Source of the DNA: Heterobasidion occidentale
Lineage: Eukaryota > Basidiomycota > Agaricomycetes > Russulales > Bondarzewiaceae
Direction of reading: 5' to 3'
Assembly: GCA_039111635.1 (NCBI GenBank)
Contig: JBCAQO010000008.1
Span: forward strand, 620,001-684,000
Length of the DNA stretch: 64,000 bases
The notes under the pieces are model-generated. The model made no database searches, had not been told where the DNA came from, and was given only the letters and a program-made list of their open reading frames with translations. The position numbers were made by a program, and so were the translations under genes. Positions 1 to 64,000 of this stretch are shown piece by piece. Each line of letters opens with the position of its first letter. Within the stretch, counting starts at the first letter, position 1.

Positions 1-1200
1 TCCGCTGTGGTCTTCGTGAAGATGAGGATGTCGTCCATATATACCGTTATCTTCCGGGCCAGGATGAGTTCTTGGAAGATCATGTTCATCATGGCTTGGA
101 AGGTTCCCGGGGAATTGCAGAGCCCAAAGAACATTACTGTAGGTTCGAAAAGTCCCAAGGGTGTGACGAAGGCCGCCTTGGACTCGTCTCCCTTCTTGAT
201 GCGCACGTTGTTATATCCCCACCGAACATCGAGCTTTGAGAACACTGTTGCGCCTTTAATGATATCCAATAGTTCTTGGATTAATGGCAGGGGGGTGATG
301 TCTCGAATAGTGTGTTCGTTAAGGTGGCGATAGTCTTGTACCGGACGGAGCTTCCCATCTTTCTTGCTTACGAAAAAGAAAGAGCCGCGCTATGTGCTGT
401 TGACCGACGTATTGTTCCTCTGGAAAGGTGCTCTTTGACGAATTTCCCTAGCTTGTCATGCTTTTCCGGGCTCAAGGGAAATATCCGCGGGGCCTGGGGT
501 ACAAAAGACGGTTTGAGGTTTATCGCGTGGTCCCATACTGTATGTTGGGGAAGCCTCTGCGGTCGTCGTTCGCTGAAGATGTCGAGGTAAGAATGATATT
601 CTGTCGGCACCCGACCCTTTAAGTCGGTGGTGTCGATTTCTTCTTCCAGGTCTTCGTCAAAGCTTGCGAACCCCGAGGGTTCTGGGGCTACCTTCCTAAT
701 GACGGGTTCTCCTGCGCTATCCATTGCGGAGGAGTCAGACGGTGTTTGCGCTTCTTCAGCGACTTTTCCTGAAGCTTCGCCCTGGGCCGCTTTCTGCTGA
801 GCTTGCCGGCGTTCCTTCCTTTCGGCTACTTGTTCTTCGAGCCATTCTCGAGCTTTACGTTGTCGGGATTTGTGCTCGAGTAGTTCCATGAACCGAATTT
901 TCCATTCCTTCGTGGTACTTGGCTCCATTGTTCTTTAGTCCACGTCCACGAAGGTCCTACCGGTTCTGAGACAAGATGCGGTTTCATCCGCTGAGGAACC
1001 TTGTCACCGCGTAGTTTCGCTAGCCATGCCTTCTTGGTAGGCTCTTCCCTTGCCTTGGTAAATCCATACGGTTGTTGGCAATGTCTGTGGCATCGAGCAA
1101 AGCGTACCTCTCGGCGCCTCCACCCGATGGAGGGTTCGTGGTATTTCAACCAATCCGTTCCTAGGCGCATGTCGTCTTTCCCTAGATTGGTGATGAACAT
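1..1200 (-). pseudogene. Ty3/gypsy pol remnant (protease end and reverse transcriptase)
   Basis: From 1200 down, the peptide LGTDWLKYHEPSIGWRR matches the end of a retropepsin-like protease followed by the linker to RT. Another frame from 928 to 368 carries the RT amino-terminal segment (YHSYLDIFSERRPQRLP, then PLSPEKHDKLGKFVKEHL). A one-base loss near 370-380 then moves the reading frame, after which [14 protein letters not shown] and HLNEHTIRD continue to the window edge. The catalytic YMDD is encoded at 30-41. The right-hand boundary with gag and the left end are not resolved. Confidence 0.8.
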
Positions 1201-1557
1201 TTGGACGCGTTCAGTGTGAGTTCTCCCCGTCTATCCTTGACGGTGAGATTCGCGTCCAGGCCTCGTCGAATGAGGCCTGCCTTGTTGATGGTGTCATCGA
1301 CGTTGCGAACGCGGATGGGGCGGTTTAAAGGATAAGTGGGAAGGTTGTGCTTCTGTACCCACCCTCATTTACCAAAATCCCTTCGCATGCTGAGTCGATG
1401 GCGGCTCTGGCTCCAGCGCTTCTTCCTCGAGTTGTTAATCGCACGTCAAGTCGAATGGGGGTAATAATGTGACTGTTCATTGCTCCGATCCGAATATATG
1501 ACGGGGAATCATACTCGAGTTTCCTTGACCCTCTCTCTTCGGCTGGTGAAGGAGAGG

Positions 1558-2771
1558 TCAGGAAAAATCCTCTGCCAGATCCACCAACATCTGCCTTTGC
1601 TCGGCTTTCCCTACTCCTTGGAAGAGCGCTCGGACGCCATTAATATCACCGATGGGTCCGTTGCTTCGTCGTCCGTTAGGCGGTACGTAGCGCTCTCCAT
1701 CGCTCTGGCGTGATCCTCCCCTTCTCGCGGAAAGGTCCTCACGTTCCATCGAATTACCAGGTTGTGATACCCGACGGTGGTGGCCATGAGAACTCCCCTC
1801 CTCCAATCCTCGATGTAGTCGCGCATCGTTTCCCACCGGGGATTCTTGCTCGTCTTCATCCTCCATGTCTGCAGCGCGAGTTCGTCTACCTCCTCTGCCC
1901 ACCGACTTGCGCGAATTTCCTCGAGACGGGGGAACGCCTCTACGAGGGGAAGGGTAATCAGCTATCCCGTGCCCTGGTTTTCCGCAATTGTAGCAGGAGA
2001 AGGGAGCAGGTCTCTTGCCATCGTATACACGCTTGTTCCGATTGGCGTCTCTTTTGCGAGAGTTCAATGTCCATGTCAACCCCTGGTTGTTTCATTCTTC
2101 GAGGAGCGGTGGTAGAGTTATAGCGGCGAGCTGGTTGGAGGTGAAAGCGATTGAGGAAGTCGCTTCGGAATGAGGTGGAGTTGGCTAGGATCGCCTTTTG
2201 AGCACTTCGGGCTCTCAAGCGTCCGTCTATTTCACAGGCAAGTGTTGACCCAATCTTGGATCGTGTCCTTCGGCGGAGTTTCTTTGTCATAGATCTTGTC
2301 CATGACCCTTGGGTCAAGCCATCTCTGGAAATAAGGACCTTGTTCCCTGTCGGTGATGTCGGCGTCGGCGGCGATAAGGATGAATTTGGTTTGAATATTC
2401 ATCCACCGTCATCTTCCCCTGAGAGAAAGACATGAGGGCGCTTCGGGCCTTGTCCGTGAGGTTCGTTTCCTTGAACTGGAGTTTAAACCTGACAAGGAAG
2501 TCGTCCCAAGTTCCTACGGTCTTGGTGGGGTCGCCCCCTACTGTCTTCTTTAGGAAGCTCTCTGCCCATACACCGGCCCGTCCCGTATCTCATGCACGAG
2601 AGAGCGAGAGACTTTGTCTGAATCCGTCTTGTATCGGTCTGGTTCTGCTGTGAAAAGGAGGAGGCAATTCATGATGAATTTTTGTGATTGTGTTCGGTCC
2701 CCTTCGAAGTTATCAGGGAGCTTGAGCTTTCCCCTTCCCGATGAGACGGGGGGGTCTGTAGGATTTGACAT
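1558..2771 (-). pseudogene. Ty3/gypsy gag remnant with zinc knuckle
   Basis: Translation starts at 2771 (MSNPTDPPVSSGRGKL) and continues in pieces across frames to about 1558. The middle part, around 2550-2410, resembles the retrotransposon gag domain (a segment reading WDDFLVRFKLQF followed by TDKARSAL). The nucleocapsid knuckle near 1985-2030 reads CYNCGKPGHGIADY: two Cys and the His are in place, but the last metal ligand is Tyr instead of Cys. At least two frameshifts separate the start from the knuckle. The carboxy-terminal part is rich in Arg, Gly and Ser, as expected for an RNA-binding gag tail. Confidence 0.75.
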
Positions 2772-3154
2772 AATATTTCGGTGTTGATCGGTGTTTGAAT
2801 ATCCGAGGATTCGGACTCGGATGTTCCTTCTTCTTCCTCCGATGTGTCCGGGATTTCCGGTTCAGGGTTCCTGTACTGGGGTGGTTCTACCCAATCTTCT
2901 GCTGTTTCGTCCCAAGCCCACTCAGCTTCTGTTCCGTCTTCTCTTGTGAAGAAGTATCGTCCTTCTCGATACGAGCAGTTGTCAAAGTTTGGGGGTGCTG
3001 GCCGATTGGTGTCGGAGTAATACCAGCGGTTTTTCTCTTTGATGGATAGGACGATTGTTCTGTCGAAGTTGGTTATGGGTTCGTCTAGTGCCTGGTGGAA
3101 ATCCTAGGCCTAGGTCTTGCTCCAGGGTGTGTGAAGTAACTCTCTTCGGTGGGG

Positions 3155-3168
3155 GTCTATGCCACCAA
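3155..3168 (-). other. Putative tRNA primer-binding site of the retroelement
   Basis: On the minus strand the bases just inside the LTR read TTGGTGGCATAGAC. This resembles the TGGTATCAGAGC-type primer site complementary to the 3' end of initiator tRNA-Met in many Ty3/gypsy elements, with differences in the middle. The assignment rests on position and resemblance only. Confidence 0.4.
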
Positions 3169-3802
3169 TGAGGGTTGTGAGAAAGAGTGTGGCAGCAAGC
3201 AGAGTGTGGTGCAAGGTAGGGGCAAAAGCGAGTCTATTCTAGTGTTACGAACTGCTCGTTCAGTAACCCAAGAGTAACGGGTTCTTCCCTAGGTCGCACA
3301 ATAGACTGAGTGGTGGACGAAGTCTCGACTGTATCAGGCGATGATACAGGAGGGAAACAATGATTGGCTCTAGGCTACACAGTAAGAAGACTGTGTAAGG
3401 ACGAAGAGCTTCGTATTCGACGATACGAATGAACGAAAGAGAATAGACTGAAGATCCTCAGCCTATTCTATGGGCCTTATATACTGTATAGGGTATAGGG
3501 TAAGAGTCCGTGTGCTTCTCCAGGTTTCCATCCTAGGAGAGCTGTGGCCGCCGTCTTTCTCATCCGGCGCCTACTCTTGTACTTCTCTAGTCGCACTGAT
3601 CCATCATGGTGCGACGAGGTGCTTACCCATAAGCCCTAAGCCCATGGCATGTGAATACGCCTCTCATTACTGTGTGAACTCTGTGAGCCTCGTGTCCCTC
3701 CAATATAGCCTTTACCGATGTCTTGAGGAACCATCGGTCTTGTCGGCTCCTAAGGACATGCCGAATACCTTGATGTACGCTCCGTAGTGGAGCCGCCTAG
3801 CA
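3169..3802 (-). repeat. 5' LTR of the Ty3/gypsy element
   Basis: The inner end is placed at 3169, where the minus strand reads ..CACAACCCTCA and is followed directly by TTGGTGGCATAGACC, the usual layout of an LTR end next to a tRNA primer site. The outer end is placed at the CA near 3802 only because the minus strand there begins TGCTAGGCGG. No second LTR is available in the window for comparison, so the outer end is a guess. Confidence 0.5.
3470..3492 (-). promoter_or_regulatory. TATA-like box inside the LTR
   Basis: The minus strand carries CAGTATATAAGGCCC here, in the middle of the LTR. It is a good TATA match and the expected place for the U3 promoter of a retroelement transcribed toward lower coordinates. 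Confidence 0.45.
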
Positions 3803-4349
3803 TGTGATGCTTGATCCATCGGTTAGACCGGCCGCGAAGGGCCCCGATCGGTCAAGTCATAACAGAAGAGAGGTACCGAATGATACCAGAAGGCAGAAAA
3901 AAGGCATCCAAGGACACCTTGTCGGAGGCCCGAAGGCAGAAAAAGGAGCGCGATCGTTCAGGGCGCCGTTACCGCCCGTGCACTCGTCACTCGTGAAACC
4001 AAAGGAGTGTGAAAGGGTCAGGCAGGGTCTCCGAGAGGAGATACATCCACAATCCTGCCCGTCAGAGAAGAGGGCGCATCCCGCAAGATCGGGAGGGCCG
4101 ATTGAGGAGCCTACACCGCAGATGTTACAAAGCGGTCGCCAGATGGTAGTAGAGTAGAAGGGAACCCGCGATGAGGAAGGATGAGGGGTGGATGGGCTCG
4201 GGGACGTTTGTTTGGAGGCGAGTAGGCGGTGTCCCGAAGAGGAAGGTGGTGGTACGGGTTCGGTGATCATCCACATCAAATCGCAAACTTGCGACATCTT
4301 CAGCAGCGAGTCCAGGGAGACAAAATTTAGCAAAACAAGTGATCAATAC
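3803..4349. other. Intergenic, between LTR and tRNA gene
   Basis: About 550 bases with no recognisable gene. Open frames on both strands give only low-complexity Arg/Pro/Ser-rich translations with no family resemblance. A short A run at 4332-4335 gives the T tract that would end transcription of the neighbouring tRNA gene. Confidence 0.4.
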
Positions 4350-4423
4350 TGGCCAACGTGGGGGTCGAACCCAAGACCTTCGCGTTATTAGCACGACGCT
4401 CTAACCAACTGAGCTAGTCGGCC
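4350..4423 (-). tRNA. tRNA-Ile (anticodon AAT)
   Basis: The minus strand folds into a full cloverleaf. The acceptor stem GGCCGAC/GTTGGCC has one G-U pair. The D arm is GCTC-AGTTGGTTA-GAGC. The anticodon arm TCGTG-CTAATAA-CGCGA places AAT at positions 34-36. The T arm has loop TTCGACC and one weak outer pair. There is no intron, and CCA is not encoded. The conserved A-box (TAGCTCAGTTGG) and B-box (GGTTCGACC) promoter elements are present. A TTTT terminator lies about 15 bases downstream. The gene is divergent from RPB7, about 185 bases away. Confidence 0.96.
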
Positions 4424-4607
4424 ATGCAGCATCATATTAACCGCTATTATATATCGAGTCACGCTATATCACGTGCGACAACACGCCTTTCTCTCAGTCA
4501 TTTCACTACAGCCTACGACCATACAGCCTCCTACTACCACCAATCGCATCTTATCGCAGGTCCCTTAGCGAAGTACTCTGTTGGCTTGTATCAAGCTACA
4601 CGCGGTC

Positions 4608-5407
4608 ATGTTCTTCATCGTAAATACTCGCTCTTTTGCACAAACATAGACACCGACCGCGTTTCTGTCTTCAGAAGGAACTGACGCACACCATCCTCCT
4701 CCACCCATCCTACTTCGGCCCTCGCATGATCCAGTTCCTCGAATCCAAGCTATACGCTGATGTCGAAGGAACATGCTCCGGTCAATTCGGATATGTCATC
4801 GCCGTCGTGTCCATCCTCGAGTATGGCAAGGGCGTGGTCCTCAGCGGGAGTGGCCAAGCAGAGTTTATTACACGGTACCGAGCGATCGTGTTCAAGCCGT
4901 TCAAGGGAGAGGTCGTGGACGGTGTCGTAAACAATGTGAACAAGGTGAGTGGTCATGTAATGCTGGTCGGGCTGAATCCGGACGAACCAGCGTAGATGGG
5001 CTTCTTCGCAGACGTGGGCCCCCTGACGGTCTTCGTCTCGCACCAAGTAAGCATTCAGATAGATCTTTTTTGATTCTCGGAGAAAGGGGGGTCTGACGCG
5101 CACCTTTTGCTTCTGCAAGCTCATCCACCCTGACATAAAATTCGACCCCAACTCGAATCCACCATCGTTCGCCTCCGATGAACAGGTACCCTTTTCTCCT
5201 ACTGACCGTTTTCTTAACTACCACTTCCCTTGTTCACAACAGATCATCGAAAAAAATACAAAGGTTCGCCTAAAAATAGTAGGCACCCGTGTTGACGCGA
5301 CGGAAATCGTATGTATCCTCCCTTTTGACGTGACCGTGATGGTGTTCAATTCTTTGCAGTTCGCAATCGGGACAATAAAAGAAGACCATCTGGGAGTCAT
5401 CGAGTGA
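4608..5407 (+). CDS. RPB7: DNA-directed RNA polymerase II subunit RPB7
   Basis: RPB7 forms the Rpb4/Rpb7 stalk of RNA polymerase II and binds nascent RNA. Six exons join in frame: 4608-4619, 4675-4944, 4996-5046, 5120-5185, 5243-5308 and 5360-5407, giving 170 residues, the usual length for the family. Exon 1 codes only for MFFI, and the splice to KELTHTILLHPSYFGPRM restores the conserved amino terminus. The protein has the characteristic YRAIVFKPFKGEVVDG segment between the amino-terminal RNP-like domain and the carboxy-terminal S1/OB domain. It ends IGTIKEDHLGVIE, as in yeast Rpb7. All introns are GT-AG and 51-73 bases long. The gene converges with VPS10. Confidence 0.97.
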
Positions 5408-5712
5408 TATTTTGTTTTCTGTTACCTTTACCCGTCGCATATGTTACTACTTGTTCTATTACTTTGTCACCTCGTTGTCGCAATCAGCACGCTAGTCCTT
5501 CCATGGCCTCAAATACAATACGTGAGTGAAGACTTCAAATACTCTTCATTAGAGAAAACATCATCTCATATGTACAAGCCCAGCGGACATGCAATAGATA
5601 TTACGACCGTCCCATGATCCTCATAAGTGAATGCGGACAATACAATTGAAACAACGGACAATTCAACAGAGGCAGACATGTCTAAAACGCCAAAACAGCT
5701 GCCAACCCCCGC
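5408..5712. other. Convergent intergenic space RPB7/VPS10
   Basis: About 300 bases between the two stop codons. I see no gene; it should hold the 3' ends of both transcripts. Confidence 0.5.
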
Positions 5713-8700
5713 TCATTCTTCGTCCTCGAAGCGGAGGATTTGCGCGTCCCCGTCAACAGGAACGGTCCTGTAACCTCTTCGCGAACGGAAGTTTAGGACG
5801 AACGACCCGACCGTCGACGACACCGCCTCCCATGCCACACCGGCGACCCCGATTACAAACCAAGGGATGGACGCTAGCGTGTCCATCGTGCCCGAGTCTG
5901 TCCGGAAGGACGGTCTCGTATCTCCTGGCAGACGAATCATTCTGTGGGACTCGTCAGCACACGACATCAACACTTAAGAATGCAAGGACCACGTACCCTC
6001 TGGCCATGCCGCTCTTGCGGTAATACCAGTAACCCACTAGCGAGGTGAAAGCAAAAGGTAGGACGAGCACGAATAGCCAGAAGAACGGCCCGTGCGCGCG
6101 GATGCCCGGACACAGATGGGCCTTCCCGAGATGCGGCGTGATCCCATCCTCGCAAGAAGAGTAAGGAATCTTGCGGTACGCTGTGCGTTCGTACCAATAG
6201 TCTGCCCCGTTCCGACAAGAGTCGTCGTCGGCAAGTGGACTCTCGCCCTCCGACAACACGCACTTGCCATCGGCATTGCGAACATGATTGAATTCACTGA
6301 CATCGTTAAATTGAAATATGAGCCTTCATGAGATCAATGAATGACAAAAAAACGAACCATTCGAAATCGGACTGGGTGCATGCGCAGTTTTTGACAATCT
6401 TGGTTGCAGCCTTTTCTTGGCCGCCGACTACACAATTTTTCTCGCGAACGCGGCGATGGTACAGAGTCTGAAAGGGGAATGATCACTGAGGCTATGCAAC
6501 ACCCTCCAAGATCAAACACCATACCTGTCGACCAAATAGACAAAGCTCGGCTCGTTCCTCGCTGGGGCTCCACAGCTCGAAATCATCATGGCCAGGGTTT
6601 TGTGTATCGAGAACACCTGGATTCACATTGCATAAGCATCAAATAACACTGACACCGCTCCCAACTCACATTGCGTATGGGTTAAAGCAGAGAAATCAAG
6701 GTGGACGGCGATCGAACTCGGCGACCTTGGGTAATTGCCCAGGAGGAGGAACCGGCGGCTGGTGTCTGACGGCACCGTGACGATCGAGCGCACACGCATC
6801 TTTTCGTTGTCGAACTTATACTCGCGCCACGTTATTCCTTCGTCGGTGCTGAACAACACGTGGTCCGTTGGTTCCTCGTCGTTCGCCATGACCAAGATGG
6901 AGCCGGAGTCACCGAACTCCCAAAGGTGAGCGTCTTTGTGGACCTCTTCCCATGTAAAGCCTGCATCTCGACTGAGGAAGGTGTCGCTCTCTTTATAGGG
7001 AGCCAGCTTTTCACCCACGTTCCCGACGGCCATCATTAGACCGACCACGGACGGGCTGCTGTATGTCGCTCGTGGGTCAAATCGCTCCGTATATCCATGA
7101 ACATGAAGTGCACAGCTCTGCAGACTCTCCTATCAATTGGCTGCACGGAAGTACCTTCAAAGGAAGACCTACCGCAGTGCTGCACTCGTATCTCCGACCC
7201 ATGGAATCAACTTTTGGAGGGATGAGAGGTTTCCAAGTGCCACCTGAACACAACATGAGAATGACTACGCCCACATATCGCCGGTCTCACTCACCATCAT
7301 TGTGCGTGATGCGAGTCTGCAACTGTTTCGAGCGCGTCACCGTTGCCTCCGCCGGATTCGATACGACATTAATGAGCGCAATTCCATCTAACCCGATCAT
7401 CTTTTCGAAGTCAACGAACCCTCGGTCGTCGCGATTCACGTTTTCGATGGAAAGCCCGAAATAGGTCCCATTGGAGTTGGACTTGAGAATGTTACCCCAA
7501 TACGGGCTCGGAGGCTCTGACATTGTCAGGTGGAGGAACACCGAGTCGGTGCTGGATTCCAGAATGGTGTAGGCCTGCGTGCAGTGTCAGTGGTTCGGGT
7601 CCGAAACGAGTGTTAGATCCTCAGACTCACATGCTGTTCAGGACGCATATTGTTCGGGAATTGGCCAGTAGCAAAAGTCCTTCCATCCAATGATACCTGG
7701 AGATCCAGCGATCTGCGTTCAGGAAGATACTAGGTCGCACAGTTTCAGTCTTCATTTTGGTGTCCACAGAAAATAGACAAGACAAGAAAATTTCGCGCAC
7801 CTCCGCTACAACCAGGTACTCTGAGAACTTCGCGAACCCAACAACATTATCGAATAGCTTCGTCTTTTTCCGGAAGAAGTCCGTTCCGCCCACAAGCTCG
7901 AGCGGGTTCGTCGCCTGGAAGAAGCGCTGCGATCCCTTCTTGTCGCGGTACGACTCGCATATGATCTGCGATGGGTCGACGAGCAGCTCTGCGTCGCGGG
8001 CCCACGCACAGTTGCGCACGTAGCTCTCAATTGGGTACCACTTACGCCCGTTGTCACGCGAGTAGGCCGCCTCCACGTGACAGCTTTCCGCGAACGCGTG
8101 ACAATCGCGGTTGCCCGTCCAGATAAGGTAGTCCGACTTCTGTGGGTGGAAGTGCAGTACTTGCAGCCCAAACGAGTTCGGCGGCGTCGGTGCCGTAAGC
8201 GTGTTCCACGTGCGCCCGGTGTCTGTCGTGTAGTAGAACGTGTTCCCCTCCGTGATCAGGTAGGCGCGGTCGTTGGTGAAGGTGTGGTGGTAGAAGGCGA
8301 GGAACTTTTCTTTCGGGTTGATTTGATTCCATGTATAGCCCTCGTTGCTGGATTGCCAGACGGAGTTGTCGGACAGGCGTACAAGAATAGTCTACAATTG
8401 ATTTGAGAAAACTTTCTCCACTCAGGGTCTGAGGCAGACGCACCGTGGAATCCTTGAAGTACGCCTGCTGCACAACCTGCGCCGGGAACGTAAAAGTCTG
8501 ATGGATAACCTCTCCTTCCGCAGGTTGCGCTATCAAGGCGATCTTCAGTAGACACCCAGTACATGGCCTTTACTCATGACCTACCTTGCGAACACTTCTT
8601 CTCGATGAGTTCATCTTTCTTCAGGCCCCTCTCCCGATCACAAGTGTTTCCAGGAATACGGCGATACCCAGACGATCCTTTATACATCTGGTTCTGGTCC

Positions 8701-11096
8701 ATACAGACCCCGGCTGGGATAGGTTCCGGGCCAACTGGGATGCACTTGCCATCCTGGCGGACAAAGTTGTAGTCGCTGCGGAAGAAAGAGAAGAAGAAAT
8801 ACCCATCAAGATATGATCGTGACGAATGCTGTAGAAATGGCGTACCACTCGAAATCGTCATCGTCGCAGGGGCAATTGTCTTCATGCACGACAGGGTCCT
8901 CGAATTTGTTCCCGACATAGCAATTTGCGTCAGGCTTTCGGCGCTTATACCATTGCTGCCCAAATCAAGCAAATCAAGAATCAGCTCTGACATGACCAAC
9001 GACGTGTACCCTCGTCGCGACAGACGCACCTTGTGGCCCATCAGGCATTCCTTGCCCTTCGCAGTGCGAGCGTACCATTTCTCGAAATCGCTCTCCTTGC
9101 ACTGCTGCGAGCGCACGGGCGCAAAGTCGAGGAAGACGGTGACAAACCGACCACGGTCTGTCGCCTCCTGTCGTCCGAGCTGTCCGATCATGAGGAATTT
9201 CTGTGACGTCGAGTCTTGGACGGTCGACAGCGCGCGCGCGCGCATCTTGATGCCGATATTGAGCGCGTTCCTGTGAGGAGACAGAACGATCCCACGAATC
9301 AGGGTAAATACTCAATGACAATGAAGAGAGACGCACCAGTTCTTGCCGAGGTCCGTCGAATACCGCACCGTATCTGTCGAGTCCTCGTCGTTGACGACGA
9401 CCATGATACTCCCCTGGTCACCAAACTCGTATTTGTGCGCATCCATGCGCACCATCTTCCAGCTCAGACCAGCGTCGGTGCTCAAGAACGTGTCGCACTC
9501 CTCGTACGGCTTAAGATACGCGCCAACGGAGCCGACGCCCATCACGAACCCAGGCGCAGGTGATGAGAACACCCGCCCAAAGTTATGCGGGAGCGTGACC
9601 GAATGCAGGTGCAGAGCGCACTCGTCCGTATCGGCGGGGTTGCACCCGATGCGATGGTTCTCCGAATCCGTGCTCGGCGCTCGCACGGGCTGCCACGAAC
9701 TCCCATCATCAAACGTGATGACCGTGCGGAGCTGCTTCTGCGCGCCGCGGCCCTCGACGTCCTGCGCGTTCGCAACGACGTTAGCAAGCCCGACGCCGTC
9801 GACGCCGTACAGGTTCTCATAGTCGACGAAGCCCATCTCGTTTCGGTTCGTGTCCTTCAGGCTCTCGACGAAGAAAGTCCCGTTCGAATTGCTCACGAAC
9901 AGCGTGCCTACCGCGCCCTGGTCCTGGAGCATGACGTCCACCGCGAGCGAGTGCGTCGTCGACTCAACGATCGTGTACGCGTTCTCGCGTAGGCGCGCGC
10001 TTGACGCGTGCGGGAACCGCGCCTTGGCCCACGTCCGGGCGTCCACTGAGACATATAAGAGCATCTCGCCTCCCGCAGACGACAGATCCTTCAACGCGAC
10101 CACAGCAAACTTGGACACGATCGCGAGCGCGAGCACGCCCCGCGCGTTCTTGCCGATCCCGAGGTCCTCAACGGTGTTCACGGACTGGAAAAAGTCTGTA
10201 CTAGAGAAGAGTTGGCTGGACGATAGCGAGTGGTGACCAGACATGGATGACGCGTCAAATCCGACGCAGTAGATGAGGTCCGGGTGTGCGTCATGCCTGA
10301 AGTCTTTACTGCTGTGTGCGAACTGGCAACGAGACGTTTGCGAGAGTAGCAGCTTGGGTTCGTCGCTGAAAGCTTCTTTTGTGTAATACGTCTACGAGGT
10401 GTGAGAGCTAAGACCCGGAGAGATGCGACCGCGGGCGCGCACGACAGACTCACCTCATCATGACACATTGATCCCCATCCTGAACCCTTGCACTGCACAC
10501 CCTGATACAGAATGTAACCATATTTGCTTTGGTCGGAGTGGAAAGAGAGGGGTCTTGGAACGAAGGCGGGAGGCAGGGGCATAGTGAATGAATGCCATGT
10601 CTTGCCGCGGTCTTCCGTCCGATAGTGCTCGTTCTTCTTCGTGAGGACAAATGCCTAGACACGATCATCAGCGTCAAGGCCCTAGTTGCCTGACATCACA
10701 GTACGCCGAACTCATGCACAGCTATCCCAAACGAAAACATGAGACTCACCATGCGATTGTTAAACGGGTGCTCGATAAACATAGCTGCAGCTCCTTCTGG
10801 GATATCGGAAGCCCTCTCCCAAGATTTTCCCTCGTTATCGGATATATACAGATTGCCCTCAATGACATCGTGGTACGCGACGACCTAGTGTACGAACAAG
10901 AAATCAATGTGGGATGGGAGAAACGTGGCGGGGTTGGGACACGCACGGTTGCGTCATCGAAGGAGTAGAGTTTCGCAGGGAGGTTGTGGAAGTAGCTGAT
11001 TGAAACTTCTGGCTCTGCAGCGCGCACGACGAGCGATGGCAGCAGCAGACAGAGCATCCAGGTCAAGAGCATTCTCGCTCCGAGGCCAGAGGCCAT
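5713..11096 (-). CDS. VPS10: Vacuolar protein sorting receptor VPS10 (sortilin family)
   Basis: Type I receptor that carries vacuolar hydrolases such as carboxypeptidase Y from the late Golgi to the endosome. Seventeen exons join in frame to 1,462 residues: 11096-10947, 10884-10750, 10654-10454, 10391-9337, 9270-9030, 8955-8846, 8775-8585, 8529-8444, 8391-7801, 7729-7631, 7574-7295, 7243-7173, 7117-6670, 6616-6525, 6467-6358, 6296-5997 and 5941-5713. A signal peptide ([17 protein letters not shown]) comes first. Two VPS10 beta-propeller domains follow, each closed by a cysteine-rich 10CC module (one reads [18 protein letters not shown], the other [18 protein letters not shown]). One membrane span ([22 protein letters not shown]) and a short cytosolic tail with RGYRTVPV and an acidic FEDEE end complete it. 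Fungal VPS10 normally has two propellers and this length. No lesion was found. Confidence 0.95.
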
Positions 11097-12331
11097 GGTG
11101 ATAGACTGATACGGCAGCCTCTTCGGATGTATATTTAGAGCAGACCGCCGCAGCCGTGTGAGGATTCAAGGTGCCTACAGGCGAGTGTTTTACGAGTCCA
11201 GTAGAGATTATAAGAGCGTTGCGTGTACGAGGTTCTGGATCCCACAAAAAGTTGGGGAGAGGGGAACAGAGGATGAATGTTGGGCGATGTGGTGGCGGGA
11301 GCAGGGCCTTGAGCGCTAAATATGGATATGATGGAAGGCTGCGGCCGAGGCAGCGGCTGCGCATTCTTCTCTACGCTCCCGAACACAGTCTCTTTATCTT
11401 CCAATTCTGTCCTGCGATCGTTCTATACCCACATTCACCACGCCGAAACCCAGAGAGACCGTTTCCTACGTTTTGACTTCGCTTCGACCATGATATCTCC
11501 ATCATCATATGTGCAGCGCTCACGAAGTTGAATTTTAACCATAGTACGTGGCGCGCCCACAGTCCGACATCCGTTGACATCGATGGAAGGCGTGTCAGCC
11601 AACGAAACAAAACACGGACCACGCTGCCGGCCGTGGCGAAGAACCCTTCATGCGGATCATAGCTCCTAGAGCGTCCCTTCTATAGACTATATCGTCCATC
11701 TTCGTTTCAATCTGCGTATTGCGTCGTGTTAATCATTTTAAAACTCCAGGCTGTTCTCACTCTGAGCTCTCCGAGGATATTCTACTACTCCAATGGAGTG
11801 TTTTTGTAGGTTGGACTGATCGCAGCCTCAAAACCGTAAACATTGATATCTTTGCTTTCTAACGTCTAGAGGACTCCCGAACAGCGAGTCGGTCTATTTC
11901 GTATATATGATATAGTCACGGAGCAGCGGCAAGATCAGGATTCTAATACTCAATGTCCTTGGCTCTCGTGAGAAGAATTCGACAGTCTCATGAATTGTGC
12001 ATATGGTGAACCAGTGACACCTAGCTCTCGCGAGTTGGAGACTGTCTCGGGGACTGAAAACCCTTTCAGAGGTATACACCCTCATGTCCTAGAAGAGTGT
12101 TTAATATGGCAATCAGAGCAGTGTTTAGTTTTGAAAGAAAAATATAAACTAATGGTGCTCGCCGTTGAAGAGTTGAATCATGGGCGCTGGGCGTCAATCT
12201 GCGCCACGTTCGTACGTAATTGAGGTTGGCACCTGTCAAGAAAGTTGGCTGCCACTGCTGTCATTGCCTGCCAGGCCTGTGACTTTCCGAGTGTCGGAAG
12301 CACTGAAGCAGATATAATCCTCGTTGCGGTC
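11097..12331. other. Intergenic, upstream of VPS10
   Basis: About 1.2 kb. The VPS10 promoter must lie next to 11097. Several short frames exist on both strands but none resembles a protein family. I see no RNA gene. Confidence 0.35.
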
Positions 12332-13429
12332 ATGCATACTGGGCTGCTGAGTGCTCTACTAGGTCTCCCATCTCGTCTTCTCCTAGTCTCGTTACAGAGA
12401 TTATCCGCCCTATCCTCACAGATTGAACAGCTTCCAATTTTTGTTTCAGATATGTTCAAGAGATCTTCCATTACAGGCATTTCCCTCGACGCTGCAGGCC
12501 TCGTGGCGCTGGCAGACCTCTCGACTATCGCGCAAAGAACGGCCCTCACGGGTACTGCTTCGTTTCTTGACGTCCTCGTTCTCGTACCAGGGATTCATCG
12601 TCAGCAGGCTGCATCAGAGATCAATGGCGGAGAGCTTCCAACGACAGGTGCAATGACCACTGGATACGTATTTCGCATCGAGAACCAGGCGACTGTCAGT
12701 TATCTACAGAAAATAGGACACCCCGGGTGCCTCGTGAACGTGCTCGTCAAGGAGCGAGCCACGGAACCCTTTGGCGTGCAGTGGTTTAAGGCCAAATTCT
12801 TAACAGGCGGTGTTGCAGCATCTGTGTTGTATCACTTGATTTTGGTCTTGACCGTTGTCACTATGACGCTCCTTCTAGTGATCCACGATTGGTGGGCCGT
12901 AAGCGTATTGCTCATGCTAATGCTTGCGCGCATCATCAACGTAGTGATGATCAAGCAGCGGGCCGTGATGGGATGGAAAGGTGGAGCAGAGGTGGGCGTG
13001 CAAGGCGACCTATTGGTGCTACTCAGCCAAGATCGATGGGTGCGAATGCTAGGACTGGTGGACGACTTGAAAGCGGTAACTTCTGGGCAGTGGCTCCGCG
13101 ATGAAACGACGGTCGAGGGATTTGCCACCAGTTTCGCGACGCTACTGGTCTATGTCTCCGCGGCGCTTGCAAGTAATGCATCCACCATTGGCAGCTTCTT
13201 CATCGCTTGCTTGATGCTCGTATCTGTGGCTTTATTGGGGCTATGTAACTCCCTCACAGATTGTCTGCAGATGTTCGGTCGCGTTGTGACTACTACAGGA
13301 GAGTCGAAGAGATATAAGCGGAGGCTGGACATGGCGAAGGAGCTGGTAGAGTCCTCTCAGCGAGATGACTGGGCCATTGGCATAGGGCTTATTCCACCGG
13401 GAGATCGGGAACAGAAGGTCTCTGTCTAG
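12332..13429 (+). CDS. Predicted multi-span membrane protein, family not recognised
   Basis: An uninterrupted frame runs to the TAG at 13429. The first in-frame ATG is at 12332 (MHTGLLSALLGLPSRLL), giving 365 residues; the frame is open upstream to about 12224 without another ATG, so an extra 5' exon is possible. Two strongly hydrophobic pairs are visible: residues roughly 160-205 (LYHLILVLTVVTMTLLLVI, then AVSVLLMLMLARI) and 280-330 (SFATLLVYVSAALAS, then SFFIACLMLVSVALLGL). Between them is a soluble stretch with WKGGAEVGVQGDLLVLLSQDRWVRM-type sequence. Layout resembles uncharacterised fungal membrane proteins. No function can be assigned. Confidence 0.7.
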   Translation: MHTGLLSALLGLPSRLLLVSLQRLSALSSQIEQLPIFVSDMFKRSSITGISLDAAGLVALADLSTIAQRTALTGTASFLDVLVLVPGIHRQQAASEINGGELPTTGAMTTGYVFRIENQATVSYLQKIGHPGCLVNVLVKERATEPFGVQWFKAKFLTGGVAASVLYHLILVLTVVTMTLLLVIHDWWAVSVLLMLMLARIINVVMIKQRAVMGWKGGAEVGVQGDLLVLLSQDRWVRMLGLVDDLKAVTSGQWLRDETTVEGFATSFATLLVYVSAALASNASTIGSFFIACLMLVSVALLGLCNSLTDCLQMFGRVVTTTGESKRYKRRLDMAKELVESSQRDDWAIGIGLIPPGDREQKVSV

Positions 13430-14589
13430 GTTGATGGGTCTTCATAAGCATCTCTTTACTCACAGTGTTTCGCTCTGTTTGATACGGTCTACGTATGGGT
13501 CTTTCAATCCTGCGCTGCCGTAGATTCGGACACTTTTTTGCGTCGTTTGCTGTCAATCGCTGTCAATCCCCTGCTCTAGTCCGAATGTACTCCCAATATG
13601 TTTGCTCTCGCCATACAGACACGGATGATGGGGCCCGATTTCTGCATGTATACTAACTCTGTATTTCCAGATGACTCAAATATATCCATTGTCCTTCGGG
13701 TGGCCCAATCTTAGTTGCAGCAACCTTTCCTTGTCTTTGGAATCTGGTATCCTGAGCGCGGAGATCTTCCTGGAATGTCCACCTTCGCTGAATCTCCCGA
13801 CAACCCAATATTCCAATCCTTGAGTATCCACTGCACAGAGCTCTGTCTCCGGTATCGGTTGTCGATGAAAAGCAGCCACCTCAAACTCGTGAGTGGTCCC
13901 AATACTGTGCGACATGCTGGCCTTTTCCGCTTGTCTCAACGATGCACTCACGTCTGTTCTAGTTGCAGGTGATGATGGAAAGGACCCAACGCAACCGTGC
14001 TAGACCGAACGTCGGGAGCAATCACCTCCAAGGGAGCATCGACATTTGGATGATCAGGTTGTCCTACGATACACGACATTACAGCGAAATGTATCTATGC
14101 CATAAGAAAAGAAAAGAAAAGTACTGCACGCATCCAGCGTAGCAAACTCGACTTCCAGGATACGAAGCATGGAAATGCGGCAAGATATAGGAGGAAGGGG
14201 ATTGCAGGGGAAGAGTGTGGGGTATGTAGACCAAAAACTATAGAGCAATGTATATTACGATAAAAGTCTGGGCGTGTTCGTGTTTCGTGAAGTCCGATGT
14301 GCAGAAATGTCTTATGCATCTGAGGATGGAATGTAGACGGGATAGAATGGGAGCGCGGCTGACAACGAGCAATGTCCTAATGTTAGGTGATGAGGGCAAG
14401 AGAGAGGAGCAGGCGAGTGATCGCATATACAATGGTTAGCAATGCGACAACAACGACAACGAGCAGAGGAAATAAGTCCGAGGTGAGATAAGCAGATAAG
14501 CAGGCGAGCTGCTGAGCGGTAGACGTGTGGTTATAGCAAACAGGGTGGACACAAACGAGCGGATTGAGAAAAGAGTGTGGGGAAGACGT
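13430..14589. other. Intergenic, no gene recognised
   Basis: About 1.15 kb between the membrane protein and the GMC oxidoreductase stop. A 91-codon minus-strand frame at 13676-13951 has no family signature and no coding-like exon partners, so it is not called. Confidence 0.35.
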
Positions 14590-18230
<3,641 letters not shown>

Positions 18231-20364
18231 ATGTCTCTTATGCTGTCGTTCATCGTCGCCTACGTGTTCGCCTCCGCAACTTTATGGACAACAACTAGTT
18301 GCTTCGCGTTCAGACCACCTTCATTGCACATCCGAGAAGTGCTACCTCAACCTCGAGTGAGGGAGGTGCTAGAAAACGCGGCCCTATTTTTCGAAGTATA
18401 GATCTTCAGCCTTGAAGTGATTCCATGGTCTCACTGCTACTCAGATGCCAGTGGATCACTTCGGAGACACCAGTGACACTTTTAGCAACCGCTATTGGGT
18501 CAACGATACTTACTACAATGCGGGAGGTCCAGTATTTCGTTCGTCTTGATCTCATATCCGTTACTTGAGCTGTCTCACCGATCTATGTCCATCAATTGAA
18601 GTTTTCGACTCGGGCGAGCAGAATGCTGAACCATTGCTGCCCTACTATCTTCAGGTAAGTCATTCAGTCAGCGAGGATAGATGGTCGAAAGCGAGGCTCC
18701 CGCTTCAAGGAATATCATGGCTTGTCAGCTGTCATGCGTCTTGCGAAGCGCTACAAAGGACTGTCCATTCTCTGGGAACACCGCTTCTATGGAGAGTCTC
18801 TTCCCTTTCCTGTAAACGTACGTGATTTACTCTCTGTCCTCTTCTTCCCACAATTGCCCATCGCATCCAGGAAAATACCACTGCAGAGCAATGGCAATTC
18901 CTTACCACGGATCAAGCCCTCGAAGACGTCGTCTACTTCGCCAACGCCTTCACCCACGACGCACGCACGTTTCACCCCTCCACGACGCCTTGGGTCTGGG
19001 TCGGCGGCTCGTATCCTGGTGTGCGCGGTGCGCTCTTGCGCCAGCGCAACCCTGAAACCATCTTCGCCGCATGGGCGAGCTCCGCGCCCGTGCACGCCCA
19101 AGTCGACATGGCAAGCTACTACGCCGCCGCCGAGCGCAGCCTCACGCGCAACTGCTCTGCAGACTGGGTCGCGGTAACGCGGCATGTTGACGGCGTCCTG
19201 CGCTCTGGGAACGCGAGCGCCGCAACAGACGTCAAGTTCGCGCTGCTCAAGGCGCTGTTGAGCGGCCCAGGGGGCAACATGACGGGTGCGCAGAATCTGA
19301 CGAAGAGCCAGGCTGCTGCGACCAGTGACGTCAATGCAGCCGCGATACTGATGGAGGCGCTGAATTTCTATCAGGTTTGCCCGAACTCGGATTGGCTCAT
19401 TGATTTGGAGCTGATATACATTGTATACGCGCAGTACTACGGCTTTGAGGCTTCCGTACTTCCATTTTGCAATATTGTTGAAACGCGAAATTTCTCCTCG
19501 GATCCCGTGGAGGCAGGGCTTGCTGCGACATTCGGCGTGGACGCTGCGTTCGATGCTTTTCTCACAGGCATCGCGGAGATCGACTACGATTCCATTCCGG
19601 GAGACCCTGACGATCCTGTTACCGACCGGTCATGGATGTGGCAGTACTGCTCCGAATACGGTCAGTGTTTCTGTAGATGCACAGCGTCTATGATTGTTGA
19701 CCGTTGACCTTCATCTTCTCCGAAACCAGGATTTTATCAGCGCGGCGATGCTACTAATTCCTTTTCTATCGAGACGTCTTTCCTTTCGTTAGAACTCTTT
19801 CAAGCAGAATGCAACTCGACGTTCCCGGAGGGGCTTCCATCGTCGCCTGCGGTCGAGCACGTCAATAAGTATGGCGGGTGGGATATGCGTCCATCGAATG
19901 TCCTGTTCACAAATGGCGAATGTGCGTATCCCCCGAATGTTGATATAATCTAAGATAATTCATTGCTGCGGGATCTTTGCTAGTCGACCCGTGGCGCACT
20001 ATGGGTCTTGCCTCGATTGAGGCCAACTCACCCCACCGCACTCCAACAGCCTTGATTCCGCGGTAAGCAATTTATTTCCTTCCCTCGTTGCGCGCCGCGA
20101 CTCATGTCATCTGCTTCCAACACAAGGTGCAACGAGCCTGCACCTGGCCAGTCTTTCTTCGGGATAACGTACGCAGACATGGTGCACGCAAGCGACATGC
20201 GTGTGCTGCTCGTCCCCGATGCGAACCATACGGACTTTAGGACAGTCGGGTTTTATAGCCCCGTGTCGCAGGAGCCGTTTTATACAGGCCTGGCGTTGTT
20301 TCAGCTGGCGCTGGACGAATGGCTACCATGCTTCGATGCGGTCGGGGCACAGAATGGAGTGTAG
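18231..20364 (+). CDS. Serine carboxypeptidase, peptidase family S28
   Basis: Family S28 enzymes (prolyl carboxypeptidase, dipeptidyl peptidase II type) cleave after proline and are secreted or vacuolar. Eight exons join in frame: 18231-18395, 18445-18538, 18602-18654, 18710-18817, 18871-19660, 19730-19921, 19984-20062 and 20127-20364, giving 572 residues. A hydrophobic leader opens the protein, followed by PVDHFGDTSDTFSNRYWVND, GGPVFLFDSGE and WEHRFYGESLPFP. The nucleophile Ser sits in GGSYPGVRGALLR. The catalytic Asp is in FTNGEFDPWRTMG and the His in ADMVHASDMRVLL, all at the expected spacing. Multiple N-x-S/T sites fit secretion. The exon 1 donor at 18396 (GTATAG) is the best fit, because it gives FFE-MPVDHF; another donor at 18352 is possible. 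Confidence 0.93.
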
Positions 20365-21133
20365 ATGTAATGCGGGCGAGGGAGCGCTTTTGTCATTGTT
20401 CTTATTATGGTCAGCAAATTCTTGCCGGAACTGACGGCTAAGACATATGGCAGAGTGGAGGGGGACCTAGGCCGATACTCATTTGACAGCCTCCGTTTTT
20501 GTTGGGTTCGTCCTTCGAAAGCTACATTTCGCGAAAGCCTCACGATGGACCAGAATTCAGAGACGATGTGGTGTGAACTGTGATCACAGAACACGGTAGA
20601 GTGAGTATCTACACGCTGCATGAGCAAAGGTGAAGTAATGTTAGAAAAATCGTGGATCGGACACCATGTGAACCCGTAAGGCTCGAGCTCGAGCAATCAC
20701 CGGCACCTTCTACGCCTTCGAAACTTGAGAGCAAACAGCGACACGGGTCCCTTGAAACACAGTAATCTCGGAAATTTTACAGAAGGTGCTGTCATGAGTC
20801 CACAAATGTCGGCGAATGCTACCAGATTTTTTTTCGGAGAATCGTTGGCAATTGTTAGAGATCCATATGCTAGAGAGAGTTTCCAGCAATTTCAATTGAC
20901 AACTTGGAGCGCAGAGGAAAGCAGTTGCCAACAATTCCCAACAATTCCCAACAATTGCTGACAAATGTCAGCAATTTCCAGCAATCGGGTCCTATTATGG
21001 AAATTATCTAGAATGATTCACCGTACGCGAATCGTTGAGTGATGTTCAGAATTGCACTATCCCTTGTCGAGTCGCATCTCGCAGGCAACATCCTCTTAGA
21101 TACTCAGCTTTTGAGCTTACAGGTTCATCTAGC
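20365..21133. other. Intergenic with short AACAATTCCC repeats
   Basis: No gene recognised. Around 20920-20985 the sequence becomes a cluster of short direct and inverted copies of CAACAATTCCC and CAGCAATT, listed separately. Confidence 0.4.
20925..20985. repeat. Short-period repeat with a 9-bp palindrome
   Basis: The unit CAACAATTCC is repeated three times in a row. It runs into TTGCTGACA-AA-TGTCAGCAA (20955-20974), a perfect 9-bp inverted repeat with a 2-base loop, and then into CAGCAATTTCCAGCAAT. It lies about 160 bases upstream of the UBX adaptor start and could be a binding site cluster or a slippage product. Confidence 0.55.
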
Positions 21134-22672
21134 ATGTCAGACAAGGATGTTCTCATCTCCATGGGTTTCGAGGCTGCCAGGGTAGACTGTACGCGTCATC
21201 CACATGCCACTCTTCAGCGATCGCGCAGTGTTTCCCTGAACATAAGTTAACCCATTTCGCGATACTAGGGGCCCTCAGAGCGACGAACAACCGTGGCCTT
21301 CAGCCAGCAATGGACTTCATTCTCGAGCACAATGACGATCCGATCCCCGAACCCGGCGCCGCACCACCCGCAGGCAGTGGATCTACGGGTGCGGCCGAGC
21401 CGATGGACGAAGACGAAGACGAGGAACAGCTGCTATCCGCGCAGCATATGGAAAGGCCAGCGCCAATGTAGCTAGCAGTCCTGACGTAGGAGATGGGGAA
21501 GCAAAGGTACGGGGTTGGATTACTTATACGGACAGACACAAGAACTAATTTGATTATTCGATGAATGCATACAGAGTATCAAATGCACCGTGTGTTCTAA
21601 GGTATTCAAGAATACAGCCTTAGCAAATTTCCACGCAGAGAAGAGTGGCCATGATCAGTTCGAAGAATCGACCGAAGAGGTAGAGTATCTCCCTTTACTC
21701 CATTTGCCCCGATTTTGGCTGATCGAGTCGTTTAGATCAAACCGTTGACAGAGGAGGAGAAAAAGCAGAAGTTGGACGAGCTGCGCGAGAAGATGGCCGA
21801 GAAGCGCGCCAAGAAGGCAGCCCAGGAAGCTAAGGAAGCTCAGGCGAACGAGACAATCCGTCGTAAATCCGGAAAGGTCAGTAGAGCTCTCCCTACAATG
21901 ACACTCCATCCATTGAAGCATATCTGTAATATGTAGGATATGGGACAGATCAAGGAGGATATGCAAGCAAAGCAGATCGCCAAAGAAGCGGAAGAGAAGC
22001 GGCTTGGTATGTGAACTGACCAACAGTATATCGCCTTGCTAATGCATTGTGATATCATATCTCTACAGAGAAAGTAGCTGACGCCAAAGCGCGCGCAGCC
22101 GTCAAGGCGCAGATAGAACAGGACAAGCGTGAGCGGGCGCGGCGAGCCGCAGAGGAGAAAGCGCGCCGGGAGGGCCGTGCTGTCGATGCGGCCCCCGCCC
22201 CAGCCCCCGCTGCGTCTGCTTCTGCGTCCACCGCCGGAAGTTCAGTCGCTGGAAGGGACTTCAAAGACACGCGGCTGCAGATCCGAATGGCCAGCGGCGG
22301 CACGCCGTATACCACAACACTACCTAGTGATGCCAGTTCGTATCTTTCTGATGCCATTCAAAGCGTGAAAGCGGGAAGTTGATTTTCTGATCTTTATAGC
22401 ATTACGAGAGGTCGCGGAATATCTAGCTGGACAGACCCTAGCGGTGGACGTCGAGACAGTCAACTTTGCGCAGCATTTTCCAAGGTACGTTGGCACGACT
22501 TCCCTTGCATTCTGAAGAGCTCACAACATGACATTTTGTAGAAAACAATTCTCGCATGCTGATTTTTCCAGAACGTTGCGGGAGCTTGGTCTCACGCCTT
22601 CCGCTGTGCGTACTAAGAATACTAAATATCATGAACATGACTGACCTCCCGTAGGTTCTCATCGCGTCGTAG
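21134..22672 (+). CDS. UBA-UBX domain protein (UBXN1/SAKS1 type), Cdc48 adaptor
   Basis: Adaptors of this type bind ubiquitin with the UBA domain and the AAA ATPase Cdc48/p97 with the UBX domain, linking it to protein degradation. Exons: 21134-21188, 21269-21506, 21575-21679, 21736-21876, 21937-22006, 22069-22335, 22400-22484, 22542-22605 and 22655-22672. The UBA core is MGFEAARVDWALRATNNRG. A C2H2-like finger (CTVCSKVFKNTALANFHAEKSGH) and a charged coiled coil (LREKMAEKRAKKAAQEAK) follow. The carboxy-terminal UBX fold ends FSRTLRELGLTPSAVLIAS. Exon 2 needs a one-base shift near 21421-21430, between the acidic DEDEDEE and the conserved AAYGKASANV, so the frame is broken as written. All other splice phases agree. 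Confidence 0.9.
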
Positions 22673-23114
22673 CGGTTCTTTGTATCAAACGCAGGATAAG
22701 GAGGAAGATGTATGTACGCTGTCATGGACGTGTCCTTGTTGTAACGATCGAAGGTCTCATGCTTGGAGTGAGGTAATCGAATATCTTGCGCCAACTTCGC
22801 GCTCTTGCAGTCGACAAACGGCAACGATTGAGGTGTAGCACATCAGTGGGCATAGATAAATTCGCTCGCATGAGGGCAGTCATCCTTGCCATCCTTAACG
22901 ATGCATGTAATCAGAAAACAAGATAAATATGGCATCTCAATGTGTCCACAATGATTGATTCTTTGCGACATACCTGCAGAACTTGTTTTCAGGGACGAAC
23001 ATGGTGCAAACAGATGATACAATTGCGCAATGGAGAAGAGAGCTGGATGGATGTCCGCGCTCGGTGGTACTTGTAAGGAGTCCTGAGAGTAAACCACATC
23101 AGTGCTGGCCACGA
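22673..23114. other. Convergent intergenic space UBX/F-box
   Basis: About 440 bases between two stop codons. I see nothing beyond expected 3' untranslated sequence. Confidence 0.4.
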
Positions 23115-25121
23115 TCACTCATCAGGCATGTAGTCCCAGACACTGATACTCCCATCCTTCCACGCAATCGCGATCCTTCCAGCTTCCTCGTCCATCGCAA
23201 TCAGATACGCCCCCGGTCTAGGCAGCTCGCCAAACACCATGGTTGTCTCCACTTGCGGGACGCCAGATCCGTCCGCGTCAGCCTGCCTGCGCTCATCCCC
23301 TCTATAGAGCATCGTGCCCGCCACGCGCTGCCACTCCTCACGCCCGACCGCGACAGGCCCCGTATCGAGATCAGACAGCGAATCCGTGAAAAGCGCGGTG
23401 CCGTACGGGCCTACGGCCGTGTCGACCACGGCGAAGAGCTCGATCGGCGAATGCGTGTACCGTAGGATCACGGGCGGGAATACATATGATACGCTCTCGG
23501 TCGACGTGGTCGTGGTTCCCGGATGCAGATGCGGGTGCTCGTGTGCGAGGTCCAGGCTCGGGACCAGGGGCGGCTCTGTCAGGGCGAGGTTGGGGCTTTG
23601 GGTAGGCGCGGCGGACGAAGGGGCGAGGACGAAGTGGTAGAGCATGTTGATAGGCCAGGGATACCACGATCCGAAGCGAATGAAAATGTTGATAGGCGGG
23701 TAGGGGCCTTTGTCGGAAAAGGCAGGAGAGTGCGTATAAGCGTGGATCTGCGGGCATGCCCTGATGCTGTCGATTCGCCAGCGCCAGCGGTGCTCGACAG
23801 CTGGAAGGATGATGGTATTGGTCGAGGAACGTGGAGGGTCGGTCACCATAGCGTCCAGATGGGGCACGACAGGCGAGGACAGTGGACTGCAGAGCGGTGT
23901 CGGTAGATTGAAGAGTTTGATAGTTGACGGGCCAATCGTGATGACGGTATCGCGCAGGAGTACGACACAGACTGTTTCATTCATCTATTCCGATGGGCCC
24001 AAGGATAGTCAACGCATCGATTGACAAAAGACGCTTGTGATGAACTCACATGAGGAGCATGAGGATCGCGCAACTCGTAGAGCATCTCACCAGTGATCGT
24101 GTCATGCAGCCACACATTACCCTCTTGATCACCAACTGCCAGAATGTCGCCTCTCAAAAGCATAGGGATGCCCTTTGTCGGGTACTCAGCCAAAGTCACA
24201 AAGCCCGCGATATGGTGTGCCTGCGCGCTATTGATGTGCTCCATCGCACGGGGATCGAGCCCAAGAATATACGTCGTCATCACACCTCTACAAGCGTGAA
24301 AATTCAGCGCACGATCCTCTCGATGTCACGCTCGACAGATACGGTCCTCATGAATAGTCTGCGAAGGAGGAAAGCTAAAGAGAAAAAATAGGGGGCACGC
24401 ACCGCTCAGCTGATGCGGCGGCCAGCATCACCGGGCCCTCGCGCACCTCGTTAACCGCGAAATGAACCGGATGTGTGAAACTGCGCGATGCCACTGTCAC
24501 TGGCGCCGCGGCTGGAGCACCAGGTGTGCCGACATCGATGCACTGCAGCAAGTGCTTTGGGCCCGCCCAGGAGGCAAGATTCGAGATCGGGCCGCCCGCA
24601 GTGAATGATGAAACTGCGTAGCGGTTGCCGCGGCCTGGGACGAGGGACAGGCCCGCGGGTGTGCAGTGTGCGAGGACAGGCGGTTGCGCGATGTCGCGGG
24701 TGCGTGTCGGGCGCGCGGACGTCCAGTTGCGGCGCAGGAGGAACGCGCGTCGGACGAGAGACTTCAGCTCGGCATCGGAGAGAGAGGAGAGCGCGCGCAA
24801 GGATGGGAGAGGGGGGATCGGGATGTGTGATGCGATCAGATACGCGTGTAGGACCGTGTGCCAGACCGCACGAGAGTTGGTGAGGAAGGTGAGGGCCTTA
24901 GAGCACTAGCAGTACACACAATAACGGTGAGCAGATCGCTTAGGAGAGTGAAGTTTGCAGGCAGAGATCTGCACAAATGGTTTCTCACTGCACACCTGGT
25001 TTAAGGAGAGGATATCTTTGGGTTCCAGATCACGAACGATGAGCAGAAGAATGTCGAGCGGGAAGATAAACTTCGTGGTATGGCCTGGAAAAGACTCATC
25101 TGAATTCATAAATGATGACAT
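23115..25121 (-). CDS. F-box protein
   Basis: F-box proteins recruit substrates to SCF ubiquitin ligases through Skp1. The start at 25121 gives MSSFMNSDESFPGHTTKF, directly followed by the F-box core FPLDILLLIVRDLEPKDILSLNQV. Exons: 25121-24996, 24905-24403, about 24287-24050 and 23984-23115, in frame, about 578 residues. The remainder is a long domain with a beta-propeller feel (repeated LAVGDQEGNVWLHD, and a final IAIAWKDGSISVWDYMPDE), as in many agaricomycete F-box proteins. It is not a clean WD40 array. The intron between 24402 and 24288 is longer than its neighbours, and a small extra exon there cannot be ruled out. Confidence 0.82.
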
Positions 25122-27200
25122 TGTCGCCCCGACCAGATGTATTGGAAGTGGGTAGGGAAAACGCAAGGTGTCGCAGTGGAATGCAATGAAGGAGACGAGC
25201 CCGGCGTGAGAATCCCTGCAATGCATCTCTCTTTTCTCGTCAGGCAAGTCAGTTTCAAGCCCACACGACATGCTTGCAGTGCGCCCCTCTAGATCTTGCG
25301 CCGGACGTCTTAGCGGAGGAGGTGCGAGTGTACAGATATTTAAATAAATCCATCCTTTCCGACGCCCTATCCTGACTTCATCCACCACGCTCCAATGTCC
25401 TTGAGCCACATGTCCGACGTGGGCATACATATCGACATTGCTTTGGGACAAATACGAAGTAGAGAGAGGAGGAAAGTTAAGTCTCATACAGGTTGAGAGA
25501 ATAATATTCATTGCCATCTCGACACTGTACGTGACATTCTCCTTTTCCACTCTCTCGTTTGCTTCAATACACAGGTATATGTATATCCTCTTTCATCCCG
25601 CTCGTCCCTCGAAACCACAGGATTGTAACGATCCTTACGCTCCCTCCAAAAATCATTCCCCCGGCTCTCTTCGCCGCCCTTTGCTTCCAGAGACAGCACC
25701 AGAGTATCAGGTCGTGCCGTGTATTCGTTCAGAAGACAGCATCGTGCGGAATTCAAGAACTCAGGGCTGCAGGGTTCCTGTGAGCTTGATCGGAAGGTCA
25801 TGAGTATCGCATGCGCATTGCTGACGCGGATGTAAACTGACTTCACATCTCACATCCATTATAGTATCTGAGCGCCGTGCGGCGTTCACGTCTTGTCATA
25901 CATCTATCGACAACTTTGCGTCAGAGGCAGGCTCTTCGCTCCGACGGCGCATACGCCTGAGGAAAGAGTGTTCTCCACCTCGATCGAGTCCCGCGTGTTA
26001 CCATGCTAGATTGTAGCTAGCGCCGTCTCGACGAAAACTGGCGTACAGGTTCAAATGATCGTAGTAGAGCTCGCTCGTTCACGTCCTGGCTTCACGGAAG
26101 CTCTCCACGCGCGACAAGCGCAAGCTTCAGAGCGTCGTGCACGCACCGCTTCCTACGTGCGGCGAGCTCGTCGGGCCCGATCATTCTTCTTGAGTTGTTT
26201 CTAGTCAGTGCCCAGCGCTGTGCCCAATGATGATATCTGTATGGGTGTTCATCTTTGCGACACTTGGCTGTTGAGGCCTTTCTGGGCTGCTCGAACATGG
26301 TGAGTTCCGGTGTGTCGCTGAGGCAGATTCTAATCTGATATTACTCCCTGAGCACTGCAGCTTCCTATCCACATCAGGCTACCATCGGGTGTCGTGGACG
26401 ACGCAGTGCCCTCCACTCCTCAATCTATGCTTCCAACCAACTCTCGCCGCCCTATCTATATGCCCGCATCATTGCTGTTCATGCTGGCCTCTGAAACCGT
26501 GGCTCCCTAGGAAAGCTGATACACCTTTCGAGCATGTCCTGTCCAATCGTCCAATGTGCGTTCTACGACCGAAGGGTTCGACACGGCTCCGCCATTTTGC
26601 ATATCATTCTTTGTGGATACGCGTGACTATTCTCTAGGGCAGAAACAAGGCGGTATCATACCGCGATTGAGCCCTGACGCAAAGCCGAAAATTTGGCTTC
26701 TCGTCAGTTGGATGCGAGCAGGAAAATTACATCCGGTGCGCGATAGATCATGTCTCTATCACTGAAAGACAGGGGTGCACTTTCAGTTCCCAACATGAGC
26801 ATAGGGGCAAGGTGGGAAGTAAGACGATGCGAGACGTGTTGACGGTGCGCCTCAACTCGCGAAATTCATTTACGAGGCGTCGTCGCCGATCTGTCTCGTC
26901 ATGCAGTCCGTTCGAGTCCGCATGTGGATTGATGTGTAAAGGCAGGGGCTCGGCAGTATGTAGTGTTCCGAAGGTGAACACCCAGAGCATGCTGCACAAC
27001 AATCAGCTGAGGTGGGTCGCAGGGCTCCGGTCTCGAAAGCCTGGACATAAAAACGTGCCGTTGTTCTCTCTGCGATGTCAAATATCTCAGTTGCATTGCA
27101 TTCTTTTGCTCAACTCCCGAGCTGCGAGAGTAATCTGTGATTATCTCGAGCTGCCGGCTCTGCAGAGCCATTAATGCCTCATACACCCTGTTCGAGCTTG
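25122..27200. other. Long intergenic stretch, no gene recognised
   Basis: About 2.1 kb with normal base composition. Frames of 60-120 codons occur on both strands but none shows a domain, a splice-consistent partner or a codon bias like the genes around. It may hold untranslated exons of the F-box gene or a non-coding RNA; nothing in the sequence decides this. Confidence 0.3.
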
Positions 27201-29430
27201 ATGACATGCTTCTTGGATCTACTTGTTGCCTTTGGTGTTGAATTGGGTATTCATGGAACAGCTGTGGGATAGTTGGATCAGGAGGTTTCTTTGATGCATA
27301 AGTGTGTGCAACCTCTGGTATCTATGCAACTGATCAAGCTTCAAGCTTCAAGCCTCAATATTATAATGAATCTATGGATCATGCTAGATCATTCTTTGAT
27401 CAATATCTTTTTCCTTCAGTTCATTGGTGATATATAAATTGTCATGATTCATGCTATAGATTACTTTATACCCCTTCATTTGCCTCTACAATCTCAGCAT
27501 CTGCCTTTACAAGTGGTCTACATTATGAATGTATCTGAAAGCCCTGAAATTGTTCAGCATGTTGGTATTGCCCTTCTGCAAAATATTTTGAACCTATTCA
27601 TCACATCTTTGTTTTTTGGTTTGTTTTTATTAACTTCATCTTATTAAAAAATCAATCTAAAACTTTAATATCTAGGAATTTATACTACCCTAATGCTTTG
27701 TTTGATATACCTTTTCTGGCAAGTTTTTTTTATTTCTTCAAAATTTTGAAATCTTTATAAGTTATATAGCTCAGGAAAAGTTATATCTAGGGCCAAGTCT
27801 TATATGTTTGCTATCACTTTGCAAATATTTATAGCAACAGCAATTATATGGTCATGTGCCATAATTGGCATCATTCAAGACAGCCAAGACATGCTTATAT
27901 TAGAAGATTATCAACCATTGGAAAACAAGTTTTCCAAGATTAATAAAAGAAATGACATTTTAGATGTTATTATACTTTGTTTGCAAGCTGTCATTGTTTG
28001 TTATTACTTTTACTATGGTATATAAAGAGAACTAATATCAGTCTTAGGCATCATTAGGAAACATAGTTGTAATATGGAGGGCTCAGACGCTATGGGCAAA
28101 CCATTATATCATGGTCTTGCTTAAAGGTATATTCATAATAACTACAAGTGAATTTGTTATTTGATTTTTATTTATAATACTAATATGTCTTTAGTTGCTT
28201 CAATTTCAAATTGTGTGATTAATGTTATTGGACAAGTGGCTATATTAGACTGGTTATATTCCTATGGACCAGAGCTTCAAATAACAAAATGGGGACTAGA
28301 ATTGACGATGAACCTTATGGTTACAATATTAATAGCATACAAGGCATGGTCTGCATTTTTTTAAAGCAAAAGTCTTATGAGCATTTAACTAATATCTCTA
28401 TTAAAAGGGAATATCGTCAATCTGTCAAGGCTCATTTAGTACAAAACAAAAAAACTCAAGTTGAAAAGATTCTTGCTTTGCTTATAGAATCTGGCATCTT
28501 ATATTGTGGTATATGGGTACAAAGCTTGCAAATGTCCTTTTTCCAGGCTAACTCATCTGAACAGATTTTTCTTATTATTTTTGAATGCACACCTATAGAT
28601 GGCATGAACGATAATATATTTATTAACATTGACATAATATTCACTGTAGGTGATGTTTGAAATATCATAACTAATCTAACTAGTTGATTTTAGGGAATAT
28701 ATCCAACAATAATCATGGTTGTGGTTAGACTGCACAGTTGAGGAGATATCAGGAATTTCAATTCCAAGAGTCCATACCTTTATTCAACAGGATCTAGGGA
28801 TGCTGAGATTCCAGCAGAAGCAGAAGTTTTTCATTTACAAACTTTTCATGAGCATGACATTGTACCTAATGCAGAAATTGTTGAAGAAACTCGGCAAGAC
28901 TAGATTGGGTGAGTAATCTCCTCATACTTTCAAATTATAGCATTGCTCATTCAATGCCTCCAAATGGTATTTTGATAGTGCTAGATAAATATTATTTCTG
29001 TGGAATCCTTTTCTTGACTACATAGGCTTCTTTCTTGATTTTTGATAAATATTTATGGAATAGAATAAAAAAGCTGTATGATTGAAAATTGAAAGAATGC
29101 TATGTGAGTTGGTGAAAGGCTGCAAGATCTAACATTGGACTCAGTATTTTACTTTAAAGGCATCAGAAATCAAATTTCTTTGAGTCTTTGGACAAAGATA
29201 TAAGCCATTCCATCAGCTACACCAAGAATATTTCTTTCCAAAGATGCAAGCAAATTCAAACAAACCTGAGACTATGTTCTTCAAATCAGCTGCATAGTGC
29301 AGGAGTGCCAGCATTGCACAACATGAAGCACAAATCAGATATGAGATTAAAGAGGTGAAGAAATGTGATGATTAGCCGGCACATCCAAGAGATAGCATAG
29401 CAAACTCAGAAACAAGAGAAGGAAATGTGA
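27200..29430. other. AT-rich island
   Basis: Base composition drops sharply to roughly one third G+C across about 2.2 kb, against roughly half on both sides, judged by eye. It contains T and A runs, and one recognisable decaying gene (27525-28903). No terminal repeats or target duplication were seen at the edges. The right part (28904-29430) has no recognisable gene. Confidence 0.8.
27525..28903 (+). pseudogene. Decaying multi-span membrane protein gene of an agaricomycete family
   Basis: The start is MNVSESPEIVQHVGIALLQNI, then TSLFFG-IYTTLMLCLIYLFW after a GT-AG intron. Further pieces are SRAKSYMFAITLQIFIATAIIW, GNIVVIWRAQTLWANHYIMV, KWGLELTMNLMVTILIAYKAW, VEKILALLIESGILYCGIW and IYPTIIMVVVRLHS. 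This order of hydrophobic helices with WRA-TLW, the LLIESGILYC motif and YPTIIMV is that of a large family of uncharacterised seven-span proteins in mushrooms. Lesions: a T run at 28356-28362 shifts the frame, the second intron (around 27728) has no good donor, and a TGA at 28739-28741 precedes 53 more open codons ending at 28903. Codons strongly prefer A or T in the third position, unlike every neighbour. Confidence 0.75.
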
Positions 29431-29837
29431 GTACAAATCATTGCGTCGAGTAGGGTACACCGCACGGCAGTGTGTACAGTAGATGTTAGTGGTGGCAGCT
29501 TTGTGAAATTAAAAGAACATAGACCGAAAATCAGTTCCAGGGTCGCACACCAGAGACGACACAGGCAGGACTAGAATGCAAGAGGGCCGGAGAGATAGAT
29601 ACGAGAGGGACACAAGGTAGTGTATCTGTTATAGGTAGGTAGAGTGCCAGGGGTGGCGTGAGGTGAGATATGCAAGAGATACAATGACAGAGCGACCGAC
29701 GAGACCCAGACCGTCCACGAACAAGCACACAGACAGACAGAAAAACAATAAGAATCAAACGCACGAGCAACAAACCACAAATATAACGCCCCAGAAAGTA
29801 GCTTCACACCCAATGTTCCATCGGTCTGAAGAGGGAC
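29431..29837. other. Intergenic, right edge of AT island to next gene
   Basis: About 400 bases, composition returning to normal. No gene seen; a probable 3' untranslated region for the following minus-strand gene. Confidence 0.35.
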
Positions 29838-30783
29838 TCACTCCTCCTCGCCGTCCCCCTCGCTCAGCACATCGCCGTCCCTCTCCGCAAACCGCATAGG
29901 CACCGACCGCCGGCGTCCCCGCCCAAGACGAATACTAAGCAGCTCGGACATGCTCCGCTTCAACGCCGTCGCCTTGCCGCCGCTCCGACCCACACTGCCT
30001 CCAAGCCCCGCGCTCGATCCCGGCCTCGCATCCTGTCCCGTGTTCGCCTCAGAATCAACCGCGCTAGAGCCCGTCCCCGCGCGTGCGCCTGTTGAAAGTG
30101 GCGAGAACGCCGACGCAGGCGTAGACGACGCCGAGGACGTCGAACTCGCAAACTCGAGCGACTTGCCGCGCCTGCCCCAGCTCCCACCAATCCCGAGTCC
30201 GATCCCGAGCCCATGCGCGTGCGCGCTCCCCGTGTTGTGCGAATGCCCGCTCGCGCTCGCGCTCAGACTGGGGCTCATGCTCCCGCCCCCCCTAAGCTCC
30301 CCGAACTCCAGCGCACTCGCGCTCCGGCTCGCGTCGCCGCTCACGCGCGCTCCCAAGCTCCGGCTGCTCGCCTCGCTCGAGGTCCAAGGCCCCGGCGGTG
30401 TCTGCAGCGGGACGAACGAGTCTGAGCCCGCCTTCCCCTTTCCCTTGCGCAGCGCCTGCGCCTGCGCGCGTGCAGACGCGAAGAGGGGACGCGAGGCTGT
30501 GGAGCGCGGGCGTCGAGAAGGAGAGCGCGAATGAGGGAGTAGAGCGCGGAGAGCGGGGACGAGAGTAGGTCGATATGGCTGGTGGGGACGCACGTTGGCG
30601 GGAGGAAGAAGAGGTGGCGGGTGCAGAGTTAGGGGTATAGGAGGCGAGGAGGCGGGGAGAGGTCGGTGAGTCGGGCGTGGGCGGGCGTTTAGGATGGAGG
30701 CGGGGGTATATGCGAAGCTGGCTGAGTATGGATGGACTTTCTCGAATGAAGGGCGCGAGGCTGTGGGAAATTCGAGTTAACAC
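29838..30783 (-). CDS. Low-complexity Ser/Gly/Ala-rich protein, unknown
   Basis: From MLTRISHSLAPFIRES at 30783, a frame with RPPTPDSPTSPRLLASYTPN and SSSSRQRASPPAIS runs to about 30490. There a shift is needed at a run of C before the second frame (LFASARAQAQALRKGKGKAG) continues to the stop at 29838. The end reads KRSMSELLSIRLGRGRRRS and then DVLSEGDGEEE, a basic patch followed by an acidic tail. The protein is mostly disordered, rich in Ser, Gly, Ala and Arg. It could be a separate gene or the 3' end of the next minus-strand gene. No function can be given. Confidence 0.5.
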
Positions 30784-30843
30784 AGGCGAGAATAAAGTTA
30801 CAAGAGCGAAGAATAAGAGTCAAGAACCCCCAGCCCTCGAGAT

Positions 30844-33770
30844 CTAATCAGATCGAAAAGGACGATGGCAAGGGGATTGAAATTGCGATCGACGCCGTGA
30901 GCACGGAACAAGGTTGACGACTCGACCCGCAACGTCATGGCAATCCCCTGTGTCGACGACGGTCGAGAAACTCAAGACACGCACCTCGATCCGACCCCGT
31001 TTCAGCCTCGACATTTGCTTTCCGAGAGGCTCCACGCCCCGACTCCCGTTTCTGCGCTCGCTCTCGCCCCTGTTCCACCTCCTGCTCTTCTCCACTCTCC
31101 TGCCTCTCCATCTCCAAAAACGACATCGTCCCATCGTCCTCGTCCTCCTCTGCGTCCGCCCCCCGCCGCGCCTGCGACACCGCCAGATCCATCCCCGCAA
31201 CCGCCAAACTCCGCCTCTGCACGCCCGCACCCCTCGTGCTCGCGCCCGCCCCTATCATCACAGGCAACGGCGGCACCGGCACCCGCCCACTCCGACTCGG
31301 CGACGCACTGCGCCCGCGACTGCGACTGCGGCCCCGGATCGCACGCACGCTCGTCTTCGAGTTCGCGGCGACGGTCGCGACGGAGCCCGAGGTGGTCGCC
31401 GTGCCCGCGGTCATGGCTGAGCTCGTCGTGGACGAGGACGGCAGGCGCAGGCTCGCCTTGGACGCGCGCATGCTGCGTTTCCGCGCGGCGCTCACGCGGC
31501 TCACCTGGCTCGCGGTCGAGCGCCGCTTCGCCGTCCGGGCACTGCGCTCCTGCGCTGCCTCGTCGTTGTCGTCGTCGTCGTCGTCGCGGCTGGGCCCGAC
31601 CATGGTGAGCCGCGCCTTGGAGACGACGGCGGTGCCGGTGACGCCGATCACTTCGACGTTGCGGATGCTCGTCATGTCCGAGATGATTGTGCTTGCGCCG
31701 TCGATCGTGGCCGTCTCCTCCCAGTTGTCGTCCTCGTTTTCGTTTTCGTCTGCGTCCTCACGGTCTCCACGCGTGATCGAGCCGGCGTAGGAGGTGGCTT
31801 TTGGAGTAGCGATGGGATCTTCAATCGGGTCCGAGAGGATACACGGCGCCTCATCGGCGTCGACACTGTCGAGTGAGGTAATGGTCGGGACTATAGGTGC
31901 GTTCTCGTCTCCGGGTTCTTCCTCTTTTTCGTTTTGGGCGTCCCCAGCGACCTCGGCCGACTTCACATCGCCCGCAGTTTGTCCACACTCCTCCACACCC
32001 ACCTGTACATCCACATCCACCAACACTCTCTTCCCCAAACCCCCTCTTTTCCTCACCCGGCTCCGAATCCACATCGAGCTCGACTTGCACCCCCACCTCC
32101 ACCCGCTCCCCCGCCTCCTTCTCCTTCTCCTTCGCCTCCCGATCCACAGCCTTCGCCACGTCCTCCGCAACCCGCCACGCCTCCTCCACCTCCGCCTCCA
32201 GCTGCTCCACCCGCGCGCGCACGCCCACCAGCTCCCGCCCGCGCCGCTCATAGCTCCCGTTCAGCTTCCGCAGCGCAACCGCGAGCGCACTCGCGCGATG
32301 CGCGTCCCGCAGGTGCACGAGCTGCGCCGAGCGCGCGCCCGCGTGGATCAGCGCCTCGGTCTGCACGTCCAGCGCCGTCGCCGCCTGCGCGAGCTGCACC
32401 GCGAGCGCCTGCAGCGCGCTCGAGCCCGCGTCCGCGCCCCCGCTGCCGTTCACGCTCGTCGTGCTCCCGTTCCCGACTGCCGCGCCCGCCTGCGCCTGCG
32501 CCTGCGCGACCGCGTTCAGCGACTGCAGCAGCATGCGCCGGCGGCCCGCCTCGAAGCGCCACCGCGCCTGGGCGCCCGCGCGCTCGCCGTTCGCGCGGTC
32601 GAGGTCCTGCTCGAGGGCGCCGCTGGGCGCGACGACGGCGGGCGGGAGGAGGCGGATGGCGTGTTCGCGCGCGGAGTCGCGGATGGCGGCGGAGACGAGC
32701 GACTGGAGCTCGGTGGAGGAGAAGGTCCACTGTCGGCGGAGAAGGGGAGCGGGCGGTAGGTGGGCGAGGGGAGCGGGGGCGGGGCGAAGGTCATGGGGTG
32801 CGAGGGGGGGAGGAGGGTCTGTTTGGGGACTGGGAATGGGGGTGGGGGCGTGCTGGTGTCGGTGCGTGTGGAGGCGAGGGTGGGCGTGATGAAGGAGGGG
32901 GCGAGGCGGGAAGAGGCGGAGGGCGAGGGGGGGTTGCGCGGGCTGGGGGAAGGCGCGAGCGGGGTTATGGACGAGGCCATGGTGGATGTGGATGTGGATG
33001 TCTGTGTGCGCGTGAATGGCGGTGCCGACGATGGTTTATCGTGATCCAGGAGGGCGAGTGGGGCAGCGAGAGCGAGCTGTGCGTCGGGTCTGCGGGCGAC
33101 AACTGGAGCTGAGGTGAATGAGAAGTGGACGCGGTGGACGTGGATGTGGACGTGAACGATGTGGACGTCGTGGACGTGGAAGTGCGTGGGGATGGGCGAG
33201 GTCTGATCGGCGTCGATGTGGAGGGGCGCGAGGGGTCGGGCGGCGTACGAGGCGAAGGAGGCGGGTCCTGAGCGGACGAGGGCGGCGGGGAAGAGGACCG
33301 GGCCGAGCGCGCGGAATGACCGGCGCCAGCACTGGCGCGCGATGCGTACGGGGGTAAAAACTCGTGCGTCGATGATCCGATGCGCAGCGATCGGTGCGGG
33401 GACGCGGAGCGAGAGCGCGCGTACTCATTTCGGCTTCGAGCGCGGACGAGGACGAGCTCGTCTGGAAGTGGGACTGGGACTGGGTGTGCGACGAGGGCCC
33501 GTGCGCGTGTGTCTTTGATTGTGGGTGCGTGAGGCTGATGGTGTACGAGTCGTCTTTCGGGAGCGCTTTGCGGGCGCGCGGGCCGGCGGGGAGGCGGGGG
33601 CGATCGCGTGAGCGCTGGGCGGGGGAGGAGGAAGAGGATGGGACTGGGGATGGGCTCAGGATCGGCGCGGAGGTGGGCATGGAGGGTGGGGGCGTCGAGG
33701 GTGCTGCGGGCGCGGGCGTGGAAGAGGACGATGACGACGATGACGACGACGACAACATCGGGTCATCCAT
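30844..33770 (-). CDS. Large low-complexity coiled-coil protein of basidiomycetes, unknown function
   Basis: The first exon is 33770-33425 (MDDPMLSS followed by a long Ser run). A 60-base intron restores the frame at 33360 with FTPVRIARQCWRRSFRALGPVLF. A His-Val alternating stretch (FHVHDVHIVHVHIHVHRVHF) follows. Further on come WTFSSTELQSLVSAAIRDSA and a predicted coiled coil (VALRKLNGSYERRGRELVG, then ARVEQLEAEVEEAWRVAED). The carboxy-terminal half is Ser/Arg/Asp-rich with a segment DGASTIISDMTSIRNVEVIG. A frame change is needed near 32032-32045 at a C-rich run, and one junction upstream of WTFSSTELQ is unresolved. The conserved FTPVRIARQCWRR and WTF-STELQ blocks suggest a real, conserved agaricomycete protein. 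Confidence 0.6.
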
Positions 33771-35731
33771 TGCGGCCTATTTTTGGGTGGGTGCAGGGAG
33801 GGAATGAATGAGGACTACGGGGAGAGCGAGAGAGAGGCTGACCGGTGATGGCCCCCGTCGAGTCTCGAAGTCAATGTGCGGTCGAGCGAGCGGAGTTGCT
33901 GGCGAGATGGGAGGAGGGATGGGAGGTATACTACAATCTCTGTGCGCCGCGAAGGCGACGGTGGGAGCGTCAGACGGGGATAGCGGGCAGGTGCTTTGCT
34001 GCACACAGAGCCAGAAGGACACGGTCGATGCGTGCGCGCGTGCGTTCGCTCGTCCGAGGGCTCGAACGGAGCGCTGTTTGGGTGGGTGGCTGGTGCGTTG
34101 GTCAGTATCCTGCGTTTGGGCGTGTATTTGCTTCGAATGGCTCTGCGCGATGGGGGTATGGCCGGGTATGGAATCCGGATGGTAGTGGCTATGAAGCTGA
34201 TCCTGACGAAGTGGAGGATGTCGTCGTCCGGGACAAGACGGGGTGGGCCACGAGGGCTCTCTAAATGATGGCGTTCAGAATGTACGGCGAGCGTGGACTC
34301 GAATCCGTCGGCTGCTCGTCGAGCGTGATGGCGAGCTCGGCCAGCGCTGATGCCATCACGTAATTCATTTTCCCTTCCCTCCTATTCCGTCCACCGTTCT
34401 GCCTTCTCTCTTCCATTCCATACATCCAGTCACACCCTCGTATCTACGACATTGCGCACACTGACGCTCACGCGTCTCCATCGAGCACGCAACGAGCCCA
34501 CCCCATCGCCGGCCCTCTTGCTTTACACCAGCCATCAGAAAGCACAGATATCGAAAGCGTGCTAGGAACGCGCGACGTCAAAAACCACCGCTCTAATAGG
34601 TGACGCCCACGAAGGCCTTGCAGAGATCAAGGCACGTATATGCGCCTAGCGCTCGTGATGCACATGAACACGTACGCATGTCCTACTTCATGACTTCCAT
34701 ACTCGCGCATTCCTGCTGCCCTTCCCGCCGTCCGATGGTGAGTCGATCCGAGCTCGACTGGCTCGCAGTCGTACGGGCTCACATCTGCGTGCGCGACGCG
34801 TCGAAACATCTGCGACCGCCAAGCTGCACCACCGAGGCCCCGCGTTTGTGTTGACGGGAACGTTTCTCGGGCCAATGATATCACTTGGATCAGGCATCGA
34901 TGTCTCGAGGCAACACAAGGGGCTTCGCACGCCATAGTAATAGGGCCACATCTTTCGCGTTTCATATTGGCAGCCTGGCAGCCTGCGATCGAACAGAAGC
35001 GACAAGAATTTCCGTGAGCGAACCTCTCTTCACCTCTCCTCGTTGGTCGCAACAAGCCCGCGATGTCGTCCACTCACTATTCCCCACGCGCTGACTGCCA
35101 CCTTGGACACGAGCCTTGGTATTTCTCAACCTGCACTCTACAGCAGCAGTGCACACACTCCACTCCGTTCCCAAACTCGTTCCCGCCGCCGTCTTCGCGC
35201 CGCAACTGCCCACGTCCAATAACCTGTCTCTGGCATCTTCAGCACCCAGCCAACCGCAATCGGCGCAACCATTGCTCCCGGGGCGCGTACTCTCTCTTGC
35301 CCGTCGACGCTCGCTCGTGCATTCTTCGCAGCTACCGATCGAGAGAAACGGACGTTGATAGATTGATCGCCCCGGTGCCCACGCGCACCCTTGTTTGCCC
35401 TCATCTACTACTCTTTCTCCGTGCAACAGGCTGCAGGCGAATGTAGAAACCCACGCTCGCGGACTCTCACACCTCACATTTTTCCAGCGCAGGGTCCGGC
35501 TTTGCGATCAGTCAATGCATATCATAAATCAACACTAGCCCTGACTATCATCAGAACAGATACATCTACCGACGGCGCAGAAATGCGAAATAAGTACAGC
35601 CGTCGGTGTTTATTCCATCCTGCCCAATTTTGCCCTACTCATATCTGCAGCTTCATTCTCACCTCTGACGCTGAGGCATAGCACTTCTATCTTAGGCCTC
35701 TGCGGCTCATTCTCTATGCCGGGCGCTCTGT
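33771..35731. other. Long intergenic stretch upstream of the low-complexity gene
   Basis: About 2 kb separating the low-complexity protein promoter from the end of the first P450 gene. Several 60-170 codon frames exist on both strands, Arg/Ser-rich and without domains. Nothing supported. Confidence 0.3.
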
Positions 35732-38151
35732 TTAGAACGAAGCGAAGGGGAAAAGGTGCGTTGTCCTGCAAGAAGGCATCTTATAATTCGAATTTCTGAA
35801 GGTCCCTCGATTAGGAGTCGATCGCACCGAGAGAGGAAGAGGGATGCACTGACACAAAGATGGCTGATGCCCATGACGGGGCTGGATCCTGCACTGGAAT
35901 GGTAGTGGATGCCTGCACAGGTGAACGATGAGTTGGCCTCCATAGTAAAAGAACAAAGCACGACGGCGATCCAGAAGAAGCCCGCGATCCGCCGGCAGTG
36001 GCACTCGCCAGATCGAGTGAACAAGTACTCACGAGATAAACCCCGACGCATACTTGTCCGTAGGCTCGACCTCGTTCCCGTCCTCGTCAAGCGCCTTCGA
36101 AATGGTGAACCTCGCGAGCACCGACACGACCGCGATCCACAGCGCCTCGCGCGCCATGTACCGCCCGGGGCAAATCCGTCTGCCGAAGCCGAACACGGCA
36201 TCTGGGAAAGGCGTGTTGTTCGGCTTCGAGTCGGCGGTGAGGAAGCGCTCGGGCTTGAAGCGGCCGGGCTCGGGGAAGACGGTCTCGTCGTGCAGGATTG
36301 CCCTGAAACAAGGCGCAGCGTGAAGACGCGCATTGGCGAGTGAAGACGAGGCATATGACATACCAGCTATTGCCGATGACGACGGACCCTGCGGGGATGA
36401 AGTACCCGTCGTACACATCATCGCACACCACTCGATGCGGGATAGCTAATGCAGCCAGCAGCAATCGAATCCCTTGCGTTAGCGGTTATCGAGATTCGTT
36501 GACAAAGAAAATTCGCACCGAGAGGCACGGCAGGACGCCATCGGAAGACCTCTTTGACCAACGCACCGATATACGGAAGTGCTGCTTCGTCTGTATAGTC
36601 AGGAAGGCGGTCGGTTCCTACGACGCGGTCGATTTCTGCTTGGGCTTGCTTTTGTATCTCGGGGTAGAGGATCATGGCGAGGAAGAAGGTTTCGATGGAC
36701 GAAGCGGTCTATACAAGACGAGATCAGTCAATCAATAATGAACACAGTGATGTGCAGATATACGCACCGTGTGCGCGCCAGCTTCCAACGCGTTTTACGT
36801 GGAGTTTAAACAGTACGTTCGGTTGCAGGAAGGCTCTATGCGTGACCGACTCACCCAAATACATCGTGCCTGTCGTAGACTTGATGATGTCCTCGTCCAC
36901 ATGAGATTCTGCCCCCGCCGAGCGTTGTTGCTGAATCATGCGTGACACAATAGACGAGATTCCCGTCCCATCACTCTATAGGATTCAAAGACACCAATGA
37001 GGCCGAGGAGTATATATTTCCTTTGGGCGAATCGTGACTCACGGTCGCGCCCTTCGCAGCCTGAAATGGCATCTCTATCCCTCTCGGCGCAGACATCGCA
37101 CAGTCTTCCGCCTCTTTCCTGAATGAGGTGCCAGGGATCCACGTAGGGAGCTTTGCCACTGTCCACGCGGTCAGTGATGTGATGGCTATGCAGGACCGGA
37201 ATGCTCAACTCACAGAAGGGGAAGGTGTCGAACAAGCCCGCTCCTGGGGTGCACCCCAGCGTCATTGCTTTGAGCGATTCCTCCGCAGAGCCGATATACG
37301 GGTCGTTCTTCGGCTGTACGTCGATTCCGTATGCGACCTCGAATATTGTCTGCCCCGTCATACTATGTGGCCCGGCAAGGATAGAACGATAGCCGAAGAT
37401 ATGTAGGTGAACACACGTTCACTCGTCTAGGGAATTCTCACGTACTGCCTTATGTGCGTCATGAAATCCTTCGGGGCTTCCAAAAGCCGCTGCAGCAGCT
37501 GGCGCGTTGCTTTGAGTTGAATGGAGCGGAACTCCAGCGTGGCCGCGGGATGTAAATAGCGGTGGGATTCTCGGCGCATATTCCGCCATCGTGTTCCATA
37601 CCGCGAGAAGGCCATCGTCCAGTCGAAGTTGAGACTGAATTTCACCGTCAGTGATACAGAAAACGACAAAGCGCGGCTCCTAGATACGCACAGAACATTT
37701 AGAGCCACAAGGGGTGGCCTATCATGTAGATATTAGTTGAGACCTGAGGAGGCCATTGGGAATTTACGGACATACCTGTCGGAATACAGCGACGATCGTC
37801 TTTCAAACAGCTCTTTAGCGGCTTTTTCCGAGTTCAAGACGATTATATGTGTCCCGAGTGCCTCCGCATGGACGATATCAGAGCCTGTATAAATTGTTGT
37901 GATATCGCAATCGATGTACCTCGGTCGATGGTTCTGGTATTGTGGAAAAAACACGAACCAAGTTCTTTCCCCCATTCCTCGTACGCGAGCCACTCGTGAC
38001 TTTTCGGCATGTCCAGTGCATTTCCTATGACAGGATAGCCTTTTGGCCCAGGCGGAAGGGGATACAATGTTTTCTTTCTGCGGGCGTAGAAAATGCCGAC
38101 CAAGCACAGAACGAGAATCGCGACGATATCCAGCGAGGGTGTTGCCCACAT
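35732..38151 (-). CDS. Cytochrome P450, tandem copy 1 (I-helix Asp replaced by His)
   Basis: Heme-thiolate monooxygenase anchored in the ER. The anchor is [22 protein letters not shown], then the proline hinge [16 protein letters not shown]. About a dozen short introns can be spliced in frame. Landmarks: [25 protein letters not shown] (C-helix), the I-helix at 36768-36782, the ExxR motif EVFRWRP, PERF, and the heme loop [11 protein letters not shown] at 36161-36193. It ends near 35732 with [12 protein letters not shown] and a longer tail than its paralogues. The I-helix reads AGAHT where the paralogues have AGADT, so the conserved acid used in oxygen activation is missing. A start at 38202 ([19 protein letters not shown]) is also possible. 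Sequence type resembles CYP64-like fungal P450s. Confidence 0.9.
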
Positions 38152-38202
38152 ATGCGCACAGTTGATCCGCTCGAGATCAAAGGAGCAGAGACATCCTTGC
38201 AC

Positions 38203-38610
38203 TTGCTTAAATCATGATCGGCGTATGCACACATGAGCGTGAGTCACTTGGTGAGACCTTTTGTTCTCGACAGTCGAGAACAACTAAGTCCGCACATGAT
38301 AGTCATCTTGTTAACATCCCTCTAGCCCAGAGAGGATCAAATTAATGAGCGCCCACTGGCAACAATAAGGAATGCTAAACATAGACAACGACTCCACGTA
38401 CCTGTATTTAGACTGTATCCGAATTCGGACTGTACCTGTATCAATTGTTCACTGACACACGTAAAACCGAATGAACCACTTATCACTACTCGATTGCAGA
38501 TCATGTTGGCCCTGGTCTGACTGATGCTCTCCAGTTTAAGATTGTTCCATAACAGCTGTACATCGGTTGCACTACGGGACGATTTCCGACGCTGCCTGGG
38601 CTGGTCTTCC
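38203..38610. other. Intergenic between P450 copies 1 and 2
   Basis: About 400 bases, the promoter of copy 1 and the 3' end of copy 2. No gene seen. Confidence 0.35.
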
Positions 38611-40974
38611 CTACATCTCTGACCCTCGTATCAGTTGCTCTGAGGTCATTGACCTCGGTCGGATTGTGCACTTGAATGGAACCGGATACCTACAACAATA
38701 AGCAGGCCATGAGCGTGTTAGCTGCGAATGACTGCCAGAGACGCACGAGATGAATCCCGATGTATACTCGTCGGTAGGCTCGATTTCGTTCCCTTCTTCA
38801 TCGCGTGCCTTCGAGATGTTAAATGTCGCAAGGATTGACGCAATGGCTATCCATAGAGCGTCGCGCGCCATGTATCGCGCGGGGCAGATTCGTCTGCCGA
38901 ATCCGAATGCGGCGTCAGGGAAAAGAGTGTGCTTAGGGTTGGCGAGGAAGCGTTCAGGCTTGAAGGGGTCAGGGTCGGGAAAGACGCTTTCGTCGTGTAG
39001 CATCGCCCTAAGTTATATGTTGTAAAGCGTGAGCAAGTCAGACGAACTGAGGGTAAGTACCAGGTGTTGCCTATGACAATCGACCCAGCGGGGATGAAGT
39101 ACCCTTCATAAACATCGTCGCAGACGACCCGGTGAGGAATTGCTAGATGTGAATATCAGCAACAATTCACATAAGGCATCTTGTTCTCGACTCCAGTATG
39201 TCTGTATCTAGCCCCAAGTCTCCCGGACAAGATTAAAAATCTGGGTCTTAAGTGAGCCCCTTAAGAGCTGCGTCTTCGGAAAGGGTACTGACACTGGCCC
39301 GCCATTGGCCTTGAGCCGTGCGGATCACATCTTTTCAGAGATATCGAGATTCAGGAAGTACGAACCGAGAGGGGCCACTGGTCGCCATCGCAATACCTCT
39401 TTCATCAGTGCAGTCACGTACGGTAGTTTGATTTCGTCCGTGAAATCCGGTAAGCGGTGTGTCCCGACGACATTATCAAGCTCAGCTTGGGCTTTTCTCT
39501 GCGCTTCCGGATATAGGACCATGGCTAGAATGAAGGTCTCGATCGCCGATACGGTCTTCAAAAAACCAGTTATTTTATAGTCAGTGATTGAAAGAGAAGA
39601 AAAAAGAAGAGGAGCGTACTGTGTCTGCGCCAGCTTTCAATGGGTTGGGAAGTAGTGAGAGAGGTTGCGTATACATGAGAACAATAGATGCTCACCCAGA
39701 TACATTGTCCCTGTTGTATGCTTGATGAGATCCTCGTCTGCAAAGGACTGTATCATCTGTGACATTACCGATGAATCTACAATCCCATTTGCCTGCAAAT
39801 AGACCAAATGAAGCTTCCTTTATCGACCATTCTCATGCGATAGGGATTTTCAGCTTACAGCAGCATCCTTCATAGAACGGTACGGCTTCTCGATTCCGTG
39901 CGAGACAGAGATCGCCCACTTGTCTGCCTCTCGGCGGAATGAGTTACCAGGGACCCACGCGGGGAGCTTTGCCACTGTTTTCATATTCAACCGCCTGTTG
40001 AGCGATAGGAGAACAAGAACAAAGATGGGATGTGCAAGGACGTACACATGGGAAAGGTATCGAACATGCCCGCTCGTGTAGTGCTTCCAAATGCGAAAGC
40101 TTTGAGCGCCTCTTCTGCGGCCTCAATATATGGGTCATTCTTTGGCTGCACGTCGATTCCGTACGCGATCTTAATAATCGTCTGCCCTGCCATGCTGGAC
40201 ATCGCATTCCACATAAGGTCATACCACGACTCGTGGTCCATGTGAAGAACTGCGTACTGTCGTATATGTGACATGAAATCGTTTGGTGTTTTCAGAAGCC
40301 GGCACAGTAGTTCCAATGTCGCATGGGACTCGATTTTATGATATTGGCACGCAGCGGTGGGGTGAAAATAGCGGTGGAATTCTCGACGCAGATTTCTCCA
40401 TTGTGGACCATATCCGGAGCTTGCCAATGACCAGGCAAAGTTGAGACTAGATTTCGTTGAACTTAAGAATAGATAAGAGTGTAAGGGGATGTGAGGCAAC
40501 GGTACGTACAGAGCATTAAGAGCTATCAGTGGCGGCCTATCACATGCAGGTTGATTAAATTCTCAGCGTTTGATGTGATGACTGTTGGTCACTAGTATAC
40601 CTATCAGAGTAGAGTGACGACCTTCTTTCTAATAGCTCCCTCGCCGCTTTCGCAGAGTTCAGTATTATCAGATGTGTCCCAAGAGCTTCCGCATGGATGA
40701 TATCAGAGCCTAGATCAATCATTCAAGATATGGTCAGTGTCGCCAATCTCCTCGCGGGAGTTGGAGCATATTGAAGGCACTCACGAAATTCTTTCCCCCA
40801 CGTCTCGTATGTGATCCACTCGTGACTTTTAGGTATGTCCATAACATTACCCAAGACAGGTAGGCCTTTTGGCCCAGGAGGGAGAATACACGCAGATTTC
40901 TTCCTCCATGTATAGAGTATCCTTGCTACAAATAACACTAGAACTGTCACGAGATTGAGGGCAAGTGAATGCAT
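38611..40974 (-). CDS. Cytochrome P450, tandem copy 2
   Basis: Same architecture as copy 1: membrane anchor MHSLALNLVTVLVLFVARILY, hinge [30 protein letters not shown]-helix AGADT, ExxR in [12 protein letters not shown], and the heme loop. The heme loop at 38875-38907 reads [11 protein letters not shown]: Ala replaces the Gly two residues after the cysteine ligand, a change tolerated in some P450s. The end is YPVPFKCTIRPRSMTSEQL, stop at 38611. The intron between IPHRVV and EVLRWRP (about 39145-39340) is roughly 130 bases longer than in the other copies. An in-frame Met at 41046 lies upstream of the chosen start. No frameshift was found, so this copy looks functional. Confidence 0.9.
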
Positions 40975-41046
40975 GTTAGTGGATGCAGTGGATTGCCTCG
41001 TGGGAGTGCGATTGAGGATGTTTTCACAATCTGCTTCCAACGACAA

Positions 41047-41513
41047 AAATATTTAAGGTCCGATGATCCTGGTAAATGCCCGGTGAAACTGTTTGACATG
41101 TGTGCCGCGCCCATACGGGAACATGAATCCCAGTAAAGGATGTAGTGATGTCATAGCAGGTTAGAAGTACCAAATAATGGTGCTGCAACTCCACATGCAC
41201 CGTGCGTCGCTTCTCGCGAGAACAGGTTAGGGTCCACATTCGTAGTCGCTTCGACCGAAAATTATGAACAACGGCCAAGTGTTCTCAGATGATTGTGTGC
41301 CTATGCGCTCCGCTCTAATTAGCGCACAACGACACTAAAGTGAACAATTGGCCATGCTAGATAAGAACTGTACCTGTACTAGTCTCTTTCGACCCATTGA
41401 GAGATTATCAAAGCTAATCAATCGCAGTCATTTACTTCCCGCGGAGCAACGAGGAACATGCACAACGGGCGTTGCATTAGAACGCTGTGTGCCCTTTTAT
41501 CAATCTACCTGAA
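41047..41513. other. Intergenic between P450 copies 2 and 3
   Basis: About 470 bases with no gene seen; presumably promoter of copy 2 and 3' end of copy 3. Confidence 0.35.
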
Positions 41514-43770
41514 TTAGATTGTGTTTCCCCCTTGCACTAGCCGCTCCGCAGCACTCGACCGCGGTTGAATCCTACATCCGAAGGCGACAGGAAATCTATA
41601 CAAAAAATGTCAGTCCATCACATGCCATACCCAGTGAGGAAGAGAAAAGAAAGTGGATGGTCATGGCAACCCCTAAGCATGCGTACTCACGAGACGACGC
41701 CGGAAGTATACTCATCCAACGGCTCAACCTCATTGCCCTTCTCGTCGAGCGCTTTACGAATTTCGACAGTCGCAAGAATAGAGGCAATTGTGATCCAAAC
41801 TGCATCGCGTGCCAGGTATCGTCCAGGACAAATCCGTCGGCCAAAACCAAAGGCAGCGTCAGGAAATGACTTGTTCCCAGTGATAGCGGCACCAATGAAG
41901 CGCCGAGGGTTGAACAGGTCTGGGTCGGGATACGTTGTCTCGTCATGGAGAATCGCCCTGAAAGACAGGAGTCTATGATACATCCACAGGCAGGATGAAT
42001 GAGAACATGAGACACACCAAGTGTTTCCCATCACGATAGAATCTTTTGGAATCAAGTACCTGTCGTAGACATCGTCACAGACGACTCGGTGAGGAATCGC
42101 TAATTCATGGCAAGCCGAAGACTGTAAGTACACCGCCATATTGAGACGCATAGAGGAATGCTCACCGAGAGGTGCCACTGGGCGCCACCGAAGAACCTCT
42201 TTCATGAGCGCGGTCACGTATGGTAGCTCATCTGTGAAATCAGGGAGGCGATCGGTCCCGATAACACTGTCGATTTCGGCTTGAGCCGTTTTCTGAGCTT
42301 CAGGATAGAGAAGCATAGCTAGGAAGAATGTTGCAATGGTGGATGCGATCTGTCAAGAGGAGTAAGTTGAGATATGCACGGATTCGTGGAAACGAAGAAG
42401 AATGTGCATACTGTGTCTGCACCAGCTTCAACGTTAAACAACCATGATTAACGTCGAACATTGTTTAGATGCATGGTAAGACAGAAGGAGTAGGTGCTCT
42501 TACCCAAATACATCGATCCTGAGATGTGCATAATGACGTTCTCATCCAAATGAGATGACATTTCGCCAAGGTGCTGCTGCTGTATCATCTGTTCTACAAT
42601 GGACGGATTAGCTGTCCCACTTTTCTGCAAGCGTGGAAGGGAAACGGAAATCAGAACGTGAAAACCGCAAAACCAATTCAATAATCACAATAGCTTCTTT
42701 GACGGCATGATATGGCTTTTCAATCCCCCGTAGTGCGGACATTGACAAAGTTTCTGCTTTTCTCCGGAATGAGTTACCAGGTATCCATGCTGGGATTCTT
42801 AGTACTGTTCACTGATGATCAATGATTCATCAAGAGCAAGAGAGGAGAGAAAGGTACAGATGGGAAAAGCATCGAACAACCCAGCGCGAGCAGTGGTCCC
42901 AAATGCCATAGCTTCCAGCGCCTCTTCCGCGGAATCAATGTATGGATCATCCTGGGATTTCACGTCGATTCCATATGCGATCTTGATGATTATCTGCGCG
43001 GCCATACTATGTTGCCCGTCCTTCTTAGGACATCGCAATGCACGTAGATGAGCACAAGGATACATACTGTTTTATGTGGTTCATAAAATCATTTGGCCTG
43101 TCCAACAAACGGCGTAAGAGCCCAAGCGTTGCGTTGGATTCGATGGAGCGGTATTGTAGCGCCGCCGCAGGGTGAAAAAAGCGGTGAAACTCCCGGCGCA
43201 TGGTGCGCCACCGTGTCCCGTACCGTGAGAATCCCAATGCCCAACGAAAGTTGAGACTGGATAGTTGTAGGTGTAGAAATCAGCCATGGTCGAAATTACA
43301 TCAGCAGATACGCACAGGACATCCAGGACCACCATTGTTGGCCTGTATTTCGAGTTTGAGTTTGAGTTTGAGTTTGAGTTTGAGAAGAACCAAGTATGCT
43401 TCATCGTACTCACCTGTCGGAATACAGAGACGAGCGTCTTTCAAATAGCTCCTTCACTGCTTTTGCAGAATTCAGGATGATCAAGTGCGTCCCTAACGCT
43501 TCCGCGTGAATGACATCCGACTCTACGCCAAACACAAGTTTTACAACCAGGGTGCCATATCTGCGAAGCAAAATCCATACTCAGCTCTTTGCCCCATTTC
43601 TCATATGTGATCCACTCGCGGCTTTTCGGAATGTCCAGTGCATTCCCTATGACGGGAAGACCCTTCGGTCCAGGAGGGAGAGGATATGCATGTTTTCTCC
43701 TTTGTGTGCAGAGAACGCCAACAACACACAACACAACAACTGCGATGATATCAAAGAGAAGTGCCCACAT
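41514..43770 (-). CDS. Cytochrome P450, tandem copy 3
   Basis: The anchor is MWALLFDIIAVVVLCVVGVLC, followed by [20 protein letters not shown]. Later come [46 protein letters not shown] in the I-helix, [29 protein letters not shown] and the canonical heme loop [16 protein letters not shown]. The last exon codes RFPVAFGCRIQPRSSAAERL and stops at 41514. A microsatellite sits in one of its introns (43352-43384). An upstream Met at 43833 (MSEQFAGTIRSFLLKRIN) shares a residue pattern with the leader of copy 1, so translation might start there. All splice phases followed are consistent; it looks intact. Confidence 0.9.
43352..43384. repeat. (GAGTTT)n microsatellite in a P450 intron
   Basis: Five and a half perfect copies of GAGTTT on the plus strand, inside the intron between the exon ending SLYSDR and the exon starting PTMVVLDVL of P450 copy 3. 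The other three copies lack it. Confidence 0.9.
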
Positions 43771-43833
43771 AGGTAGAGAGTTGATTCGCTTGAGAAGGAA
43801 AGAACGGATCGTCCCTGCAAATTGCTCGCTCAA

Positions 43834-44379
43834 ATGGTGAGCAGGGCATCTCGGACTTTCTCACGAGGGGTGGGGCGTAGAGCAGCAGGTACACTCGCGC
43901 ATGACAGTAGATAACACCTGCCCAATGATGCGGCTCGAAACCCAGGAAAATGTGATCAGATCAGACGCGCATTGAGACTAGAACCGCCTTGGAGCAAAAC
44001 CTGCTGACGACTGCATGCTGTGGGCCGATGTCTTCCAGTAAACGTCATATCCGTGGGCCAAGAGTACGAGGTGGTGGTGCTGCAGGCTAGAGCGCAGCGC
44101 GGAGGCCTTTGAACGTCTGACAAAACTTGATCACGAGTTTAAGTCAAGCAACTACGAATATCAAGCTCGCTGTCAGCATTTGTGAACACTGCGCAAGACG
44201 ATGCTTGAGCAAAAGACCCGTCGTGTTTTGGCGCGCATTTCAGAAACCCACCTCTTCAAAGCAATTAGCCTCTTGATCTGTTCAATCCCGAGAAAAGCTT
44301 GAATGGCATCGAAGGCAGCATACAAAAATAGCATGTAGGACCTTACATAGTTAGTCAACTGCTTTTCGAACGACGTCGC
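43834..44379. other. Intergenic between P450 copies 3 and 4
   Basis: About 550 bases. A 61-codon minus-strand frame at 44173-44358 has no family resemblance and is not called. Confidence 0.35.
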
Positions 44380-46633
44380 TCATCCCCGCACTAACTGCTC
44401 CATAGCGCTGGGCCGTGGCAAAATTCTGCATTGAAATGGGATAGGGTATCTAACCGAACAATCAGCTATCACCTAGCATGTATTTCCACATGAGACAAAG
44501 AAGACCCCGATACTCACGAGATGATTCCCGAAGTATACTCATCGATGGGCCCGACCTCGTGGCCCTTCTCGTCCAGCGCTTTTGAGATCTCACATGTCGC
44601 CAAAATTGACGCTATCGCGATCCACATTGCGCTGCGTGCCATGTACCGCCCAGGGCAGATACGTCGGCCGAAGCCAAACACTGCTTCCGGGAAGGGATTA
44701 TTCATGTCTGAGGGACCAATGGTAAGGAAACGCTCAGGTCTGAAACGCTCCGGCTCCGGGAACGCCACCTCGTCATGTAGGATTGCCCTTGCATGTAAGA
44801 GGTGAACACAGGACAATGTGAGATATAACAGATCTAAGGAGGACGGCGTACCATGCATTCCCAATGACAATGGAACCCGCAGGGATTAAGTACCCACTGT
44901 AGATATCGTCACAGACAACGCGATGAGGGATAGCTGAAAACAACCATAGGGACATCATCTCTCTAATTTGTCCTCACTTTGATATATAAAAACGCACAAA
45001 GAGGGCCGACTGGCCTCCATCGAAGAACCTCTTTCATCAGCGCAGTGACGTACGGCAGCGCAGGTTCATCTGTAAAATCAGGAAGGCGGTCGGTGCCGAC
45101 AACGCGATCGAGTTCGTCCTGGGCCTTTCTCTGCGCTTCAGGGTGGAGAACCATGGCGAGAAAGAAGGTCTGCAGATCAGACACAGTCTATTTAGACGGA
45201 GAGGAACAGGTGAGGGTGTGCATTTGTGTGCATGTGCAAAGAACGCAATATGTACTGTGTCAGCGCCGGCTTCGCAGAGATCATCGTAGCGAAAAATCAG
45301 CGAGGATTTTCAAAGTACATAGAATGTGACCGGAAATCACGCGAACCTAGATACATTGACCCCGTCGTATGCATGACCGCGTCCTCGTCTAGATAAGACG
45401 GCGCCTCACCAGCGCACTGCTGCTGTATCATTTGTGCCGTGACCGATGGATTGGCAGCGCCGTTGATCTGCAAAGAAACAGGCGACTTCAGAGCCCATTT
45501 TTGCAAGAAGAAGATACTGTCGTGTACAATATCCTCTTTTACAGCGCGGTATGGCTTCTCAATCCCCCGCGGGGCACACATGGCCCAGACCTCTGCCTCC
45601 CTCCGGAACGAGTTGCCCGGAATCCATGCAGGGAGCCTCGCAACTGCTGGCACGCGTCAAGGAGAGAGGAATTTTAGACTCAGCAATGAGGAAACGTACG
45701 CAATGGAAATGTATCGAGTAACTCTGCTTGTGGAGTGCTCCCGAAGGCGAATGCTTTCATCGCATCTTCTGCGGCATCTACGTACGGGTCGTCCTTGGGT
45801 CGTACGTCAATCCCATATGCGATCTTAATGATAATCTGTCCTGCCATGCTGGGATTGTAATGTTGTAGTAAATGATGTAGGTCAGGCCGCTGTTGCATGT
45901 TGAGTAAACCCGCATCACGTACTGCCGTATGTGCGAGGAAAAATTCGTCGGCGTATCCATCAGCCGGCGCAACAATTCATGTGCTGCGTCACGTTCGATG
46001 GGATGGTACTGTCGCGCAGCCGTAGGGTGGAAGTAGCGATGAAACTCCCTACGCATGTTACGCCATCGTGGACCGTACCGCAAAAATGCCAACGTCCAGT
46101 CGAAGTGAAGACTAAAATATTGAGTTTCAAGTGAGTGACATCCTGCGACATGGGATGATGTCAAAGTTTTGGGCTCAGTATTACATACATAATGTTGAGA
46201 GCTATCAAGCGTGGTCTGTCGAGCGAAATCTATGTGAGATGTTGACCATGTCGTTAGAGATGTACGAACGTGCCTGTCGGAATATAGAGACGATCGCCGT
46301 TCGAATAGCTCCTTTGCCGCCTTTGCAGAATTCAGGACGATCAGATGCGTCCCGAAAACCTCCATATGGATGATATCAGAGCCTGTATTGATAATCAATT
46401 TTCTGAAATCGCTATGTTCGCTCGCAATATGATGGAAGACGAACCAAACTCTTTGCCCCATTTCTCATACGTGATCCACTCGCGGGTTTTTGGAATGTCT
46501 AGTACGTTACCTACGATAAGCAGGCCCTTTGGCCCAGGCGGTAGAGGACACGTAGCCTTCTTCCTCCGAGCATAGAGGACGCCACTGAAACACAAGAGGA
46601 GAACGGGACGAGGTCCAACAAGAAAATCCACAT
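44380..46633 (-). CDS. Cytochrome P450, tandem copy 4 (exon 1 frameshifted)
   Basis: The start at 46633 reads MWIFLLDLV, and the frame breaks at a run of three C (minus strand, 46605-46607) before continuing as [15 protein letters not shown]. The hinge is [15 protein letters not shown], where the usual Pro before the xxGN is Leu. Later exons are sound: [77 protein letters not shown] and [16 protein letters not shown]. The last exon reads [19 protein letters not shown] with stop at 44380-44382. Only the single-base shift in the anchor region prevents a full product, and it lies at a homopolymer. Confidence 0.87.
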
Positions 46634-47576
46634 ATTGTCGTTGTGTTCGCGGAAAGACAGAACAGTCAAAACCACCTCACGACTTGTTCGTTTATATGGT
46701 GAACAGAGAACGCCGCAGCACGGGGAGGTTACTGTGAATACGTGAGTGTTCCCATAGGAAGGTCAGTATGGGATAGTAGGATCGCACGACGACAATAGAT
46801 GTGGGTCCCCTTGAAGATATTGGTAGGATGGTCTCTTCGTCAAGGAGAACAGTCAGATGTGATTGACGCCATCGAGATGCTGGAATATACAGTGACGAGA
46901 ACCCATCTTATATATTGCTTGCGCGGCCAAGCGCAGATAAAGGGAAAGGCCTAAAGACTGCCTATAGCTACGAGTTACTATGCAACTATTCGAAGCTTCT
47001 GACATCTGGCGATTGTCAGTTCGGGCTAGACAGCATATGTTGACGGAGAGCAGTCGGAGAGCATACCATGATTTAATCGAATGGCAGGGGTCTCGTTCCC
47101 GCGGCGACATGAGAGAAAATAGACCAAAATGTGAGAAGACGCCCAAGAGCCCGATAGTCGTCGGCATAGGACGACCCACCTCAAAGTGTTTTGGCTTGTA
47201 ACGTGGGTCGATCTTCTCAATCTCAGCGCAGTTTTCGGGCGTGGACTGTACCGAAGGCTCACGGATCCCCCGGTGGAGCGTTTGATCTTGTTGCATACGT
47301 GGCGTTGGCCGATATCGCCTCACAAGAAAGAAATGACATGACTGGTTTTCGCTGCTGATTTTCATGAAGAAGAAATTCAGGAAGAAAGGAAAAAGACAAA
47401 GCTTGGTTGAAAACTTGAAACCTAGCATCAGGTTAAGGCTTTGACTTCCCACGCTATCCTCCTCCTCCGCGTACCACCGTCCTTGGCCTGTCTTTCAGCC
47501 ATAACTCGCCACTCCCTCTTTGTTCCCCTGCTGTCTACTTTCGTTTGAACTCACTATCTCTGTAATCACACCCAAA
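46634..47576. other. Intergenic with an undecided minus-strand frame
   Basis: About 940 bases. An uninterrupted 199-codon minus-strand frame spans 46853-47452. Its middle part (MQQDQTLHRGIREPSVQSTPENC onward) looks mildly protein-like and ends at a plausible GT donor after KPKHFE, so a small gene is possible here, but I recognise no family. Confidence 0.3.
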
Positions 47577-49870
47577 ATGACGAAAAAAAATCAGCAGAAA
47601 AAGCAGGAGGCGGCCATGCTAGCCGAGACGAACGGCAACGACGAGTGAGTGTTTACTTGTCCTGGCCACGTTCCTAGCCTTCTTTTATCGTGGCAAGCCG
47701 GATGCTGCGTTCCGTATGTCGTAAGAGCTATTGCCGAACAGACGAACAGGCAAGTCTGTACGGCGAGGCAGAGGATACAAATCCTAGACGCGTATGCCTG
47801 ACAGTGCCAAGTTATCTACTCCTTCATGCCTCGATCAGAGGCGTTGGCCATGGACAGAACTTGCACGATACACCGCTGCCCATCTCAAGCTGTCCATCTT
47901 ATCCACTCTCTCCAGCACAATCCAAAAATTTGCCGTCACTAACCCAAATCCTGTTAGACATCCCATAGACGTCGACCCTGAATCTTCGCCGCCATTCTCT
48001 CCGATCGATGAAGTCCTTCCAACACCCTCATCGAGCTCTAGTACGGTCAAGACTCCAGAGCCCGAGCCCGAACCCAAAATTGACCCCGTCGCCGAAGGCG
48101 AGAAGCTGAAAGAGCAGGGTAACACCGCCTTCAAAGCGAAGAACTACACCGAGGCCGTGGATCTCTACACCAAAGCAATCGCATTCCGTTCCGCCGAGCC
48201 CGCCTACCTCACCAACCGCGCCGCGGCGCACATGGCGCTCAAAAGGTTCCGGCCGGCGCTCGCGGACTGTCAACAAGCAGCAAATCTACAGGCCGCTGCG
48301 CCCTCTGCGAAAACGCTCATTCGCCTCGCGCGATGTCAGCTCGCGGTCGGCTCACCGATCCCAGCCCTGTCAACCCTGAGGGTGGCACTTGAGGCTGAGC
48401 CAGGGAATGCTGCTGCGATCCAGCTGCAGGAAAAAGTGCTTGAGCTGGAGGCCCATCTGCGGAACTTTGAGGGTGCGAAGGCGCGGAAGGAGTGGGGAAT
48501 GGCTCGGCTTGCGTTGGACCAGTGCATGAAAGGTATCGAAGGTCAAGGCGGTGACATCCCAACGGAGTGGAGGCAGTGGCGAGTTCAACTCGAGCTCGTG
48601 CGGGGAAATTGGATGCTGCGAATACCGCTGCAAAGTGAGTATCGGTTATTTATGTTGTGAGAGCACTGGTGCTGATTGCAGGACTTCAGCGACGCGTTGC
48701 GCTTGCAGCCTAATTCTTCAGACGTACTTACGCTCCGAGGGTTAGTGTTATTCTTCTGTGGTAAGATTCCACAGGCGCTGCAGCATGCAGCATCGGCGCT
48801 ACGATTCGACCCTGGGCACGAACCTGCACAGCGATTGCGGAGACGAGTCAAAGACGTCGAGCGGCTGAAGGAAGAGGGAAATCAGGCGTTCAAGTCTGGC
48901 AGATTGGCTGTCGCACTCAGCAAGTATACCGAGGCATTAGAGGTGTAGTCGTCACCATCTTGGTTTGAAGGCGCAGCGCACTTACCGTGTGTATGTATAT
49001 GATAGCGAATCGGCGAGAATGAAGAGGAGGGCAAGGGCGGCCAGATCCGTGCGACGCTTCTTTCCAATCGGGCGACGACGTTCGTAAAGGTATAGTGGTT
49101 CTGAGTTCTTTCTTCGTGAATTATTTGTCTTACGCTCTTCTCAATCAGCTCTCAAAATACGACGAAGCGCTGACAGATACGGAAGCATCTCTAACGCTGC
49201 AACCATCCGCGTTTAAGGCTCTGCGAACCCGCGCCCGAATCAATATGCACCTGGAGAAGTACGACAGCGCGGTCGCGGACTTCAATTCCTCGATTGAACA
49301 GGCCGAGTTCGAGGGTGCGGACGGGGATGTGCGGGCCCTGCGCAGTGAGCTGAAGAAGGCGGAAATTGCGCTCAAACGTAGTAAGACGAAGGATTACTAC
49401 AAGATCCTCGGTTAGGAATTCTCTCTTCGTCGCGGCATGTCAATTTGCTCATGGCCTTGCTTTATAGGTCTCGCCAGGGACTGCAATGAGATCGACATCA
49501 AGAAAGCTTATCGTCGAGAATCACTGATACATCATCCTGACAAGGTACATGCTGTTCGCTCATACCAACCGACATCGCTGATCGTCGATCTCTTTTCATT
49601 CTAGGGTGGTGACGAAGAGAAATTCAAGCTTGTTGTCGAAGCGCACGCCGTTCTCTCGGATCCGCGACGACGCGAGCGTTACGATCTCGGCGAGGACGAG
49701 GACGGGTCGATGGACTCAGGTGGGCCGGGCGGTATGAACTCCGCTGACCTGGCGAACATCTTCGCGCAGTTTGGCGGGCCGGCGGCGGCGGCGGCGGCGG
49801 ATTCCCATTCGGACACACTCATGGAGGTGGAGGCGGGTATGGCGGCAGGGGCTTCCCACCTGGATTTTGA
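47577..49870 (+). CDS. TPR and J-domain co-chaperone, DNAJC7/TPR2 type
   Basis: These co-chaperones bind Hsp70 and Hsp90 through TPR motifs and stimulate Hsp70 with a J domain. The start MTKKNQQKKQEAAMLAET is followed by a 313-base intron (47645-47957). TPR repeats include EGEKLKEQGNTAFKAKNYTE, LTNRAAAHMALKRF, DALRLQPNSSDVLTLRGL, KEEGNQAFKSGRLAVALSKY and LSKYDEALTDTEASLTLQ. The J domain begins KDYYKILGLARD and carries the HPD signature in LIHHPDKGGDEEKF. A Gly/Phe-rich end is expected: one frame of 49775-49870 codes FPFGHTHGGGGGYGG, but a G run at 49776-49778 throws the written frame into poly-Ala. Two further G-run shifts (48611-48612 and the donor at 48635) are needed. Repeated homopolymer faults in a conserved gene point to consensus error. 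Confidence 0.88.
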
Positions 49871-50602
49871 TTTTGACCGTGGTTAGCAAGTGTATACTGA
49901 TGAACATGTATCGTTCGTTGTCTGTACGCCTTTGAGATGCAGTCGTCTCCGATTGACCTCGCAGTGCTTTCCTTATACATCTGTAATGAATGTCACACAT
50001 AGATTATTCATGAAATTTTGGAGCTGCAATACGCTGTGGGCTGTCGAGCTGGAGTGCTTGAGCGTCGTACCAGTGCTAGCGACTATATGAGTGGAAAAGA
50101 ATCGCCATGTAATTTCTTTGAAGGAGAAAGGTTACAAGTCCAATGTGAGCTGCAAGAGTACTGCAAGAGTTCAAAATGACTTCATGGGAGTCTTCTAGCC
50201 GGAAGCAATCGATCATGGTCCAGGAAAACCATACGTATGATTATTCAGTTTTCTGCAGGCAGTACGAGACCCGCGCACTATCTACTATCAGTACCAAGAG
50301 CACCAACCAACCGACGAATTTGATAGATCCAAAACACCAAAAAAGATACTGCAGAAGAAAATGATTATATAAATAAAGGGAGGACGTTTAGACGTTGCGA
50401 TGCGATGAGGGGAGTATGCGCTGCTGCTGCTGGGGGAGGTGCGACGTAACGATGCTCGAGGTCAGAGGGTGGAGTTACAGTATGCGACGGCAATAACATC
50501 GTGCGCGCGGCGGGTCATAACGCTGAAGGGGGGGATAGGGAAGACGTGCAGTTGAGTCAAATATGTCCATGCGGGGGTGCGGTCAGTGGACGGATGATTT
50601 AT
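49871..50602. other. Convergent intergenic space, DNAJC7-type gene / wall protein
   Basis: About 730 bases between two converging genes. No gene recognised; probably 3' untranslated sequence of both. Confidence 0.4.
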
Positions 50603-51577
50603 TTAAAAGAAGGTGAAAGTGCCGGCGACCACGGCGAGCGCGACCGTGGCCTGAACAGCGCGCGATGCGAACGCATGGAGCGAGAGCGCAGCGCCTGTCT
50701 GCGTCGATGCCGATCCGGGGGTGCCGCTCGCGGACGCGGCGCTCGAGGTAGCAGAGGACGACGCCTTTGTGGAGCTGGCCGCGGCCTTGGAGGTGACGAG
50801 ACCAGAGGACGTGGCAGCGGCGGAGGATGCGGGCGCAGTGGTGGCGGCTACGGACGCAGCGGCGGATGTGGCGGCGGCAGAGGACGCGGCAGATGCAGCG
50901 GCAGAGCTAGCAGCGCCGGAAGCGCTGCCAGACGCTGCGGCGGAGCTGGAACTGCTGAGGTAGGAGGGCGCGGCGACTGCGGTGCTGGGGTCTGTGAGGG
51001 CGCCGATACCCCATCCGATTTTTTGGCCGTCAGGCTGGGTGGTGTTCGGAGCGGCGACGGTGCCGCCTGAGGCATCGGCGATGGTGAAGCGCGTAGTCCA
51101 GTATCTCGTGCTGGGGGAACCGGCATACGTGAATTGGTAGAAGTAAATGGGGGCATTGATGGTCACCTGCGATGATAGCGCGCATCAGAGGGAGCTTCAA
51201 TGAGAATAAAAAATTGCGGGACGTACGTCAGGGCAAGGGTAGTCATAAGTGGTAGCCGTTGTTCCGTCAAGAGTGGCCACAGCTGGAAAAATGAGTTTCG
51301 GTCAGCAAATACGGTAATTGAGCAGAGTAGCCATGTAAGACAATGGGCATGGTCGAGCAGCGAACTCACTGGTCAAGTGAACCATGTTCCAGTTGTCGCC
51401 CGTCATCAGCTCGATGGCCATCGACTTCCAAGCACCCGTTGTATCGGCGCCCCACGCAATGTGACAAGTCGCGCCTTCATTGAAGACTGCGCCAGGACCG
51501 GGCTCCTGAGGGTCGGGGTCCGCAGACACCAGAGTCGCCAATGATAGAAGAGCAGGCAACACGAAGCGAGAAAACAT
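50603..51577 (-). CDS. Kre9/Knh1-like secreted Ser/Ala-rich protein, probably GPI-anchored
   Basis: Proteins with this amino-terminal domain act at the fungal cell wall; Kre9 and Knh1 of yeast are needed for beta-1,6-glucan. Three exons join in frame: 51577-51370, 51282-51227 and 51166-50603, giving 275 residues. The signal peptide is MFSRFVLPALLSLATLVSADP. The domain shows GAVFNEGATCHIAWGADTTG, WNMVHLTTVATLDGTTATTY and a final TRYWTTRFTIAD strand. The carboxy-terminal half is almost only Ser, Ala, Thr and Gly, ending in a hydrophobic stretch (AVQATVALAVVAGTFTFF), as for GPI attachment. A TTTAAATA box lies about 145 bases upstream of the start. No lesion seen. Confidence 0.88.
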
Positions 51578-52872
51578 GGTTATGGCTAAAGTTGGTTGCT
51601 ATACGTGAGCGCGTGGGTCTGCGGAGAAGGTAAGCGGACGCGAATGAAGATATTGCAAGATCTACTCGCAAGGAGAATATCCAGAAGTCTCGAGGGTCGG
51701 TAAGGAGGGACTGGGGTATTTAAAAGATTGAAGAAAAGAGCGACGACGAGGCTGTGGATGGCAGGAGACTCGCAGACGACGACCGTTGGCCATCGTTGAA
51801 ATATGTTCCTCGGTTAGCGCACGAGACCCCAGAACAAGGCACGACACCCTATGGACCCCCCCAAATTAGGCAACCGTAGAGTTCGCTTAAGCGCTCACTG
51901 CGCTCTCCGGCACCGCTCAAGGCCCCGGCGGGAACGTCCAGCTCGTCGTGCAACGTCGAGGCTGCCAGCGCACTTTCATCGAAATGTAGGCGTTCTTGCT
52001 CCACCTTGGGCACCCTCAGCTCAAGGTATTTTCTTGCAGTGTCCTGGGGGATCTGTTTTCTGGCCTCCGGTCATAGTACGCCGGTCACTCAGCTAATCCG
52101 GTTTGATGCTGGCCTTATATGTCTTCGAACAGCGCCGAGGTCCAAACACGCCCGTTTTTATCTTTGGAGTCAGTGCTACAGCCTCTTGCAGCCTGCCTTG
52201 ATATTGCAGATGGACGAGTTTCAGAGGCATCCATCAATGTTGTCCAAATGTGGGCGAAAGTTGAAGTTTGACGATTTGAATAACGGCAGGACACCTTGGA
52301 AATAACAGCTTCGACACTAACGTTGCGCGCTGAGCGCTAATGATGAACCATTCTTCTGAATGGCGATCATAACAGCTGACTTGCTGCTCATATTCACGTC
52401 CTTTGACGCCTATCCCTTTCAATCATCTGAAGCCTGGCGTGTACATGTGGCAGATGCTCAACAAGGATCTTCATTGGCGAACAAAATCATCGCAGTTTGA
52501 CGGGGTGGGAAGGTGGGTGGTTTTACTCGTATGGTCACCCACGGTCATTCTGTGTTGATACAGCAGCGCACACGGGGAAGTCTCCTCTTGTATATGTGTA
52601 TGGGCGCTTCCATTTCACATATGCATTAGAAGAACAATCTGCATCCATCTGCGTCGCGACACCACTGATTATTCGACAGCCCTTCGGGCACAATTTATAC
52701 GACTCAAGTGCCATCGTGTAGAAAAGCTGGCAAGGGAATATGCCCTCCAAAGATGGGCAGAAGGCGTTACCTGTAACGCTAGGTACTAAAAAATGTTATA
52801 CGAAAGACGATGAGATGAGATAGCAAAAGTGGAGCGACAGCATCTAGACCAAAAGCAACGGATATCAGGGTA
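51578..52872. other. Intergenic, no gene recognised
   Basis: About 1.3 kb between the wall protein promoter and the end of kinase copy A. Only short non-descript frames are present. Confidence 0.35.
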
Positions 52873-55870
52873 TCATGAAGGCTGAACCGAGCGGAAACGG
52901 AGATGCCTAACAATCAACAAAACAAAGAACAGGACACCTAACACATTGAACAATATAAGAACGAGGGAGCTTGCTATAACTGAACGGCAGGTTTCAGTCC
53001 AAATGTCTTGGTGACCCTGTTGAAAGTTTGTGAGCGAGACTATCCCATTGTCAGCACAGTTTGCGCACCACATCTTGAGACTGATCCATGTAAACCGGTA
53101 CGCGATAGTCCACTGCCTGGTTTCTATGAGGTCACGTAACATCACGATGAAACTTCTTGGAACGAGACTATAATTGATGAGCTCAAGTTCGTGGACTTCA
53201 AGCAGTTTCTCGCTTGGAATGGTTGAACGCAAAGCACGGAATCGTTCTAACGCCATCTTGGCGGTCGGTCGCCGAGAAGGGTTCTGAGATGTCATATCTC
53301 GCAATAAAACCAAGAGGACGGGTGTCTCGTCCGCAGCATCCTATAAGTCAAACTACTTCAGATCACTGTGACGAATCCTGATTTTTTTTAAAACGACAGA
53401 CCTTGAGCCATCCATAAAGCGTGCGTGCTGCTGCGTAGACATCTGCGGCAAATGGATTGTAATTGGTGACTCTTCTCATCTCAGGAGCCCGGTGCTTCCT
53501 TCCCTGAGGAAAAGGCTCTGCGAGACATTTGTCAAGACTCGTGTCTTTTGCAAAATACTGGGAATATCCGAAGTCCATGAAAAGGTATCGCGCAGGAAAT
53601 GTTGATCGCCACTCAGGAGGAGGCCATATTTTATAGATCGGCTCAAACGGCGTAGTCCAAGTTTTAGTCTGTGGCACCGTCCCATGATGGTTAATGAGAA
53701 TATTGTCGCATGAGATATCCTAGGAAGTATCAGTCGGAATGAGATATCGGTGCGAGGTCCAATGCATGGAGAAACTAACCAGGTGCGCTATGCGATTTTC
53801 GTGCAGAAATGCGAGACCCTATGTTGAATAATTGACCCAACAGTTTGTGAGCATGGAGAAGGGGCCACTGAGTGATCCACTGGATGCCTTTCCGTAAGGA
53901 TTTAGGGTCAAATCCCACCACCCTAAACCTGATCGACCGTGTAGCCGGGCCGAATTTGAGCTCCGCTGATGCTGTCGCGAGGGGTCAAGCCGCTGTCCTA
54001 AATGCACACTCTAGGCAGGGGGTCACCCCCCCATCCTAGACCTAAATCCTGACCCTAGACGTATCTTAGCACATGTAACCTTCCAAATATGGCATGCCGA
54101 ACAGATGCCGCAATCCCGCCGTCATATCGGGTCATTGCGGACATTCTGTCGCATTTCCCTTCATTTCTCTCGAATTTTCCTCCTTACCCATATCATACAT
54201 TCATTTCTTTTGAAAACCCACATTCCTTTATTGATTCTACACTATGGATCCCCAAAACCTCCTATTCAATACCAATATGACCGAAATGGCATCTCATTCC
54301 TTCAAGCAGCAGATGGAAAATTTTATCCTGCACATCTCTTTCGAGAACCTCTTTGAGAGGATGTAAGTATTCTAAATATACAATCTCGTGAGCCATCTGG
54401 TCTGCATCGGGCCATGTGATGGCGGCATCAGGCATCTCTCTTAGCACATCGCGGAGGACTTGCAATGAAAAGGAAACATAGCGGCTGACGGTGCTTGGAA
54501 TGAGGGCAAAAATCTCCTGGAGGCTCGTTGTGGGCATTGCTGATGATATATAGTGAAGAATGAGTCCGAGTGCACCTGCGGAATCGAGTGATCGACGTCC
54601 AAGTCGTGGCGCACCTGCAGAGGCCGTATCGGGACGAGGTATTGCCGTGGAATCCCAATGTGCCGCAAAGCCAGCCTCCAGAAGTGTCTGAAAAGTGTTG
54701 CAGTCAACACCCATGGTTGTGATGAAGGCTTGGTTGCTCTGGCTTGCATACAGGACTTGCCAGGCTGTTCCTGCACGAAGGTTTGGCATCAGTTGTGGTC
54801 GACAAAGATAGGTTCGGGTCTGCCTCCGACGCTCCAGCCGGCGTTCGTTGGCTTCTTCAGCACCAATAAGGATAAGGAGGGCGAGAGCAGCAAGCTCTTC
54901 TTCGTCGCTGTCATCGTCGCTGTCGAGGCGGTGGTTCATGACGAGTGTGTAGCACCGACAGTCGAGACGGCACGCGCAGCGCGCAAATTACCGATTCCTA
55001 GATCCTAAACTGGTCTTACGGTTTAGGACTCAGATTCCTAAATGTTTTCAAATTGTACTGAAATCTTATTTAGGTTCGATGCAACGACCCTAGATCCTTA
55101 CGGAAAGTCATCCACTTACTGCCAAGACCTGATCTGCGAATTCAAACCCTCCGACACGTTCAAAAAAGGCAGTTCGTCGCATTGATCGCAGAATGGCATG
55201 ACAACGAAGTGCCAGTCATTAAATTCGAGAAATTCCAATACGGGCACTGTCGCATTGGCAGGATCTGAGCGCAAAGGTTCCGAATTGAGTAGCTGGAGAA
55301 TTTCCAACTCTCGTCGCCCTTCGTCGCCTCTCGATACTACCTTGATGACGACATCTCGGTTCTCCCTATACGAGATGACACATGATTCAATACCTTTCAA
55401 ACAAAGCAGGCAGAACGCATGAGACTACCTATCCCGAGCAGCGACAACTTGCGAAAACTACGAGTGCTGTCAATAGTTCTCCTCCTGTCGTTCTGTCTGA
55501 GCCACTTACGGGAAAAAAATTACTTTTCAGTTGGCTTCGATCTCCGTATAATCCAAACGAATCAAGAGCAGGGGATGGTGGCAAAGACTCGTCAGGATAA
55601 GTCATGCTATTGCGGCCGCGCGAACGAAATCGTTGATAGCCCGCTGTGTTGAAAAAACTACTTAGTGCCTCCCATGGCTGCTGCCACTGAGGTTCATCCG
55701 TTGGACAGATATCTCTCCATGCCCGCAGTGAGACGGGAAGGCTCTACGTAAACTAAGATGAGTAACATGTGTCCGGGCAATATAGAAACGCTCACTGTCT
55801 TCTCGTCAAGAAGCATAACCATTAAAATATCCAAGGCGTCGAAGAAGTGCAGATGCTGTGAGAGTGGTCT
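52873..55870 (-). CDS. Atypical protein kinase-like gene, copy A, with a transposon in an intron
   Basis: The amino-terminal region reads LPVSLRAWRDICPTDEPQWQ and FFNTAGYQRF. The ATP-binding lysine is in VVIKVVSRGDEGRRELEILQ, and the catalytic loop is ISCDNILINHHG. The DFG motif is in LFMDFGYSQYF, and RRPTAKMALERFRAL lies in the carboxy lobe. A single membrane helix (VLILFNVLGVLFFVLLIVRHL) ends the protein at 52873. This kinase-like family is expanded in agaricomycetes; substrates are unknown. The intron after the segment coding the NVSEG region has been enlarged from about 80 bases to 1.3 kb by a 1,232-bp element (53882-55113). The splice donor and the exons are undamaged, so splicing could still work. 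The exact 5' end is unclear. Confidence 0.75.
53882..55113 (-). mobile_element. Harbinger-like TIR transposon, 1,232 bp, internally deleted
   Basis: Both ends share a terminal inverted repeat of about 28 bases with two mismatches; it begins GGATGMCTTTCCGTAAGG. The flanks carry a 3-bp target duplication ACT (53879-53881 and 55114-55116). Kinase copy B keeps the empty site with a single ACT. A minus-strand ORF encodes only the amino-terminal part of a DDE-type transposase, so the element looks non-autonomous. Three-base duplications and this transposase type point to the PIF/Harbinger group. Confidence 0.9.
54262..54939 (-). CDS. Truncated Harbinger-type transposase
   Basis: The 225-residue ORF starts MNHRLDSDDDSDEEELAALA and contains AGTAWQVLYASQSNQAFITT, MGVDCNTFQTLLEAGFAAHW, RLGRRSLDSAGALGLILHYI and SLQEIFALIPSTVSRYVSF. 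These match the amino-terminal helical region of fungal DDE Tnp4 transposases. The sequence then turns into unrelated residues (DVQDKIFHLLLEGMRCHF) and stops. The catalytic DDE domain, which should follow, is absent from the element. It is therefore unlikely to be active itself; a full-length relative elsewhere would have to mobilise it. Confidence 0.8.
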   Translation of the reverse strand: MNHRLDSDDDSDEEELAALALLILIGAEEANERRLERRRQTRTYLCRPQLMPNLRAGTAWQVLYASQSNQAFITTMGVDCNTFQTLLEAGFAAHWDSTAIPRPDTASAGAPRLGRRSLDSAGALGLILHYISSAMPTTSLQEIFALIPSTVSRYVSFSLQVLRDVLREMPDAAITWPDADQMAHEIVYLEYLHPLKEVLERDVQDKIFHLLLEGMRCHFGHIGIE

Positions 55871-56375
55871 TGAGGTCTATACGAAGACGAAGAGATGAAC
55901 AACAGGGTCACGAGAAAGTTGATCTCGATATACAAATGGCGTCACATGCACCAAAGCTTTGCCGACGATGTAACAACTCAATTTCGGGTATTGATCCCAT
56001 GTTGAATATTTCGAAGAATCAGGCTGGTTGAGAGGCCGTGGAGATCGACTCAGCGCAAAGAGAGCCAAGCACATGCAAACAAAAGTTCAATTGCCCGTAA
56101 AGTGGGCGCCAAGCCAGGGTTACAATAGGTTACAGTCTGTTACAGTGCAGCTCGAGCCTATAGAGGACATAGGCGTGTTCCGCGGTGTACGCGTTGGGTC
56201 GGCAGCAGTCATGGTCCTCATACGCTCGACCTTCTGGAGTCGTTCTGGCCCCGTCGATGCGTAAGATGCTTTGAAGACGGCCGGTCCGCAGCCTTGGTCT
56301 AGTTTGACAGCAATCTTGGCTTATAAGGAGGACGCATCAGTGCGGGGTCATACTATAGCTTCACCCCTGTCAATA
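55871..56375. other. Spacer between kinase copy A and monooxygenase fragment
   Basis: Divergent promoter space of the duplicated unit. A stretch near 56175-56225 is clearly similar to 59370-59420 in the second unit (both contain GCGGTGTACGCGT), confirming common origin. Confidence 0.6.
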
Positions 56376-56780
56376 ATGTCCCTCCCGACGGACACAAACG
56401 TTCTCATCGTAGGAGCCAGGCCAAGTGGCATGGCCTGTGCTTTATCGCTCGCGAAGCAGGGTGTCACTGACATCACCGTCGTGGATGCCGTGCAGCAAGC
56501 AGAACAAAGTCCGCGTGCTTTGGTGATACATGCCGCTACGCTGGAGGTCAGCTCGCCACGCATTGTGCCATGTGCTCCTCGACCCATTGACCTCTTGATA
56601 CACAGGCTCTTGATTCCATTTCCGTCGCAGACGCAATCATCGACCTCAGTATTAAGGTCTCCGAGACGCACGTCTTCGGCAGGAATTCGCTGATGGTGAC
56701 TATCGACTTCGATACGCTATCATACCGCAGCATATCACCAAGCGGATACTAGGCGAGAAATTGAGCGCGATGGACGTTTG
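56376..56780 (+). pseudogene. Truncated FAD monooxygenase copy
   Basis: This is a near-copy of the first part of the full gene at 59858: the start MSLPTDTNVLIVGARPSGMA is followed by ALSLAKQGVTDITVVDAVQQ and, after an intron, SISVADAII. The second Gly of the dinucleotide-binding motif is Arg (GARPSG versus GAGPSG in the full gene). A deletion inside exon 2 and loss of frame follow. Similarity stops abruptly near 56780, after TTGAGCGCGATGG. The remaining three quarters of the enzyme are missing, so this is a dead partial duplicate. Confidence 0.9.
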
Positions 56781-56933
56781 TATATACACAAACTTGTTCG
56801 ACCGGGGCAGTATGCATCGAGAGCAACTGATAATAGGGTATCATGAAGGCTGTACCGAGCGCGAACGGAGCTGCCTAATCATCTGTATAATAAGATACCC
56901 AGTGCATTGAAGAACACTTCTCAAGGGAGCAGG

Positions 56934-58560
56934 TTACAATTGAACGGCAGGCTTCAGTCTAAGTGTCTTGGTGATCCTAATCGACATTTGTGAGCGAGAA
57001 ACCCAACTGACAGCACAGCGTACGCACCACATCTTGAAACTGATCCATGTGAACCGGCACGCAAGAGTCCACCTTCTGGTCTCGATGAGGTCACGTACCG
57101 TCACAATAAAACTCCTTGGAACGAGATGGTAATCGACAAGCTCAAGTTCGTGGACTTCAGTCAATTTCTCGCTTGGAGTGGTGGGACGCAGAGCACGGAA
57201 TCGTTCTAACGCTGCCTTGGCGGTCGGTCGCCGCGAGGGATTATAAGATGACATATCCTGCAGTAGAGTCAAGAAGCTAGGTGTCTCGTCCGCAGCGTCC
57301 TAGTGATTGACCAATTTTTAGGTCACGGTGACGATTGCTGGCTATTTGACAGACCTTGAGCCATGCATAAAGCAACCGTGCGGTCTGGTAGACATCTGCA
57401 GCAAACGGGTTATAACTCTTGGTTCTTGTAGCCTCGGGAGCCCGGTGCTCCCTTCCTTGGGGGAAAGGCTCCACCAGACATTCGTCAAGACTGGCATCTT
57501 TTGGGAAATACCGGGAATATCCGAAATCCATGAAGAGGTATCGCGCAGGAAATGTTGATCGCCACTCAGGAGGAGGCCATATTTTATAGATTGGCTCAAA
57601 CGGCGTAGTCCAAATTTCAGTCTGCGGCACCGTCCCGTGATGGTTGATGAGAATATTTTCGCATGAGATATCCTAGGGAGTATCAATCGGAATGAGATCA
57701 TCGGTGCTCGGGACATGATGACACTTGCCAGGTGAGCTATGCGATTTTCATGCAGAAATGCGAGACCCTATGTTGAATGATTGACCCAACAGTTTGTGAG
57801 CATGGAGAAGGGGCCACTAAGTGATCCACTTACTGCCAGGACCTGATCTGCGAATTCAAAGCCCTCCGACACATTCAAAAAAGGCAGTTCGTCGCATTGA
57901 TCGCATAATGGCATGACAACGAAGTGCCAGTCATGAAATTCGAGGAATTCTAATACTCTCACTGTCGCATTCGCAGGATCTGAGCGCAGAGGCTCCGAGT
58001 TGAGTAGCTGGAGAATTTCCAACTCTCGCCGCCCTTCGTCGCCCTTCGACACTACCTTGATGGCGACATCTCGGTTCTCCCTATGCGATACGTCACATTA
58101 CAACATATTCCAGAATAGGCAGAAAGCACGATACCTATCCCGAGCAGCAATAACTTGCGATAACTAAAAGTGCTGTCAGGAGTTCCACTCACTCCATTCT
58201 GTTTGAAGTACTCACAGGAGGAAACTTGCTTTCCAATTGACTTCGATCTCCGTACAAACCAAAGGAATCAAGAGCAGGGGATCGTGACAAAGGCGCGTCG
58301 GGGTATGTCCAGGTACCAGAACTGCGTTCATGGAAATCGTTCGTAACCTGCTGTATTGAGAAAAGTACATAGAGACTCCCATGGTAACCACCACTGAGAT
58401 TCTTCCATCGGCGAGATGTCTCTCCAGGCTCGCAACGAGACAGGAAGGCTCTATGTGAACCAAGATGAAGAACATATATTTAGTGGAATGCTGAACTGCT
58501 CACCGTCCGCTCGTCCAAGAAGCATAACCGTTATATGATTCAAGATTTCAAAGAAGTGTA
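56934..58560 (-). CDS. Atypical protein kinase-like gene, copy B
   Basis: This paralogue of copy A has closely similar sequence throughout: REELEILQ-type N-lobe (GDEGRRELEILQLLNSEPLR), NVSEGFEFADQVLA, GLAFLHENRIAHL, SCENILINHHGTVPQ, MDFGYSRYFPKDASLDE and RRPTAKAALERFRALRPTTP. The intron that carries the transposon in copy A is here about 80 bases and empty. The amino-terminal part (around 58330-58360) has a stop just after TAGYERFP where copy A stays open. The carboxy-terminal membrane helix is not found in frame. It is probably non-functional or truncated relative to copy A. The stop at 56934 is the end of the written frame. Confidence 0.65.
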
Positions 58561-59857
58561 TGTGAGTGGTCTTGAAGCTTGAAGTCTAGCAATTTTGGAG
58601 GAGGATTCGTCTTCAAGGTATGAATACGGGGATAGGGCACGGATAAGAAGGTCACGGTGGTCTCCCGAAGGCAGCAACGTTGGCAATTCTCCTTCAACCT
58701 CCGACGTGGCCTCGGATATCCGTTAACTCACCCGTGACCTAGGTTGGAAGGGTGTCAGTTTGCGTCACGACCAAAATTGTTCTGGACAAGAAACTGACAA
58801 GAAGCGTGCGTGAGCGGTCGCACGGTTGAACGAGTCAAACTTCAAGTCGGGGAGACGAAGAACAATATCGATTGAACAACCGGTGATGGTATCGAAGAAC
58901 ACTCGAGTGACTTGTGAGCACCTGTATACCAATGACAGCATATTCAGCTGCGTCTGCGTATATCGAACATCCTGAGAATCCGCCACAACCACCTTTCGGC
59001 TCTGCTGGGCTTATGCGGGCTTTTTGATTCTGTGCCCAGCTCAGTTGATCTTCGGTCTAGATGCCCTCTTCGTGTTGATGAGTAACTCTTCGGTGATGGT
59101 GCTCCGGCGTTTTGAATCTCAACTGCCGTACTGAAATGGCGTGTCATAGAGCAGTGTCTCTGCATGTTTGAGGACAATCAGAAGTATCTCACTGCGGCGA
59201 AAAAGGTATGAATACATTGAGAGGATGCAGGCGGTCATGGACTGAGTATTCTGAAGGTCGAGGAAAGGGAGACAAATACGCGTAAATAAAAGCGCGAGTG
59301 TCCGTAAGATCCGAGCAGACTCACGTGGGAGCCGGGCCTGGGGGTCTCACTGCAGCGCGGATACTGGGCGTCTGTTCTGCGGTGTACGCGTCGGATCGGC
59401 AGCAGCTGCAGTCCTCATGTACGCGCGTCCCAAAACATCCTTACGACGTGTACGACGCGTAAGATGATAACCTGCAGCACTTCCACATACGACCCCTCGT
59501 ACTCACTTCCTCATCGACCACGACACTCTCCCCTTCCCCCTCATGCTCTACAGACACCCCCTCGCCCTCTACATAGACACTTACTGACACTTGAGCTATT
59601 GTTACCCATCACATGCGCTCATAGAACCTCTAAGACATGAACCTTCAGTTTCCTCCCGCTCTGCTTCCTTCCTTGCCTCAGTCTCTCCTCGCTTACGCTG
59701 CAATAACCATAATAGTGTCCTCTTGATCATCCCGTCTGACCCCACATCTTGAAACTGCCCGAATGCTAGGCGTTGCCGAAGCGCCGCGCCCTTCCACGAT
59801 CTCGGCATCGGTGTATAAGGGGACCCATCGGTCATACCAACTTTACCCCTGTCAACA
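58561..59857. other. Spacer upstream of the full monooxygenase
   Basis: About 1.3 kb, longer than the equivalent spacer in the first unit by roughly 0.75 kb. The additional part (58570-59340) shows no gene I can name. The last 500 bases are related to the first unit's spacer. Confidence 0.4.
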
Positions 59858-61329
59858 ATGTCTCTCCCGATGGACACAAACGTTCTCATCGTAGGAGCTG
59901 GGCCAAGTGGCATGGCCAGTGCTTTATCGCTCGCGAAGCAGGGTGTTACCGACATCACCGTCGTGGATGCCGTGCAGCAAGCAGAGCAAAGCTCGCGTGC
60001 TTTGGTGATCCATGCTGCTACGTTGGAGGTAAGTTTGCCATACATTCTGCCATGTGCGTACCAACCATTGACCTCCTGATGCACAGGCTCTCGATTCCAT
60101 CTCCGTCGCAGACGCAATCATTGATCTGAGTATCAAGGTCTCCGAGACGCACGTCTTCGACAGGAAGTCGCGACTGGTGACTATTGACTTCGATACGCTG
60201 CGGCCGTACACGCGGTATCCCTTCAGCCTCATCATACCCCAGCATGTCACCGAGCGGATACTAGGCGAGAAATTGAGCGCGATGGGCGTTCGCATACACC
60301 GTCCGTGCAAGGTCGTCGGGATGCGAGGGAATGACCAGGACCGGCGCACGATCGACGTCTCATTCGAAGGAGGCGAAGTCGTGCGCGCCAAGTACGTCGT
60401 CGGCGCAGATGGCTCACAATCCCCCGTAAGTTGCGGCCCACAGAGGCTGTCTTGACTTCTCGCACTTACTTGCGAGCTAACTGTGCATTCATTAAGGTCC
60501 GCCAAATTGCAGGTATCGGCTTTATCGACCCCGATGGCCAATCTGTCTCTGGAGATGAGATCAGCGCCTTCTCGCAGATGATCCTCGCAGACGTTGCGTT
60601 CTCCTCACGACCGAAGCTCCCAGTCGAGGGCTCCTCGTTCGGCGTCCTCAGTTCGGATAACTTCTTCCTGATTGCTCCGCTACCCGCGTCTGCGGGCAGT
60701 ACTCCCGAAGTGCCCCTGTATCGTTTAGTGTGCGGGGTGCCCGCCGCCTCAGGGCCCCCGCCGTCGAAGCCGCAGACGCCTTACGTACAGGACCTCGTCG
60801 ACAGATACGGCCATGTTTCGGTGTCGTCCGATCCTGCAGTCAACGAGAATCCGGTGAAAATCGCAGAAATAATCTGGTCGTCTCGGTTCCGCACTCGCTC
60901 TGCCGTCGCTGACCGCTTCTTCACGCGGTTTGGCGGCAGCGACGCACAAGAGGGCGGCATCGTGTGTCTTGTTGGCGACGCGGCGCATATCCACCCACCT
61001 GCAGGAGGGCAAGGCATGAATCTCGGGCTTCGCGACGCAGTCACCCTTGGGCCTGCCATCGCCGCACACATGAAGGACCCTTACCAAATGCGGACGCGAT
61101 TCTCGAGTCGTATGCGACGCTCAGGCGCGATCGCGCGTTGACGGTCATCGGTATGGTCAAAGGAATCGTGGGCAGGGTGAGGTGGATCACGACGGCGAAA
61201 GGACTGTTGTTAGCGTGGATGCCTGGAATCGTAGCCTTGGCTAAGATTTGGTCGCTCTGGTTGATGGGCAAGTCGGCGTGGGTGAGGAGGAGGACCGCGT
61301 GGAACTTGAGCGGTCTGGGTATGCCATGA
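59858..61329 (+). CDS. FAD-dependent monooxygenase, phenol hydroxylase/PheA-TfdB type
   Basis: Enzymes of this type hydroxylate aromatic rings using NAD(P)H and oxygen. Exons: 59858-60028, 60087-60425 and 60497-61329. The Rossmann motif is IVGAGPSGMASALSLAKQG. The DG motif reads YVVGADGSQSPVR. The second FAD motif is CLVGDAAHIHPPAGGQGMN, followed by LGLRDA. At 61078-61080 a run of three C shifts the frame: the written frame ends early, while the next frame continues ADAILESYATLRRDRALTVI to the natural end at 61329. The homopolymer position suggests a consensus error rather than a dead gene. Substrate cannot be told from sequence. Its amino-terminal quarter is duplicated at 56376. Confidence 0.88.
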
Positions 61330-61793
61330 TGCGCAGGTGTCTGCTTTACAAGTACTCACTGAACAATCAGGCATGATTTAGTTCGAGAGGACACATGCGA
61401 AGGAGAATCGAAGTTTGGTGGAAGAGAGTATCAAGTGAGAAAATGTCGAAGCAACGCAACTTCGCAGCACCTAGAGGGCAAAATGACTCAACAGAACTCA
61501 ACGGGCAGAATGGTGAATGCAGCAACACGGTCCGGACACTCGCAATTATCACCTTCAAAACATGCTGGTATGTTTGTGAGCCTGCAGATGCTTCGTTGCT
61601 ACGGCGTCTAATCATGTCTGCTTGATATATGTCTGCTTGGTATCATGAATGAGAATCAACGAAGTCACAAATGACAATGCACAAGAAAGAGCTTAAGAGA
61701 GAAACCGGACACAAACTAGGTTTAGTCTTCAATCTTATGAATCTAGCGATCGGAGTACCCATCAACACAACAACGGACTGGAGTTCAAATCAA
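61330..61793. other. Convergent intergenic space, monooxygenase / RNase H2C
   Basis: About 460 bases with no gene seen. Confidence 0.4.
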
Positions 61794-62485
61794 TCATACC
61801 TCAGCAGCCAAGCCTATCCATTCGTTCAGGGACCTCAAATACTCGTCCTTGCCCTCGTCGACTGGTAGATCAGGGTGCCACAAGACAAATGAGTCGAATT
61901 TTGCTGTGGGCCTAAGCACTCGGATTGCATCTTCGTCTCCTTCAACCATACCCTCTGCCTCTCCGTGCAATTCCTCTGCATCATCAACCTCCTCCTGCGC
62001 AGCTTTTGCAGTCTTCTGCTTTCCGCTCGTCCGCCCTCTGCCATTCTGTTTCTCTTTCGTTTTCGTCCTTTGAGTTGTGCCAAATTTTGACGAGTCACCG
62101 CGCAGGACGATGCCGGTGTATCCCTGAGGTAGGTCCACGGCGAGCCCTTGCATCGCTCGCCCCCGAAACGCCGAAGTAAATCGCTTTGCAGCTGGCTTTG
62201 ATGGGCCAGGAATCGGCTGGCCGTTGTCAGGAAGATCGTTAGCCTCAACCAATGGCATAGAATCCGTCTCAATAGAATTCGGATCTGCTACTTTATGCTC
62301 GTCATGAGGATTAGATTGGGTGGAGGGGATGCTCGGAGGTAGTGGGAGAGACACAGTTGTTGGTTTGACTCGGAAATACGTGGAGACGGGGCAGGGCCAG
62401 AGTGAGCGATATTGAACGGCATCAGATGAGGGGAGCAAGACGGTAGAGATCGCTTTGCAGAAGAAATCTCGATTGTCGACGCCAT
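61794..62485 (-). CDS. Ribonuclease H2 subunit C
   Basis: RNase H2 removes ribonucleotides from DNA; subunit C is a structural, non-catalytic part of the heterotrimer. The start at 62485 gives MASTIEISSAKRSLPSCSPH, then LMPFNIAHSGPAP. A one-base shift in a G run (plus strand 62388-62391) is needed to continue as STYFRVKPTTVSLPLPPS. The core FTSAFRGRAMQGLAVDLPQG followed by YTGIVL is the family hallmark. Near the end come FDSFVLWHPDLPV and LRSLNEWIGLAAEV, which match the usual terminal helix. A charged Lys/Glu-rich insert (NGRGRTSGKQKTAKAAQEEV) lies between. It shares a 280-base promoter region with the PHD gene. Confidence 0.85.
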
Positions 62486-62767
62486 CTTGGTCGTTATCAA
62501 GAACGATGTCGAACGCGTTCGGTTAACGGACTGTGACGTGTACCGTTACGCGACGCGACGCGTTTGGTCACACTTCCTCTCCTCCACCGTCTGACTCAGC
62601 ACGTGGCAATTCCTGGCAATTCTGGCTGTCTGCCGTTTGAAGTTTACCTTGTTTGTCGAAATATTTTGTACACACAAAGATAATCCTACGCTTGCCTTGA
62701 GCTGCCCGGTATCATCTTGTCCTGCACATCATCAAAGCCTGGCCCTCTGAGGGTGATTCAAATTCCA

Positions 62768-64000
62768 ATGGCGCGAGGCGCACACTCTCCCGCACCCACA
62801 TTACCCAGGGTCTCCTTCGTCAAAGTCGAGGACGACTTCTCGAAGAAAGCTGCAGGTGTTCATGACCAACAACAGAGGTCGTATGGATGTGCGTTTTGCC
62901 ATTCCTTTCATATTAACGGCGACTTATCGAGACTTCAAATAGACAACGACTTCGCCGATTTCCAGCGTCCAGATGCATATATTCACTACATAGGTGTGTT
63001 CACGGGCGCCTTTTCAGCTCTCAAAATCACCATCTCATACATATTGCATGTAGAACCTCTGGAAGTCGAGCTAGCCAAAACAGGTCGAGTACGATATGGA
63101 CGAGCAAGGTACCGCACCTGTCTCATGTATCTTCACCACTTGTGATATCATTCAATACTGTCTTCAGATCAGGATTGGCTGGACAACTTGAATACAGAAC
63201 GTAGGGCGGCCGGTTTAGATCGCATCTCATACGAAACCTTTGAGATTGTCATGGATCGATTGGAGAAGGAGTGGTTCCATCTGGTGAGTCGCCGCATTCA
63301 TCAGCTGCTGCAAATTACAGAGAGGATTGAATCTACTGCAGACAAAGGACATACCGAAGCCAGACATGGTCATGCCGTCCGAGGATTCTACGTGTGCTAT
63401 TTGCGATGACTCGGAGGAGAGAACACCAACGCCATTGTCTTTTGCGACGGATGCAATTTAGCAGTGCACCAAGGTGAGTTGTCTTGTGTTTCAATGAGGT
63501 CTCGGGCAAGCGTAACGAGCGAGTCGATTATGGAGACTGCTATGGAGTGCCATACATCCCAGAAGGACAATGGTTGTGCCGGAAATGCACGGTCTCACCG
63601 GAGAATCTGTGGTAAGCGTCTCATTTCAGCATCCTGGAGTCAAGGCCTCACACTTTTTAGAATTGTGAATTATGCCCAAACGAAGGTGGTGCCTTTAAGC
63701 AAACCGCTCACGGGGACTGGGTTCATCTGCTCTGTGCAATATGGGTACCGGAGACCAGGGTGGCGAACGATGTTTTCATGGAACCTATCACGGGCATGGA
63801 AAGGATCTCCAAGCAGCGATGGAAATTAGTACGAGAATACATGCTGACTCCCATATCCGCGATAGCTGATTGTTGCTGTAGAAATGCCAGGTATGCGATG
63901 TCCGGCAAGGCGCCTGCATCCAATGCAGCAAGACGTCGTGTTTTCTTGCCTTTCATGCAACTTGCGCTCGTAAAGAGAAGCTGCTCATGCCCATGAAGGC
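62768..64000 (+). CDS. PHD-finger protein of the NTO1/BRPF type, 5' part only
   Basis: Such proteins are scaffold subunits of histone acetyltransferase complexes (yeast NuA3 Nto1, metazoan BRPF/Jade). The start [20 protein letters not shown] is followed by an enhancer-of-polycomb-like region ([16 protein letters not shown], then EPLEVELAK and [20 protein letters not shown]). Next is a classical PHD finger ([18 protein letters not shown], then [18 protein letters not shown]). An extended PHD ([20 protein letters not shown], then [10 protein letters not shown]) continues to the window edge. Three single-base problems at homopolymers (63077-63080, 63413-63417 and 63611-63612) interrupt the written frame. 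The gene continues beyond the window. Confidence 0.9.

What the first reader, a model, noticed from the sequence alone, without database searches (positions are those of the whole stretch)
53879..55116. A precisely defined Harbinger-like element sits in a kinase intron, with its empty site kept in the neighbouring paralogue
The element runs 53882-55113, has about 28-bp inverted ends beginning GGATGMCTTTCCGTAAGG, and is flanked by the 3-bp duplication ACT. The paralogous intron in copy B (about 57830) has a single ACT and no insert. Because the two copies arose by tandem duplication, this dates the insertion after the duplication. It landed just inside the donor (GTAAGT is retained through the duplicated bases), so the intron grew from about 80 bases to 1.3 kb without touching an exon. 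The element encodes only the amino-terminal part of a transposase.
Basis: partly seen in the sequence, partly recalled or inferred. Interest (0 to 1): 0.75.

Follow-up and report, generated by a model that had tools for sequence, protein, structure and literature searches.

The report
Crippled Pangu-type transposon in kinase intron
A disabled, recently inserted cut-and-paste DNA transposon sits in an intron of a fungal kinase gene copy, with its untouched landing site preserved in the neighbouring duplicate; it is a well-documented but ordinary mobile-DNA insertion.

Summary
A 1232-bp element (53882-55113) with 28-bp inverted ends (26 of 28 match) is flanked by ACT inside a kinase intron, and tandem copy B keeps the empty site. 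Intron sizes agree to the base: 66 + 1232 + 3 = 1301. The genome holds four full copies, one split copy and one solo end.

The label needs refining: 10 of 11 flanks read ANT and none TWA, so by target site and ends this fits the Pangu group (Repbase Harbinger2) of the PHIS superfamily rather than PIF/Harbinger proper. The transposase fragment stops just before the first catalytic Asp. Searches found no DDE domain of this clade in the assembly, so the family is non-autonomous and its source was not found.

New member of a known kind.

The parts
53879..53881 (.). left target-site duplication ACT
   Evidence: sequence; single ACT in copy B
53882..55113 (.). non-autonomous Pangu-type (PHIS superfamily) DNA transposon, 1232 bp
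   Evidence: ends, three further full copies and one split copy
53882..53909 (+). left terminal inverted repeat, 28 bp
   Evidence: 26 of 28 match
55086..55113 (-). right terminal inverted repeat, 28 bp
54355..54939 (-). N-terminal 195 codons of a DDE_Tnp_4-type transposase, cut at LHPL just before the first catalytic Asp of its relatives; the open frame runs on to 54262 in residues without homology (225 aa in all)
   Evidence: helical model with a helix-turn-helix-like part, (weak)
54340..54357 (.). approximate place of the internal deletion junction, shared by the five copies that cover it
   Evidence: inferred from where homology to longer relatives stops and from the copy alignment
54244..54354 (+). 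possible 5' end of a second, convergent gene of the lost full-length element (37-codon frame in 4 of 5 copies; shifted by 1 nt in this copy)
   Evidence: no homologue found, so inference only
55114..55116 (.). right target-site duplication ACT (minus strand AGT, the last three bases of the donor GTAAGT)
53819..55119 (-). kinase copy A intron carrying the element, 1301 bp
55120..55364 (-). kinase copy A exon before the intron; one base fewer than copy B, frame lost before the donor
53780..53818 (-). kinase copy A exon after the intron (GLAFLHENRIAHL)
   Evidence: exon junction as in P0121
53402..53719 (-). kinase copy A next exon (DISCDN...)
57768..57833 (-). kinase copy B intron, 66 bp, empty site with single ACT at 57828-57830
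56934..58079 (-). kinase copy B, four modelled exons in one open frame, Pkinase domain (upstream exons not modelled)

Best explanation
The insert is an internally deleted, non-autonomous DNA transposon of the PHIS superfamily and, by target site and ends, of the Pangu (Harbinger2) group. A transposase supplied in trans by a full-length relative, not found in this assembly, recognised the GGATGMCTTTCCGTAAGG ends, moved the element, and inserted it at an A-N-T site by a 3-bp staggered cut; gap repair duplicated the three bases. In this copy the ANT was the last three bases (AGT on the coding strand) of the intron's GTAAGT donor, so the duplication left a complete donor at the exon edge, and a 66-bp intron became 1301 bp. 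The element carries only the N-terminal, perhaps DNA-binding, part of the transposase and cannot move itself. Shown: ends, target duplications, empty site, copies, truncation, and that two searches found no DDE domain in the assembly. Inferred: cut-and-paste in trans, the staggered cut, and any splicing of the long intron.
For: Four full copies of 1228-1238 bp and one split copy at about 98% identity, plus a solo left end. 11 of 11 ends match the pattern with 0 mismatches. In element orientation the left flanks are ACT, ACT, AAT, AAT, ATT, ATT and the right flanks ACT, AGT, AAT, AAT, ATG: 10 of 11 are ANT, 3 of 5 two-ended copies have a perfect duplication, 0 of 11 are TWA. Empty site in copy B with exact length bookkeeping. 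The transposase fragment is 42-55% identical to each of 42 aligned relatives; 9 of the 120 relatives listed bear a precomputed PF13359, and P0111 was confirmed. A 393-aa relative used as query matched only within its residues 8-186, only in these copies (6 matches); PF13359 has 0 matches in the genome. Pangu is defined by ANT duplications, with TIRs of 11-40 bp usually beginning AG or GG (PMC4482050).
Against: Two of five two-ended copies have imperfect duplications (ACT/AGT and ATT/ATG). The DDE domain that defines the Pangu clade by phylogeny is missing, so clade membership is not tested. The PF13359 search rang in only 1 of 14 control genomes, so it is a weak test alone; one search supports it. 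The assembly has 159 contigs and may lack a full-length copy.
Confidence: 0.9

Rival explanations
1. A canonical PIF/Harbinger element (TWA target, Myb/SANT second protein).
For: Same superfamily; ends starting with G; DDE_Tnp_4-type relatives.
Against: None of 11 flanks is TTA or TAA. No Myb/SANT sequence was seen, though only a 37-codon piece of a possible second gene is left.
Confidence: 0.07
2. The insertion is older than the kinase duplication, and copy B lost the element by precise excision.
For: Precise excision is known for PIF/Harbinger elements (recalled).
Against: The four full copies differ pairwise at 8 to 22 of about 1230 positions, while kinase copies A and B have Ks of about 0.39, and A is closer to a Heterobasidion irregulare protein (268 of 286) than to B (242 of 286). 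A related protein from an ENA record, P0149, reads through the intron without the element (inference from its translation).
Confidence: 0.03
3. The element serves the host or the family: the truncated protein is kept as a DNA-binding repressor of transposition, or the insertion is selected as an intron regulator.
Against: The frame is broken in L003, L004 and the C29 copy. 15 of 30 two-state substitution columns are CpG transitions typical of decay. Kinase copy A itself has lost its frame.
Confidence: 0.05

Closest known systems
Pangu group (Repbase Harbinger2) of the PHIS superfamily, Han et al. 2015, PMC4482050
   Same: 3-bp ANT target duplication confirmed by a paralogous empty site; 28-bp TIR beginning GG; transposase related to DDE_Tnp_4 proteins; group reported in basidiomycetes
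   Different: no DDE domain left, 1.2 kb against an average of about 3.5 kb for autonomous candidates, second ORF reduced to a possible 37-codon stub
PIF/Harbinger group proper
   Same: superfamily, TIR starting with G, related transposase
   Different: TWA target seen in 0 of 11 flanks; no Myb/SANT protein seen
Introners (intron-generating transposons, PMC9860276, passages only)
   Same: non-autonomous TIR element whose target duplication supplies part of a splice site
   Different: the intron already existed (66 bp in copy B); no new intron was made

Membership tests
Pangu (PHIS superfamily) | 3-bp target duplication ANT | tested here: met
   10 of 11 flanks are ANT; 3 of 5 two-ended copies perfect, exceptions ACT/AGT and ATT/ATG; one empty site
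Pangu (PHIS superfamily) | TIR of 11-40 bp usually beginning AG or GG | tested here: met
   28 bp, GGATG, 26 of 28
Pangu (PHIS superfamily) | DDE transposase that groups with Pangu in a DDE-domain tree | not testable with these tools
   DDE domain absent from the copies; no Pangu reference sequences were at hand
Pangu (PHIS superfamily) | two ORFs, the second without known motif | tested here: inconclusive
   37-codon convergent frame in 4 of 5 copies, no homologue found
PIF/Harbinger proper | TWA target duplication | tested here: not met
   0 of 11 flanks
PIF/Harbinger proper | second protein with Myb/SANT domain | tested here: inconclusive
   only a possible stub remains
PHIS superfamily | transposase homologous to Harbinger-type DDE transposases | tested here: met
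   N-terminal homology to proteins that bear PF13359
Introner | insertion creates a new intron | tested here: not met
   intron present without the element in copy B

The most novel reading that the evidence does not exclude
Because the 5' splice donor GTAAGT contains an A-N-T site, Pangu-type elements can land in the donor itself and have it rebuilt by their own 3-bp target duplication. Introns would then be a systematically tolerated landing place for this group, through donor regeneration rather than chance. The flanks also hint at a slightly longer palindromic target, C|ANT|G: by eye, 5 of 6 left neighbours are C and 3 of 5 right neighbours are G (8 of 11; 0.0012 if each had a 0.25 chance, but the test was chosen after seeing the data). 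Only one donor insertion was seen.
Probability: 0.08. Interest if true: 0.5.

Novelty: new member of a known kind. Interest (0 to 1): 0.3.

Why it matters
It is a clean, base-exact example of a sparsely sampled transposon group in fungi: matching ends, an empty site in a tandem paralogue, and sibling copies whose flanks point to an ANT target. It also shows how a 3-bp target duplication can rebuild a splice donor. That no source was found for five nearly identical disabled copies raises a testable question about where the transposase came from (lost copy, other strains, or unassembled DNA). It does not change the picture of transposon biology.

Tried and rejected
Rejected: the TWA PIF/Harbinger reading (no TWA flank among 11); a pre-duplication insertion with precise loss from B; a conserved repressor role (frames broken in 3 of 5 copies).

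Led nowhere: Pfam on the 225-aa fragment gave only a sub-threshold RPAP1_C match. Looking for viral contigs that encode a relative gave 36 pattern matches and 0 confirmed. The second-ORF stub found no homologue. No solved structure matched the profile at E <= 0.1, and Foldseek gave 0 matches at E <= 0.001. An 82-aa kinase exon found 3 places in the genome: copies B and A, and a 46% match on C10 that was not followed. Paper searches: Heterobasidion with Harbinger gave 0 and ISL2 with ANT gave 0; Pangu gave 2 papers (PMC12477816 seen as a listing only) and Harbinger2 gave 1; listings gave 7, 5 and 3 papers. None of the listings names this element; most of the listed papers were not opened.

Misread at first and corrected: a + strand GTAAGT at about 54364 looked like a donor for the second ORF, but it is the complement of transposase codons. 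Some differences of L001 from the other copies come from small shifts: two clusters (53984-53992, 54023-54026). In one search, which realigned them, four of the 30 counted columns (53984-53988) may still be of this kind. Columns with gaps were left out of that count.

Full report
Observation. The element runs 53882-55113 (1232 bp). Its 28-bp ends match at 26 of 28 positions. The repeat finder gives 29-bp arms because the left flank ends in T (6 of 6 left flanks do) and the right flank begins with A (5 of 5). ACT flanks it on both sides, and kinase copy B has one ACT at the same place in closely matching sequence. The intron is 1301 bp in A and 66 bp in B, and 66 + 1232 + 3 = 1301.

Copies. A DNA search gave 8 matches: four full copies (window; C8:2119245; C1:2164016; C8:2165793), two halves of a copy on C29, a 46-bp left end on C7, and one match that is just the other end of the second copy. 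A 20-base end pattern with up to 2 mismatches gave 11 places, 11 of 11 with 0 mismatches, and 0 for the reversed control. The four full copies are 1228-1238 bp and differ pairwise at 8 to 22 of about 1230 positions. In a five-row alignment, 30 gap-free two-state columns were counted and 15 are C-to-T or G-to-A at CpG; four of the 30 (53984-53988, window copy alone) may be a small shift rather than substitutions. The CpG excess fits decay by methylcytosine deamination (inference).

Target. In element orientation the left flanks are ACT, ACT, AAT, AAT, ATT and ATT, the last being the solo end; the right flanks are ACT, AGT, AAT, AAT and ATG. Three of five two-ended copies have a perfect duplication; 10 of 11 flanks are ANT; none is TWA. 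In Han et al. 2015 (PMC4482050, parts 1 and 2 of 4 read, and passages), TWA defines PIF/Harbinger, and ANT with TIRs of 11-40 bp usually starting AG or GG defines Pangu, known there from three basidiomycetes among others. PMC12730594 (passages) says that Repbase Harbinger2 corresponds to Pangu.

Host gene. Copy B reads open through four modelled exons and matches Pkinase at E 3.5e-14. Its best homologue among 31 is a Heterobasidion irregulare protein, P0121, at 81% identity. P0121 joins exactly at the modelled exon edges of the element-bearing intron (...ILA/GLTFLHENRIAHL). Over 286 compared residues (those after the deficit in the first exon, and the end of the last exon, left out) A matches P0121 at 268, A matches B at 242, and B matches P0121 at 242. 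So the A/B duplication is probably older than the split from H. irregulare. Ks between A and B is about 0.39 and Ka/Ks 0.23. The insertion is much younger. P0149, from an ENA record, reads straight through an intron without the element (inference from its translation). Copy A has one base fewer than B in the exon before the donor; its frame meets a stop inside the donor or about ten codons after a normal splice. Copy A is therefore probably a pseudogene unless this is an assembly error. Whether the frame or the intron was hit first is unknown. The host is taken to be a fungus near Heterobasidion from this one gene only.

Mechanism. The best reading is transposition in trans of a deletion derivative, with a 3-bp staggered cut at ANT. 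In this insertion ANT was the end of the GTAAGT donor, and the duplication rebuilt it. No source was found in the assembly. Splicing of the 1301-bp intron is untested.

Verdict. The family label is moved from Harbinger to the Pangu group on target site and ends, with the DDE-tree test not possible. Ordinary in kind, well documented, modest interest.

Noticed in passing
L005, L006, L035-L037 (G000:C29:17309-40657): One copy of the element is split by a 23.3-kb insert whose ends read CATCAGCAAAATTG..CAATTTTGCTGATG with a 2-bp duplication GT. The termini resemble PlavakaB elements as described in passages of PMC12730594. Of 14 frames of 200 aa or more listed in L035-L037, 6 were scanned: 4 match retrotransposon gag, RT-RNaseH or integrase-chromo families and 2 match nothing; no Plavaka transposase was identified.
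   Followed up: partly
L007:1502 (G000:C7:2687178): A solo left end (46 bp at 98%) runs into unrelated sequence, with no second end found. It lies beside a frame with a Fra10Ac1 domain (L007:683-1396 -); an ATG that opens an untested neighbouring frame (L007:1105-1521 -) is one base from the element.
   Followed up: partly
window 55120-55364: Kinase copy A has a one-base deficit relative to copy B and loses its frame, while a Heterobasidion irregulare homologue is intact.
   Followed up: yes
L001-L006 element copies: 15 of 30 two-state substitution columns among copies are CpG transitions, a possible sign of cytosine methylation and decay.
   Followed up: partly
window 57728-57673: The second modelled intron of kinase copy B starts with GC (GCAAGT), where copy A has GTTAGT.
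   Followed up: no
L003 and L004: Two sibling copies lie within about 1.5 kb of frames with Memo and biotin-carboxylase domains; whether they sit in untranslated or intergenic DNA was not resolved.
   Followed up: partly
protein P0118: A 150-aa protein from an ENA record is 85% identical to the transposase fragment over 42% of it and then leaves its frame, so a close relative of this family exists elsewhere.
   Followed up: no
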